A DNA stretch of 49,670 nucleotides from a virus. A program made the position numbers and the translations under genes. This document shows, in pieces, positions 1-49,670 of this stretch. Where the stretch lies: IMG/VR virus record IMGVR_UViG_3300032294_000946, positions 1 to 49,670 of that record, one strand, 5' to 3'. Below the pieces are notes generated by a model. That model was not told where the DNA came from and did not search any database. It saw nothing but the letters and a program-made list of their open reading frames with translations. How positions within the stretch are numbered: position 1 is the first letter of the stretch; every line of letters starts with the position of its first letter.

Positions 1-63
1 ATTAAATATGATAAAGTCAAGCTGAAAAAAATAATGCTTGACTTTTTGAGCGATCAGGGGTAA
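1..63 (+). CDS. Possible 3' end of an upstream gene (gp33-like C-terminus?)
   Basis: Frame 1 is open from the window edge to TAA at 61-63 and would encode about 20 residues ending KKIMLDFLSDQG. In T4, gene 33 (late transcription coactivator) lies just upstream of 59 and 32, and as I recall its C-terminus is a sliding-clamp-binding LDFLL motif. The LDFLS here, six residues before the stop, is suggestive. Against this, twenty open codons are weak evidence at this base composition. The bases encoding LDFL are also the same 13-nt block found non-coding before uvsY, so the match may simply be a promoter. Low confidence. Confidence 0.25.
   Translation: MKYDKVKLKKIMLDFLSDQG
13..47 (+). terminator. 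Inverted repeat, possible terminator upstream of gene 32
   Basis: A perfect 10-bp inverted repeat (AAAGTCAAGC at 13-22, GCTTGACTTT at 36-45) has a 13-nt A-rich loop. The 3' arm runs into a five-T tract (43-47). It could end the preceding transcript. Its 3' arm also contains the TTGACT hexamer of the candidate promoter, so terminator and promoter may overlap. Confidence 0.35.
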
Positions 64-66
64 ACT
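39..66 (+). promoter_or_regulatory. Candidate sigma70-type promoter for gene 32
   Basis: TTGACT at 39-44 and TAAACT at 61-66 are 16 nt apart. The -35 block lies in a 13-nt string (37-49) repeated exactly at 48597-48609, in front of uvsY, where the -10 box is better. This fits early or middle expression of gp32 by host polymerase. The -10 match is only moderate. Confidence 0.5.
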
Positions 67-71
67 AAATA
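64..71 (+). promoter_or_regulatory. Possible late promoter variant (ACTAAATA) before gene 32
   Basis: ACTAAATA differs at two positions from the T4 late -10 box TATAAATA. T4 gene 32 is transcribed at several stages, so a late start here is plausible. A similar CTAAATAC box lies in the divergent region before gp4. Weak on its own. Confidence 0.3.
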
Positions 72-75
72 ATGT

Positions 76-108
76 TGGGCGTTATAAGTTGCCCATACAA
101 TTGTTATA
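76..108 (+). promoter_or_regulatory. Candidate mRNA pseudoknot in the gene 32 leader
   Basis: TGGGC (76-80) pairs with GCCCA (91-95), leaving a 10-nt loop. Within that loop TATAA (83-87) can pair with TTATA (104-108), giving an H-type pseudoknot 22 nt before the start codon, followed by an A/U-rich unpaired stretch. In T4 a pseudoknot upstream of gene 32 nucleates gp32 binding for translational autoregulation. The second stem here is only five A-U pairs, so this is a hypothesis. Confidence 0.4.
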
Positions 109-130
109 CATCGTAATACGGAGAATATAA

Positions 131-1036
131 ATGGTAGATTTTAAAGCACTAATAGAATCTTCAGGTAAGAAGTCTCTTGAAACTCTTACATCAGAACTAA
201 GTAAGATGAAGGATACAGGATCGAATTCTAGCTCGGACGATCGTTTCTGGACTCCTACTGTTGATAAGGCTGGTAATGGTTATGCCGTTATTCGTTTTCT
301 TCCTAGCCCTGCAAATGAAGATGTTCCATTCGTTCGAATGTTTGATCATGGTTTCCAAGGACCAGGCGGATGGTATATCGAAAACTCCCTGACAACTATT
401 GGTAAGAATGATCCAGTTTCTGAATATAACTCAAAGTTGTGGAACTCTGGTATCGAAGCTAATAAAGACATTGTGCGTAAGCAGAAGCGTCGTCTCCATT
501 TCATTAGCAATATCTATGTTGTTTCTGATTCAGGTAATCCTGCCAATGAGGGAAAGGTTTTCCTGTTTAAGTATGGTAAGAAGATCTTCGATAAACTCGA
601 AGAGGCTATGAATCCGCAGTTTGCTGATGAAGAAGCAATCAATCCGTTTGATCTTTGGTCTGGTGCGAACTTCAAGCTGAAGATTCGTCAAGTCGAAGGT
701 TATCGTAACTACGACAAGTCTGAGTTCGATAAGGTTGCGCCATTGCTTGATGATGATAAGGATCTCGAAAAGGTCTGGAAGTCTGAGCATTCTCTGCAGG
801 CGTTCCTTGATCCTTCTAACTTCAAGACTTATGAAGAGCTTCAGGCTCGTCTGACTAAGGTTCTCGGTGAACCTGCTGCTCAGAAGCGTGCAGCTGCTAA
901 GGTTGAAGAAGAGGCTCCGTGGCAGGATGAAGAATCTGCTCCGAAGTTCAAGGCAACTCATGCTCCTAACTATTCAGGCGATACTGAAGAAGGCGAGGAT
1001 GAAGCTATGAAATTCTTCGAAGGTCTTGCGGAATAA
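131..1036 (+). CDS. 32: Single-stranded DNA-binding protein gp32
   Basis: gp32 coats single-stranded DNA during replication, recombination and repair. The 301-aa length matches T4 gp32. The core is recognisable: DKAGNGYAVIRFLPSP (residues 45-60), DHGFQGPGGWYIEN (72-85), ANEGKVFLFKYGKKIFDK (138-155) and GANFKLKIRQVEGYRNYD (178-195). A basic N-terminus (T4 B domain) and an acidic C-terminal tail of the type that contacts partner proteins are present. The protein contains no cysteine: the region that holds three zinc-ligand cysteines in T4 reads SLTTIGKNDPVSEYNSKLW (residues 86-104), while the histidine (His73) remains. A zinc-free fold is therefore expected. The start ATG follows ACGGAG. It is monocistronic, between its own leader and a hairpin terminator. 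CGT and CTG codons suggest high expression. Confidence 0.95.
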   Translation: MVDFKALIESSGKKSLETLTSELSKMKDTGSNSSSDDRFWTPTVDKAGNGYAVIRFLPSPANEDVPFVRMFDHGFQGPGGWYIENSLTTIGKNDPVSEYNSKLWNSGIEANKDIVRKQKRRLHFISNIYVVSDSGNPANEGKVFLFKYGKKIFDKLEEAMNPQFADEEAINPFDLWSGANFKLKIRQVEGYRNYDKSEFDKVAPLLDDDKDLEKVWKSEHSLQAFLDPSNFKTYEELQARLTKVLGEPAAQKRAAAKVEEEAPWQDEESAPKFKATHAPNYSGDTEEGEDEAMKFFEGLAE

Positions 1037-1040
1037 AAGA

Positions 1041-1064
1041 AAGGGAGCTTCGGCTCCCTTTTTT
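1041..1064. terminator. Bidirectional rho-independent terminator
   Basis: AAGGGAGC and GCTCCCTT flank a TTCG tetraloop closed by C-G (1041-1060), followed by T residues to 1064. A-rich sequence on the 5' side gives a U tract in the other direction too. It separates convergent gene 32 (ends 1036) and the minus-strand operon (ends 1066), and probably serves both. Confidence 0.9.
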
Positions 1065-1065
1065 A

Positions 1066-3234
1066 TTAGAACAATTTTATTTTCTCAAACTCTTTGAAAT
1101 AAGAACCACCGAATCCAAGGCGTTCAGCCCACTTAGATATAACTTCTTGATCATGTGGTCCATTATAGTCAATACCAGGTATTGATTGACCTTCGTATTG
1201 CTGTCTTTCAGATATTTCAGCGTTTCTTTGAATATTAATTTTATTGCTTTCAATAGTCTGTTGACGAAACTTATGTTCTTCAATCTGCTTTTGTAACGCA
1301 TCTTGTTCAATAGTATTTGCTGCTACAGGAGAAGATGGTTGTTCGATATGTACTGGTCTTTCTGGTTCCATAACAGGTTGTGGCGCTGGTATATTAGCCA
1401 TTTCATTCAGTTTAGCACTTGCCATTCCAGGCAAAGAAGGAGCTATAGCACCAGCGAAGCTTCCTAATCCTCCAAGACCTCCCATAATACCAGACAGCCC
1501 AGATGCACCACCAGAACCTTCTTGGTATGCTCCTGTTGCCATTTGTATTAGACTTAGTCCATGCATTTGTTCTGGAGTTGCATCAGGTTGCTGTTGACCA
1601 CCAGAACCACCAGAACCACCAGCAGGATTTCCAGTTTGTTCGCTGCCTGAGCCAGCACTTGGACCACTAGTAACACCAGAACTACCACTTCCTTGGCCAC
1701 CTTCATTAGGACCAAACGAAAAATGCATGGTATCAAGTTTATGATTCCAGTTACCTCCCCAACCTAAACCATACTTAGCTGCCATTGCTGATACGTTTGA
1801 AGGAAGATCGTTTTTACCAGCGCCTGGTTGACCTCTATATGTTACAGGGTTAGCGTCTGGATTAATATCAATGGCCATACCTTGAGCATGCCAACTCTTT
1901 GTATTAGTTCCTGCTATGTTTCTGTTAGCGTAACCACCAATTGAACGAATCTTATATCCAGTTGCTTCTAGTTCGTCAACAAATCCTTTAAACTTTTCCG
2001 CGTATTTACTAGCAACTTGATAAGAGTGTCCAGAACGAGTCTGCAAAGTTGTTAAACCGTTTTGATCAGTGTTTTGTTTCTGAGCATCTTTTGCTCCACC
2101 GGTAATAATACCGTTATGTCTTCCTGCATTTGACTCTCCGCCTGTAGCTGGAGGTGGTTCGGCTGCAGGTGTAGCAGCTGCAGGAGGTGGGGCCGGAGTT
2201 GATGATGGTGGTGGAGGAGGAACAGGCGAAGGTGGAGGAACAGCAGGAGTTGCTTGCTTTTTTTCGTTTGTAGGTGGTGGTGCTGTTGTAACAGCACCAG
2301 TTAGTTTAGGCGCAGATTCTTGATTATTCTGACTTTTTGCTACAGTTGAATTTTTTACAACATTTGATTGGCCTCTAACTATGCTCATAATCTTTGAAAC
2401 ATAATCAGGATCTGTAGCATAACCTTTTGATTTTAATATTTGCGCAGCTTCTGCAGCTGATGAAGCGCCAGCGTACTTTGAACTCCACTTTTTAACATGT
2501 TCAGCAACAGCCTCATCAATAGATCCATAATCTTTAAACTTATCTTGGATTCTAATATTTTGACCATTGATGTTTTCTGTGGTCCATCGCATAGTGCCAT
2601 CTTCGCCAGCTTTTGCTTTCTGACCGAATACATTATGTTTACCTGATTCTCTTTTGCCCCATGAACTTTCAAGCGCCCATTGAGATGCAGTAATTTCAGG
2701 GAATTTATCACCAGCTTTCTTAGCTGCTTCATAGATTTCTTTATAGCCTTCTTGACCTTTAGCCGAACCTACTGTTTGTCCACCTTTGTCAACAGATTCA
2801 GTGAGCTTACTAAGACCCCATGCGCCAGCGACTCCTGCTCCAACAGCAGCAACATTTTTAATACCATCATAAATCTGACCAAAAATACCTTTTGAACCTG
2901 TGGCCGTTGTAAGTTGACTGCCAAGGTTAGCAATACCACCAAAGACATTCTTCATTTCAGCAAGCATATTGCTTTGAATATTGATAGACTCTAACAGATG
3001 ATTATTCATCTGGTCCATCTTGCTTGCCATGTCATGAGAAGATGAAGCTACTTCTTCAATAGATTCAGAGAGACCTGCTATTTGTTTCTTTTGAGAAAGA
3101 ATAGAAGTGCCTAGATCTTTTATGATTTTTGTTATGTTTTTATTATGTTCTTCGGAAGCTCTACGGAATTCTCCCATAGAGTTTCCTATTGACATAGATA
3201 TATTTCTAGACAGTTCTCTAATTTCTTCAGCCAT
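1066..3234 (-). CDS. Tail protein with glucosaminidase and M15 peptidase domains (candidate tape measure/tail lysin)
   Basis: A 722-aa multidomain protein. Residues 1-100 are heptad-rich, probably coiled coil. Residues 126-145 are hydrophobic and Ala/Gly-rich. Residues 165-288 resemble the FlgJ/LytG-type N-acetylglucosaminidase fold, with ALESSWG placing catalytic Glu189. Residues 318-362 are a Pro/Ala linker. Residues 392-508 are a VanY/M15-type peptidase with likely zinc ligands His449 and Asp456 (SWHAQGMAIDI) and His504 (DTMHFSF). A Gly/Ser-rich segment and a Gln-rich helical C-terminus follow. It is the last gene of the minus operon, overlapping the 57-codon ORF by 8 nt, directly behind the gp26-like chaperone. 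That position, and muralytic domains in many tape measures, suggest a tape measure or tail-lumen lysin that cuts glycan and peptide during entry. The helical portion is short for a full-length ruler, so the role is inferred. Confidence 0.8.
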   Translation of the reverse strand: MAEEIRELSRNISMSIGNSMGEFRRASEEHNKNITKIIKDLGTSILSQKKQIAGLSESIEEVASSSHDMASKMDQMNNHLLESINIQSNMLAEMKNVFGGIANLGSQLTTATGSKGIFGQIYDGIKNVAAVGAGVAGAWGLSKLTESVDKGGQTVGSAKGQEGYKEIYEAAKKAGDKFPEITASQWALESSWGKRESGKHNVFGQKAKAGEDGTMRWTTENINGQNIRIQDKFKDYGSIDEAVAEHVKKWSSKYAGASSAAEAAQILKSKGYATDPDYVSKIMSIVRGQSNVVKNSTVAKSQNNQESAPKLTGAVTTAPPPTNEKKQATPAVPPPSPVPPPPPSSTPAPPPAAATPAAEPPPATGGESNAGRHNGIITGGAKDAQKQNTDQNGLTTLQTRSGHSYQVASKYAEKFKGFVDELEATGYKIRSIGGYANRNIAGTNTKSWHAQGMAIDINPDANPVTYRGQPGAGKNDLPSNVSAMAAKYGLGWGGNWNHKLDTMHFSFGPNEGGQGSGSSGVTSGPSAGSGSEQTGNPAGGSGGSGGQQQPDATPEQMHGLSLIQMATGAYQEGSGGASGLSGIMGGLGGLGSFAGAIAPSLPGMASAKLNEMANIPAPQPVMEPERPVHIEQPSSPVAANTIEQDALQKQIEEHKFRQQTIESNKINIQRNAEISERQQYEGQSIPGIDYNGPHDQEVISKWAERLGFGGSYFKEFEKIKLF

Positions 3235-3400
3235 TCTTAGCTTTAGCCTCTTCTACTTCTTTTAGATATGCCAGAAGCATTTCGACGTAAATATCTCTTT
3301 CAAATGGCATTAAGTTTTCTATATCTGATAATGAATATTTATGGTGCTGAACAAGAGAGAATATAGTCTTATAATAATTACTGAGATTATTATAAGCCAT
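3227..3400 (-). CDS. 57-aa tail chaperone extension ORF (GT-like)
   Basis: This short ORF starts MAYNNLSNYYKTIFSLVQHH and ends EEAKAKNG. Its ATG overlaps the gp26 stop (TAATG at 3402-3398), and its end overlaps the 722-aa gene by 8 nt. It is in the -1 frame relative to gp26, and the frame stays open back to the T-heptamer, so frameshifting would give a 293-aa gp26 fusion joined through Tyr-Leu-Ile. Small helical proteins in this position are tail-assembly chaperones. T4 gp51 occupies the corresponding place but is much longer. It may be made alone, as a fusion, or both. No strong separate ribosome site is seen before its ATG. Confidence 0.7.
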   Translation of the reverse strand: MAYNNLSNYYKTIFSLVQHHKYSLSDIENLMPFERDIYVEMLLAYLKEVEEAKAKNG

Positions 3401-3415
3401 TATAAGGTAAAAAAA
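3368..3415 (-). promoter_or_regulatory. Putative programmed -1 ribosomal frameshift element
   Basis: Read on the minus strand, the gp26 codons GAT TTT TTT contain the heptamer T TTT TTT (3415-3409) in the X XXY YYZ register. A 12-nt spacer follows, then a perfect 11-bp inverted repeat CTTATAATAAT/ATTATTATAAG (3396-3386 and 3378-3368) with a 7-nt loop. Slipping back one base bypasses the TAA at 3402-3400 and continues into the 57-codon ORF. The stem is A-U rich and the spacer slightly long, which weakens but does not exclude stimulation. Confidence 0.6.
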
Positions 3416-4107
3416 TCGTTCAACGAAGTCAAGACGATCTCTCTGTCATGATCCTTTTTGTTCTTATATTTTATTTTATATTCCATGTGAGGAACAGTCA
3501 GTAAGAACTTTTGCATTTCCTGGAATGTTTTGATGTTTAGGTTTTCAAGGAAATCTGACAGCTCTTTCTTCTTATAGTCTTTCGCAGAATATATTTCGTC
3601 TCCATCATAAATTGCTTCTATGCATCGAAGAATCAATTCGAACATATAGTCTTTTTCAAGAGACATAAACTCTTTGTCGTCATAAAGAGCAGCAGAAGGG
3701 TATTTCATTATAACACCTGAACCTTCAGTGATCTTTATCTTATTGTCGGTTTCTTCTGGGAATATAACCTTTACGTCTTCTAAGTTCACATCGAAGTCAT
3801 AAACTTCTCCGTCTTCATTGTCTTTATAAGACACTTTTACGGAATTGTCTACTGAAATTGATCTTAGTTTTAAGAACACATATTCAAGATCAAACAGAGC
3901 CAACTTGTTGACGTCCAATTTAGGATCTAAACAACAGTTGTTAACGATTTGTTTGATTGCGGATAAGATTTCTGAGTCTGACTTACCTTCTTTAGCCATA
4001 AGAATAAGTTTTTCTTCCTTGACTAAAAATGGTCTAAAAGGATGTTTCTTTTTTGTTGAAGGTATTTCAATATTATAAATCGGTTGTTCAATTTTAGGCA
4101 AAGACAT
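3400..4107 (-). CDS. 26: gp26-like baseplate hub / tail assembly chaperone
   Basis: This belongs to the T4 baseplate-protein gp26 family as far as I can recognise: it opens MSLPKIEQPIYNIEIPSTKK, followed by FRPFLVKEEKLILMA, the hallmark N-terminus of the family. Length is 235 aa (T4 gp26 is about 208). The start is taken at ATG 4107, which has GGAG six bases upstream; the TTG at 4119 lies on that ribosome site and is not used. In T4, gp26 takes part in hub assembly, and gp26/gp51 have been compared with the G/GT chaperones of lambda. Here it precedes a short -1-frame ORF and a hydrolase-bearing tail protein, which supports a chaperone role. The last codons carry the slippery heptamer. Confidence 0.8.
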   Translation of the reverse strand: MSLPKIEQPIYNIEIPSTKKKHPFRPFLVKEEKLILMAKEGKSDSEILSAIKQIVNNCCLDPKLDVNKLALFDLEYVFLKLRSISVDNSVKVSYKDNEDGEVYDFDVNLEDVKVIFPEETDNKIKITEGSGVIMKYPSAALYDDKEFMSLEKDYMFELILRCIEAIYDGDEIYSAKDYKKKELSDFLENLNIKTFQEMQKFLLTVPHMEYKIKYKNKKDHDREIVLTSLNDFFTL

Positions 4108-4122
4108 ATTATACTCCAAATT

Positions 4123-4809
4123 TTATGGTGAAATATTTACTTGAGAACCTCGAGTTGCTCGAGAAGGAGCAGAAGCAGGTCTAATAGGTTGTTGTTGCAC
4201 TTCAGAACCTACAATGTTATAACTGGTATATGCAACCGATACATTCATTTTCATAATTTCTGCGCTGCCCCATGACAACGGAACTTCTCTTATTCCAGTA
4301 GGGAATGCTTCGTATAAATTTATTTTTTGTATCGAATTACCGTAATGATCATAGATAACGATCTGCATAACAGTAGAATATCTTTCTTTATATTCAAGTT
4401 CATAAGAGGGTAGATTGTTATTACCTGTGAACCCATTGCCTTCTGTGCCGCTAAAGTCATGAATGGCTCTTAGCCACTGATACCAATATTGCCAGATTTC
4501 TCCAAACTCGTCTAATATAATAGAAAAATTTATTTCTTGAAACTGTGAATTTATGGGCATCTTTTGTGTTGTGCCGATACCGTAACGGTTGATATCAGCA
4601 GTCATAATATTCATTCCTGGCGCTCTTATCTGATCTATACGTAGTTTTAGATTCTGAGCAATACGCTGAACAGGTACTTGAGTCCCAGACTGGTTGATAA
4701 GAGCATTGAAAAGAACTTGAGGAGTAGCAATATACATCTCAAACGAATGAGTATATAGATACCCATAATCGCTTACGTTCTGTTTGAAATTGTTTATGTT
4801 AAATGCCAT
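4123..4809 (-). CDS. Tail-tube-fold protein, probable baseplate tube initiator (gp54-like)
   Basis: This 228-aa protein begins MAFNINNFKQNVSDYGYLYT, parallel to gp19 elsewhere in the window (MAFNIAQFKSNGLVYGG). It shares the gp19/gp54 pattern: an N-terminal strand, a central segment resembling the tube proteins (FSIILDEFGEIWQYWYQWL, about residues 90-110), a YEAFPTGI turn and a C-terminal strand MNVSVAYTSYNIV. T4 gp54 starts tube polymerisation on top of gp48, and its C-terminal half has the gp19 fold. Location among assembly genes rather than beside sheath and tube favours initiator over major tube protein. AGGAAG lies before the ATG. Assignment as gp54 rather than another tube paralogue is uncertain. 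Confidence 0.6.
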   Translation of the reverse strand: MAFNINNFKQNVSDYGYLYTHSFEMYIATPQVLFNALINQSGTQVPVQRIAQNLKLRIDQIRAPGMNIMTADINRYGIGTTQKMPINSQFQEINFSIILDEFGEIWQYWYQWLRAIHDFSGTEGNGFTGNNNLPSYELEYKERYSTVMQIVIYDHYGNSIQKINLYEAFPTGIREVPLSWGSAEIMKMNVSVAYTSYNIVGSEVQQQPIRPASAPSRATRGSQVNISP

Positions 4810-4817
4810 TTTTCTTC

Positions 4818-5393
4818 CTAATAAGGTGGCGAACCAGCATATCGTTTATTTGGATTTATATTCCACTTCTGCAACGGTAGCATCACAACCTTCGACCAAT
4901 CAGACGGATGAACATGGTGAAAAGAACTTCTTACGTGTCCAAAAAGATATCTTTTCAAACAATTTTCAAATCCCGAGAATCTACTTGTATACGCTTTCAA
5001 TATTTTATAAGAAATGGCGATTTTAGTAGATGCGTTATATTTATCGTTTGTTTTCACAGAATCCAAAGAATCCATAAGAGCTGCCCTGGCCATAGGTGGT
5101 AAATAGTGGAGATTTATACCTAAAAACCCATCAGAATACATTTCAACGATAACAGTCAAAGGATACGAATCCCAGAAAGGCAATTTATCTTTGGTTTTAG
5201 GATCATAGACATAGAGAAACATTTCACCTATTTGTGGCGTGGATTTTGTGGCGAATAGTTTACTAGGATCTTTTTTATTCTCTCCTATGTTCTTAGCTGT
5301 GTCTCTGAACCATTTCTGAGCTTCGTTCTGGCCTTGAGCTATATTTCTTCCCGCTCCTTTGAGCAGCTTTTTAAACTCTCTTTGATCAGCCAT
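4818..5393 (-). CDS. Probable DNA end protector / head completion protein (gp2-like)
   Basis: The 191-aa product has a basic N-terminal 45 residues, then a compact domain with MFLYVYDPKTKDKLPFWDSY, GFLGINLHYLPP, SYKILKAY, KRYLFGHVRSSF and SDWSKVVMLPLQKWN. This pattern resembles the conserved T4-type virion protein often annotated as gp2, which caps packaged DNA ends and protects them from host exonuclease. In T4 genes 2 and 4 are adjacent; here the ATG overlaps the stop of gp4 (TAATG), consistent with a head-completion pair. The protein is shorter than T4 gp2 (274 aa). I recognise the family from memory and cannot exclude another structural role. Confidence 0.55.
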   Translation of the reverse strand: MADQREFKKLLKGAGRNIAQGQNEAQKWFRDTAKNIGENKKDPSKLFATKSTPQIGEMFLYVYDPKTKDKLPFWDSYPLTVIVEMYSDGFLGINLHYLPPMARAALMDSLDSVKTNDKYNASTKIAISYKILKAYTSRFSGFENCLKRYLFGHVRSSFHHVHPSDWSKVVMLPLQKWNINPNKRYAGSPPY

Positions 5394-5839
5394 TAGAACT
5401 TAATCCCTAATTCTTTTTCTGTCATAATCAGAAACTCATATCCTCTGTCTAGGCAATATTCTCTTGCAGCTTTCCATTTAGCAGAGTTCACACCCCATGT
5501 CATTACTTCATTTATGTATCTTTTGCTTTTTTTACCTTCCATAATAGCTGGAGGTACAGTCTGGGCATAAGGTTTTACTTCAATCAGGACTGTCTTAGTT
5601 TTTCCTCCCTGCGCATGCACTCGAGCCGTAAAATCCACGAAATACCTATGATATCGGTTATCTACTGGTGATTTATAAGGGATGATTGTTTCCTCGCTCT
5701 GCCACCAGATAACTCTTTTATCGTTATCTAGCTTCGTCATTACCATAAGTTCCCATCGAGATCTATACACAATATTGGTAGGATCCCCTTTATACTTTTC
5801 TGGGTTTTTTGGTTTATAATAACCTTTGTAAGTAGCCAT
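5393..5839 (-). CDS. 4: Head completion nuclease gp4
   Basis: The 148-aa product is a clear T4 gp4 (gp50) homologue of the same length: TYKGYYKPKNPEKYKGDPT, YRSRWELMVM, WWQSEETIIPY, RYFVDF, VLIEVKP and WGVNSAKWKAAREYCLDRG all match the family. Glu30, Asp69 and Glu87-x-Lys89 are arranged like a PD-(D/E)xK nuclease core of TnsA type. gp4 is needed after packaging to finish heads before tail joining. It is the first gene of the minus-strand operon, transcribed from a late-type box about 30 bp upstream. The probable gp2 gene overlaps its stop. Confidence 0.92.
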   Translation of the reverse strand: MATYKGYYKPKNPEKYKGDPTNIVYRSRWELMVMTKLDNDKRVIWWQSEETIIPYKSPVDNRYHRYFVDFTARVHAQGGKTKTVLIEVKPYAQTVPPAIMEGKKSKRYINEVMTWGVNSAKWKAAREYCLDRGYEFLIMTEKELGIKF

Positions 5840-5851
5840 CTCAACTTTTCT

Positions 5852-5876
5852 AATAAATAAACATAAGAGTATTTAG
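5852..5876. promoter_or_regulatory. Divergent late promoters between gp4 and gp48
   Basis: The 57-bp divergent spacer (5840-5896) holds AATAAATA on the plus strand (5852-5859) and CTAAATAC on the minus strand (5876-5869). Both are close to the T4 late box TATAAATA. Each lies about 30-40 bp from the start it faces, gp4 (minus) and gp48 (plus). No -35 boxes are evident, as expected for gp55-type late promoters. Confidence 0.5.
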
Positions 5877-5896
5877 CCTATAACAAGGAAACAATA

Positions 5897-6601
5897 ATGG
5901 CATCTAATTTTCCTACGCCGCCTCAGAAAAGATATAGTTCTCGTTGTTTTCCAACAGATCTTATTCAAAACAACAGACAATATTATACAGAAATATCTTT
6001 TGTAGAATATAACGCGAAATTACAGGTAAACAGCGGTCCTAGTATGTTTGGAGGCCAGAGTTTTAAACTACCCCTACCTAGAAGAATAAACGATATAACT
6101 AACATTAGCTGGGCCGAGATTTCAGCAACAGAAATGGCGGGTCAATTGGCCGCTTCGGCAATTCCAGGGCAGTTTTCTCAGGCTATTAACGAAGTCAAAA
6201 CTGGAGGAGAAATTGCCAGTGGTAAAGCTCTGAATCCATTTATGTTTATGCAATTTAAGAGACCATTATATAAAGAACACACTCTGTCATGGACTTTGGC
6301 TCCTTCTAATCAAAGCGACTCAAATGAACTTAAAGATATTATAAACCAGTTTAAAAAGGCTTCTTTGCCAACATTAGAATCGGGTGGGTTTCTATTAGGG
6401 TATCCTAATATTGCAACGGTTCGATTTAAACCAGATAAATACTTATTCAAGATTAAACCTTGTGCAATTACTGCTGTTCAAGTGGATTTCACTGGCGCTG
6501 GGCAAGTTTCATTTTTCAAAGGTGGCGCTCCAGCTGTTGTTAATTTAACTGTGAATTTAAAAGAAATACAGCTATGGAACAGAAACAACTACGAGATGTA
6601 A
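5897..6601 (+). CDS. 48: Baseplate tail tube cap gp48
   Basis: The 234-aa protein carries the gp48 signature: NPFMFMQFKRPLYKEHTLSW, LAPSNQSDSNELKDIINQFKKA, the aromatic GYPN turn and a C-terminal FFKGGAPAVVNLTVNLKEIQLW. In T4, gp48 closes the hub and, with gp54, forms the platform for tube and sheath polymerisation. It is shorter than T4 gp48 (364 aa). It is the first gene of the plus-strand baseplate operon, preceded by AAGGAAAC and followed one base later by gp53. The N-terminal segment (to about residue 75) is typical of the tube-associated family. Confidence 0.75.
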   Translation: MASNFPTPPQKRYSSRCFPTDLIQNNRQYYTEISFVEYNAKLQVNSGPSMFGGQSFKLPLPRRINDITNISWAEISATEMAGQLAASAIPGQFSQAINEVKTGGEIASGKALNPFMFMQFKRPLYKEHTLSWTLAPSNQSDSNELKDIINQFKKASLPTLESGGFLLGYPNIATVRFKPDKYLFKIKPCAITAVQVDFTGAGQVSFFKGGAPAVVNLTVNLKEIQLWNRNNYEM

Positions 6602-6602
6602 A

Positions 6603-7499
6603 ATGGCAGAAAAGTATTTCGAAAAATTTCCATTAATAACATACAGTAATAATCAAGCAGTAGATATTACTAAGAGAGTTGCTCTTTTAGAAAGAGTTTC
6701 AACTAATCCATACGTCTTTTATCCTTATGAGATACAGTCAAACGAAAGAGCAGATCAACTATCAGAAAGATATTATAAAGATTCTTATAGAAGTTGGGCT
6801 CTTTACATAACAAACAAAATCGTTGATCCTTATTATGAATGGTATTTAAGCGAAAACGAATTTAACGAGTTTATTGTTGGTAAATATCAAAGCATAGCTT
6901 TAGCGCAACAAAAGATAAAGTATTATAGAAATAATTGGGAAGAAACAGACGAAAAAGAGATAAGTGTTTCTGAGTATAATTCATTAACTTATGAAGCTAA
7001 AACTTATTTTGAACCTATTTTCGGTATTTCTAGTCAAGTAGAAAAATATAAAAGAAAACAACTTGATTGGAAATTAAAGACTAATTTTATTTGTAGATAT
7101 ATTGTTAATGCTACACCAGAAATATTTAATAGATTTAAAGAGGATGAAATAGTAAAAATAGTATATGATCCTTTTAATTCTGGAAACGGTCAATTAGTCG
7201 CCGCTACTTCGAATAGCGTTGTTCTCAATCATATGAGAGGAAATTTTGCAGTAACAAATACGGTTTCAGTAACTAATACAAGTTATTTGTATGGAACAGA
7301 AAGTGGAGCTAATTTATCTTTTATAGGATTCTATTCTTTAGCTAATAATCTGACTGAAGACGTATTATCTTATTGGACTGGTGTTAGTTATTATGATTAT
7401 GAAAACGAAAGAAACGAATATAACAAGACTATTAGAGTTCTTGATTCTTCGTTTAAACAAATTATTGCTGACAATTTAAAAGATCTTATGAAGGAATAA
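6603..7499 (+). CDS. 53: Baseplate wedge protein gp53
   Basis: The 298-aa product matches gp53 in its N-terminal part: YFEKFPLITYSNNQAVDITK, then RYYKDSYRSWALYITNKIVDPYYEWYLSE, which corresponds to T4's single-neighbour reading frame around 'PQLYWVLLMCN..YDPYYGW'. gp53 locks adjacent wedges together around the hub. The protein is about 100 residues longer than T4 gp53 (196 aa); residues ~165-250 form an inserted beta-rich segment (VKIVYDPFNSGNGQLVAATS). Arginine is encoded almost wholly by AGA, unlike the capsid genes. It sits one base after gp48 and one base before gp27. Confidence 0.85.
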   Translation: MAEKYFEKFPLITYSNNQAVDITKRVALLERVSTNPYVFYPYEIQSNERADQLSERYYKDSYRSWALYITNKIVDPYYEWYLSENEFNEFIVGKYQSIALAQQKIKYYRNNWEETDEKEISVSEYNSLTYEAKTYFEPIFGISSQVEKYKRKQLDWKLKTNFICRYIVNATPEIFNRFKEDEIVKIVYDPFNSGNGQLVAATSNSVVLNHMRGNFAVTNTVSVTNTSYLYGTESGANLSFIGFYSLANNLTEDVLSYWTGVSYYDYENERNEYNKTIRVLDSSFKQIIADNLKDLMKE

Positions 7500-7500
7500 T

Positions 7501-8760
7501 ATGCCTCCTGGAGATATAAAGTTTTCAACTTTAAAAATAGGCGATATTGATTTAACAGATTATAAAACTGCTGGATTCGGTGGTGCTAATATCTATGAAG
7601 ATATTTTTAATCCATATGGCCCAGTAGCAGAAATAAGAGTTGTTGATCATTCTGACGTTTTGGGAAAGAAAAACCTAAACGGAGCCTATGACAAAGATGT
7701 TGAGATTTCAATAAGCCCTGAAGGTAGTGGAGGAAATTCTACTGGTTCAGGGGAAAGAAAATTCAAATTCAAAATGCTTCAGAATAAAAATCTTGACGAT
7801 TTATCAAAGAAGCACTCAGCTGCAGGTCATTTTAAACAGTATGACATTCGTTCTGTTTCTGCAGAAATGTTGAATGCGCAGAGTAACTATATTCAAAAAA
7901 GTTATAACGGTCAAACACATACAGTCGTAGAAGATGTTTTGAAAAATGGTTTTAAGACAGATAAACAAGTTGAAATAAAAAGTAAAACATCAGGAAAAAG
8001 AAGAATAGTTGTTAATAACGAACATCCATTAGATGTTTTACACAAGATGAATAGTCAGCATGTTTCTGATACAGAAAAGTCTTCTTGTTTTGTCTGTTTT
8101 CAACAAGCAAAAAACGGACAACAGAAATACGTATTTGCTACGTTTGAGAAGTTATTTGAAGAGAAATCAAGCGTTAAACTTACGCAAAGAACTGATTTAG
8201 ATTTCGGTAATGCTTCTGAAAAAGATAAACAGAATTCTATTATTTGGTTTAAAGCTCCAGATTCGTTTTTTACTGCTCCAAGAGCGTTAATTAAAGGTAA
8301 TGAACAGACATTTAACTTGACAACACATCAACCATGCGATGTTAACCCAGAAGACGATAATCAGTTTAAATTCTTAGACCAACCTGTGTTTAAAAGTTCA
8401 AATTCAAAAATGAAAAAAATTCCTATTGGTTCTGTTTATGATAAAGCTAATGATAAAGAAAAACACACAACAGCTTCTGCAAAGGTTAAAAGAGCAGCAT
8501 TTCTAGCGCATCTTTCTCAAAACTCTGCAGAGCTTGAAACTTACTTTAATCCTGATATTCATTTAGGCAGTGTTATAGATTTAAATATACCTAAAAAATC
8601 TAATGATAGCGATGGTCAGGGCGAAAAACAGTTTAACGGTAAAGCATTGGTTGTGGCTATACGAACTAAAATAAAACCAACTGGTCAAGCGCCACATGCG
8701 ACTATGATATTAAGAGTAGTGAAAGCTTCTTATAAAGAAGGAGGTAATGGTCAGGCATGA
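7501..8760 (+). CDS. 27: Baseplate hub protein gp27-like
   Basis: The 419-aa protein is placed between gp53 and the gp5 OB protein, where the hub ring protein is expected, and its length fits T4 gp27 (391 aa). The N-terminal part has the hub pattern of paired strands (IGDIDLTDYKTAGFGGANIYEDIF, AEIRVVDHSDVLGKK, with a Gly/Ser loop), and a central VNNEHPLDVLHKMNSQHVSD segment resembles the gpD/VgrG hub family. Trimeric gp27 adapts the hexameric tube to the trimeric spike. Its stop overlaps the next start (ATGA). Recognition rests on context plus fold-like pattern, not on long identical motifs. Confidence 0.65.
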   Translation: MPPGDIKFSTLKIGDIDLTDYKTAGFGGANIYEDIFNPYGPVAEIRVVDHSDVLGKKNLNGAYDKDVEISISPEGSGGNSTGSGERKFKFKMLQNKNLDDLSKKHSAAGHFKQYDIRSVSAEMLNAQSNYIQKSYNGQTHTVVEDVLKNGFKTDKQVEIKSKTSGKRRIVVNNEHPLDVLHKMNSQHVSDTEKSSCFVCFQQAKNGQQKYVFATFEKLFEEKSSVKLTQRTDLDFGNASEKDKQNSIIWFKAPDSFFTAPRALIKGNEQTFNLTTHQPCDVNPEDDNQFKFLDQPVFKSSNSKMKKIPIGSVYDKANDKEKHTTASAKVKRAAFLAHLSQNSAELETYFNPDIHLGSVIDLNIPKKSNDSDGQGEKQFNGKALVVAIRTKIKPTGQAPHATMILRVVKASYKEGGNGQA

Positions 8761-9056
8761 TTAGAATAGCAGAAGTTAGAAACTTCGAAGACGATCCAAC
8801 TAAATCTGGTCGTGTAAGAGTTAGAATCTATGGTAAAAACAATGACGAACAAGAAGTAAAAGATGACGAATTGCCATGGGCTACAGTAATGCATCCTATT
8901 ACTTCGGCAGCAACTTCGAAAATAGGAGTGGTACCTTCTGGATTAGTAGTTGGTTCAAGAGTTGTTATAACATATTTACCCGATGATACAGCTGAACTTT
9001 ATCCAATCGTAATAGGTTCAATAGCACGTGGTGATCTACCAGAAGGCAAGTCATAA
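8757..9056 (+). CDS. 5: gp5 OB-fold domain protein (split spike)
   Basis: The 99-aa product matches only the N-terminal OB domain of T4 gp5: VRNFEDDPTKSGRVRVRIYG, DDELPWATVMHP, and VGSRVVITYLPDDTAELYPIVIGSI. This domain fits the hub trimer onto the spike. In T4 it continues into a lysozyme domain and a beta-helix needle, but here the gene ends after the OB domain. The needle lies 1.4 kb downstream as its own gene, and no lysozyme is present between them. The start overlaps the gp27 stop, and its own stop overlaps the next ATG (TAATG), so the gene boundary is genuine rather than a frameshift. Confidence 0.85.
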   Translation: MIRIAEVRNFEDDPTKSGRVRVRIYGKNNDEQEVKDDELPWATVMHPITSAATSKIGVVPSGLVVGSRVVITYLPDDTAELYPIVIGSIARGDLPEGKS

Positions 9057-10465
9057 TGGCTGTTAGTAAAGAAAAAGATAAAAGCACAGGTGGTAAGATT
9101 AAAAAACCTGGTATTGATAATCCTGGTTATTCAAAAGGAGACAGCCAGGATAAAGAAGCATTCAAAGAAAAGAATAATATTTGGAATAATCAAACTATTG
9201 ATCAAAAGGCACCTAAAGTTGATGAGAAAGAAGTCAAGTTTGGTGATGTCCCATTTGTAGGTAGTGATGATGCTAAATCTCTAAGTGATATTAGAGAAAA
9301 GTTTGCTCCTAATGCTGATAAACCTACTACTGCTTCTGATACTAAAAGCAAAAAGTTACCAGAGATAACAAAAGGAGTAGATCCTCAGGGATTAGCTCAA
9401 ATGTTACCAAGTATGCTTAGTAGTTTTGGTAGAAGCAGAGATGGTATGAATATTACTATCCCTGCAGCCAGAATACAGATTGTAACTGATGCTTTTGCTG
9501 GAGCTCTTATTATACTGGCTAACAAACTTGGTTACCAACAAGTTATCAATGTTATGGGCGTAGCTTTAGGAGGTGATCAGATTGATGCTGTTTTAGATCC
9601 TCCATACAGACCAGTTGTGTTTAATGGTATTGTTGATATGATTAAAGCTGCGGTATTGTATGGCCCTAACAACTTACCGCAACCAGTTTATAATAAAGTA
9701 ACTTATGGAAAGTTCGCTCCACAACCTCTTGTTTCTGCTGTGGATGTACCTTTACTATACGTTAAACAATATTATTCAGTAGCTGTTGATCCATGGCCAG
9801 GATATATTGAATGGATTTCTCCTGATGGAAAAGATAAAGTTTATGTTAAGAGAGAACCAAAAGACTATCCAACAGATTCTGCCTATGAAGAACTTTATAA
9901 TGATGCTGAGATAAATCTTTCTAATAGAATGCTGCCATACGTAGCTTCTAACACTTTGACAGCACAGATTATGAATCAGATATTAAGAGAGCAAGATCAG
10001 TTCACTTATACTACTGGTATGAACATTACTATTGGTAACGGTTCTGGCGGTGGTGGAAACGCTATGCAAGCTCTCGGGCAACTTCTGGGTATGTTACAAC
10101 CTATTGTCCAAAAGTTTAAAAATGGCCAACTCATGGAAGGAGTTCTGGATAAAGAAAAAAACAGAAAGGCCATGGAAAAATATGAAAAGAATATGGGCAA
10201 CCTGAACAAACTGGAAAAAGAAACCAGTAAAGCCTTTGGTCTCAATAATATGGGCGATCTTCAGAATCTACAAGGAAAACTTGGACAGTTCAAAGGCGGA
10301 GGTGGCGGAGGCGGAGGTGGTTCTGGTGGTGGAGCACAACCTCCTTCAGGAGGAGATAGTTCGCCGCCACCTTCAAGTAATACTTCTCCATTCACACCAA
10401 AAGAACTAAGTAGTACTAGTAATCTTTTGAAGATTTTGGCTAATACTAATCCAGAGTCAATATAA
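9056..10465 (+). CDS. Unknown hub-associated structural protein
   Basis: A 469-aa protein of no family I recognise, inserted between the two halves of the split gp5. Residues 1-105 are charged and low in hydrophobics. Residues ~110-310 look folded (ITIPAARIQIVTDAFAGALI, LGYQQVINVMGVALGG, YYSVAVDPWPGYIEWISPDG). After a GSGGGGN linker comes a helical, Lys/Glu-rich stretch (~345-400), then a poly-Gly tract and a Pro/Ser C-terminus. Start and stop both overlap neighbours (TAATG), so it is translated within the hub operon and is probably a virion component. It takes the place where T4 gp5 carries lysozyme, but nothing in it resembles a lysozyme. Confidence 0.7.
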   Translation: MAVSKEKDKSTGGKIKKPGIDNPGYSKGDSQDKEAFKEKNNIWNNQTIDQKAPKVDEKEVKFGDVPFVGSDDAKSLSDIREKFAPNADKPTTASDTKSKKLPEITKGVDPQGLAQMLPSMLSSFGRSRDGMNITIPAARIQIVTDAFAGALIILANKLGYQQVINVMGVALGGDQIDAVLDPPYRPVVFNGIVDMIKAAVLYGPNNLPQPVYNKVTYGKFAPQPLVSAVDVPLLYVKQYYSVAVDPWPGYIEWISPDGKDKVYVKREPKDYPTDSAYEELYNDAEINLSNRMLPYVASNTLTAQIMNQILREQDQFTYTTGMNITIGNGSGGGGNAMQALGQLLGMLQPIVQKFKNGQLMEGVLDKEKNRKAMEKYEKNMGNLNKLEKETSKAFGLNNMGDLQNLQGKLGQFKGGGGGGGGGSGGGAQPPSGGDSSPPPSSNTSPFTPKELSSTSNLLKILANTNPESI

Positions 10466-11433
10466 TGGCAAACAAAAAAACTAATAAAAAACTACCTAAG
10501 TGTGCTGTAAATGAAGGCGAGATTAAGCCAAAATATGGTTATGTTCACGGCGAAGCAGATGCATGCGGTGGTGGTCATTTACGTTATAGAAATCCAAAAG
10601 AACACAAGAAAACATGGGAACAGACTGTAAAACCTTCTGGGCATTATCATACTGTTCAACATGACCAGGAAGATAATGAAATACAAACTCAACTAAACTC
10701 TGGTCACATAAGAACCTATACAGCTAAAGGTCATTCTCTTCAAGTTGATGGGCAAATGGATGTAAACGGAGAAAAGACAGGAAGCCATCAGTTTGGTGGA
10801 GATTATCAAAGCCAAATAAAAGGCGATCGTTATAGAGGAACTGGAGGAAAAGAGTTCAAAGGTTCTGCTGGCGGAGTATTTGAACACCACACAGGCGCTG
10901 GTGCAGGCGGAGGTTCTGGGTCTTCTGGTGGTGGCGGTCTTATGGCTACCTATGGAGCTACATCAGGTGGTATGGATGGAGATAACGGCGGAACCAAATA
11001 TAATAAGGTAGTCAAAGGAGACGAGGTTCGAAAAAACTCTGAGGGAAACGATCATTATAATGTAGAAGGCGATTATGTAAGAGCTATCAAAGGTACTAAG
11101 ATCACTATGATCAAAGAAGGCGATTATGCCACAAATGTTCAGGGTGGTAACTGGGATACGGATATTTCAAAGAAAGCCAGAATGAAATCTGGTGATGATA
11201 TGGGTTTGATAACTGAAAAGAATTTAGCGACTTCTTCTAAAGAAAAAACTAGTATCACTTCTGGTAAAGATATGACTCTTAAGAGTGATGCTAAAACTGA
11301 TATGAAATCTCAACAGGATATGACCATTGAATCACAATCTAAAATCACCATCAAAGTTGGTGGCTCTTCTATCGTTATTGAAAGCGGTTCAATCACTATT
11401 AAGTCGTCTCAGATTAAGTTTGAACAAGGTTAA
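10465..11433 (+). CDS. Baseplate central spike, gp5/VgrG-type beta-helix needle
   Basis: The 322-aa product has an N-terminal region rich in His and Gly (KYGYVHGEADACGGGHLRYR, SGHYHTVQHDQE), a Gly/Ser linker around residues 148-175, and a C-terminal repeat of short strands ending ITIKVGGSSIVIESGSITIK. The last motif is typical of the tip of gp5, VgrG and P2 gpV needles, which form a trimeric beta-helix that punctures the outer membrane. With the separate OB protein it reconstitutes gp5 without lysozyme. A PAAR protein that would cap the needle follows two bases later. The N-terminal part probably binds the hub, which is inferred. Confidence 0.85.
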   Translation: MANKKTNKKLPKCAVNEGEIKPKYGYVHGEADACGGGHLRYRNPKEHKKTWEQTVKPSGHYHTVQHDQEDNEIQTQLNSGHIRTYTAKGHSLQVDGQMDVNGEKTGSHQFGGDYQSQIKGDRYRGTGGKEFKGSAGGVFEHHTGAGAGGGSGSSGGGGLMATYGATSGGMDGDNGGTKYNKVVKGDEVRKNSEGNDHYNVEGDYVRAIKGTKITMIKEGDYATNVQGGNWDTDISKKARMKSGDDMGLITEKNLATSSKEKTSITSGKDMTLKSDAKTDMKSQQDMTIESQSKITIKVGGSSIVIESGSITIKSSQIKFEQG

Positions 11434-11435
11434 AA

Positions 11436-11702
11436 ATGCCAAAAGCTCATAAAGAACAAGATCAAAGAGAAGGCGGAGCAACCACTATATCACAAGGCCA
11501 GAGTTTTGTGACTATTGGCGGAAAGAAATGGGCTGTAGAGGGAGATCCAGATACAGCTGGCGGAGGAGCTCTTATTGCTTCTAAGACATATGTGAAGATA
11601 GGCGGTAAATCAGTTATTGTTGATGGCGATAATGCAAGTCCAGATAGAATAACACAAAATCCAAGAGCTAAAAGTCCAGATGGATTCGTAGAGGTAAGTT
11701 AA
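11436..11702 (+). CDS. PAAR-repeat spike tip protein (gp5.4-like)
   Basis: The 88-aa protein shows the PAAR pattern of short strands and Gly turns: TTISQGQSFVTIGGKKWAV, GGGALIASKTYVKIGGKSV and IVDGDNASPD. PAAR proteins form a small metal-bound cone that sharpens the beta-helix spike; T4 gp5.4 (97 aa) is of this type. The location immediately after the needle gene, and overlap with gp25 (GTTAATG), fit. The usual ligand set is not obvious: His5 is the only histidine near the N-terminus and there is no cysteine. Confidence 0.8.
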   Translation: MPKAHKEQDQREGGATTISQGQSFVTIGGKKWAVEGDPDTAGGGALIASKTYVKIGGKSVIVDGDNASPDRITQNPRAKSPDGFVEVS

Positions 11703-12187
11703 TGTCTAATCAAATAAGAAGAGCAGAGACGCTTACAGGTACACAAAAAAAGGTAGAGTTTTTCTCTGATTTTGTTACTAGTTTTGCTCCTACACCAGTT
11801 GGTAATCAACTCGGAAGGGTTATAAACGAAAAAGCAGTTAATCAAGCTCTAAAAAACTTGCTTCTAACTGATTTAGGAGAAAGATTGTTTCAGCCTAATG
11901 TAGGTTCAGACATATCATATTTTCTGTTTGAACCTAATGTTCAAGAAAATATAGACCAAATAGAAACATTCATTAGATCTGCAGTTAGCAACTTTGAACC
12001 AAGAGTAGAGATACAAAAAGTCTTTTTCAGTAGTGATGTTGGTGGAGTGCAAAACGATTTAGGTATTTCTGGATACATTGCAGGGAGACCTCCTGGAGAG
12101 TATGAGTTGAATATAACTATTATATACAATCTAATAAATAATCCAGAACCTATTACTTTCAACTTAGTATTGAAAAGAGTCAGATAA
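11702..12187 (+). CDS. 25: Baseplate wedge protein gp25
   Basis: The 161-aa protein is a gp25 family member: KNLLLTDLGERLFQPNVGSD, FLFEPNVQENIDQIETFIRS, and FEPRVEIQKV, which contains the EPR motif conserved from phages to type VI secretion TssE. gp25 joins the wedge (gp6) to the tube and sheath start and helps trigger sheath assembly. The T4 protein is 132 aa; the extra residues lie at the N-terminus. It is followed directly by gp6 with no spacer, the usual wedge order 25-6-7. Confidence 0.92.
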   Translation: MSNQIRRAETLTGTQKKVEFFSDFVTSFAPTPVGNQLGRVINEKAVNQALKNLLLTDLGERLFQPNVGSDISYFLFEPNVQENIDQIETFIRSAVSNFEPRVEIQKVFFSSDVGGVQNDLGISGYIAGRPPGEYELNITIIYNLINNPEPITFNLVLKRVR

Positions 12188-14032
12188 ATGGCCAACAGCT
12201 CATTAGCATTAAGTTCTTTAGATTTCGACACTCTTAAACAGAATCTTAAGGATTTTCTATCTTCTCAGTCTATTTTCAAAGATTATAACTTTGAAGGGTC
12301 TAACATCAATGTTCTGTTAGATGTCCTTTCGTATAACTCTTATCTGAACTCTTTTTATCTCAATATGGTAGCATCAGAGATGTTTCTGGATTCAGCCCAG
12401 AAATATGATTCTATTGCCTCGCATGCGAAAGAGCTAAATTACGTTCCTAGATCTGCTTCTCATGCTGTCACAGATATTTCTATAGAATTTGAAACTATAG
12501 GGCTGAAAAACAAGCTGGTAATCCCAAAAGGTACTAAATTCACAGGCACAAATTCTAATGGCACTTTTACCTTTGTAACAGATCAAACATCAACATATGT
12601 TTCTATCAATAATAATTTTAGTGTTGCTAATCTTTTAATCAAAGAAGGGCAATATTTTCAAGATAGTTATATAGTTGATTATAACATAGAAAACAATCGT
12701 TATCTAATATCAAACAAAAATGTTGATATTAGTAGTATCACAGTAGAAGTCAGTGAAAACTTTGGTGCTAATATTACTACTTTTAGTAGAGCAACTACTC
12801 TTTATGGACTTGATAACTTTTCTAATGTTTATTTTATTCAAGCGGCAGAAAATAATCTTTACGAACTAGTTTTTGGAGATGGTTATTTTGGTAGAAAACC
12901 TCTAAATCAATCAGTAGTAACAGTCAATTATATAGTAACAAATGGTTCTGATGCTAATGGTGTAAGAGAAATAACTCTTGCAGACGATATTGGTCCAATT
13001 AATCTTGGTAGAGTTAGTCCTTTATCTGTTTCAGTAAATCAAATAGCATCAGGAGGAGCTAATCAAGAGAATATTGATTCTGTTAGATTTACTGCACCTA
13101 GATACTTTGCTGCTCAGCAACGTGCAGTTTCAGAAGACGATTATGCATCGCTCGTTCTTGCTAACTTTGGCGGAGAGGTTGCTGACTGTGCTGTTTACGG
13201 TGGCGAGACAGTTGAGCCAAAGAGATATGGACGAGTTATTCTTTGTCTGAAGCCATCTTCAGGGACTATCGCTCCTAACTATGTTAAGAGTAAGGTGTCG
13301 AACTACCTAAAGAACTATATCGTTATTCCAAACAGAATCGTTATCACCGATCCTGAGTATGTATTCATTTATATGAAATCAATCGTCGAATATAACATTT
13401 ATCAGACAGCCAAAACACCAAAAGACATTCAGTCAGTGGTTGTTGATGCCGTTGTTAATTTCAGCGCTGCCAATTTAGAAAAATTTAATAGAGATTTCAG
13501 ATATAGTCGTTTGGTTTCAACTATTGACGATTCTGATGTAAGTATCTCAAGTAACCAATCAGATATTCGAGCTATTAAAAGAATATCTCCAAAAATTAAT
13601 TATCCTTATACTGCTGTTCTTGATATTAATAATGCTATTGATACTAGTTATGATTATGGCTATGTAGCAGATCTTTCTAAAAGCCCAACATATGATGCAT
13701 TGTTTGGTATTGCGTCAGTTATATCTTCACGATTTAATTATATATCTGCTGATAACATTTATTACGATCTTTGTTATATTCAAGATAACGGCAGTGGTTT
13801 AGTTAGCGTTTACACAGTTATTAATAGTATTCTTACTAAAATTGAAGACGTTGGTACTGTTGATTATAAAAAAGGAATATTGTATTTGAATGGTATAAGA
13901 GTGTCTAATTATGAAAATTATATTTCTATATATTTCAGAACAGTAAATAAAGATATTTTAGCAAGTAAAACTAAAATTATTATGATTGACCCTAATGATC
14001 TAAACATAGCTGTTAGAGAGACAAGTTACTAA
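12188..14032 (+). CDS. 6: Baseplate wedge protein gp6
   Basis: The 614-aa product matches gp6/J-like wedge proteins: LDVLSYNSYLNSFYLNMVASEM, EMFLDSAQKYDSIASHAKEL and YVPRSASHAVTDISIEFE at the N-terminus; YELVFGDGYFGRKPLN and the VTVNYIVTNGSDANG strand in the middle; FTAPRYFAAQQRAVSEDDY near residue 300. gp6 dimers form the inner baseplate ring. Length is close to T4 gp6 (660 aa). The block coding for residues ~300-400 uses more CGT/CTG codons than its surroundings. The stop overlaps the next start (TAATG). Confidence 0.9.
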   Translation: MANSSLALSSLDFDTLKQNLKDFLSSQSIFKDYNFEGSNINVLLDVLSYNSYLNSFYLNMVASEMFLDSAQKYDSIASHAKELNYVPRSASHAVTDISIEFETIGLKNKLVIPKGTKFTGTNSNGTFTFVTDQTSTYVSINNNFSVANLLIKEGQYFQDSYIVDYNIENNRYLISNKNVDISSITVEVSENFGANITTFSRATTLYGLDNFSNVYFIQAAENNLYELVFGDGYFGRKPLNQSVVTVNYIVTNGSDANGVREITLADDIGPINLGRVSPLSVSVNQIASGGANQENIDSVRFTAPRYFAAQQRAVSEDDYASLVLANFGGEVADCAVYGGETVEPKRYGRVILCLKPSSGTIAPNYVKSKVSNYLKNYIVIPNRIVITDPEYVFIYMKSIVEYNIYQTAKTPKDIQSVVVDAVVNFSAANLEKFNRDFRYSRLVSTIDDSDVSISSNQSDIRAIKRISPKINYPYTAVLDINNAIDTSYDYGYVADLSKSPTYDALFGIASVISSRFNYISADNIYYDLCYIQDNGSGLVSVYTVINSILTKIEDVGTVDYKKGILYLNGIRVSNYENYISIYFRTVNKDILASKTKIIMIDPNDLNIAVRETSY

Positions 14033-16572
14033 TGGATTTTTCTATAGAAGATATTGTATCTAATTTTATCGAAAACCAGTTCCCACGTATTTACAGGGAA
14101 CAGGGTGAAGACTTTGTCATCTTTACAAAGGCTTATTATGAATGGTTGGAAAATAAAGAATCTTTTAAAGATGTAGACGGTCATTACGTAAAACCGCCAA
14201 TCTATCAAGCTAGAAAGCTCTTAAATTATAGAGACATTGACGACACGTATGATGAATTTCTAGAGCATTTTCAACAGAAATATCTTTATGGTATTCCATT
14301 CAGTATTATTGTTAATAAAAGATTTTTGCTGAAGCACATCCTTGACGTTTATCGTTCTAAAGGAACTATACAGTGTTATAGACTTTTATTCAAACTTATT
14401 TACGATCAGGATGTTGAAGTATATCTACCAGGCAAAGATATATTAAAACCATCAGACGGTACATGGTATACACCTAGATATCTGGAGTTATCAAATAAAG
14501 GCGACCACCAAAGTTTCATTGGTCAAACTATTATTGGTGTTACTTCTAAAGTAACTGCAGTTGTTGAAGGGTTTACTCGCGAAAGCGTATACCGCGATAA
14601 AATTAATATTATGTATTTGTCAAATGTGTTCCCACGTGGAGCAGATTTTATTGTTGGCGAAGCTATAGTTTTGGCTGGAGATGATGATGATGTCGCCAAA
14701 ATTATGGAAGGACCAAGAGTACTAGGTTCATTAAAAACAATAGATATTTTGAACGGTGGTAACCAATTCGTTCTAGGCGATCTTTTAAAGATTGAACATA
14801 ACGATCCTTATAGTAACACTGTTGACTCTTTTGGTGTTGGTGGTATTGTAAGAGTTATTGAACTGACTAAAAGTCGTGGTCAGATGGTATTTGATATTGT
14901 TGAACCAGGTTTCGGTTTTACTGCAAACGCTAATATTTTTCTGTATAATAATCCTTATGATAAACTTGGTCACGGCGCTGGGTTTTCTTTAAATACTCTG
15001 TACCTTAGAAAAAAGATTTACTATAATACTGACCTTTGTATTGATTATTTAAATACAACTATTGATGCTGCACAGTATAATTTTCCTAAAGCTCCCACTG
15101 CTAATGTTCAAAGCAAGATAGGTCAAGTTTGGACGTATTCAAATAATGTATTCGGTTCTATTGAATCTATTACCAATGTAAGATCTGGCTTCGAATATCA
15201 GGCTGCAGCTAATGCTTTTGTTCGTTCAACTCTGTTATCAAATACTCTTTCTGGTAATATTAGATACGAACAATCTTGGAGCCTTTATGATATTTCTTAT
15301 AGAGGTACAGCAGAAGGTTATCAAAATACTGATGTTATTACTGTTTATTCCGATGGCCCAGATTCTAATTTAGTTTCTAATGCTGTTGTGACTATAACTA
15401 CTAACTCTGTTGGTGGTGATTTACGATTGAATGTAGTTAATATTGGTAGAGGATTTAGTAACGTACAAGATGTTGTTATATCTTGTAATACTTCTACTGG
15501 TAACGAAATTGAATTTGCAGCAGCTTTTCTTACCCCTGTTATTGGAACTAATACAGACTTTCAGTATGTGTTCGATGACAACGATATTGTAGAATTAACT
15601 GATAATACTTCTGCATTTAGACCTACAAAAGATCTTATAATGATCAAAAAAGTTGTTAATGCAACTTGTATGTTCTTGTATGGAGATGTTTCAGCTAACT
15701 CTACTGCAAACTCAGCTTATAAAGTTGCTCCTGTAATTATGCCTGCGCAGTTTACTGCTAATGAAGCAGATAAATTTGTTTCTGGAACTTCTTCTTTTAA
15801 TATCAGCAGAAGACTTAAAAGCAGTGGCGATCGAAAGGTTATGGCTGGTACTAATGACTTTATCAGTGTAGAACCTACAAGTGGTAATAGCGTTGTAAAG
15901 ACCGTAAATCTTGTTGATTCTGGTAAAGGTTATCTGGATGGTGAGCTTGTAAAGGCTTATCTGTATGCAGGTATTTCTAATAATATTCAGATCATTAATA
16001 GCGGAGAGAACTATCAAAACACTGATGTTATTATTTTCTCTGGCGGTTCTCCTTCGACTTATGCTTCTGGCAGAGTCATAACTGACGAAAACGGCGGTGT
16101 TGTTGGAACTATTCTGTTTAAGCATGGTTCTGGTTACCAATCTATCCCAACTCTTACAGTAAAATCTTTCAAAGGAAAAGGAGCAGTATTAGAAGCTCAA
16201 CTTACAGAATTTGACAGTAAAAGAGTTGTTACAGGTAGGGTAAGAACCAGAGGTTCGGGTCTGGGAAGAGGTTTCTGGACAACGAACAAAGGATTTCTTG
16301 ATGATAATAAATACATACAAGATAGTTATTATTATCAAGATTACTCTTATGAGATTCAGACAGGGCTTACACTAGATAGATATAAAGACGTTTTATATAA
16401 CACTTTCCATCCATCAGGTTCAGAAATGTTTGGAAAGTTTATCATGTATGAGGGCGGGGCGTCTATAGTTGATATTCTTTATGAATCTACTATTGCTGAC
16501 TTCAATGACGACGCTACTTGCGATAGCACTTATATTACTTCTGACAGCACTTTGCTTGTCAACCAAGGATAA
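14032..16572 (+). CDS. 7: Baseplate wedge protein gp7-like
   Basis: The 846-aa protein follows gp6, where gp7 is expected (T4 gp7 is 1032 aa). The N-terminal ~140 residues (FIENQFPRIYREQGEDFVIF, KAYYEWLENKE, KHILDVYRSKGTIQCYRLLF) resemble the P2 gpI/gp7 wedge core. The rest is a chain of beta-rich repeats with recurring GYxNTDVI motifs at about residues 428 and 660 and GxGF/GxGY turns, typical of marine T4-type versions. gp7 binds gp6 and gp25 and carries peripheral gp8 and gp10. The symbol is assigned by position and N-terminus, and the C-terminal repeats may be a phage-specific arm. Confidence 0.65.
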   Translation: MDFSIEDIVSNFIENQFPRIYREQGEDFVIFTKAYYEWLENKESFKDVDGHYVKPPIYQARKLLNYRDIDDTYDEFLEHFQQKYLYGIPFSIIVNKRFLLKHILDVYRSKGTIQCYRLLFKLIYDQDVEVYLPGKDILKPSDGTWYTPRYLELSNKGDHQSFIGQTIIGVTSKVTAVVEGFTRESVYRDKINIMYLSNVFPRGADFIVGEAIVLAGDDDDVAKIMEGPRVLGSLKTIDILNGGNQFVLGDLLKIEHNDPYSNTVDSFGVGGIVRVIELTKSRGQMVFDIVEPGFGFTANANIFLYNNPYDKLGHGAGFSLNTLYLRKKIYYNTDLCIDYLNTTIDAAQYNFPKAPTANVQSKIGQVWTYSNNVFGSIESITNVRSGFEYQAAANAFVRSTLLSNTLSGNIRYEQSWSLYDISYRGTAEGYQNTDVITVYSDGPDSNLVSNAVVTITTNSVGGDLRLNVVNIGRGFSNVQDVVISCNTSTGNEIEFAAAFLTPVIGTNTDFQYVFDDNDIVELTDNTSAFRPTKDLIMIKKVVNATCMFLYGDVSANSTANSAYKVAPVIMPAQFTANEADKFVSGTSSFNISRRLKSSGDRKVMAGTNDFISVEPTSGNSVVKTVNLVDSGKGYLDGELVKAYLYAGISNNIQIINSGENYQNTDVIIFSGGSPSTYASGRVITDENGGVVGTILFKHGSGYQSIPTLTVKSFKGKGAVLEAQLTEFDSKRVVTGRVRTRGSGLGRGFWTTNKGFLDDNKYIQDSYYYQDYSYEIQTGLTLDRYKDVLYNTFHPSGSEMFGKFIMYEGGASIVDILYESTIADFNDDATCDSTYITSDSTLLVNQG

Positions 16573-16586
16573 AAGAGGATACGAAT

Positions 16587-19136
16587 TTGTCAAGACAAAT
16601 AATTGATATCGGTGTAACACCAAACGACGGTACAGGCGATCCGCTTCGCACAGCGATGATCAAAATAAACGATAACTTTTCAGAGATATATGGAAGTTAT
16701 ACGGCTACTGGACCTATTATCGTTGCGTCTGATACATCTAATACTACTATAACAGATAAAAGAATTACTGTAAGTCGTCTTGAACTTGCTAATGGCCTTT
16801 ACATAAATTCTTCTACTTTATTTGTCAACTCAAACAATTATTTCTCGACAGCGAATGGACTTGTAACTTCTAATTTAGCCGTTGGATATTATGTAAGATC
16901 AAATGGTCAGAATGTTACAGTTTCTACTCCAGACGGTTCTGTTACTGTTATTTCTGGTAATAATGTTCTTGCGTGCACTTTTTCTGTTGCTGGCGGTCTT
17001 ACTATTGATAACACTGGAATCAAAACTTCTGGTGGAAACATATTCGGTTCTAATAATATCGTAACATCTAATTTGACTATCGGCACAGTCAATATTAATC
17101 CTAACTCTCTTATCAATAAAAATACTATAATTGGCGCTGCTAGCGTAAATTCTATTGCTATCAATGGCCAAGATATTTACGCTAATAGTAGCATTAGAGT
17201 TGGTGATAAAACTACTATTACTCCTTCTGCTATTCAGACTAACGGTCTCGGTATCGGTTCTGTTGCAGTAACAATGGATAACATTACTGTCGGAGGTACT
17301 ACTCCGGCAGGAGGAATAACATTAGACGGCCAGGGTATTCTTGCCCCAGCAGCTACAGTAAACGGAGAAATTTTCTGTTTATCTTTGAGAGCCAAAGAGC
17401 TTCATGTTGATGAACAGGTTATTGATAAACTTGTGACTGATTCTATTCAAATTGGTGATTACAGTTTCATCAATTCGAACTCTATGTCTACACAAAACGC
17501 TTATTTTACAACAGTTTCTTCGTATAACACAACAGTAAATAATCAGCTTATAGTCGGAAATACGGTTTTCATCAGTGCATTTAGCGTAACAGTTCCTTCT
17601 CTTGCAGCTAATGGACTCGTGTCAGCTGACAGATTCAAAGCTAATGGTTCTTTGGTCTGTAATTCGGCAAGTATAGCTGGTGGCTTAGTAAACATAGATA
17701 ATAATGGAATTAGTGCTAATAAATTTACTACTGTTGAGTTTAACAGCCCTATTGTAAATGTTGATACTATGCTAACTGTTGGCAGTAAGATAGTATTAAG
17801 CGGCGGCGTTGCTAATGTAGACACAGTTCGTGCTTCTAATAAAATTGTAGTAGATAATGGAACTGGTTTAGGTGTGATAGAAATGGGTTCTGATGGAGCT
17901 TTCAGAACTGGTGAAAACGTTCTAAACTTTTACGGTTTAAGATTAGGTATTGCGAATCAACAGCAAATACAGATTAGTTCAGACCTTTTTGGTCTTTATT
18001 TACCAGGTTCAGAAAATCCTGTGCTTACTATTGCTCCTACAAACGGAGGACAGCTAGCTGTAGGCACAACTGTTGTAAACTCTACTTCTATCTATACTGA
18101 TAATTTCAGCGCCGCTAATTTTGCAGTAAATTCGCTTAAAGTTGCGAGCACAGATATTAACAGCGGTGGTGTGAACACTAATTTTATAGCAGCAGCTAAT
18201 TCAAATATCACTAAAGGTTTGATTGGAGGCATAAACTTTGCTTCTAATGTTATGTCTATTGGGGCCGCTTCGTTCAATGGAACAGGCGTTTATATAGCAG
18301 GCGGACCAGTAGTAAATACTTCTGGTATTTACGCTACCGCTGTTTTTGCTAACGGTGATATCGGAACTCCAGGTCAGGTTCTTACTACTGATGGTTCTAA
18401 AACTTATTGGTCTACTGTTATTGGCGGAGATCCTGATGCGCTGAAATCAAGAAACAATCTTTCTGATCTTTCTAATGTTGTGACTGCAAGAAATAATCTT
18501 GAAGTCCCAGATATTAGAGGCGATGGAGCAACGGGCACATGGAATATTGGTATCAGTGGTCGAGCTGCAACAGCAGGAAGAGCTGATTCAGCAGCTACAG
18601 TAGATAGTGTAAATAATGGCGATTTATATATTACTTCTAACCAGCTGAACTCTGGATTTAATACTGATGCTGCATCAGAACTAGCTATTAACTATTTTGG
18701 TTATCAGACAGGGACTTCTCAATTTAGAGATTTAAGAATTTTTGATGGTAAAAACCAAACCACTGCTTGGTTCCAAGGTAGTACAAGAAACTTTTACAGT
18801 TACGGAGACGTAACAGCATATTATTCATCAGATATTTCATTGAAAGAAAATATAACACCTATAAAAGACGCATTAGCTAAGGTAATGAGCGTTTCAGGCG
18901 TTAATTTTGACTGGAAAGATGATTACCTTAAAGAACTACCAGATGATGACTATTTTAACAGAAAACACGATGTAGGCTTTTTAGCTCAAGAAATCGAAAA
19001 GATTTTACCAGAGGCTGTTGCCACTCGACCTAATGGTATTAAAGCTGTTAGATACGAAAGAGTTATTCCTCTGCTGTTAGAAGCAATCAAAGATCTCAAA
19101 AAAGAGATTAATGGTATGAAAAAGGATAAAGCGTAA
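16587..19136 (+). CDS. Tail fibre protein with C-terminal S74 intramolecular chaperone
   Basis: The 849-aa protein starts at TTG 16587 with AGAGGA eight bases upstream; no ATG is suitably placed. The N-terminal block (IDIGVTPNDGTGDPLRTAMI, KINDNFSEIYG) is a common marine-phage fibre anchor. Residues ~45-580 are long strand-turn repeats (VNSTSIYTDNFSAANF style) typical of beta-prism shafts. The collar motif ANGDIGTPGQVLTTDG is at ~589-604. Residues ~747-849 are a peptidase S74/endosialidase chaperone: SSDISLKENI, DVGFLAQEIEKILPEAV, then a helical tail. The chaperone trimerises the fibre and usually cleaves itself off at the Ser-Asp site with Lys753 nearby. It probably recognises or leads to the receptor. 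Confidence 0.85.
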   Translation: MSRQIIDIGVTPNDGTGDPLRTAMIKINDNFSEIYGSYTATGPIIVASDTSNTTITDKRITVSRLELANGLYINSSTLFVNSNNYFSTANGLVTSNLAVGYYVRSNGQNVTVSTPDGSVTVISGNNVLACTFSVAGGLTIDNTGIKTSGGNIFGSNNIVTSNLTIGTVNINPNSLINKNTIIGAASVNSIAINGQDIYANSSIRVGDKTTITPSAIQTNGLGIGSVAVTMDNITVGGTTPAGGITLDGQGILAPAATVNGEIFCLSLRAKELHVDEQVIDKLVTDSIQIGDYSFINSNSMSTQNAYFTTVSSYNTTVNNQLIVGNTVFISAFSVTVPSLAANGLVSADRFKANGSLVCNSASIAGGLVNIDNNGISANKFTTVEFNSPIVNVDTMLTVGSKIVLSGGVANVDTVRASNKIVVDNGTGLGVIEMGSDGAFRTGENVLNFYGLRLGIANQQQIQISSDLFGLYLPGSENPVLTIAPTNGGQLAVGTTVVNSTSIYTDNFSAANFAVNSLKVASTDINSGGVNTNFIAAANSNITKGLIGGINFASNVMSIGAASFNGTGVYIAGGPVVNTSGIYATAVFANGDIGTPGQVLTTDGSKTYWSTVIGGDPDALKSRNNLSDLSNVVTARNNLEVPDIRGDGATGTWNIGISGRAATAGRADSAATVDSVNNGDLYITSNQLNSGFNTDAASELAINYFGYQTGTSQFRDLRIFDGKNQTTAWFQGSTRNFYSYGDVTAYYSSDISLKENITPIKDALAKVMSVSGVNFDWKDDYLKELPDDDYFNRKHDVGFLAQEIEKILPEAVATRPNGIKAVRYERVIPLLLEAIKDLKKEINGMKKDKA

Positions 19137-19838
19137 ATGCCAACGCCTTCATCGGGTCAAATATCCTTATCAGATATTGCTTATTTGGTTTATAAAAACA
19201 GAACTTATCAGACATCGTTTGGTAATTACGAAGTCAAATCTGTAATGAATAATGGTGTTGATAATATATCATTGAGTGCTGCATACAATAAACCAGTTCC
19301 AGGAAACAGTGGAACAACATACTATGTCGGCGGTAATTATAGTTTTCTAGTACCTCCATATGAAGTATTATCAGTAATTCTTGCTGGTGCAGGCGGTTCT
19401 GGTGGTTCTTATTGCGGAGGTCAGGTTTTTATTGGTTGTGTTAATTATTGCTGTTCTGGAGCAGGTAATCCAGGAGGAGATTCTTATTTCAATGGTATAT
19501 ACGCTTATGGTGGCGGAGGCGGTGCCTCTGCAGGTGGTGCAGCAGGCGCTCCGGGTGGTAATAATATAAATGGTAATAAAGGTGGTGGTGGTGCTAAAGG
19601 TTTAGGAAATACTAATCCAGCAGACACTAACTGTAATCAGGCTGCAGGAGCTGATGGTGGAGATGGTGGATATATAACATATGATTGGACAAAAGCAGTA
19701 ACGCCTGGTAATCCGGATTTTAACACTGTTATTAATTTTACTGTAGGTAGCCCAGGCGCTCCTGCAGGGACCAGTTGTCGAGATCAAAGAGGTGGTCAAG
19801 GAGCTAGTGGATATGTATATATAAGTTGGAGTAGTTAA
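19137..19838 (+). CDS. Glycine-rich tail fibre tip adhesin, copy 1
   Basis: The 233-aa protein begins with SSGQISLSDIAYLVYK, an N-terminal fibre-attachment motif, and an AAYNKPVPGNSG link. From residue ~62 there is a Gly-rich domain with runs such as GAGGSGGSYCGG, GGGGGASAGGAAGAPGG and GGGGAKG, ending GGQGASGYVYISWSS. The plan (strands separated by poly-Gly stretches, closing strand YVYISW) resembles the polyglycine-sandwich adhesins of T-even gp38 type. Seven cysteines, all in this domain, are unusual. It follows the S74 fibre without spacer and is followed by a partner protein. A paralogous pair lies at 32301-33384. Confidence 0.7.
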   Translation: MPTPSSGQISLSDIAYLVYKNRTYQTSFGNYEVKSVMNNGVDNISLSAAYNKPVPGNSGTTYYVGGNYSFLVPPYEVLSVILAGAGGSGGSYCGGQVFIGCVNYCCSGAGNPGGDSYFNGIYAYGGGGGASAGGAAGAPGGNNINGNKGGGGAKGLGNTNPADTNCNQAAGADGGDGGYITYDWTKAVTPGNPDFNTVINFTVGSPGAPAGTSCRDQRGGQGASGYVYISWSS

Positions 19839-20381
19839 ATGAATTTTCTAATTCAAATAGATAATGGGGTTCCTATTAATAACCCAGTATCCGAAGAGAA
19901 TCTTAGAATTTTTATTCCTAATTTGGACATAAATAATCCTCCTGCAGGTTGGGCAAGATTCGTAAGAACACCAATGCCAGAAATTCCAGATGGAGAAGTT
20001 TTAGACAAAATAACCTATAAATTAAGCTATACATTATCAGATTATTACGGAACTCCTACATACACTGATGAATATCATTTTGTTCCTATTTCTGATGAAA
20101 AGATAATAGAGCAAACAAAAGAGTTTGTGAGAAATTATAATGAAACTATGAAAAGAGTTATGGGTGCTCCGTATTCAGCCCCAGACGATGGAAATTTTTA
20201 TGTGTGGTCTAGGCATTCTAACTCTTGGATTAAAAAACCAAAAAATCTAGAAAAAATTTTGGATCAGTTTTATGCAAAATTAAAAGAATTTGGGTTAGAA
20301 AACGCTTCTCCAGAAGAAATAGAAAATCTTCAAGGAGAAAAAAGAATAGAACTCGAATCTATTGTTGATGAGATACAGTAA
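19839..20381 (+). CDS. Adhesin partner / fibre assembly protein, copy 1
   Basis: The 180-aa protein has an N-terminal domain FLIQIDNGVPINNPVSEENL ... DINNPPAGWARFVRTPMPEI ... DEYHFVPISDEK. This aligns by eye with residues ~49-135 of the protein at 32956 (LFIRVDENGKPIGHPI ... PKGFEPFKRILCPEI ... DKYIIRELSEEE). The C-terminal ~80 residues, containing NFYVWSRHSNSWIKKPKN and an acidic helix, are absent from the second copy. Both copies directly follow a glycine-rich adhesin, so a chaperone or assembly role for that adhesin is inferred. It overlaps the next gene (TAATG). Confidence 0.6.
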   Translation: MNFLIQIDNGVPINNPVSEENLRIFIPNLDINNPPAGWARFVRTPMPEIPDGEVLDKITYKLSYTLSDYYGTPTYTDEYHFVPISDEKIIEQTKEFVRNYNETMKRVMGAPYSAPDDGNFYVWSRHSNSWIKKPKNLEKILDQFYAKLKEFGLENASPEEIENLQGEKRIELESIVDEIQ

Positions 20382-20575
20382 TGGATACATTAGACGAAAA
20401 ATGGAAACAAAGGTTAGAAAAATCAAAACAGAGATTAGAAATATGTGTATCTTGTGATAGATTACAAAAAAATATCTATATGTGTAAAGAGTGTGGCTGT
20501 TTCATGAAAATTAAAGCTATGTTTCCTGAATCAGAGTGCCCTTTACACAAATGGAGTTTCTACAAAGAGCAATAA
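20381..20575 (+). CDS. Small Cys-rich zinc-ribbon-like protein
   Basis: The 64-aa protein has a Lys/Glu helix (residues 1-20) followed by Cys22-x2-Cys25, Cys35-x2-Cys38-x-Cys40 and Cys53-Pro-Leu-His56. This is a probable zinc site of two CxxC knuckles plus CPLH. Similar small proteins occur next to fibre genes in T4-type marine phages as far as I recall, with no assigned function. It overlaps the preceding gene's stop and precedes gp8. Possible roles are an assembly factor or a regulator; neither can be chosen from sequence. Confidence 0.65.
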   Translation: MDTLDEKWKQRLEKSKQRLEICVSCDRLQKNIYMCKECGCFMKIKAMFPESECPLHKWSFYKEQ

Positions 20576-20578
20576 ATA
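20571..20578 (+). promoter_or_regulatory. Possible late promoter before gp8 (AATAAATA)
   Basis: AATAAATA differs at one position from TATAAATA and lies about 30 bp before the gp8 ATG at 20609, in a 33-bp gap that interrupts an otherwise overlapping gene series. It overlaps the preceding stop codon (TAA), so part of the match could be chance. Confidence 0.35.
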
Positions 20579-20608
20579 ATATACGTATTAATAGGTCAAA
20601 GGTTTAAA

Positions 20609-22162
20609 ATGGGAAAACTTACGGTCACATATAAGAAAGCTATGTATGATGAGTTAGTAGACTCTATTAAGGGTAATACATCTCAATATTACGCCTTTGC
20701 CTCTCATCCTATTCCTCTTCCGGCTAACACATCTCCTCCAGCTGTGTCTAATGATGATTATTCAGTAGATTTCTTGAATAACTGGCATATGCTTTTCGGT
20801 AAAAGGCTTCAGGCAAAAGATTTAGCTCCTATAGTATTTAAAAACCTTTGGACGCCTGGTCAGATTTGGGACAAATACGACAACACTTCTCAGACTCTTT
20901 ATAGTAATAATAGATTCTATTGTTTGGCTCCTCCTACTGACCCAGAAGGAGATTATTATTTCTATAAATGTATTGATAATAATAACGGTAAGCCTTCTAC
21001 TAAAAATCCAGCTTCTATTGGCACACCTATGCAGCCAACTACATTCGAAACAGTAGATGATTACAAATGGAGATATATTTGTAAAATTTCTGTAGACGAT
21101 TTTGCCAAATTTTCTACTGCTGATTTTGCTCCTATTTTTCCAGACCCAGTTATCGTAGCGGATGCTATGTCGTATTCGTGTATAGATAATATCATTGTTG
21201 CGAACTCAGGCATTGGTTATGAAACTTATCACGATGGTGTAGTTGAATCTATCACTAATACTACAGTTATTGAGATATCTAATACAGCTTATAACCAGTC
21301 TCAACATTACGTCAACAATGCGATTTATTTCTATAATGATACTACTTCTACAGGTCAGATATTTGGAGTAAAAGATTACTTTATCAGTAATCTCAGAAAA
21401 TTCGTTCTTCTTGATTCTCCAGCGAACACAGACATTATTTCTCCTGGAACAACAAGATATTCAATAGCACCAAAGGTTGTTATAGAATCAGATGGTGTCT
21501 CGCCGTTGGCTAGATCTATTATCAATGCTACGGCTAACAGTGTAAATAATATCATTATTTTAAGTCCAGGTTCGGATATTACCTGGTGTAATGTGTCTAT
21601 TCAGTCTAACACAAACTATGGTTATGGTGTTAATGTTTATGCTATCGTTCCTCCTCCTGGTGGTCATGGATCTAAACCTGCTATAGAATTGAATATGCAA
21701 GGGTATGGTATTAATATCACTTTTTCTAAAAACGAGGGCAATACCATACCTACCGATGGTGTATTATATAACAAAGTAGGTATCATAAAAGATCCATATT
21801 CTCTTGCTAATAACGCATCAAAGGGCACATATTTCAATAATGATACCTTTAACCAGCTATTAGTAGCCAATGTGCAATATACATTCCAGAGAGGTCAGTC
21901 AATTTTCGGAGCTAATACTGGTTCTAGAGGCTATGTCGTGTTTGCTAATAGCACACAAATGTGGCTCACCGGAGATAAGACTTTTGTAAACGGAGAAACA
22001 TTAAAAAATGCCAATGGTACTCTGCAGGGCAAAATAACAAGTATTGTCCATTTAGGGGATATCTATACTAAAGAATTGACTCCTCTTTACGCACAGAATA
22101 TAAATAATATTGAAAGATCTAACAAACAGAGCGAGACTTATAAACTGGTTCTGCGAATTTAA
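20609..22162 (+). CDS. 8: Baseplate wedge protein gp8
   Basis: The 517-aa product carries the gp8 pattern: NNWHMLFGKRLQAKDLAPIV (T4 'MWTHMMGTVKVLPSMLDAVI'), FYCLAPPTDPEGDYYFYKC and FETVDDYKWRYICKISVDD. These correspond to the T4 segments around 'VYRCLD' and 'DGYVWEYLFEI'. gp8 is a peripheral wedge protein linking gp7 and gp10. It is about 180 residues longer than T4 gp8 (334 aa); the additional length is C-terminal and beta-rich (ANSGIGYETYHDG, RGQSIFGANTGSRGYVVFAN), sharing style with the gp7-like repeats. Arginine codons are mostly AGA. Confidence 0.8.
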   Translation: MGKLTVTYKKAMYDELVDSIKGNTSQYYAFASHPIPLPANTSPPAVSNDDYSVDFLNNWHMLFGKRLQAKDLAPIVFKNLWTPGQIWDKYDNTSQTLYSNNRFYCLAPPTDPEGDYYFYKCIDNNNGKPSTKNPASIGTPMQPTTFETVDDYKWRYICKISVDDFAKFSTADFAPIFPDPVIVADAMSYSCIDNIIVANSGIGYETYHDGVVESITNTTVIEISNTAYNQSQHYVNNAIYFYNDTTSTGQIFGVKDYFISNLRKFVLLDSPANTDIISPGTTRYSIAPKVVIESDGVSPLARSIINATANSVNNIIILSPGSDITWCNVSIQSNTNYGYGVNVYAIVPPPGGHGSKPAIELNMQGYGINITFSKNEGNTIPTDGVLYNKVGIIKDPYSLANNASKGTYFNNDTFNQLLVANVQYTFQRGQSIFGANTGSRGYVVFANSTQMWLTGDKTFVNGETLKNANGTLQGKITSIVHLGDIYTKELTPLYAQNINNIERSNKQSETYKLVLRI

Positions 22163-22176
22163 TACAAGGATATGAA

Positions 22177-25100
22177 ATGCCTTTAGAAACAAACTTTAAC
22201 GTCTCACCATTTTTCGACGATTACGATCCTAATAAAAAATATTACAGAATTCTTTATCGTCCATCGGTAGCCGTTCAAGCTCGTGAACTAACACAGACTC
22301 AGACAATAATTCAGAACCAGATTGAGAAGTTTGCAAGTCATATTTTCCTTGATGGTTCACGTGTAGATGGTTGTAATCCAACCATCATTCCTAATCTCGA
22401 TTTCGTTCGTGTTCAGGACAAATTTATTGGTAACAACGAGTTATTCATTGAGGATATTCCTACAAACTGCCTGCTAGTTGGTAATACTTCTGGTGTTCGC
22501 GCGACTATTGAAGTCGCTAAAGAAGGTCTAGTTATCAACTATCCAAATACTAACCGTTTCTATGTAAAGTATATTTCAACAGGTAGTCAAGTTGGTAACG
22601 TATATTATACAACCTTTGCTAATGGCGAAGAGATAGACATTTATAACGATTTTCAAGATAAGTTTGCAGAACTAGATCCAGATAACATTGTTTATAAAAC
22701 TAAAGTTATTTCCACTAACAGCACAATTCTAGCTGTTGGTAAGGGTTATGGATTTAAGATCGAAGACGGCGTTATATACCAAAAAGGTTATTTTCAGCTT
22801 ATTGATTCACAAAAAATAGTTATTCGTGACTATGACCAAAATACTTTCAATACAGTTGTTGGTTTTGAAACAGAAGAAGAAATAGTCACAGAAAATCAAG
22901 ATCCTTCTCTGACTGATAACGCTCTTGGTTATCCAAACGAAAATGCTCCAGGTGCTTATCGTTTAAAATTGAATCCTATTATTGTTGCTCGAGATAAAGA
23001 CAAAATCTCAAACAACGATCCGTTCTTCGCTCTTTTCGAGTTCTCGAATATCACTGGCGAGCTTCTGATCAACCGTTCGGACGACCCGTATAATAGATTC
23101 GGTGAATTCGTTGCTGCTAGAACTTACGACGAATCCGGAGATTATGTAACTAGACCGTTTCTTGTAGAAGCCACTGATTCTGATAACGCTTCTAAGTTTG
23201 CTTATAGAGTTTCTGCAGGTAAAGGTTATGTTCATGGTAAATCTGTAGAATATATCGCTTCAAGAGCAATTGAAGCGGACAAGTCAATATCAACAAATTT
23301 TGCTAAGAATCAGAACATTACTGCAAACTATGGTAACTTTATTAGAGTAAAACAGTTTGCTGGTATTGCTCCTCTTTCTAATCTTCAGCAGATCAATATC
23401 TATAACGCTCCTCAAGAAGCTATTACTAGAGGGTACCCTTCTGCACCATCAGGAACTCTTGTTGGAACTGCTAAAATCAAATCTGTCATTTATGATGGTG
23501 GTGTAGCAGGAACGCCAGAATGCACATTCCGTCTATATCTAACTGATATTCAGATGAATCCAGGATATAGTTTTGCTGGTTCAGCAAAATCTTTTGCTCT
23601 AGATAATGGTCCATTTGGAGATTTCTATTGTGACACCGTTATTGATCCATTTAGTAAATCGGTTCTTGATCAAACTGGTAAGCTATCTTTAGTTCTACCG
23701 TTTGGTAAGAAGGCTGTAAAGAGCCTTATGGTCAATGGCGACTATGATACAAACTTCTATTTCAGAACTTCAGTAGCCACTCAGGTTTCAACTAATGGCT
23801 TCATTGCTGTAACTACAAGCAGTTCGCATCCAGGTGGTGTTGATGCTATTGGTTATAGCGCAGGACCTCTTGGCGACGCTTTAGAGAAGCAACTTATTGT
23901 AACTCTGAAAACTTCGGTTGTTACTTCAAATTTCTCTGGTGTAACAGCGAATGTGTTCCAATTCCCAGCTAATAGCGGAATATATTACGCTAATATTTCT
24001 TCTGGGCAAATTGCAAGTTATTTCTATCCAGGCGAGCACATGTACCTGTCTGGTCAGAAATATCGTGTTGTCAATGTAACTAATAACTCAACTGTTCAGC
24101 TGGCTGGTACTCCTCCAGCTGGACCGGGACAGGCGTTTGCTAAGTTCTGGCCAGCTGGTTACGTGGTTCCTCTTGACAATAACATTTCCGGCGGTAGAAG
24201 AGAAGCTGTTGTTACAAGTCCAACTGCTATGGCTATTACATCGGGCGTTGGTAATACTTCTGCTCCTCTGACTTCTGCTGGCGATGTGACTGTTCAGCTT
24301 AGAATGAGTCGTAGTTCTGCCCAGGCTGCTAAGAAAGATGTTCTTAAGAACATATTAGTAAAACTAAATCTTTCTAATAATGCTGGTGGAGTTTCTGGTC
24401 CATGGAGACTAGGTCTTCCTGATGCTTATAGTATAAATGGTGTATGGGCTTCGTCTTCAGGATATACCACAGATACATCAGCTGATGTTACTAATATGTT
24501 CAGTTTGAATAGTGGTCAAAAAGACGAGATCTATGATCATGCTCAACTTTTCATCAAGCCTCAGTTTGCCAGAGCTCTACAATCAAAACCATTCGTTGTC
24601 GTTTCTCTGAATGTTTTCAGAGCAAATACTTCTACTGGTATTGGATTTTTCTCTGTAGATTCTTATCCAACTTCAAATGTTGTTCCTATTCCTGAAAACA
24701 ATATTTCATGGGCTGAGATTCCAATCTATAGATCGGGTTCTTCAGTATATGATCTAAGAGATTGTATTGATATCAGAGCAGTAAAGAGTAATACAGCAGT
24801 TTATACTTCTGATCTTGCTAGTGCTACCGTAAACCCACCAGTAACACAGACATTTATTCCAGGCGCTAGCTCTTATCTTGTAGAGCCAGATACTAATATT
24901 ACTTCGGATATTGAGTATTATCTTGGTCGTATCGATCTTGTTACTATTGGTGCTTCTGGTTCTCTAGGCGTTGTTCAAGGTGTGCCTTCTGAAAATCCAC
25001 GTGTTCCTATTGTCGACGTGGACGCTATGACTATCTGCACTGCATATGTGCCTCCTTTCCCAACACTTTCAGCTGCAGCTGGTGCGCAGTTCAAGAGAAC

Positions 25101-27954
25101 AGATTATGCCGTAAGCACTAAGGCTTCGTTCAATCGTGTTTACACTATGAGAGATATTGGTGTTCTCGATAAACGTATTGAACGTCTAGAATACTATAAC
25201 ACTTTGAATCTCTTGGAGCAAAACGCTAAAACTCTACAGATTCCTGATGCTACTACAGGTCTCAGTCGTTTCAAAAATGGATTCTTTGCTGATCCAATGA
25301 ACTCTCATGCTCTTGCTGATGTTGGTAGTATTGAATATCGTTGGTCTATTGATTCTCTTTATGGATTCGGTCGTCCACTTTATGCATCTCAAAACATTAA
25401 TATGAACTTTGAAGGCAATAAGTCAACTAATGTTGTTCAAAACGGTCGTTATGTTACTTTGCCATTCACTAGTGAACGCATTATCTATCAACCATTTGCT
25501 ACTAAAGTACGTAACAATACACAAGACGCATGGTCATGGAAAGGTTCTATGAGTCTATTCCCGCCATATGATATGAATAGAGATGAGACTCGTCTTCCTT
25601 GTATTGATAACACTATTGACCTGACACAGCCGTTTGCTGAGTTTGCCGAAGCTGTTGAAGAAGCAACAGGTGCTACAGTGTTCGGTACACGTTATGGAGA
25701 CTGGCGTACTCTTTCTTCAACTACAAATGAGTGGACAACAAGAAGAGGTAACGTAGTAACTGTAAATCGTTTTGTTACTAGCGAGCAGGATAGAACTGTA
25801 ACAAATACGTTTACTGTTCCTATTTCTAATAAGATCGATCTTGGTACCTATGTCACTGACGTTTCTGTTCAGCCATATATGAACTCAAGAACAGTGGCCT
25901 TTGTTGCTTATAATCTAAAGCCAAACACTCGTGTTTATGCATTCTTTGATGATACTCCTGTTTCTGATTCTTGTGCTCCAGCTATTTTGAACACAAGACT
26001 AGGTTCGGATCTACAATCAATATCAGAAGCAGCTGCTGCTTCAGGTAAACCAGACACTGTTTGTTACAGAAAAGGTAACTTCGGTGATCCGCTGGTAACA
26101 GATAGCACAGGTGCTCTTTATGGTATGTTCTTGATTCCGGCTGGCAAGTTCCGCACGGGCGATCGTCAGCTACAGATTATTGATCAAGATTCTCTCATAA
26201 CTGGATCCGATGCTGCGATCACACGTGCGGCAGCAACATTCAGTGCTTCGAATATTGCTGTTTCTAAGAGAACTTCAACTATTACAACAATAACTCCTTC
26301 TGTTCGTCAGAACAATTGGATTGATACTAGAACCGTAGTTGAGAATCAATCGTATTCTTACGTAGATCCTCTTGCTCAGTCTTTCAGTCTAGATTCTGCA
26401 GAACAGCAGTCTGGTGTGTTTGTTACAAAAATTGACCTGTTCTTCAAGCAGAAAGATCCTAAATTTGGATTGACTGTTGTTCTTATGGCAATGACAAACA
26501 ATTTGCCAGATTACACTAAAGTGTTGGGTAAGAGATATATTACTTCGGATATGGTAAAAATAAGTAATGATGCGTCTCTTGCTACAACTTTTGAGTTTGA
26601 ACAACCTATCTTCCTTAATTCTTTTGATAGCTATGCGTTTAGCATTGAACCAGAAGGAAACTCACCAGAATACACAATGTGGATGTCTGAGATTGGTGGT
26701 TACGATGTAACTACTGGTGCTCAGGTATATACTAATCCGTATGCCGGCGACGCTTTCCGTTCATCTAATGCTAAAACATGGACACCACTCACACGTGAGG
26801 ATATTAAGTTCAATCTGTATTGCGCTAACTTCACGGTAGGAGAAGGTGTTGCTACTTTTGAAAACGACAACGACGATTGGATTGTATACGACGATGTTAT
26901 TTCAAGAAATGCAAGTGCAAGTATTAGAGTTGGAGATCAACTATTCCTTGTAAATTCTTCAACTAATACTTCAGTAATAAGTAACACAGTAACTGGTGTT
27001 GTAGAATCTATAGACGAAAAGAACACAGTTTATAGAATTGACTCTTCAACAGGAGGATTCAATATAGGTTCGACTGTTGGTGTGTTTAGAACGCCAGAAG
27101 TTGGTAACTCGTCTATGGCTAACAGTTCTACTCTTATTTCAACCTTTACTGTTAAGGATTTCTTGAATCCTCCTATCGACGCTATTGTGCCTTCTTTTGC
27201 TAAAATGTTACCAGTAGGTTGTTCTATTGATGTATCTTTTGCAGCTGCAGCGTCAGGAACTGGTAATAAAGACGATGTTTATACTGAGATAACTTTTGAC
27301 GAAGAAAAAGAACTTCTTGATTATGAAAGAGCTGTGTTCTCTAAATCAGTAGAACAAAGTAGAGTTAGAGATAAATCTCTTACAGTGAAAACGATATTCA
27401 AGAATACTAACAAGTATCTATCTCCTGTTATTGACTTGACTAAGAAAAATGTTCTAGCTGTAGAAAATATTATTAATAATGATGCTACAAACGAACATAC
27501 AAGATACGGTTCTGCGCAAGCTAAGTATATTAGTCAGAAAATTGTTCTGGCTGATGGTCAGGATGCCGAGGACCTAAGAGTTTATATATCTGCTTATCGT
27601 CCATTCAACACTGATATTCTGATATATGCTAAGTTCTTAGCTAATGAAGATTCGGATTTGTTTGACGATAAGGTATGGACAAAACTCGATAATAACAATG
27701 TTCAGGTGTTCTGTGATCCTCTGAATACAACGGACTTCAGAGAATATATGTTTAGTGTGCCTAACACTCCTTCACCAATACAAGGTTCTGCTTATTTGAA
27801 CCAGAATAATAAGAATATTATTCAGTATATTGATGAGGGTGGAGCAGTTTACACTACATATAAAACTTTTGCTTTAAAAATAGTTCTTATCAGTCAGGAT
27901 CGTATCTACGTTCCTAAGATTGATGACGTAAGAGCTATAGCTTTACAGGTGTAA
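22177..27954 (+). CDS. Giant DUF4815-like baseplate/tail structural protein
   Basis: At 1925 aa this is the largest gene in the window. The N-terminus (TNFNVSPFFDDYDPNKKYYR, AVQARELTQTQTIIQNQI, HIFLDGSRVDG) is the recognisable DUF4815-type head found in marine T4-like phages. Residues ~1000-1050 have a coiled-coil-like segment (IGVLDKRIERLEYYNTLNLL) and 1350-1950 are long beta-rich domains. Its place after gp8 is where T4 has the wedge and fibre proteins gp9 and gp10, and it may replace several of them as a peripheral baseplate arm and fibre socket. No enzymatic motif was seen. The start ATG follows AAGGATATGAA. Confidence 0.75.
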   Translation: MPLETNFNVSPFFDDYDPNKKYYRILYRPSVAVQARELTQTQTIIQNQIEKFASHIFLDGSRVDGCNPTIIPNLDFVRVQDKFIGNNELFIEDIPTNCLLVGNTSGVRATIEVAKEGLVINYPNTNRFYVKYISTGSQVGNVYYTTFANGEEIDIYNDFQDKFAELDPDNIVYKTKVISTNSTILAVGKGYGFKIEDGVIYQKGYFQLIDSQKIVIRDYDQNTFNTVVGFETEEEIVTENQDPSLTDNALGYPNENAPGAYRLKLNPIIVARDKDKISNNDPFFALFEFSNITGELLINRSDDPYNRFGEFVAARTYDESGDYVTRPFLVEATDSDNASKFAYRVSAGKGYVHGKSVEYIASRAIEADKSISTNFAKNQNITANYGNFIRVKQFAGIAPLSNLQQINIYNAPQEAITRGYPSAPSGTLVGTAKIKSVIYDGGVAGTPECTFRLYLTDIQMNPGYSFAGSAKSFALDNGPFGDFYCDTVIDPFSKSVLDQTGKLSLVLPFGKKAVKSLMVNGDYDTNFYFRTSVATQVSTNGFIAVTTSSSHPGGVDAIGYSAGPLGDALEKQLIVTLKTSVVTSNFSGVTANVFQFPANSGIYYANISSGQIASYFYPGEHMYLSGQKYRVVNVTNNSTVQLAGTPPAGPGQAFAKFWPAGYVVPLDNNISGGRREAVVTSPTAMAITSGVGNTSAPLTSAGDVTVQLRMSRSSAQAAKKDVLKNILVKLNLSNNAGGVSGPWRLGLPDAYSINGVWASSSGYTTDTSADVTNMFSLNSGQKDEIYDHAQLFIKPQFARALQSKPFVVVSLNVFRANTSTGIGFFSVDSYPTSNVVPIPENNISWAEIPIYRSGSSVYDLRDCIDIRAVKSNTAVYTSDLASATVNPPVTQTFIPGASSYLVEPDTNITSDIEYYLGRIDLVTIGASGSLGVVQGVPSENPRVPIVDVDAMTICTAYVPPFPTLSAAAGAQFKRTDYAVSTKASFNRVYTMRDIGVLDKRIERLEYYNTLNLLEQNAKTLQIPDATTGLSRFKNGFFADPMNSHALADVGSIEYRWSIDSLYGFGRPLYASQNINMNFEGNKSTNVVQNGRYVTLPFTSERIIYQPFATKVRNNTQDAWSWKGSMSLFPPYDMNRDETRLPCIDNTIDLTQPFAEFAEAVEEATGATVFGTRYGDWRTLSSTTNEWTTRRGNVVTVNRFVTSEQDRTVTNTFTVPISNKIDLGTYVTDVSVQPYMNSRTVAFVAYNLKPNTRVYAFFDDTPVSDSCAPAILNTRLGSDLQSISEAAAASGKPDTVCYRKGNFGDPLVTDSTGALYGMFLIPAGKFRTGDRQLQIIDQDSLITGSDAAITRAAATFSASNIAVSKRTSTITTITPSVRQNNWIDTRTVVENQSYSYVDPLAQSFSLDSAEQQSGVFVTKIDLFFKQKDPKFGLTVVLMAMTNNLPDYTKVLGKRYITSDMVKISNDASLATTFEFEQPIFLNSFDSYAFSIEPEGNSPEYTMWMSEIGGYDVTTGAQVYTNPYAGDAFRSSNAKTWTPLTREDIKFNLYCANFTVGEGVATFENDNDDWIVYDDVISRNASASIRVGDQLFLVNSSTNTSVISNTVTGVVESIDEKNTVYRIDSSTGGFNIGSTVGVFRTPEVGNSSMANSSTLISTFTVKDFLNPPIDAIVPSFAKMLPVGCSIDVSFAAAASGTGNKDDVYTEITFDEEKELLDYERAVFSKSVEQSRVRDKSLTVKTIFKNTNKYLSPVIDLTKKNVLAVENIINNDATNEHTRYGSAQAKYISQKIVLADGQDAEDLRVYISAYRPFNTDILIYAKFLANEDSDLFDDKVWTKLDNNNVQVFCDPLNTTDFREYMFSVPNTPSPIQGSAYLNQNNKNIIQYIDEGGAVYTTYKTFALKIVLISQDRIYVPKIDDVRAIALQV

Positions 27955-27959
27955 TAAAT

Positions 27960-28166
27960 ATGTTAAACGATGGATTTGTAAGATCTAATAATAATCCTGG
28001 AGCTATTCTTAACACAGATAATTCGGGATTAGAGGCTTATAAAAGACAAAGACACTTGATGCACAATTTATCTACTCATGAAGATAGATTGAAAAAAGTC
28101 GAAGAGTCTATGGATGACATTAAGAATCTGTTAAAAATTCTTGTAGAAAAGCAGGATAATAAATGA
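27960..28166 (+). CDS. Small coiled-coil protein
   Basis: The 68-aa protein, unrecognised, has residues 34-66 as an amphipathic helix with heptads (LSTHEDRLKKVEESMDDIKN). The first half (NNNPGAILNTDNSGLEAYKRQ) is polar. It begins six bases after the giant gene and its stop overlaps the next start (ATGA). Small coiled-coil proteins next to fibre genes may act as oligomerising connectors, but that is inference. Confidence 0.6.
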   Translation: MLNDGFVRSNNNPGAILNTDNSGLEAYKRQRHLMHNLSTHEDRLKKVEESMDDIKNLLKILVEKQDNK

Positions 28167-28741
28167 CCGCATATGTTGCTAATACCAATTTGACTAATAC
28201 GTTCGACTATTGGAGAAATAGAACGAACGAGCTTTCTTACGCTATGACTAACTTGGTTGTGACTTGCGAGTCGAATACGACTGTAGGTAACTGTCAAATT
28301 ACTGGTAACTTTTGGGCTAATAGTATTATGATCGGTAACAATACCGCTAATACTATTATTTACGCTCCAACTCCAGCTCAAAAGCGTTCTGGCGATTATT
28401 TTCTGAACGCCGATGGCACATGGGTTCTATCACCAACACAGACATCCAATGGTGTTATCATAGGCGGCGGTAATACAATTATTGATACTTTTCCAGCTAA
28501 CACATACAATGCTGTAGAATATTATATTGCTGTTAAAGATACAGCAACATCTCGCTATCAATCGACTAAAATAATGTTATTACATGATGACAATAAAGTT
28601 GTTACTACTGAATACGGTACTATTTTCACAGCCAGTCAATTTGCCACTTTTGACGTTTCATTAGATGCTGGAAACATTAAACTTATATTAAATACTACTG
28701 CTCCTAGCTATGAGTTTAAGATAGCAAGGAGCGCTTTGTAA
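28163..28741 (+). CDS. Tail fibre-associated structural protein
   Basis: The 192-aa protein has an N-terminal helix (NTFDYWRNRTNELSYAMTNL) that resembles a fibre attachment segment, and a link PTPAQKRSGDYFLNADGTWV of the same type as the collar motifs in neighbouring fibres. Its C-terminal beta domain contains VEYYIAVKDTATSRYQSTKI and LHDDNKVVTTEYGTIFTA. Such C-terminal domains are frequent in marine T4-type structural proteins. No catalytic motif is visible. It overlaps the genes on both sides, indicating translational coupling in the fibre cluster. Confidence 0.6.
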   Translation: MTAYVANTNLTNTFDYWRNRTNELSYAMTNLVVTCESNTTVGNCQITGNFWANSIMIGNNTANTIIYAPTPAQKRSGDYFLNADGTWVLSPTQTSNGVIIGGGNTIIDTFPANTYNAVEYYIAVKDTATSRYQSTKIMLLHDDNKVVTTEYGTIFTASQFATFDVSLDAGNIKLILNTTAPSYEFKIARSAL

Positions 28742-29082
28742 TGGCCACAAAAGCTAATCTGGTTATTGATCAAGGGACTACATATTCTGTTACTATAAAC
28801 TTGACAGATGAAAATGGTGATCCTTTGAAGTTAGATGGTTTCAGAGCAAGTTCTCAGCTACGTAAATGGTATACTTCAACTAACGCTGTGAACTTTGATT
28901 GTTCTGTAAACACTTCTGATGGTTCAGTATCATTAGCTTTAGACGCCTATCAAACTAGTATATTGACAGCACAGCGTTATGTTTACGATGTTCAGTTATA
29001 CGATCCAAACGCTAACACTATTTCGCGAGTATTAGAGGGTATCGTAACTGTAACTCCACAGTCCACTAAGCAGGTTCTATAA
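28741..29082 (+). CDS. Small beta-sandwich structural protein
   Basis: The 113-aa protein (ANLVIDQGTTYSVTINLTDE, DPLKLDGFRASSQLRKWYTS, YVYDVQLYDPNANTISRVLEG) reads as an Ig-like or baseplate-upper-protein type beta sandwich. The family is common in marine phages under 'structural protein'. It overlaps neighbours at both ends (TAATG). A role as a connector or decoration on the fibre network is inferred. Confidence 0.6.
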   Translation: MATKANLVIDQGTTYSVTINLTDENGDPLKLDGFRASSQLRKWYTSTNAVNFDCSVNTSDGSVSLALDAYQTSILTAQRYVYDVQLYDPNANTISRVLEGIVTVTPQSTKQVL

Positions 29083-29429
29083 TGTTCAAGAAAGAACTTT
29101 TCAGCCGAATCGTAGAGCCAAAATCTCAGAAGATTAACGTAGGTATTGATCCTGCGAAAAAAGTATTCAACCGTACGGTTTACGAGGTTGGTTCTCATCG
29201 TAAAAACTCAGTTATCACAACTGATAATACGATTACGATTAAGAATCTTCCATTCGTCCCACAAGGAGGTGGAGGTGGTGGAGGTTCTATTGATTCTCTC
29301 AAGGATGTTGTTATCGGATCAAAGGTCCAAGGGGCTACTCTCTGTTACGATGTAGCAACCGATGATTATGTCGTCAAACCTTTGGATTTAGCCTATACTA
29401 CAGGCATTCTGGATGGTGGCGAGTTCTAA
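29082..29429 (+). CDS. Small fibre protein with poly-Gly hinge and DGGxF tail
   Basis: The 115-aa protein has an N-terminal ~55-residue domain (KINVGIDPAKKVFNRTVYEV), an eight-glycine hinge, then a short segment (IDSLKDVVIGSKVQGATLCY) ending in LDGGEF. The C-terminal motif closely matches LDGGLF at the end of the next protein, hinting at a shared docking or trimer-end signal. It is the last gene before the late promoter at 29432. Confidence 0.6.
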   Translation: MFKKELFSRIVEPKSQKINVGIDPAKKVFNRTVYEVGSHRKNSVITTDNTITIKNLPFVPQGGGGGGGSIDSLKDVVIGSKVQGATLCYDVATDDYVVKPLDLAYTTGILDGGEF

Positions 29430-29431
29430 TA

Positions 29432-29439
29432 TATAAATA
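29432..29439 (+). promoter_or_regulatory. T4-type late promoter (TATAAATA)
   Basis: An exact TATAAATA box sits 34 bp before the ATG at 29473. No -35 hexamer is apparent, as expected for gp55/gp33-dependent late promoters. It sits in the only sizeable gap in this part of the fibre cluster. Confidence 0.75.
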
Positions 29440-29472
29440 AGGTCAAAAGCCCAATAATAAGAAGGACCGAAC

Positions 29473-30786
29473 ATGGCTAATAACAAGATTCAGATTAAGC
29501 GTTCTACATCGAACGCCACAGTTGTAAACCTTGCTCCAGGCGAACTGGCGTTTACGCAAGCAGGTAATACGCTTCACATCGGTCTTCCAGACGGTTCTGG
29601 TACTATCCGTATCGGTGGCCGTCAGGTTCCTGGTGTTCTTACAAATAATCAGGCTCTTGTTGCAAACTCGATCGGCGAGATCGATCGTATCGTAGTTGCA
29701 AATCTTGCACCGGATAAAGTTTGGGCTAATGGTTCTTTTGGTACCCCAGGCGAAGTTCTTGCTGTTGGTGAAAAGGGAGAAGTATACTGGGTAGATCCAG
29801 GTACTATTACTGCTCAGCCAGCAGGTCAAAATACATGGGTACAGTATAATAGTTCTAATGTTCTCGCCGCTTCTGCTGGATTTGCATTTGACGACGACGC
29901 TAATAACCTTTTCGTTGCTAATAGCCTTATCCTTGGTGGCGTAACTCCTCTTGTTATCAACTCTTCTACTTCATGGGAGAATGCTAACAACGCTCAGTAT
30001 CTGGGTGGTTTTGCTGCTAATAACTATCTGAAGCTGCAGGATTCTGCAACTCTAACAGGTAATCTAACATTTACCGCTCGTGAAATGAATATCGACGTTA
30101 GCGAACTTGAAATCGGCGCTAACGTAACTGTAACTGGTCCTCGTCTTATTAATGCCGTTTCTTCTGATCTTAAGATTAACGATGTTGATATTTCTGGTAA
30201 TCTGGTTGTTTCTGGATCAGTTGTAACTATCAACACCGTATCTCTTACAGTTCGCGATAACATTGTAGAGTTTGCTTCAAATAACGAAACGACTGATATC
30301 GTTGACTCTGGATGGTTCTCACCAGCTGGTGGCGGTGGTAATATTTGGTATTCGGGTGTTGCTCGTATCGCTGGTAAATCTACACCAGACAACCCACACT
30401 TCAAGCTGTTCGGTACAGCTGTAAATCCTAACACTAATCCTACTATTGACCCAGCTGCTCGTACTGGTACTCTTGAAGCATATCTTGCTCCTTATGGCGC
30501 TGGTGGTGCATTCTTTGTTGATAGAGATAGCATTGAGATAAGAGCTAATACTTCTGTCAAGGTAGAGATTACAGCTAATACTATTACTGCTGAATCTATT
30601 ATTATGTCTAAGCCTCTACCTGTAGTATCAGGTGGTACTGGACGTAACTCTATTGCTCCGGATGCAATCCTTGTTGGTAACTCTGTTGGTGGATTCGATG
30701 AGTTACTTCTTGGAGCTACTGGTACTGTTCTTCAGTCCAATGGAACAGCATTAGTGTATGATACATTGGATGGTGGATTGTTCTAA
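29473..30786 (+). CDS. Tail fibre protein
   Basis: The 437-aa protein has the N-terminal fibre module KIQIKRSTSNATVVNLAPGE, LAFTQAGNTLHIGLPDGSG, followed by the collar ANGSFGTPGEVL (residues 85-96) and VYWVDPG. The shaft (VTVTGPRLINAVSSDLKIND) is beta-rich. The C-terminus has an SGGTGRNSIAPDAILVGN phage-fibre repeat and ends LDGGLF. Several CGT/ATC codons and its own late promoter suggest strong expression. It probably forms a trimeric fibre, with unknown receptor. Confidence 0.75.
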   Translation: MANNKIQIKRSTSNATVVNLAPGELAFTQAGNTLHIGLPDGSGTIRIGGRQVPGVLTNNQALVANSIGEIDRIVVANLAPDKVWANGSFGTPGEVLAVGEKGEVYWVDPGTITAQPAGQNTWVQYNSSNVLAASAGFAFDDDANNLFVANSLILGGVTPLVINSSTSWENANNAQYLGGFAANNYLKLQDSATLTGNLTFTAREMNIDVSELEIGANVTVTGPRLINAVSSDLKINDVDISGNLVVSGSVVTINTVSLTVRDNIVEFASNNETTDIVDSGWFSPAGGGGNIWYSGVARIAGKSTPDNPHFKLFGTAVNPNTNPTIDPAARTGTLEAYLAPYGAGGAFFVDRDSIEIRANTSVKVEITANTITAESIIMSKPLPVVSGGTGRNSIAPDAILVGNSVGGFDELLLGATGTVLQSNGTALVYDTLDGGLF

Positions 30787-30796
30787 TCTAATATTT

Positions 30797-30829
30797 CATG
30801 GGGACAGTAATGATTATACTGCTCCCGTG
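30797..30829 (+). other. Hairpin without U tract between fibre genes
   Basis: CATGGGGACAGTA (30797-30809) and TACTGCTCCCGTG (30817-30829) form a 13-bp stem with two G-U pairs and one A-C mismatch, with a 7-nt loop. No run of T follows, so it is not a standard terminator. It lies in the 84-bp gap before the 70-aa gene. It could protect or process mRNA, or attenuate. Confidence 0.45.
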
Positions 30830-30870
30830 GAACTTCGTCAAGCAAAAAATTGATAGAAAAGAGGTATATT

Positions 30871-31083
30871 ATGGAAATGCATCCTGATTTTGCTAACTTT
30901 TATATTTTGAAATTATTAAAAGAAATAGAGGAGTCTACGAAAGCACGACTCCTCCTTTCTGCCCAGGTAGAATATTCTGAAAAGATTATTATTGATCTTA
31001 GCGAAAGATTGAAAAAAGCAGATTCTGTTGCAGCGAAAAAGGTTTCAAAAAAAGAAGTAGATACTTCTGAAAATACTTTCTAA
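30871..31083 (+). CDS. Small helical protein of unknown function
   Basis: The 70-aa protein (MEMHPDFANFYILKLLKEIE) is almost entirely helical, with an amphipathic segment AQVEYSEKIIIDLSERLKKA and a basic then polar C-terminus. The start is taken at ATG 30871 because GAGG lies seven bases upstream; the upstream TTG at 30850 would include the ribosome site. Unrecognised. The gene is isolated by gaps on both sides within the fibre cluster. Confidence 0.6.
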   Translation: MEMHPDFANFYILKLLKEIEESTKARLLLSAQVEYSEKIIIDLSERLKKADSVAAKKVSKKEVDTSENTF

Positions 31084-31114
31084 CTCGTGGTATATATCAC
31101 AATGAGGTTGCCAT

Positions 31115-31708
31115 ATGGCTAATAGTTTTCAACTAAAACGCACGTCTGTTCCTGGGCGTGTACCTGATATTACAAATCTAAAGACGGGCGAGTTAGCCCT
31201 AAACATGGCCGATAGAATAATGTACTCCAATGACGGAGACGAGATCTATGAGATCGGCAGCAAAATCACCAACATTGATGTAGCAAATAATGCAACGCTA
31301 AATGTTATCGTTGCAAACGGATCTGTGGGCGCTGCTGGACAGGTTCTCGTATCTGACGGTCAAAAGGTCTATTGGGGAGATGTGACTCCTCAGTTTAAAT
31401 TTATCAACACATTAATCATCGCAGATGGCAAGACAGCACGATATACTATTCCTGGTGGTTATACTCCAGGATCTATGAATGTATACGAAGACGGCATTAA
31501 AGTTTCTATTGATGAACTTGATGATTCGGATGGTTCAACTATATTTTTCAAAACTATTCCCAGAGCTGGCGTAGAGATTGAATATTGTGGTATGAAGATC
31601 GGCATCGCTGTTACTCTTGACAGACCTGCTGAACCTATCAAGAAAAAAAGAACAACTACTAAACCAAAAACGCTAAATAATAAAAATAAGAACCATAGGG
31701 GAAAGTGA
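31115..31708 (+). CDS. Short tail fibre protein with basic tail
   Basis: The 197-aa protein has the same N-terminal module as the gene at 29473 (FQLKRTSVPGRVPDITNLKT, GELALNMADRIMYSNDGDEI) and the collar ANGSVGAAGQVLVSDG (residues 68-83), VYWGDVTP. A small beta domain follows (GKTARYTIPGGYTPGSMNVY) and the C-terminus is strongly basic (residues ~174-197, KKKRTTTKPKT...). The basic tail is odd for a fibre. It may bind nucleic acid, or an acidic surface. Confidence 0.65.
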   Translation: MANSFQLKRTSVPGRVPDITNLKTGELALNMADRIMYSNDGDEIYEIGSKITNIDVANNATLNVIVANGSVGAAGQVLVSDGQKVYWGDVTPQFKFINTLIIADGKTARYTIPGGYTPGSMNVYEDGIKVSIDELDDSDGSTIFFKTIPRAGVEIEYCGMKIGIAVTLDRPAEPIKKKRTTTKPKTLNNKNKNHRGK

Positions 31709-31711
31709 ACC

Positions 31712-32299
31712 ATGGCCATAGATGAAGATAAAGATTTCGTAGTAAAAAACGGTTTAGTTGTAAACAATAACCTTCTTATTGCTGCTAATAGTAAAGTTTC
31801 TATCGGCGGTCCTCCTGTTGATGGTAACATTATCACAGTCAGAGGAAATAGCGTAACATTCGGAGATATTAATACTTCTGGAGATTTCAGAGGAGATAGC
31901 GAGCTTTATCTCGGCGGCCAAATGGTCGCCAATAGTTCTGGCGCTAATAATGCATATCTTCTTAGAGGCAGAATTGAGCCTCAGTTCAATGTTAATAATT
32001 CTATCTATCTCGGCGGTAAACTTGAAGGACAGCTGAACACAAATAATGCAACATATGTTTATGGCAAAACCGAGCAACAATTAAATGTGAATAATGCTAA
32101 TTTTGTTTATGGCAAATCAGAAGGGCAACTGAACGCTGGTTTCGTAAATGGTTTTCAAGCAGGACAGGCTCCTGGTAGACTTATTCCATCAGATGGTAAT
32201 ACAAAAGTTCCCGCATGGGCAGACAAGTATATTATATCAACTGGCGACCCAGATCCAAATCAGGGTGCTGAAAACTGGCTCTGGCTGAAGATCGTATAA
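31712..32299 (+). CDS. Tail fibre protein with 16-residue repeats
   Basis: The 195-aa protein starts DKDFVVKNGLVVNNNLLIA, a beta-helix-like fibre start. Residues 76-139 comprise four tandem 16-residue units with the pattern N-x-N-N-A-x-x-V-Y-G-K-x-E-x-Q-L, then NAGFVNGFQAGQAPGRL and an IPSDGNTKVPAWADKY end. Each repeat likely forms one strand-turn-strand step of a trimeric shaft. The glycine-rich adhesin gene follows two bases later, so this is probably its stalk. Confidence 0.7.
   Translation: MAIDEDKDFVVKNGLVVNNNLLIAANSKVSIGGPPVDGNIITVRGNSVTFGDINTSGDFRGDSELYLGGQMVANSSGANNAYLLRGRIEPQFNVNNSIYLGGKLEGQLNTNNATYVYGKTEQQLNVNNANFVYGKSEGQLNAGFVNGFQAGQAPGRLIPSDGNTKVPAWADKYIISTGDPDPNQGAENWLWLKIV
31937..32128 (+). 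repeat. Four 48-bp in-frame repeats
   Basis: Four successive 48-bp units encode the 16-residue fibre repeats. The last three are most alike in protein (LNTNNATYVYGKTEQQ, LNVNNANFVYGKSEGQ) but have diverged in DNA, so the array is not recent. Unit gain or loss could change stalk length. Confidence 0.7.
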
Positions 32300-32300
32300 T

Positions 32301-32954
32301 ATGCCTATTTTTGTTAGATATAATGGAGTATGGCGCAAGTGCTACTACTATGTGAAAACTGGTGGTCAATGGCGCGAGTTTAGAAGATCATGGGTTAAGT
32401 TCAATGGTCAATGGAGATTGATCAGAGAACCTTCAAGACCAGGATCTGCTGCTTTTACAGTCCCAGGAACATACTCTTGTTATATTCCAGAATGGGATAA
32501 TTTCACAGCAGACGTTCGTGCTGGCGGAGGCGGCGGAGGCGGTGGTTCGACAGCTTATATCGCTTGGTATGGTGGGACTGGTGGAGGTACAGGAGGAGCT
32601 TCTGTATTCTATGCGCCAGCTAACGTAAGAGCAGACGGCGGTGGCGGTGGAACTCCAGAACCAGGAGCAAGAGCTGGAACACCAGGATCTGGCGCTGGTG
32701 GTGATGTTTATCCTGGAGGTGGAGGCGGTGGTGGTTACGGAGGTGCTGGTAACGGTTGCGGACCATCTGGACCAGGTGGCGGCGGAGGAAGAGTCATAAG
32801 AACGTGGTATAACAGTGATCCAAGCGGACCTGTTGACGATGCCTACACTACTGTTGTTGTCGGTGGTGGTGGCGCTGGTGGCCCAAATTCTCCTCAAGGC
32901 GGTACTCCTGGAGGTCCAGGAGGTTCTGGCGCAGTATATTTGAACTGGACATAA
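32301..32954 (+). CDS. Glycine-rich tail fibre tip adhesin, copy 2
   Basis: The 217-aa protein opens with three WR/W-containing repeats (YNGVWRKCYYYVKTGGQWRE, VKFNGQWRLIREP), then a Gly-rich domain (~75-217) with GGGGGGGGSTAYIAWYGG, GGGGGTPEPG and GGGGGGGYGGAG tracts, ending GSGAVYLNWT. The closing strand mirrors YVYISW in copy 1 at 19137, but the N-terminal mounts differ, so each is fitted to its own stalk. Probably a receptor-binding tip of polyglycine-sandwich type. It has few cysteines compared with copy 1. The partner gene follows one base later. Confidence 0.7.
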   Translation: MPIFVRYNGVWRKCYYYVKTGGQWREFRRSWVKFNGQWRLIREPSRPGSAAFTVPGTYSCYIPEWDNFTADVRAGGGGGGGGSTAYIAWYGGTGGGTGGASVFYAPANVRADGGGGGTPEPGARAGTPGSGAGGDVYPGGGGGGGYGGAGNGCGPSGPGGGGGRVIRTWYNSDPSGPVDDAYTTVVVGGGGAGGPNSPQGGTPGGPGGSGAVYLNWT

Positions 32955-32955
32955 T

Positions 32956-33384
32956 ATGGCTAAGAAAACAAAAGCTGTAGAAAAAGAAACACCAAAAATC
33001 ATAAAGTATGATTATGTAGAATCTAGCCTTCCTGTTAGTAAAAACGAGGAGCATGATCTTCTTGGTTCAGAACCAAAAATAATAAAATATATCAAAACAG
33101 ATGTTCAAAAACTTTTCATTAGAGTTGATGAAAACGGTAAACCTATAGGACATCCTATAGCGGACTGGAATATGCGATTGATATTTGAAGATTTTGATAA
33201 AAATCCTTTACCAAAAGGGTTTGAACCTTTTAAAAGAATATTGTGCCCTGAGATCAAATTTAATGAAGAATTGGTTGGTGTAGAATACATCAAAATTGAT
33301 GGTGTTTGGCAAGATAAATACATTATCAGAGAATTATCAGAAGAAGAACTTAGCGAAAAACAAATAAAGTTTACAAAGGAATAA
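32956..33384 (+). CDS. Adhesin partner / fibre assembly protein, copy 2
   Basis: The 142-aa protein has a charged N-terminus, then a domain (LFIRVDENGKPIGHPIADWN ... PKGFEPFKRILCPEI ... IDGVWQDKYIIRELSEEE) paralogous to the start of the protein at 19839. Both follow a glycine-rich adhesin, which makes a dedicated chaperone or assembly role likely. It lacks copy 1's C-terminal extension. It ends two bases before the gp13 start. Confidence 0.6.
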   Translation: MAKKTKAVEKETPKIIKYDYVESSLPVSKNEEHDLLGSEPKIIKYIKTDVQKLFIRVDENGKPIGHPIADWNMRLIFEDFDKNPLPKGFEPFKRILCPEIKFNEELVGVEYIKIDGVWQDKYIIRELSEEELSEKQIKFTKE

Positions 33385-33385
33385 T

Positions 33386-34126
33386 ATGTCAGTCCCAACA
33401 ACAAGAGAAGAATTCGCTGAATATTGTCTCCGAAAACTCGGTAAACCTGTTATCGAAATAAATGTCGACGACGATCAGGTAAGCGATCGTATAGATGAAG
33501 CTCTGATGTATTTCTGGGACTATCATTTTGATGGTTCTGAAAAAGTATATTATAAACATATGCTAACGCCTGAAGACAGAGAAAGAAAAGGTATTCTTCT
33601 CCCTGATAATATTATCGGCGCTGTTATGATTTTCGATATGGGTTCAGCTATTGGTACTAATAACTTATTCAATATCCGTTATCAGATAGCTCTAAATGAT
33701 CTTTATACTCTTACTTCTGTTTCAATGATTCCGTATTATATGGCTATGAGTCATATTCAGTTCTTAGAGCAGATGCTGGTCGGTAAGCAGCCTATCCGTT
33801 ATAATCGTCATAATAATATTCTTTATCTCGATATGGACTGGTCACGTTTTAATGACGGTACATATGTTATTGTAGAAGCGTATCAGGTTATTAACCCCGA
33901 TGTTTATCCTAAAGCATGGGGTGATCGCTGGCTTGCTCGTTATGCTCAGGCTCTGATTAAGCAGCAATGGGGACAGAATTTAAAGAAATTTGAAGGAATG
34001 AAACTTCCTGGTGGTCTTTCGTTCAATGGCCAGAAGATATTCGATGAAGCTACAGCCGAAAGAGATGCTCTTGAAAAAGAGATGATCTATACGTATTCGC
34101 TTCCAGCAACAGATATGATTGGCTAA
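33386..34126 (+). CDS. 13: Neck protein gp13
   Basis: The 246-aa product carries the gp13 signature: REEFAEYCLRKLGKPVIEIN, VDDDQVSDRIDEALMYFWDY, HFDGSEKVYYKH, LLPDNIIGAVMIFDMG and DVYPKAWGDRWLARYAQALI. gp13 binds the portal after packaging and, with gp14, seals the head and attaches the tail. It is a little shorter than T4 gp13 (309 aa). It begins the conserved 13-17 block, and the stop overlaps gp14's ATG (TAATG). Confidence 0.92.
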   Translation: MSVPTTREEFAEYCLRKLGKPVIEINVDDDQVSDRIDEALMYFWDYHFDGSEKVYYKHMLTPEDRERKGILLPDNIIGAVMIFDMGSAIGTNNLFNIRYQIALNDLYTLTSVSMIPYYMAMSHIQFLEQMLVGKQPIRYNRHNNILYLDMDWSRFNDGTYVIVEAYQVINPDVYPKAWGDRWLARYAQALIKQQWGQNLKKFEGMKLPGGLSFNGQKIFDEATAERDALEKEMIYTYSLPATDMIG

Positions 34127-34851
34127 TGGCAACAAATTTTTTCTTCAATAACTTCAAAGCATCCCAGGAGCAGCTGCTTCTGGAGAATCTTGTTATTGAG
34201 TCAATCAAGATTTATGGTCACGATCTATATTATCTTCCTCGTAAGCTGAATAAGTACGATCCGATTTATGGTGCTGATGATCAGTCGTCATATGAGATGG
34301 CTATCCCTATTGAAATGTATATTAAGTCTATTGATGGCTTCTCTGGTGACGGTGAATTCCTATCTAAGTTCGGTGTTGAGATACGTAACCAAGTTGTATT
34401 CTCTGTCGCTCGTCGTGTATTCAATGACGAAGTTCAGACAACAACTAATCAGTTTAGACCAAATGAAGGCGATGTCATTTATTTCCCACTGAACAGACGT
34501 CATTTCGTTATTCGTTTTGTTAACAAATACGAGATGTTCTATCAGCTCGGCGCTCTACAAACATGGGAAATGACATGCGAAGTATTTGAATATTCAAATG
34601 AGAAGTTCAATACTGGTATACCTGAGATTGACTCTATTCAGAAAAATTACGATCTCAATATATTCAACTGGTCTCTAAAAACTGAAGATAATGAAATGCT
34701 CATGACAGAGGATGGTGATTATCTTATCCTTGAAGAAGCTAGTATGGAAGATCTGATAGATAACGCTGATAATTACGATATAGAAAAAGAAGCGGACGAA
34801 TTTATTGACTTTGATTCTAAAGATCCGTTCAAAGATATTTTTGGAGGATAG
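34126..34851 (+). CDS. 14: Neck protein gp14
   Basis: The 241-aa protein, in place and length of T4 gp14 (256 aa), shows family segments YGHDLYYLPRKLNKYDPIYG, IEMYIKSIDGFSGDGEFLSK, FGVEIRNQVVFSVARRVF, RPNEGDVIYFPLNRRHFVIR and QTWEMTCEVFEYSNE. The acidic C-terminus (ADEFIDFDSKDPFKDIFGG) is typical. It forms the neck ring with gp13. CGT codons are frequent in the N-terminal two thirds. A GGAGG in its last codons serves the following gene. Confidence 0.92.
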   Translation: MATNFFFNNFKASQEQLLLENLVIESIKIYGHDLYYLPRKLNKYDPIYGADDQSSYEMAIPIEMYIKSIDGFSGDGEFLSKFGVEIRNQVVFSVARRVFNDEVQTTTNQFRPNEGDVIYFPLNRRHFVIRFVNKYEMFYQLGALQTWEMTCEVFEYSNEKFNTGIPEIDSIQKNYDLNIFNWSLKTEDNEMLMTEDGDYLILEEASMEDLIDNADNYDIEKEADEFIDFDSKDPFKDIFGG

Positions 34852-34853
34852 TC

Positions 34854-35726
34854 GTGTTCAGTTCGCCGTTTTATTTTGGGTTGACAAGAAAATATGTGAT
34901 CCTGATGGGTTCTCTTTTGAACAACATTCGTATCACAAGAACAGATAAAGAGGGTAATGTAACTTCTCTTTTGAAAGTTCCTATTACATATGGTCCAAAA
35001 GATAAAATGCTTGCTCGTATCATGCAAGACCCTAATCTTGATAGAGACGAAGCCACAACCACTTTACCTATGTTGTCTTTTGAGATCGGCCAGATTTCTT
35101 ATGATGGTTCCAGAAAATTAAACACAATAGGCAAATCTTCTGTAAAAGACAAATCAGATAAGAATAAATTTAGATATCAGTATAATCCTGTTCCTTATAA
35201 CATCACATTTAAAGCCTACGTTTATACTAAAAATGTAGAAGATGGCACTAAAATTATGGAGCAGATACTTCCGTTTTTCACTCCTGATTGGACTACTACT
35301 GTTAGTCTTATTCCAGAAGTTGAAGTAAACGTAGATATACCTATTATATTGAACAGTATTAATTACACTGATAGTTATGCTGGAGATTATAAAGATCGCC
35401 GCATGATTGTTTGGGATATGGATTTCACTCTTAAAGGATATTTCTATGGACCAGTGAAAACTGGTGGTATTGTCAAGTTTATCACTACAAACTTTTATAT
35501 TCCTAATACTCCGGATGGTAAACTGTATGACGCAGTTGGTAAAACAGATGTTGCAGAGAAGATAACTATTCAACCTGGTATGGATGCTAATGGTAAGCCT
35601 ATAAGTTATTATGGCGGACCTAACTCAAACACTGGTACTATACCTTATAATCAAATAGAAGTGGATGATGACTACGGGTTCATTACCATGATTTACGGTG
35701 AAGAAGATGAAGGACGATCAGAATAA
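34854..35726 (+). CDS. 15: Tail sheath stabiliser / tail completion gp15
   Basis: The 290-aa protein uses a GTG start (34854) with GGAGG six bases upstream. The N-terminus FSSPFYFGLTRKYVILMGSL and NNIRIT correspond to T4 gp15 'YFYNSSFRRYATLMGDLFSNIQI'. Other family segments are LKVPITYGPKDK, YQYNPVPYNITFKAYVYT, MEQILPFFTPDWTTTVSLIP, and MIVWDMDFTLKGYFYGP. gp15 caps the completed tail and joins it to the head. Length is close to T4's 272. The end overlaps gp16. Confidence 0.92.
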   Translation: MFSSPFYFGLTRKYVILMGSLLNNIRITRTDKEGNVTSLLKVPITYGPKDKMLARIMQDPNLDRDEATTTLPMLSFEIGQISYDGSRKLNTIGKSSVKDKSDKNKFRYQYNPVPYNITFKAYVYTKNVEDGTKIMEQILPFFTPDWTTTVSLIPEVEVNVDIPIILNSINYTDSYAGDYKDRRMIVWDMDFTLKGYFYGPVKTGGIVKFITTNFYIPNTPDGKLYDAVGKTDVAEKITIQPGMDANGKPISYYGGPNSNTGTIPYNQIEVDDDYGFITMIYGEEDEGRSE

Positions 35727-36144
35727 CAACGAAGACCATATAGGTAAAGCATTAGGTCTTGTAGATTCAGAAGAAAAAATGTCTAACGCTGTTGATCTAA
35801 TAATCGCAGAAGGTCATAATGACTCTGCTAAAAAAGATTTTGAATATGCTCGTGGTAATCTTATGCAGGTTATCGAGGATTCAAGAGAAGCTATAAAAAC
35901 TCTTGCTCAGATCGCGGACACAAGTCAGCATCCAAGAGCATTCGAAGTGTTAGCTAAACTAGTTGATACAACAGTAAACGCTAATAAATCGCTTTTAGAT
36001 CTTCAGGCAAAAATAAGAGAACTAGACGCTATAGATTCGCCTATAAACGAAAAGGCGCAGCATGTTCATAACAATAATCTATTCGTTGGATCCACTGCAG
36101 AGCTTCAGAAAATATTAAAAGATATGAGCAAAGACAATGGATAA
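35707..36144 (+). CDS. 16: Terminase small subunit gp16
   Basis: About 145 aa (148 if GTG 35698 is used). The ATG at 35707 is chosen because GAAGAAG precedes it, but either start is possible. The central helices (KKDFEYARGNLMQVIEDSRE, AIKTLAQIADTSQHPRAFEV, LAKLVDTTVNANKSLLDLQA) form the conserved oligomerisation core, with a C-terminal NNLFVGSTAELQKIL motif typical of T4-type gp16. It regulates gp17 during packaging initiation. It overlaps gp15 and gp17. Confidence 0.85.
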   Translation: MKDDQNNNEDHIGKALGLVDSEEKMSNAVDLIIAEGHNDSAKKDFEYARGNLMQVIEDSREAIKTLAQIADTSQHPRAFEVLAKLVDTTVNANKSLLDLQAKIRELDAIDSPINEKAQHVHNNNLFVGSTAELQKILKDMSKDNG

Positions 36145-37783
36145 TGAAAATCAGATAAAAGGGTATAAAGGTAACGTACTCTTAAAAAAGACTAATCAGA
36201 ATATTGAGTTTACTCCTGAAAGAGTTGCTGAATACGTAAAATGTCAGAACGATCCAATATATTTTGCTGAGAATTACGTAAAGATTATTACTCTTAATGA
36301 TGGTCTACAGAATTTCAATCCATGGGACTATCAGAAGAGTATGATTGAGTCCTTCAAGGACAACAGATACACTATTGTTACTACTGCTCGTCAGGCTGGT
36401 AAGTCTACTACAACTTGTGCTTATATTCTATGGTATATTATTTTTCATCCAGATAAGACAGTCGCCCTTCTTGCGAATAAGGGTGATACAGCTCGAGAAA
36501 TCCTCGGGCGTGTTCAGCTTGCCTATCAGCATCTACCTAAATGGCTTCAGCAGGGTGTAGTTGAATGGAACAAGGGTTCGTTCGTTCTGGAAAATAACTC
36601 TCGTGTTCTGGCCGCTGCTACTTCTGCTTCTGCAATCCGTGGTTATACGATTAACCTTCTGTTCATCGACGAGGCGGCTCACATTGACAACTGGGATGAG
36701 TTCTTCACCTCGGTTTATCCTACGATTTCGTCTGGTAAAGAATCTAAGATTATTCTCGTTTCAACTCCGAATGGTCTGAACCATTTCTATGCAACATGGG
36801 TCAACGCTATCGAGAACCGAAACGGTTATAAGGCCATTCAGGTCAACTGGCGAGACGTGCCTGGTCGTGATGATGATTGGAAACAGAATACTCTGGCGGG
36901 TATGAACTTTGATATTGAGAAGTTCAATCAGGAAATGGAGTGCGAGTTCTTAGGTTCATCTGGCACTCTTATTGCTGGTTGGAAGCTGAAAGAACTGGTT
37001 CATCAGAATCCTATAGTAGAAAAAGAAGGTCTTATTCAATATTTTCAACCAGAAAAAGATCATGTATATATTATGGTCTGTGACGTCTCTCGTGGTAAAG
37101 GTCTGGATTATTCAGCTTTTCAACTTATTGATGTCACATCAATGCCATACCAACAGGCATGTGTATATCGAAATAACTCGGTAACTCCTATTGATTATGC
37201 AGACACTATACATAGAGTTGCGAAGTCATACAACAACGCTTCGGTTCTTGTGGAGGTAAATGATATTGGCGAACAAGTTTCACACTCTCTTCACTATGAT
37301 TTCGGCTACGAGAACGTACTCTTTACTGAAAACGCTGGTCGTTCAGGGAAGAGAATTACTGGTGGGTTTGGTGGCGGTAATGTTGATAAAGGCATTCGAA
37401 CTACTAAGATAGTTAAGACGATCGGCTGTTCTATTCTAAAATTGCTGATTGAACAGAATCAGTTTATCGTAAACGACTTTCATACTATCAATGAACTCTC
37501 GACTTTCTCTAAGAAGGGAAATTCGTATGAGGCTGAGCCAGGTAAGCACGACGATTTGGTAATGTGTCTCGTCCTGTTTGCCTGGCTTTCAGAGCAGCAA
37601 TATTTTAAAGATTACACAAACATAAATACACTGATGTCTCTTAGAGAGAAAACAGAGGACGATATGGAGCAAGATATGGCTCCTTTCGGTTTTATCGACA
37701 CTGGGCATGATGAAACCATGCATGACGAATCTTATGAGAGATTTGTCCCAGACGGTTGGATGTTTAATCACTCTGATTTCTAA
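36137..37783 (+). CDS. 17: Terminase large subunit gp17
   Basis: The 548-aa packaging motor (T4: 610 aa) has Walker A TTARQAGKST (residues 82-91, Lys89), Walker B LLFIDEA (174-180, Asp178/Glu179), coupling motif STP (209-211), and a C-terminal RNase H-like nuclease with Asp316 (MVCDVSRGKGLDYS), Glu373 (VLVEVNDIGEQ) and Asp472 (KHDDLVM). It docks on gp20, pumps DNA with ATP and cuts concatemers when the head is full. Its start overlaps gp16 by 8 nt. The ATPase core uses CGT/CTG codons more than its ends. A late promoter follows for gene 18. Confidence 0.97.
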   Translation: MDNENQIKGYKGNVLLKKTNQNIEFTPERVAEYVKCQNDPIYFAENYVKIITLNDGLQNFNPWDYQKSMIESFKDNRYTIVTTARQAGKSTTTCAYILWYIIFHPDKTVALLANKGDTAREILGRVQLAYQHLPKWLQQGVVEWNKGSFVLENNSRVLAAATSASAIRGYTINLLFIDEAAHIDNWDEFFTSVYPTISSGKESKIILVSTPNGLNHFYATWVNAIENRNGYKAIQVNWRDVPGRDDDWKQNTLAGMNFDIEKFNQEMECEFLGSSGTLIAGWKLKELVHQNPIVEKEGLIQYFQPEKDHVYIMVCDVSRGKGLDYSAFQLIDVTSMPYQQACVYRNNSVTPIDYADTIHRVAKSYNNASVLVEVNDIGEQVSHSLHYDFGYENVLFTENAGRSGKRITGGFGGGNVDKGIRTTKIVKTIGCSILKLLIEQNQFIVNDFHTINELSTFSKKGNSYEAEPGKHDDLVMCLVLFAWLSEQQYFKDYTNINTLMSLREKTEDDMEQDMAPFGFIDTGHDETMHDESYERFVPDGWMFNHSDF

Positions 37784-37795
37784 AAACTCCCTTTT

Positions 37796-37803
37796 TATAA
37801 ATA
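37796..37803 (+). promoter_or_regulatory. T4-type late promoter for gene 18 (TATAAATA)
   Basis: An exact TATAAATA box sits 47 bp before the gp18 start and just after the gp17 stop. It allows sheath and tube proteins to be made in excess of terminase. Confidence 0.75.
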
Positions 37804-37849
37804 AAAGAGCTGAATAAAAGACAGTTCTCGCATACAGGGAGATAATAAA

Positions 37850-40393
37850 ATGCCAATTCAATTAAGCCCAGGTGTAAATGTTTCTGAAATCGACCTTACT
37901 ACAGTTGTTCCTGCTGTAGCTACTACAGACGGAGCCTTTGCAGGCGTTTTCCGTTGGGGTCCGATTGGAGAAAGAGTTTTAGTTGATTCCGAAGACCAGC
38001 TGGTTGCTCGTTTCGGTAAGCCAACAAATTTCAATCCTGAGACATTTTTTACTGCTGCTAACTTCCTTTCATACGCTAACCGTCTCTGGGTTTCTCGTGC
38101 CGCTAACACTTCAGGGCCTACTCCTGCTCTAGCTGGTGTGGCTTCTTTTGATGGTTCTAATTCTGTAGCCATGGATACAACCAATCTTCGTGTTGGTCAG
38201 TATATTACTCAGACTTCAGATTCTGCCACTGTAGTAGCAAGTAAGAGAAATTATATCGTTTCTAAGAATTCAGAGGCTATCGTTCTTTCTCAGGGACCGC
38301 TAAAGGCAGGTTCTGTTACTCTTTACTTTGGTAACCCAGAAACATCATATACTTCTGTGGCTACAGAAAGTTCAAACAGCCAGTCAAGAATTGCTAACCT
38401 AGTTCATCAGATCGTTACTAATGAAAACGATTATATGAACAAGGATGGAACTTTTGACGCTGATGTTGTTTACTTAGCAAAGTGCCCTGGTTCTCTTGGT
38501 AATTCTCTGAGAGTTGGTGTTTGTGATAACCCAACTAGCTTCTCTTCTGCTATTCCATTACTAACGAGCTATATTCAGTTCCGTATTGGTGATAGCAATG
38601 GATATGTAAAGATTGCTGGTGGTAACACAGAACCTTTGGCTGAAATTTCTTCAAAGATTGCTATTGGAGACCAAATAACTTCTGGTAATTCTCTGCTAGG
38701 TTATCAGTATCTTCAAGTAATCGGTACTTCGGTGTCTTCAAATACAAGTGCTTTTGCTCTTGTTGACGCTACAATTTCGGTTAATGCTGCTTCTGATTTC
38801 TTGCTTATTCCTAATAACTTTTTCAGCGATGGTGATATTGTTCACTATTCAAATACAACTGAAACTGCAGTTATTACTGGTCTCACAAATGATACAGATT
38901 ATTATGTAACAGGTGCTAATAACAGCGGTATGAAGCTGTCTACTACACCATTTGGGGCTCCTATTCAGATTCAGCCAACTGTTAACGCTGTCGGTGTGTT
39001 TGTTTCAAACACTTCAACATTGGCTATTTCTTTTGAAGATCCTTATCGTCTACGTGAAGATTTTGTATCAAACACTATCAATCGTAGTTGGGAGTTCTTC
39101 AACGTATTCGAGACACCTCCAGGCCAGTCAAATTGGCAGTTGAACAACGGCAACACTGCTGCTCTTGACGAGCTGCATTTGGTTGTTGTTGACGATGGTG
39201 GACTGTTTACTGGAACTCCTGGTACTGTTCTTGAATCGTATAAGGGTCTTTCTCGTGCTATTGATTCTAAAAACGTCGATGGTTCGGGTAACTACTATAA
39301 AGACGTTATCAATCAGGCTTCAAGATATCTGTGGTGGGCAAACGACCGTTCGACTGCTCCTTCAGCACCAGCTTCTATTCTGGCAACATCAACTTCTTCA
39401 GCGCCTCTTGATGCTCATCTTAATCTGGGCGCTGATGGTCTTGATGAATCAAGCGTAACTCTAAGTTCGCTTGGTCAGGCATGGGATCTGTTCAAGTCTC
39501 CTGAAGATGTTGATATTTCTCTTGTCATTCAGGGTAAGCCTGTCGGTGGAACCACAGTTGTTAATGGCGAAACTATTGTAAACTATCAGCTAGCAAATTA
39601 TCTGATTGATAATATCGTTGATCGCCGTAGAGATTGTATTGTTCTTATCTCTCCAGATAAGTCTACAGTTATCAATAACTATGGAGCAGAGGCAGTAAGT
39701 CTGAAGAACTGGAGAGGTGCTCTTCATAGTACTTCTTACGCTGTGCTTGATTCTGGATATAAGTATCAGTACGATCGCTACAACGACTTGTATCGCTGGA
39801 TTCCTTTGAATGGTGACATTGCAGGCACATGTGTGCGTACAGATGCTACTAACGATGCATGGTGGTCGCCAGCTGGTTATAACCGTGGTCAGATTAAGAA
39901 TGTTATTAAACTAGCTTATAATCCAAATAAGACTGGTCGTGATATTCTTTATCCAAACGGCATCAATCCAGTTGTTACTCAGCCAGGACAGGGTACTGTT
40001 CTGTTTGGTGATAAGACTCTTCAGGCCAAGCCATCAGCGTTCGATCGTATCAACGTTCGTCGTCTGTTTATTGTGCTTGAGAAGGCTATCTCTACTGCTG
40101 CCAAGTATCAGCTGTTTGAGTTCAACGACTCGTTTACTCGTGCTCAGTTTAAGAACCTAGTTGTTCCTTATCTTCGTACGGTTCAGGGTCGTCGTGGTAT
40201 CACTGACTTCCTTGTTGTTTGTGATGAAACTAACAACACTCCGGACATTATTGATTCGAATCAATTTGTCGGTGATATTTACATTAAGCCAGCAAGAAGC
40301 ATCAACTTTATTCAACTTAACTTCGTTGCGGTTCCTTCAGGTGTTCAGTTCTCTGAGATCGTAGGAAATTTTAACAACACAAGTAATAAATAA
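37850..40393 (+). CDS. 18: Tail sheath protein gp18
   Basis: The 847-aa product starts MPIQLSPGVNVSEIDLTTVV and DGAFAGVFRWGPIGERVLVD, the standard gp18 N-terminus. A C-terminal core with WWSPAGYNRGQIKNVIKLAY, KTLQAKPSAFDRINVRRLFI, VPYLRTVQGRRGITDFLVVC and NFIQLNFVAV matches the contractile-sheath domain shared with other phages and type VI secretion. It is about 190 residues longer than T4 gp18 (659 aa); the extra length is in surface domains (~140-400), which vary among T4-types. GGGAG precedes the start. CGT and CTG codons in the C-terminal core suggest high expression. Confidence 0.96.
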   Translation: MPIQLSPGVNVSEIDLTTVVPAVATTDGAFAGVFRWGPIGERVLVDSEDQLVARFGKPTNFNPETFFTAANFLSYANRLWVSRAANTSGPTPALAGVASFDGSNSVAMDTTNLRVGQYITQTSDSATVVASKRNYIVSKNSEAIVLSQGPLKAGSVTLYFGNPETSYTSVATESSNSQSRIANLVHQIVTNENDYMNKDGTFDADVVYLAKCPGSLGNSLRVGVCDNPTSFSSAIPLLTSYIQFRIGDSNGYVKIAGGNTEPLAEISSKIAIGDQITSGNSLLGYQYLQVIGTSVSSNTSAFALVDATISVNAASDFLLIPNNFFSDGDIVHYSNTTETAVITGLTNDTDYYVTGANNSGMKLSTTPFGAPIQIQPTVNAVGVFVSNTSTLAISFEDPYRLREDFVSNTINRSWEFFNVFETPPGQSNWQLNNGNTAALDELHLVVVDDGGLFTGTPGTVLESYKGLSRAIDSKNVDGSGNYYKDVINQASRYLWWANDRSTAPSAPASILATSTSSAPLDAHLNLGADGLDESSVTLSSLGQAWDLFKSPEDVDISLVIQGKPVGGTTVVNGETIVNYQLANYLIDNIVDRRRDCIVLISPDKSTVINNYGAEAVSLKNWRGALHSTSYAVLDSGYKYQYDRYNDLYRWIPLNGDIAGTCVRTDATNDAWWSPAGYNRGQIKNVIKLAYNPNKTGRDILYPNGINPVVTQPGQGTVLFGDKTLQAKPSAFDRINVRRLFIVLEKAISTAAKYQLFEFNDSFTRAQFKNLVVPYLRTVQGRRGITDFLVVCDETNNTPDIIDSNQFVGDIYIKPARSINFIQLNFVAVPSGVQFSEIVGNFNNTSNK

Positions 40394-40396
40394 ATA
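40385..40396 (+). promoter_or_regulatory. Possible late promoter before gene 19
   Basis: Two overlapping AATAAATA boxes (40385-40392 and 40389-40396) precede the gp19 ATG at 40421, overlapping the gp18 stop. Each differs at one position from the late consensus. It is consistent with extra tube protein synthesis. Confidence 0.4.
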
Positions 40397-40420
40397 AAAC
40401 GCTCAAAGGAGTAAAGTTAG

Positions 40421-41029
40421 ATGGCTTTTAATATTGCTCAATTCAAATCAAATGGTCTGGTATACGGTGGTGCCAGACCATCCCTCTTCGAGGTTTTGTT
40501 TACCATTCCTCCGAATGTCGGATTGGCTCCTGTATCAGCAGACAAGGCTCGCTTTGTCTGCCGTGCAGCAGAACTACCAGAGTCAACAGTAAGTTCTATT
40601 GATATCCCTTATTTTGGTCGTAAGATCAAAGTTGCTGGCGAAAGAACTTTCTCTGATTGGTCTGTAACTATTATGAACGACGAAGACTTTGCTGTTCGTT
40701 CGATGTTCGAAGCATGGTCAAACGCTCTTAATCGTATGGTTGCTAATGTTCGTGATCCTGGCACTGCAGCTGAATCTTACAAAACTGATTTTGAGATTAT
40801 TCAGTTTGCTGTAGACGGCACACCTATCAGATCATATACTATTGTTGGTGCATTCCCAACTACAATCAGTGGTATTGGAGTTGATTGGAACTCAGGTAAC
40901 AATATTGAAGAGTTTACTGTTAACTTTGCATATGATTATTGGCTACCTCTTATTGAAGTTACCGATAGAGTTGCAGGCGGCGTAAATCCTTACGCTGATC
41001 GTGCTGTTCTGAACAATACACCCGTTTAA
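40421..41029 (+). CDS. 19: Tail tube protein gp19
   Basis: The 202-aa protein (T4: 163 aa) has MAFNIAQFKSNGLVYGG, RPSLFEVLFTIPPNVGL, CRAAELPESTVSSIDIPYFG, RKIKVAGERTFSDWSVTIMN, RSMFEAWSNALN, and a closing strand VNFAYDYWLPL, all typical of the gp19 family. Hexameric rings stack to form the tube inside the sheath. The extra C-terminal ~25 residues are loop-rich. It sits between sheath and portal, as in T4. Two further tube-fold proteins occur in the window (4123-4809 and 48074-48601). Confidence 0.95.
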   Translation: MAFNIAQFKSNGLVYGGARPSLFEVLFTIPPNVGLAPVSADKARFVCRAAELPESTVSSIDIPYFGRKIKVAGERTFSDWSVTIMNDEDFAVRSMFEAWSNALNRMVANVRDPGTAAESYKTDFEIIQFAVDGTPIRSYTIVGAFPTTISGIGVDWNSGNNIEEFTVNFAYDYWLPLIEVTDRVAGGVNPYADRAVLNNTPV

Positions 41030-41035
41030 TAAATA
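41028..41035 (+). promoter_or_regulatory. Possible late promoter before gene 20 (AATAAATA)
   Basis: AATAAATA begins at the gp19 stop and is 53 bp before the gp20 ATG. One mismatch to TATAAATA. It is followed by the hairpin at 41051, which would lie in the 5' leader of any transcript started here. Confidence 0.4.
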
Positions 41036-41050
41036 ATACGTAATGATGTA

Positions 41051-41070
41051 GGAGGGAGTTCGCTCCCTCC
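41051..41070 (+). other. UUCG hairpin between genes 19 and 20
   Basis: GGAGGGAG and CTCCCTCC are perfect 8-bp arms around a TTCG loop. The following bases are AATTATT, not a T run, so termination would be weak. It lies 17 bp before the gp20 start and just upstream of its TTGGAG ribosome site. It could stabilise the 3' end of tube mRNA, or partly attenuate portal expression, which is needed at only 12 copies per virion. Confidence 0.6.
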
Positions 41071-41087
41071 AATTATTGGAGAAATAA

Positions 41088-42950
41088 ATGGCAACACTAT
41101 TCGGCTTCGAATTTAAAAAGAAAATACCTGAACCAGATTTACCTTCGTTTGCACCGCCAAAGGATGCCGAGGACGGTGCTGTTGTTGTATCAGCTGGTGG
41201 TTCTTTTGGTACGTATGTAGATTTAGACGGTACAGTAAGATCAGAAGCTGAACTTGTCACAAAATATAGAGAAATGTCATTACAGCCAGAATGCGACGCT
41301 GCTATTGACGAAATTGTAAATGAGTCTATTGCTATTGAAGAAGATAACCTGGTTACTATTAATCTTGATGATCTACAAGTAAGCGATGGTATCAAAAAAG
41401 CAATCACTCAAGAATTCAATTACTGCCTTGATATGTTAGAGTTTAATAGATATGCCTACGAAATATTTCGTCGTTGGTATATCGACGGTAGACTTTATTA
41501 TCATGTAGTAATAGATGAGCAAAATCCAAAAGCTGGTATCAAAGAACTTCGTTACGTTGATCCACGTAAGATCCGTAAAATAAGAGAAGTTCAAAAGAAA
41601 AGAGTTCAGCCTAATAATCCAGGCGATGCAATCATTACTAAAACAGTCAATGAATATTATATCTTCAATGACAAAGGGTTCAATTTCGGCAACAAGACCA
41701 CTGGTCCTACGACTACTGGACTGAAGATTGCTAAAGATTCGATACTTCACATTGTGTCAGGTTTAACGGACAACCAAGGTACTATGGTTCTGTCCTATCT
41801 CCATAAGGCGATTAAACCACTAAACCAGTTGCGCACCCTGGAAGACGCCTTAGTGATTTATCGCCTTGCTCGTGCGCCCGAAAGACGTATTTGGTATATC
41901 GACGTTGGTAATCTGCCTAAGATGAAGGCAGAGCAGTACGTTCGTGATATCATGGTAAAGCATAAGAACCGTCTGATCTATGATGCTCAGACTGGTGATA
42001 TTAGAGATGATCGTAAGTTTATGACAATGCTGGAGGACTATTGGCTTCCACGTCGTGAAGGTGGTAGAGGTACGGAGGTTACTACCCTGCCAGGCGGTCA
42101 GACTCTGGGTCAGATGGATGACGTTCTGTATTTTCAGAAGAAATTCCTTCAGACCCTAAATGTTCCTGTATCGAGATTAAACTCCGATGCACTATTCTCT
42201 GTTGGTAGAGCAACTGAAATTACACGTGACGAATTAAAGTTCGTTAAGTTTGTTGTTCGCCTTCGTCAGCGTTTCTCTCAGATGTTCGCTAAACTTCTTG
42301 AAAAACAGTTGGTACTAAAAGGTATTACAACTCTCGAAGATTGGCAGAACATTCAAAATAAAATCAAGTTTGATTTTGCTAAGGATAACTATTTCGCTGA
42401 ACTTAAAGACGCTGAAATCAATCAGGGTCGTATTGCTCTTGCTCAACAGTATCAGCCTATTGCTGGCATGTATTATTCGCATGAATGGATTCGTAAGAAC
42501 GTTCTTAAGCAAACTGATGCAGATATTGAAGAAGAAGATCGTCAGATTAACAAAGAGAATAAGTCAGAGCAGCCACGTTGGTTGAATCCTAATATTCTGG
42601 CTAATCAGCAAGCTATGGAACAAGAGCAGCAAATGCAGCAACAAATGCAACAGCAGGCCGATGCAGAACAACAGCAACAAGCTGCTCAACAGCAGGGGTT
42701 GGATACTAACGACCCAAATCAAGACCCTAATCAAAATGCAGAATTACAACAGAAAATGTCAGAGCTTCAACAAGCTGAATTGTTCGTAAAGCAGATGAAA
42801 GAAAAGGGTGCTGCTAACAGAACAATGCAGCAAGAAGCTCAATATAAATCAGCAATTCAAAAAATTAGAGCCAATAAGGCGTTCATTCAACAACATGCAA
42901 TTGCTCAGCAGGCACAGCAAGCGCCTCAACAGCAACCAATGCAACAGTAA
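41088..42950 (+). CDS. 20: Portal vertex protein gp20
   Basis: The 620-aa dodecameric portal shows the gp20 motifs YREMSLQPECDAAIDEIVNE, RRWYIDGRLYYHVVIDEQNP, ELRYVDPRKIRKIREVQKKR, SYLHKAIKPLNQLRTLEDAL, VIYRLARAPERRIWYIDVGN and ARLNSDALFSVGRATEITRD-like sequence (here RLNSDALFSVGRATEITRDE). It nucleates prohead assembly, is the packaging channel and later binds the neck. T4 gp20 is 524 aa; the excess is a C-terminal Gln-rich tail (residues ~508-620) of low complexity, common in marine relatives. The central core uses more CGT/CTG codons than the ends. Confidence 0.96.
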   Translation: MATLFGFEFKKKIPEPDLPSFAPPKDAEDGAVVVSAGGSFGTYVDLDGTVRSEAELVTKYREMSLQPECDAAIDEIVNESIAIEEDNLVTINLDDLQVSDGIKKAITQEFNYCLDMLEFNRYAYEIFRRWYIDGRLYYHVVIDEQNPKAGIKELRYVDPRKIRKIREVQKKRVQPNNPGDAIITKTVNEYYIFNDKGFNFGNKTTGPTTTGLKIAKDSILHIVSGLTDNQGTMVLSYLHKAIKPLNQLRTLEDALVIYRLARAPERRIWYIDVGNLPKMKAEQYVRDIMVKHKNRLIYDAQTGDIRDDRKFMTMLEDYWLPRREGGRGTEVTTLPGGQTLGQMDDVLYFQKKFLQTLNVPVSRLNSDALFSVGRATEITRDELKFVKFVVRLRQRFSQMFAKLLEKQLVLKGITTLEDWQNIQNKIKFDFAKDNYFAELKDAEINQGRIALAQQYQPIAGMYYSHEWIRKNVLKQTDADIEEEDRQINKENKSEQPRWLNPNILANQQAMEQEQQMQQQMQQQADAEQQQQAAQQQGLDTNDPNQDPNQNAELQQKMSELQQAELFVKQMKEKGAANRTMQQEAQYKSAIQKIRANKAFIQQHAIAQQAQQAPQQQPMQQ

Positions 42951-42959
42951 AGGTGACAT

Positions 42960-43202
42960 ATGGCAGATAATAAATATGATTTAGAAGATTTAGTTGTAGC
43001 AGCAGCGGAATCTAAGCCTTCGGATTTTGAATCTGTTTTCGATGATATAATCACAGGCAGAATCAGAGCAGCAGTTGAAGACAAAAAGGTTCAGATTGCA
43101 CAACAACTTTATAACTATAAGCCTGGTGAGTTCTCTCAGGATTCTGAAGGCGAAGTAGAAACAAACGTAGAGGAACCAGTAGATGGCGAAGAAACCGCTT
43201 AG
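42960..43202 (+). CDS. 67: Prohead core protein gp67
   Basis: The 80-aa protein is the same length as T4 gp67 and has the same plan: an N-terminal helical part with FESVFDDIITGRIRAAVEDK and KVQIAQQLYNY, then an acidic tail (GEFSQDSEGEVETNVEEPVD). gp67 is a minor scaffold protein, cleaved by gp21, that affects head length. AAAGGTGA precedes the ATG. Its last 20 bp overlap the next gene. Confidence 0.8.
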   Translation: MADNKYDLEDLVVAAAESKPSDFESVFDDIITGRIRAAVEDKKVQIAQQLYNYKPGEFSQDSEGEVETNVEEPVDGEETA

Positions 43203-44421
43203 AGATATTACACCAAAGGGTGATACAAAACTCGTTAGCGATAAGCTAAAGGGTGTAAACAAAAGCGAGACCAAGCCAATGGATCTTGACGATTTTCTTA
43301 TGGATCCAGACAATATGAAGGGTTCTAAGGATTTCGTTAAGAAACACCAGATTCAGAAACACGCTGATCGTGTAGGAAATACAGAAGCGCCTTATACATC
43401 ATCAAAGTCTCAGGCAAATTACGCAAGAGCTGATGGCAAGATGTATGAAGCTGCAGATTGTTCATGCGACCATGATAAAGATTCTTGTTCAGTTCATGGC
43501 AAAGGTAAAAAACTACTTCTCGGCGGAAAAAAGCAGATGAAAGAACATGCTGAATTTTCTGGTCTTGAAGCAATGCCAGGTGCGGCACCTTCAGGAATGG
43601 TGAAGAATGCTGAGAATACATGGAAGAACGCAGAACAGTATTTTGATAAACCACCAACCCAGTTGACTGGCCAGGGCAAGCCATTTCTACCAAAGATGTC
43701 AGAAATGGTAAAAGAATCTATTCGTGAGATTCAAAAAGAAGCAGTAGACAATCTTCATGAGAAGTTGACTGATGATGCTAAGGGCAAAATCAGAACAGCT
43801 CTTTCTGATAAAATGAAGAAGACTTCTGGACCCGCTCGTGCTCTTATTAAGTTAGCAAAGAAAAACCCTGCTAACATTAAAGAAGAAGATGATATTGAAG
43901 AAGAGCTAAAAGGCAATCAGAAGAAACTTGACAAAAATCATAACGGTAGATTAGACAAAGAAGACTTCAAGATTCTTCGCAAAGAAGAAACTGTTGAAGA
44001 AGGCATTCGTCCTCTTAACCGTAAAGATACAGCGTATAAGGATAATCCTAGAAAGTTATCAAACGAATATCCTAAGTCTTTTCGTCAACCAGGAACTCCT
44101 TCTAAAGAAAGCCTAAGAGATCTTGCAAATGCAGGCATGAAAGAGTTTACGAAAAAAGGCGGTAAAGTTCGCAAAGAAGAAACAGATATAGAAGAAGAAG
44201 CACCACCATCAAAATCTTCGGAAGAGTGGATTAAGAAAAACAAAGCAAGATTCACTAAAGAATATGGTAAAGATAAAGGCGAACGTGTTCTTTATGGTAA
44301 GGCTTGGAACGATTATAAAGCTAAGCATGAAGAAACTCAGACTGACTACACTAATGCTAAGAATGGTCAGACTAAGCCACAGTTACCAAGTGGTCGTAAC
44401 TTAGACACAGGAAACCTATAA
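43183..44421 (+). CDS. Putative prohead core/head protein with EF-hand-like loop
   Basis: The 412-aa protein lies between gp67 and gp21, where T4 has gp68, but is much longer and not recognisably homologous. It is highly charged. Features: a CSCDHDKDSCSVHG cluster (Cys93, Cys95, Cys102, His105) that could bind metal; helices MVKESIREIQKEAVDNLHEK; a canonical calcium-loop pattern DKNHNGRLDKED (residues 250-261, with D1, N3, N5, G6, D9, D12); several EEDDIEEE-type acidic stretches; and a C-terminal SSEEWIKKNKARFTKEYGKD, VLYGKAWNDYKAKHE module seen in other phage head-region proteins. Scaffold, prohead-core or cleaved internal protein are the options. GAGG precedes the start. Confidence 0.6.
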   Translation: MAKKPLRDITPKGDTKLVSDKLKGVNKSETKPMDLDDFLMDPDNMKGSKDFVKKHQIQKHADRVGNTEAPYTSSKSQANYARADGKMYEAADCSCDHDKDSCSVHGKGKKLLLGGKKQMKEHAEFSGLEAMPGAAPSGMVKNAENTWKNAEQYFDKPPTQLTGQGKPFLPKMSEMVKESIREIQKEAVDNLHEKLTDDAKGKIRTALSDKMKKTSGPARALIKLAKKNPANIKEEDDIEEELKGNQKKLDKNHNGRLDKEDFKILRKEETVEEGIRPLNRKDTAYKDNPRKLSNEYPKSFRQPGTPSKESLRDLANAGMKEFTKKGGKVRKEETDIEEEAPPSKSSEEWIKKNKARFTKEYGKDKGERVLYGKAWNDYKAKHEETQTDYTNAKNGQTKPQLPSGRNLDTGNL

Positions 44422-44666
44422 TGATTATCAAGCCATTAGGAAACGAAGTAGATATAGGAACAGCCTCTAGTGTAGCTAATGCTGATCTAGTTAGAGTAGT
44501 TAACACGGGAGCAGCAGGATTAGTTACTTTGAAATTTGCTAATGGTGTTACATATGCTACATTTACTGTTTCTAACGCTGATCCTGCTATAATCGTAGAA
44601 AAGAGACCTACAGACACCATTGGTGGAACAGGAATGAAAGCTACACCAGTAGCTTACAGAGGATAA
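44421..44666 (+). CDS. Small beta-barrel-like head-region protein
   Basis: The 81-aa protein (MIIKPLGNEVDIGTASSVAN, DLVRVVNTGAAGLVTLKFAN, TYATFTVSNADPAIIVEKRP, DTIGGTGMKATPVAYRG) consists of short strands, predicted beta barrel. Small proteins of this type lie before gene 21 in marine T4-type phages as far as I recall, with no proven role. It overlaps the preceding stop (TAATG) and ends five bases before gp21, so it is probably co-translated with the prohead genes and may be a minor virion component. Confidence 0.6.
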   Translation: MIIKPLGNEVDIGTASSVANADLVRVVNTGAAGLVTLKFANGVTYATFTVSNADPAIIVEKRPTDTIGGTGMKATPVAYRG

Positions 44667-44670
44667 CAAG

Positions 44671-45348
44671 ATGAAGCTGATTACCGAACTTGTAGAAGAA
44701 GTTGAATACGTTACTGAAGCCGCTGAAGACGGTGATAAGAAACACTATATACACGGTATCTTCTTACAAGGTAATAAAAAGAACCGTAACGGGCGTATCT
44801 ATCCTGTCAAGATTCTTGATAAGGAAGTAAAGCGTTATATGAAAGAGATCGTAAAATCTAAGCGTGCTTACGGTGAACTCGGTCATCCAGCTGGTCCTTC
44901 TATTAATCTTGATCGTGTTTCTCACCTTATTATAGATTTGAAAAAAGACGGTGATAACTATATCGGTAAGGCTCTACTTACAGACACACCAATGGGTAAC
45001 ATTGCTATGGGTCTGCTTAAATCCGGAGCCAAGCTAGGTGTATCATCGCGTGGTATGGGTTCATTGAAACCTGACCGTAATGGAGTTATGCAGGTACAGG
45101 ACGATTATAAGATCGCCACTGCAGCTGATATCGTTGCCGATCCTTCGGCTCCTGATGCCTTTGTTAATGGTATTATGGAAAACGTAGAGTGGCTCTACGA
45201 TCCAGTACATAATACATGGCATGAACAAAGACTACATGAAACTAAGAAGCATATCCATAAGATTTCGAAAAGAGAGCTTGAAGAACAAAAATTAGCTATC
45301 TTCGAAGACTATTTGGCTTCATTGACAGTAAAAAACACAATCTTATAA
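44671..45348 (+). CDS. 21: Prohead maturation protease gp21
   Basis: The 225-aa protein matches T4 gp21 (212 aa): HGIFLQGNKKNRNGRIYP, YGELGHPAGPSINLDRVSH with catalytic His72, TPMGNIAMGLLKSGAKLGVS and SSRGMGSL with the nucleophilic serine at 125 or 126, and FVNGIMENVEWLYDP. This serine protease sits in the core, cleaves scaffold and capsid N-termini after (L/I)xE, then cuts itself. The C-terminal basic helical region is removed in maturation in T4. The gene's stop overlaps the late promoter of gene 22. Confidence 0.96.
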   Translation: MKLITELVEEVEYVTEAAEDGDKKHYIHGIFLQGNKKNRNGRIYPVKILDKEVKRYMKEIVKSKRAYGELGHPAGPSINLDRVSHLIIDLKKDGDNYIGKALLTDTPMGNIAMGLLKSGAKLGVSSRGMGSLKPDRNGVMQVQDDYKIATAADIVADPSAPDAFVNGIMENVEWLYDPVHNTWHEQRLHETKKHIHKISKRELEEQKLAIFEDYLASLTVKNTIL

Positions 45349-45351
45349 ATA
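45344..45351 (+). promoter_or_regulatory. T4-type late promoter for gene 22 (TATAAATA)
   Basis: Exact TATAAATA overlapping the gp21 stop, 30 bp before the gp22 ATG. It gives the scaffold an extra start independent of the protease transcript. Confidence 0.75.
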
Positions 45352-45381
45352 ATAAGAGATTTCAAATAGGAGACTATTCTA

Positions 45382-46572
45382 ATGGCTAACCTAGAAAACC
45401 AATATGATTATGAAGACGAAATCCTTGAGGACGATGCTGTTCTTGAAGCCAAGGATGACGAAGAAGACGACAAGTCTAAAAAGATGAAAGCTAAGTCCAA
45501 GGATAAGGACGATAGCGACGATGACGATGACGAAGAAGAAGATAAGGAAATGAAAGAGGAAACTCTTGCTGCTTCTTCACTAAAGCCAGCAGCCCGTAAG
45601 GTCTCTGATGACAAGGCTATTACTAGTTCAAAGATTTCAATGATGCAGCACATGATGGGCACAATGAATTCTATGAACAAGAGCGATCTTGTTGATTTCT
45701 TCAATAAGACTATGTCTCAGTTCGGCCCAGGTAAGGATTATGGTGTTGGCGATAAGTCAGGTTCAAACCAGGCTTCTATTGACACCACTCTTGGTAAAGG
45801 TCCAAAGACTAAGGATCCTATGCCAAAGCTAAAGAAGCTCAATGTTCGTGAAGACATTGATACTATTTTCGAAGGTCAAGACCTCTCAGAGGATTTCAAA
45901 GAAAACGTAGCAACTCTTTTCGAGTCAGCAATCAATGCTCGTATTATTGCTGAAACTGCTCGCCTTGAAGAAGAGGCTGAAGAGAAGATCAACGAAGAAA
46001 TTGCAGTTTTCAAAGAAGAAATGACATCAAAGCTCGACACTTATATGGATTATGTTGTTGAGCAGTGGATGAAGGAAAACCAAGTAGCCATTGAATCAAC
46101 TCTGCGCAATGAACTTGCAGAAGAGTTTATCGTTGGCCTGAAGAATTTGTTCACTGAACATTATATCAGTGTTCCAGAGGACAAAGTTGACGTTCTTGAA
46201 GCAATGGCAGAAAAAGTTGCCGTTCTTGAAGAAAAGCTAGACGAGTCGATTACTGAAAACGCAGAGCTTAAGAGCATTCTTATCGAAGAACAGAGACAGG
46301 CTATTGTTGAAGAACTTGCCTCTGATCTTGCACTGACACAGCAAGAAAAGTTTGCTGCTCTTATTGAAGGTATTGATTTCGATGGCGACCTTGAAGTTTA
46401 TGCAAATAAACTACAGGTAATCAAGGAGAACTATTTTGTAACTGAAACTCCTTCTCATTCTTCAAACATTGAAGAAGAAACCTTTGAGGGTGAAGTAGCC
46501 GCCGAAACTCGTGGCGTTGATCCTTCAGTAAATCGTTACGTTCAGGCTATCGCTAGAACTATTAAAAAGTAA
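45382..46572 (+). CDS. 22: Prohead scaffold protein gp22
   Basis: The 396-aa scaffold (T4: 269 aa) has a long Asp/Glu/Lys tract at residues ~10-55, a helix region with SSKISMMQHMMGTMNSMNKS and LVDFFNKTMSQFG, then a long coiled-coil part (EEEAEEKINEEIAVFKEEMT, VAVLEEKLDESITENAELKS) and a C-terminal RGVDPSVNRYVQAIARTIKK segment conserved in gp22. It forms the inner core on which gp23 assembles, and is degraded by gp21. The extra length is mostly the acidic N-terminus. GGAG precedes the ATG. Confidence 0.92.
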   Translation: MANLENQYDYEDEILEDDAVLEAKDDEEDDKSKKMKAKSKDKDDSDDDDDEEEDKEMKEETLAASSLKPAARKVSDDKAITSSKISMMQHMMGTMNSMNKSDLVDFFNKTMSQFGPGKDYGVGDKSGSNQASIDTTLGKGPKTKDPMPKLKKLNVREDIDTIFEGQDLSEDFKENVATLFESAINARIIAETARLEEEAEEKINEEIAVFKEEMTSKLDTYMDYVVEQWMKENQVAIESTLRNELAEEFIVGLKNLFTEHYISVPEDKVDVLEAMAEKVAVLEEKLDESITENAELKSILIEEQRQAIVEELASDLALTQQEKFAALIEGIDFDGDLEVYANKLQVIKENYFVTETPSHSSNIEEETFEGEVAAETRGVDPSVNRYVQAIARTIKK

Positions 46573-46577
46573 TAAAT

Positions 46578-46585
46578 TATAAATA
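46578..46585 (+). promoter_or_regulatory. T4-type late promoter for gene 23 (TATAAATA)
   Basis: Exact TATAAATA, 30 bp before the gp23 ATG, in the 43-bp gap after gp22. The start is preceded by AGAAAGGAAAA. Confidence 0.8.
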
Positions 46586-46615
46586 AAAAGTAGTTTTCTA
46601 TAGAAAGGAAAAAAG

Positions 46616-47989
46616 ATGTACTTAGCTGAGGAAATTCAAAACAAGTGGGCTCCTGTTCTGGACCACGACGCTCTTGGTACTATTAAGGATCAGCACCGCC
46701 GTTCGGTAACTGCTGTTATGCTTGAGAATACTGAGAAGGCTCTGGCAGAAGCTTCGGCTCACGGTGGATATCAGACTCTATCTGAAACCACTTCTTCAAT
46801 CCCTGCCAACCTGATGGGTGCTTCGTCATCTACAGCTGGCACAGGTGGTATTGATACATTCGACCCAGTTCTTATTTCGCTGGTTCGTCGTGCTATGCCT
46901 AACCTGATTGCGTATGATATCTGCGGCGTTCAGCCAATGACTGGACCAACTGGTCTTATCTTCGCAATGCGTTCGCGTTATGCTAATGCTACTTCGTTCA
47001 ACAACACTGGACCAGAAACTTTCTACAACGAAGTTGATACTTCGTTCGCTACAGTTGTTACTGGTGCTAATACATTCGGTGAGAAGTTCGTTGGTACTCT
47101 TCCAGGTGCCACTAACACTTCGCCAATGACTTCGGTCAATACCTATAACACTGGTGCTGGTATGGGTACTTTCCAGGCTGAAGCTCTGGGTACTGATGGT
47201 AACACTGCTTTCCCACAGATGGCCTTCTCAATCGAAAAGGTTACTGTAACTGCTAACACTCGTGCTCTGAAGGCAGAGTACACTATGGAACTGGCCCAGG
47301 ATCTTAAGGCCATTCATGGTCTCGATGCCGAAACTGAGCTGGCTAATATTCTGTCGGCTGAAATTCTGGCTGAAATTAACCGTGAAGTAGTTCGTACTAT
47401 CAACATCACTGCCGTTGCTGGTGCTCAGGTTGACACTACCACTCCTGGTGTGTTCGATCTTGACACTGACTCAAACGGTCGTTGGTCAGTTGAAAAGTTC
47501 AAGGGTCTGATGTTCCAGCTGGAGCGTGAAGCTAACCAGATTGCTAAGCAGACTCGTCGTGGTAAGGGTAACATCGTTATCTGTTCGTCGGACGTTGCTT
47601 CGGCTCTTCAGATGGCTGGTGTTCTTGACTACGCTCCTGCTCTTAACTCGAACAACCTGCAGGTTGACGACACAGGTAACACTTTCGCTGGTGTTCTGAA
47701 TGGTCGTCTGAAGGTTTATATCGATCCTTATGCTCTCGGTGGTAACTATCTGACTGTTGGCTATAAGGGTTCGTCAGCATTCGACGCTGGTCTGTTCTAT
47801 TGTCCATACGTTCCTCTGCAGATGGTTCGCGCTGTTGACCAGTCGAGCTTCCAGCCTAAGATCGGCTTCAAGACTCGTTACGGCATGGTAGCCAACCCAT
47901 TCGCTCAGGGTCTTGTAAAGGGCAACGGTCAGCTGGCCTTCAACACTAACGTCTACTACCGTAGAGTTATTGTTAACAACCTGATGTAA
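46616..47989 (+). CDS. 23: Major capsid protein gp23
   Basis: The 457-aa HK97-fold capsid protein has diagnostic segments RRAMPNLIAYDICGVQPMTG, PTGLIFAMRSRYAN, EYTMELAQDLKAIHGLDAET, ELANILSAEILAEINREVVR, GKGNIVICSSDVASALQMAG, YVPLQMVRAVDQSSFQPKIG and TRYGMVANPFAQG. The gp21 site is probably after Glu45 (ALAE|ASAHGGY), aligning with T4 'TE|AEIGGDHGY', leaving a mature protein of about 412 residues. CGT, CTG and GGT codons are heavily preferred, as expected for the most abundant virion protein. Own late promoter upstream and strong terminator downstream. No adjacent gene 24 vertex paralogue is present. Confidence 0.98.
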   Translation: MYLAEEIQNKWAPVLDHDALGTIKDQHRRSVTAVMLENTEKALAEASAHGGYQTLSETTSSIPANLMGASSSTAGTGGIDTFDPVLISLVRRAMPNLIAYDICGVQPMTGPTGLIFAMRSRYANATSFNNTGPETFYNEVDTSFATVVTGANTFGEKFVGTLPGATNTSPMTSVNTYNTGAGMGTFQAEALGTDGNTAFPQMAFSIEKVTVTANTRALKAEYTMELAQDLKAIHGLDAETELANILSAEILAEINREVVRTINITAVAGAQVDTTTPGVFDLDTDSNGRWSVEKFKGLMFQLEREANQIAKQTRRGKGNIVICSSDVASALQMAGVLDYAPALNSNNLQVDDTGNTFAGVLNGRLKVYIDPYALGGNYLTVGYKGSSAFDAGLFYCPYVPLQMVRAVDQSSFQPKIGFKTRYGMVANPFAQGLVKGNGQLAFNTNVYYRRVIVNNLM

Positions 47990-48018
47990 GAACCACATAA
48001 ACAAGGTGGCAAGAAACT

Positions 48019-48043
48019 GGGGAGCATTCGTGCTCCCCTTTTT
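48019..48043 (+). terminator. Rho-independent terminator after gene 23
   Basis: GGGGAGCA and TGCTCCCC are perfect 8-bp arms around TTCG, followed by five T residues. It lies 30 bp after the gp23 stop, five bases before the next late promoter. Confidence 0.92.
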
Positions 48044-48047
48044 CATA

Positions 48048-48055
48048 TATAAATA
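48048..48055 (+). promoter_or_regulatory. T4-type late promoter (TATAAATA)
   Basis: Exact TATAAATA immediately after the gp23 terminator and 18 bp before the ATG at 48074, with AAAGGAG between. The leader would be very short. Confidence 0.7.
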
Positions 48056-48073
48056 GTAGTAAAGGAGTTCTTG

Positions 48074-48601
48074 ATGTCAGCTATAGATAATACCCCAGAG
48101 AATAAAAACTTTCTTTCGCCGCTCAATTTTAAGTTTCAGGTAAAGAAGTGTCCTCATGTAAACTTCTTTGTTCAGAAAGTCTCAATACCTGAGATTAAAC
48201 TGAATCCAGTAATGTATCAGAATCCTTTTGTAAAAGCGCCAATGCCTGGTGATCATATGGATTATGGTGATTTCACAGTTACATTTAAAGTTGACGAAGA
48301 TCTTCAAAATTATCTAGAAATTCATAACTGGATAAAGGCTCTCGGTAAACCTGTGAATTTTGAAGACAGAAGAAAAATAAGAGAAAAATTGGATTATACT
48401 GGAGAAGGCGAGAAATCAGATATTTCCCTTATGGTTCTTTCTTCTACATATGCACCTAATTATGAAGTTGTTCTAACTGATGCGTTTCCTGTATCTCTAT
48501 CTGGTATAGAATTTAACACTGTAGATACAGATGTATCTTATTTAATCTCCACCGCAATTTTCAAATATACTTACTACGATATTTCTAGATCTTCTACTTG
48601 A
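48074..48601 (+). CDS. Tail-tube-fold structural protein (gp19/gp54-like; gp3 position)
   Basis: The 175-aa protein begins MSAIDNTPENKNFLSPLNFK. ATG 48074 is chosen over TTG 48071 because GGAG is then six bases upstream. It has the tube-protein pattern: FFVQKVSIPEIKLNPVMYQN, PMPGDHMDYGDFTVTFKVDE, DLQNYLEIHNWIKALGKPVN, and a final strand ISTAIFKYTYYDIS. Cyanophage-type genomes carry a similar gene between 23 and uvsY, often annotated as a tail component (gp3, tail completion; T4 gp3 is also about 176 aa). The fold suggests a tube cap, terminator or initiator. Late promoter directly upstream. Confidence 0.65.
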   Translation: MSAIDNTPENKNFLSPLNFKFQVKKCPHVNFFVQKVSIPEIKLNPVMYQNPFVKAPMPGDHMDYGDFTVTFKVDEDLQNYLEIHNWIKALGKPVNFEDRRKIREKLDYTGEGEKSDISLMVLSSTYAPNYEVVLTDAFPVSLSGIEFNTVDTDVSYLISTAIFKYTYYDISRSST

Positions 48602-48626
48602 CTTTTTGAATAAAGTATATTATACT
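48598..48626 (+). promoter_or_regulatory. Sigma70-type promoter for uvsY
   Basis: TTGACT (48598-48603), a 17-bp spacer, then TATACT (48621-48626). The -35 overlaps the preceding gene's TGA stop. The 13-nt string around it (48597-48609) is identical to one before gene 32. uvsY and gene 32 act together in recombination, so shared early/middle control is sensible. Confidence 0.75.
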
Positions 48627-48651
48627 TAATTGTTTTATTATGGAGAAGAAC

Positions 48652-49089
48652 ATGAAGTTAGAAGACATATTAGAGCTCTGGCAAGAAGACGTGAATATTG
48701 ACAGAACAGAGCTCGGAGATGCAGCCCTAAATATACCTAAGTTACATCATAAGTACTTCTCTATCTACACGAAAGAGAGACTGGCGCTACGTAAATATGA
48801 AGCTGAAATGAAACAGCTTAAACTGGACAAATATGAATTTTATACACAAGGTCCAAGTGAAGAAACAAAAGATAAAGGTTGGAGACTCCCAGCAAAGGGA
48901 TTGATATTGAAAACAGATATTCCTATGTATATGGATGCTGATCAAGATATCATCAACCTGAATCTAAAGATCAACCTTCAACAAGAAAAAGTAGACTTGC
49001 TCGATTCGATAATCAAAACGATTATCAACAGAAACTTTGTTATCCGTAGTGCTATTGACTGGGCAAAGTTTACAATGGGAGCAAACTAA
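48652..49089 (+). CDS. uvsY: Recombination mediator UvsY
   Basis: The 145-aa protein matches T4 UvsY (137 aa): MKLEDILELWQEDVNIDRTE versus T4 'MRLEDLQEELKKDVFIDSTK', then YSIYTKERLALRKYEAEMKQ-type helix (here KYFSIYTKERLALRKYEAEM), YEFYTQG, and LNLKINLQQEKVDLLDSIIK, NRNFVIRSAIDWAKF. UvsY loads UvsX recombinase on gp32-coated DNA. ATG 48652 is chosen over 48640 because GGAG lies between them, six bases before 48652, and the T4 alignment starts there. The stop overlaps the next ATG. Confidence 0.93.
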   Translation: MKLEDILELWQEDVNIDRTELGDAALNIPKLHHKYFSIYTKERLALRKYEAEMKQLKLDKYEFYTQGPSEETKDKGWRLPAKGLILKTDIPMYMDADQDIINLNLKINLQQEKVDLLDSIIKTIINRNFVIRSAIDWAKFTMGAN

Positions 49090-49271
49090 TGCAGTACGTA
49101 CTTCTTATTCTTCAGTTTGTAGCATGGATAATTCTCGGTGGCCTAAAGGGCGTTAATATGGTTGTTGATGCCTGGGAGAACTACCAGAAAAACTTTATTC
49201 AGAATGTAATAAATAAGATTAATGAAACCGCTGGCGGATGGGTAAAGTATCTTTCTTCACTCATTTCGTAA
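49089..49271 (+). CDS. Small membrane-associated ORF between uvsY and uvsW
   Basis: The 60-aa product has one hydrophobic segment at residues 3-20 (YVLLILQFVAWIILGGLK) followed by an amphipathic region (NFIQNVINKINETAGGWVKY). The start overlaps the uvsY stop (TAATG). T4 also has small ORFs (uvsY.-1, uvsY.-2) at this site, but no identity can be claimed. The inner membrane is the likely location. Confidence 0.6.
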   Translation: MQYVLLILQFVAWIILGGLKGVNMVVDAWENYQKNFIQNVINKINETAGGWVKYLSSLIS

Positions 49272-49289
49272 TAACTTTATGAGAATATA

Positions 49290-49670
49290 TTGACTGATAT
49301 TATTGGCATTGAAAAACATAATGAAGTTTATTTAAAAGTAAAAGCTGAGCCTGGCATCGTTATGGAGATGAGTGAAGCATTCACCTTCGAAGTTCCTGGT
49401 GCTAGGTTCATGCCAGCAGTCCGTAATAAAGTATGGGATGGCAAGATACGTTTGCTAAACCCCATGACAGGTTTGTTATATTATGGTCTTCTTTCTTATG
49501 TTGAAGACTTTTGTCAGAAAAGAGACTATCAGATCGAGTATCTCTCTGATTTTTCTACAGAAGAGTTTTCCCTTAAAGAGGCTAAAGAGTTTATAGAAAA
49601 ACTTAAACCTACGATGCAACCAAGAGACTATCAGTTGGATGCATTCGTTCATGCTGTGCGTGAGAGAAGA
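49290..49670 (+). CDS. uvsW: UvsW helicase, N-terminal part (truncated by window)
   Basis: Starts at TTG 49290 (no in-frame ATG fits; the ATG at 49279 runs into a stop) and is open to the window end, giving 127 residues. The N-terminal domain aligns with T4 UvsW: EMSEAFTFEVPGARFMPAVR, NKVWDGKIRLLNPMTGLLYY, GLLSYVEDFCQKRDYQIEY, then PTMQPRDYQLDAFVHAVRER, the Q-motif region before Walker A. UvsW is a superfamily 2 helicase that unwinds R-loops and branched DNA, and drives replication from origin to recombination mode. GAG is six bases upstream. The catalytic motifs lie outside the window. Confidence 0.9.
   Translation, partial: MTDIIGIEKHNEVYLKVKAEPGIVMEMSEAFTFEVPGARFMPAVRNKVWDGKIRLLNPMTGLLYYGLLSYVEDFCQKRDYQIEYLSDFSTEEFSLKEAKEFIEKLKPTMQPRDYQLDAFVHAVRERR

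Follow-up and report, generated by a model that had tools for sequence, protein, structure and literature searches.

The junction between the gp26 homologue of this T4-type phage and the short open reading frame (ORF) behind it is very probably a programmed -1 ribosomal frameshift site, at which a fusion of gp26 with a gp51-type domain would be made. An earlier note on the same DNA had proposed such a frameshift with a lambda G/GT-like fusion as its product, and comparison with relatives supports the proposal because a correctly phased slippery heptamer is kept (99 of 99 distinct junctions), the domain always lies in the -1 frame (154 of 154 loci), start codons for it are absent in many relatives, gp26 has a chaperone-like fold, and T4 gp51 is colinear with the predicted fusion.

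The window, by which we mean the entire stretch of DNA analyzed, is a 49.7-kb (49,670-nucleotide) viral contig of a T4-type phage. The gene order along the minus strand is a tail tube-like gene, gp26, the 57-codon ORF, and a gene for a 722-amino-acid (aa) protein. The features discussed below are as follows:

4123 to 4809, minus strand: tail tube-like gene (gp19 family), directly upstream of gp26 (PF23849, 7.5e-9; phrog_45, 2e-26).
3400 to 4107, minus strand: gp26 homologue, the putative short tail assembly chaperone (TAC-N), 235 aa from ATG (PF12322, E 1.8e-57; phrog_150, E 2e-61; AlphaFold2 pLDDT 90).
3409 to 3415, minus strand: slippery heptamer T TTT TTT, in frame and in X XXY YYZ phase, read from the sequence (T TTT TTN in the 99 distinct relatives and in 18 named phages).
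3400 to 3402, minus strand: gp26 stop codon TAA, overlapped by an ATG (TAATG), read from the sequence.
3398 to 3400, minus strand: this ATG, a possible start of a free 57-aa protein by reinitiation, seen in the sequence and, by comparison, not kept in relatives.
3368 to 3396, minus strand: perfect hairpin of 11 bp with a 7-nt loop, a possible lineage-specific stimulator, unique in the window and shared with one relative (L036) only.
3227 to 3409, minus strand: -1 frame after the slip, YLI plus 57 codons and a stop, the predicted gp51-type C-terminal domain of the long chaperone (TAC-NC) (phrog_634, E 2.7e-24; C-terminal end of phrog_150).
1066 to 3234, minus strand: next gene, 722 aa, with glucosaminidase and M15 peptidase domains (PF01832, 1.8e-19; PF13539, 1e-15).

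The gp26 protein would be 239 aa long if the upstream TTG at 4119 were the start, and this is the only gp26 gene found within the 49.7-kb record fragment; its C-terminal domain is placed in the -1 frame. From its position, the 722-aa gene would be the one expected to encode the tape measure protein. Its product (window 1066 to 3234) has a long N-terminal region ahead of the glucosaminidase and M15 peptidase domains; phrog and further searches with it returned no tape-measure match, and weak tape-measure matches were seen for genes located close to this place in phiM12, Vibrio D490, and Rhizobium AF3. It is possibly a tape measure or hub protein bearing two cell wall hydrolases.

The 3' end of gp26 reads AAC GAT TTT TTT ACC TTA TAA on the minus strand. 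A 12-nt spacer (3408 to 3397) separates the heptamer from the hairpin, in which CTTATAATAAT (3396 to 3386) pairs with ATTATTATAAG (3378 to 3368) across the loop CTCAGTA (3385 to 3379). The -1 frame runs through YLI and the 57-codon ORF for 60 open codons, with its stop at 3229 to 3227, so that the fusion from the ATG at 4107 would comprise 233 + 60 = 293 aa. These elements, their coordinates, and the size of the fusion are as the earlier note described them. Runs of seven T's by themselves are not rare, the window holding 11 against 33 expected from shuffles.

The decisive test of the frameshift reading is comparative conservation, and it singles out the heptamer as the common signal. Relatives were taken from loci found by two protein searches of IMG/VR, with both regions placed on 154 contigs; removal of identical junctions left 99 distinct ones, which form 69 clusters at 90% identity, the window included. 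Relative to gp26, the 57-aa domain is in the -1 frame at all 154 loci, and every one of the 99 distinct junctions carries an in-frame T TTT TTN 0, 3, 6, or 9 nt before the gp26 stop. The heptamer is TTTTTTT in 67 junctions, TTTTTTC in 28, TTTTTTA in 2, and TTTTTTG in 2, the last four having nine T's each, so that two registers are possible. A homopolymer error in assembly or sequencing, with one more T in reality and gp26-gp51 as one continuous gene, could be suspected for a 7-T run in a single metagenomic contig. The relatives refute it: the -1 relation recurs in all 99 of the distinct junctions and again in named genomes that were sequenced independently, and many have just six T's (T TTT TTC); we regard the probability of such an error as negligible.

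Codon use at the junction points the same way. Across the 69 clusters, the codon before Phe-Phe is GAT, AGT, AAT, ACT, TCT, or CGT; the residue that it encodes varies (D, N, S, T, or R) and its last base is always T. The first Phe of the junction pair is always TTT, compared with 69% TTT elsewhere in the same genes, and only 2 of 41 other Phe-Phe pairs in these genes give the heptamer, figures that overstate independence, since the relatives are phylogenetically linked, and are not to be read as independent probabilities. These patterns show a constraint at the junction that acts on the nucleotides and not on the protein alone.

Stimulatory elements look lineage specific, judging from their patchy occurrence around a heptamer that is common to all junctions. 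The earlier note had treated the hairpin as part of the signal and had asked whether heptamer, hairpin, and -1 frame vary together; the heptamer and the -1 frame are kept, as described above, and the hairpin is kept only in the nearest relative, L036. A second relative, L083, with 81% identity in the fused protein, carries a different stem. No other perfect stem of 11 bp or more and a loop of 3 to 10 nt exists in the 49.7 kb apart from the hairpin of the window (0.08 expected; 60 shuffles). The folding energy of this hairpin by itself does not stand out (z, -1.84; 13 of 200 shuffles did as well). The excess of structure over 58 clusters is slight (mean z, -0.77 versus -0.29; Wilcoxon P = 0.017). 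We therefore rejected the hairpin as a conserved signal; it is at most a lineage-specific helper, which may matter in the phage of the window.

Shine-Dalgarno (SD)-like elements are the second candidate stimulator. Of the 69 clusters, 23 have GGAGG 10 nt or AAGGA 8 to 9 nt ahead of the heptamer, and 24 (35%) have any 5-nt SD-like match there, compared with 3.5% of control windows; no such element was found upstream of the heptamer in the window itself. An SD-like element upstream of a slippery site is a layout like that of the dnaX stimulator. Examples are found in L128, L131, L146, P-SSM2 (L163), and S-PM2 (L186). The element often lies inside the codons of a Leu-Glu-Gly-Leu motif and is strongly tied to the T TTT TTC type of heptamer (12 of 14 clusters).

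These elements also bear on whether the RNA polymerase, rather than the ribosome, slips on the T run. Transcriptional frameshifting of this kind would be in keeping with the runs of 7 to 9 T's in many relatives. Against it, 28 of the 99 junctions are T TTT TTC with just six T's, T|TTT|TTN, the phase that tandem slippage by the ribosome needs, is kept without exception, and the enriched SD-like elements 8 to 10 nt upstream act on ribosomes. We consider polymerase slippage very improbable, though not to the degree of the sequencing error.

How the 57-aa domain could be translated without a frameshift depends on start codons. In 39 of the 99 junctions, the stretch of the -1 ORF that precedes the conserved domain contains no ATG, GTG, or TTG; in 21 junctions GTG or TTG is the sole start available there. 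In many junctions a -1-frame TGA stands right before the heptamer (AA TGA TTT TTT T). No standard start can account for the domain in the 39 start-less junctions; the simplest way to make it is a slip. The alternative is a pair of overlapping genes and no frameshift, with termination-reinitiation at TAATG producing gp51 as a free protein of 57 aa beside gp26. In the window, the ATG that overlaps the gp26 stop could give such a separate product, and gp51 has been deposited as a gene of its own in P-SSM2, S-PM2, and P-RSM6. The ATG is not conserved, however, and start types switch many times over the tree of relatives, while the heptamer is kept in all of them; Aeromonas phages 65 and CC2 lack a start ahead of the domain, and in T4 gp51 the two domains are covalently joined. 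Reinitiation as the general explanation is thus highly unlikely, even if slightly less so than polymerase slippage.

The predicted frameshift arrangement extends to named phages, 18 of 22 named records with a gp26-51 junction having the canonical heptamer. These are eight cyanophages (P-SSM2, S-PM2, S-CREM1, Syn10, P-TIM40, P-RSM6, ACG-2014a, and S-N03) together with phiM12, Astolliot, Marzo, CC2, 65, phiWae14, D490, VH7D, AF3, and XG4, and their taxa include Kyanoviridae, Emmerichvirinae, Schizotequatrovirus, Emdodecavirus, Otagovirus, Menderavirus, Pootjesviridae, and others. In Aeromonas 65, CC2, and phiWae14, the -1 ORF opens just 10 to 22 nt before the stop. These three phages and Syn10, P-TIM40, ACG-2014a, and S-CREM1 have no ATG before the conserved domain, and the deposited annotations of these seven phages either omit the domain or begin it at a later or non-ATG codon. 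The gp51 region begins at later codons in the deposits of Aeromonas 65 (L171:2292-2372) and ACG-2014a (L179:2304-2399) and is unannotated in CC2 (L167:4205-4373). Set against the predicted frameshift product, the gp51-region annotations of 65, ACG-2014a, and CC2 are fragments of it.

The remaining 4 of the 22 named records are the Ackermannviridae-like phages pertopsoe, Menlow, VP-1, and K474 (L166:4250-4330, L174:2250-2330, L168:4190-4260, and L173:2140-2200), in which the -1 arrangement is kept and the canonical heptamer is absent. The -1 arrangement is therefore not strictly dependent on the heptamer. The junctions of pertopsoe and Menlow, which belong to two genera, share a near-identical ATTTTCATTTAATTTTTGAAATTGATT and lack an ATG; those of VP-1 and K474 have an ATG at the gp26 stop. 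A different recoding signal or a reinitiation signal is possible in these phages.

The relation to T4 itself was examined with profiles of the two regions. The gp26 profile matches T4 gp26 with an E value of 1.4e-15, and the profile of the 57-aa domain matches phiAS4 gp51 at 1.9e-8 and T4 gp51 at 0.0015; hhalign of gp51 and gp26 gave 96 to 98%. In the hhalign alignment, residues 4 to 201 of T4 gp51 align to gp26 and residues 209 to 244 align to the 57-aa domain, in that order. Both T4 proteins match phrog_150, of which gp51 spans positions 13 to 280 and gp26 stops at 235. T4 gp26 is thus homologous to the gp26 described here, and T4 gp51 is homologous to the predicted fusion along its whole length: by these alignments, T4 gp51 is a gp26-like domain followed by the same C-terminal domain and would be the covalent equivalent of the frameshift product. 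The difference is that T4 has two genes, whereas the window has one gp26 gene with a -1 domain. The earlier note's statement that T4 uses two separate proteins holds, genes 26 and 51 being separate, divergent, and on opposite strands. The Phe-Phe of T4 gp26 is encoded by TTC TTT, which gives no heptamer. The same split layout is found in phiAS4 and Acinetobacter phage W16, and the frameshift layout is found in Aeromonas 65, CC2, and the KVP40-type VH7D, which are Straboviridae by record taxonomy. Because 65, CC2, and VH7D still have the frameshift layout, this unrooted comparison of layouts suggests that the split genes are derived within the Straboviridae.

The predicted structures are compatible with a chaperone function. 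The AlphaFold2 model of gp26 has a pLDDT of 90, and in a fold search its N-terminal ~90 residues match solved tail assembly chaperones. The best three matches are 3fgx (Z, 7.9), the HK97 TAC 2ob9 (Z, 7.3; 83 residues at 3.8 Å), and YqbN 3klu (Z, 6.8), with the next at a Z of 4.0; 3fgx and 3klu are prophage proteins, which we take to be of the same kind as the tail assembly chaperone. With Z scores below 8, the modeled resemblance of the gp26 N terminus to the HK97-type tail assembly chaperone fold lends support but would not settle the matter by itself. Prediction gives the 57-aa domain an all-helical fold of three helices (pLDDT, 79), and the fold search with it gave no match above a Z of 3.2. 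Neither gp26 nor the 57-aa domain had a match when solved structures were searched by sequence, and NCBIfam gave no useful match.

In the mechanism that we propose, most ribosomes would end at the gp26 stop and produce the short tail assembly chaperone. Some ribosomes at GAT-TTT-TTT would slip back one base on T TTT TTT, bypass the TAA, and continue for 60 codons, which would append the small helical gp51-type domain and yield a long chaperone of 293 aa. If lambda G/GT and HK97 are a guide, the two forms in mixture probably serve to coat or recruit the tape measure protein and to load tail tube subunits. The occurrence of slippage, its efficiency, what each form does, and a contribution of the hairpin are all inferred.

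Lambda gpG/gpGT is among the closest known parallels, with a short chaperone, a -1-frameshifted long one, and a slippery heptamer placed shortly before the short ORF ends. The lambda heptamer is G GGA AAG. It differs from the T TTT TTN found here, where, moreover, the C-terminal domain is small and all helical and the next gene encodes peptidoglycan-hydrolase domains and is at most a candidate tape measure gene. Tail assembly chaperones of long-tailed phages, as in lambda gpG/gpGT, were reportedly treated by Xu, Hendrix, and Duda in 2004. The position after the tail tube gene and the HK97 TAC-like N-terminal fold are likenesses to these chaperones.

The link between the T4 and lambda chaperone strategies, which the earlier note had put forward, had already been made. 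According to PMC10885494 and PMC12846349, Vladimirov, Gautam, and Davidson (2022, Virology 566:9-15) identified the chaperones of T4-like phages, and the former, citing that work, states that some T4-like phages dispense with frameshifting and have two genes, a short one and a longer fusion. The 2025 paper PMC12846349, which cites the same work, already calls poly-T frameshift signals in the T4-like chaperones known and reports a poly-T (GTTTTT) frameshift in the tail chaperone genes of Vandenendeviridae and Andersonviridae. Those genes resemble the present one in the poly-T slip at the end of TAC-N and in a -1 C-terminal domain that is often annotated as a hypothetical gene; they belong to other families and have another motif, in contrast to the canonical T TTT TTN here. 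The kind of switch is already known, and its distribution, with the split genes of T4 as the exception within the Straboviridae, and the lineage-specific stimulators may be new.

For the T4 supergroup as a whole, we lean slightly toward a history in which the frameshift layout is ancestral and commonest and T4 and its close kin, within the Straboviridae, exchanged it for gene duplication and relocation. The same T TTT TTN site would be aided by different stimulators, an upstream SD-like element in many cyanophage-like lineages and possibly the downstream hairpin in the clade of the window. For the window alone, this is ordinary biology, a conserved tail-assembly switch. Across T4-like genomes, dozens of stretches annotated as gp51 or left unannotated would become the tail of one frameshifted chaperone, and the frameshift layout followed by split genes would provide a natural series for asking how T4 dispensed with recoding.
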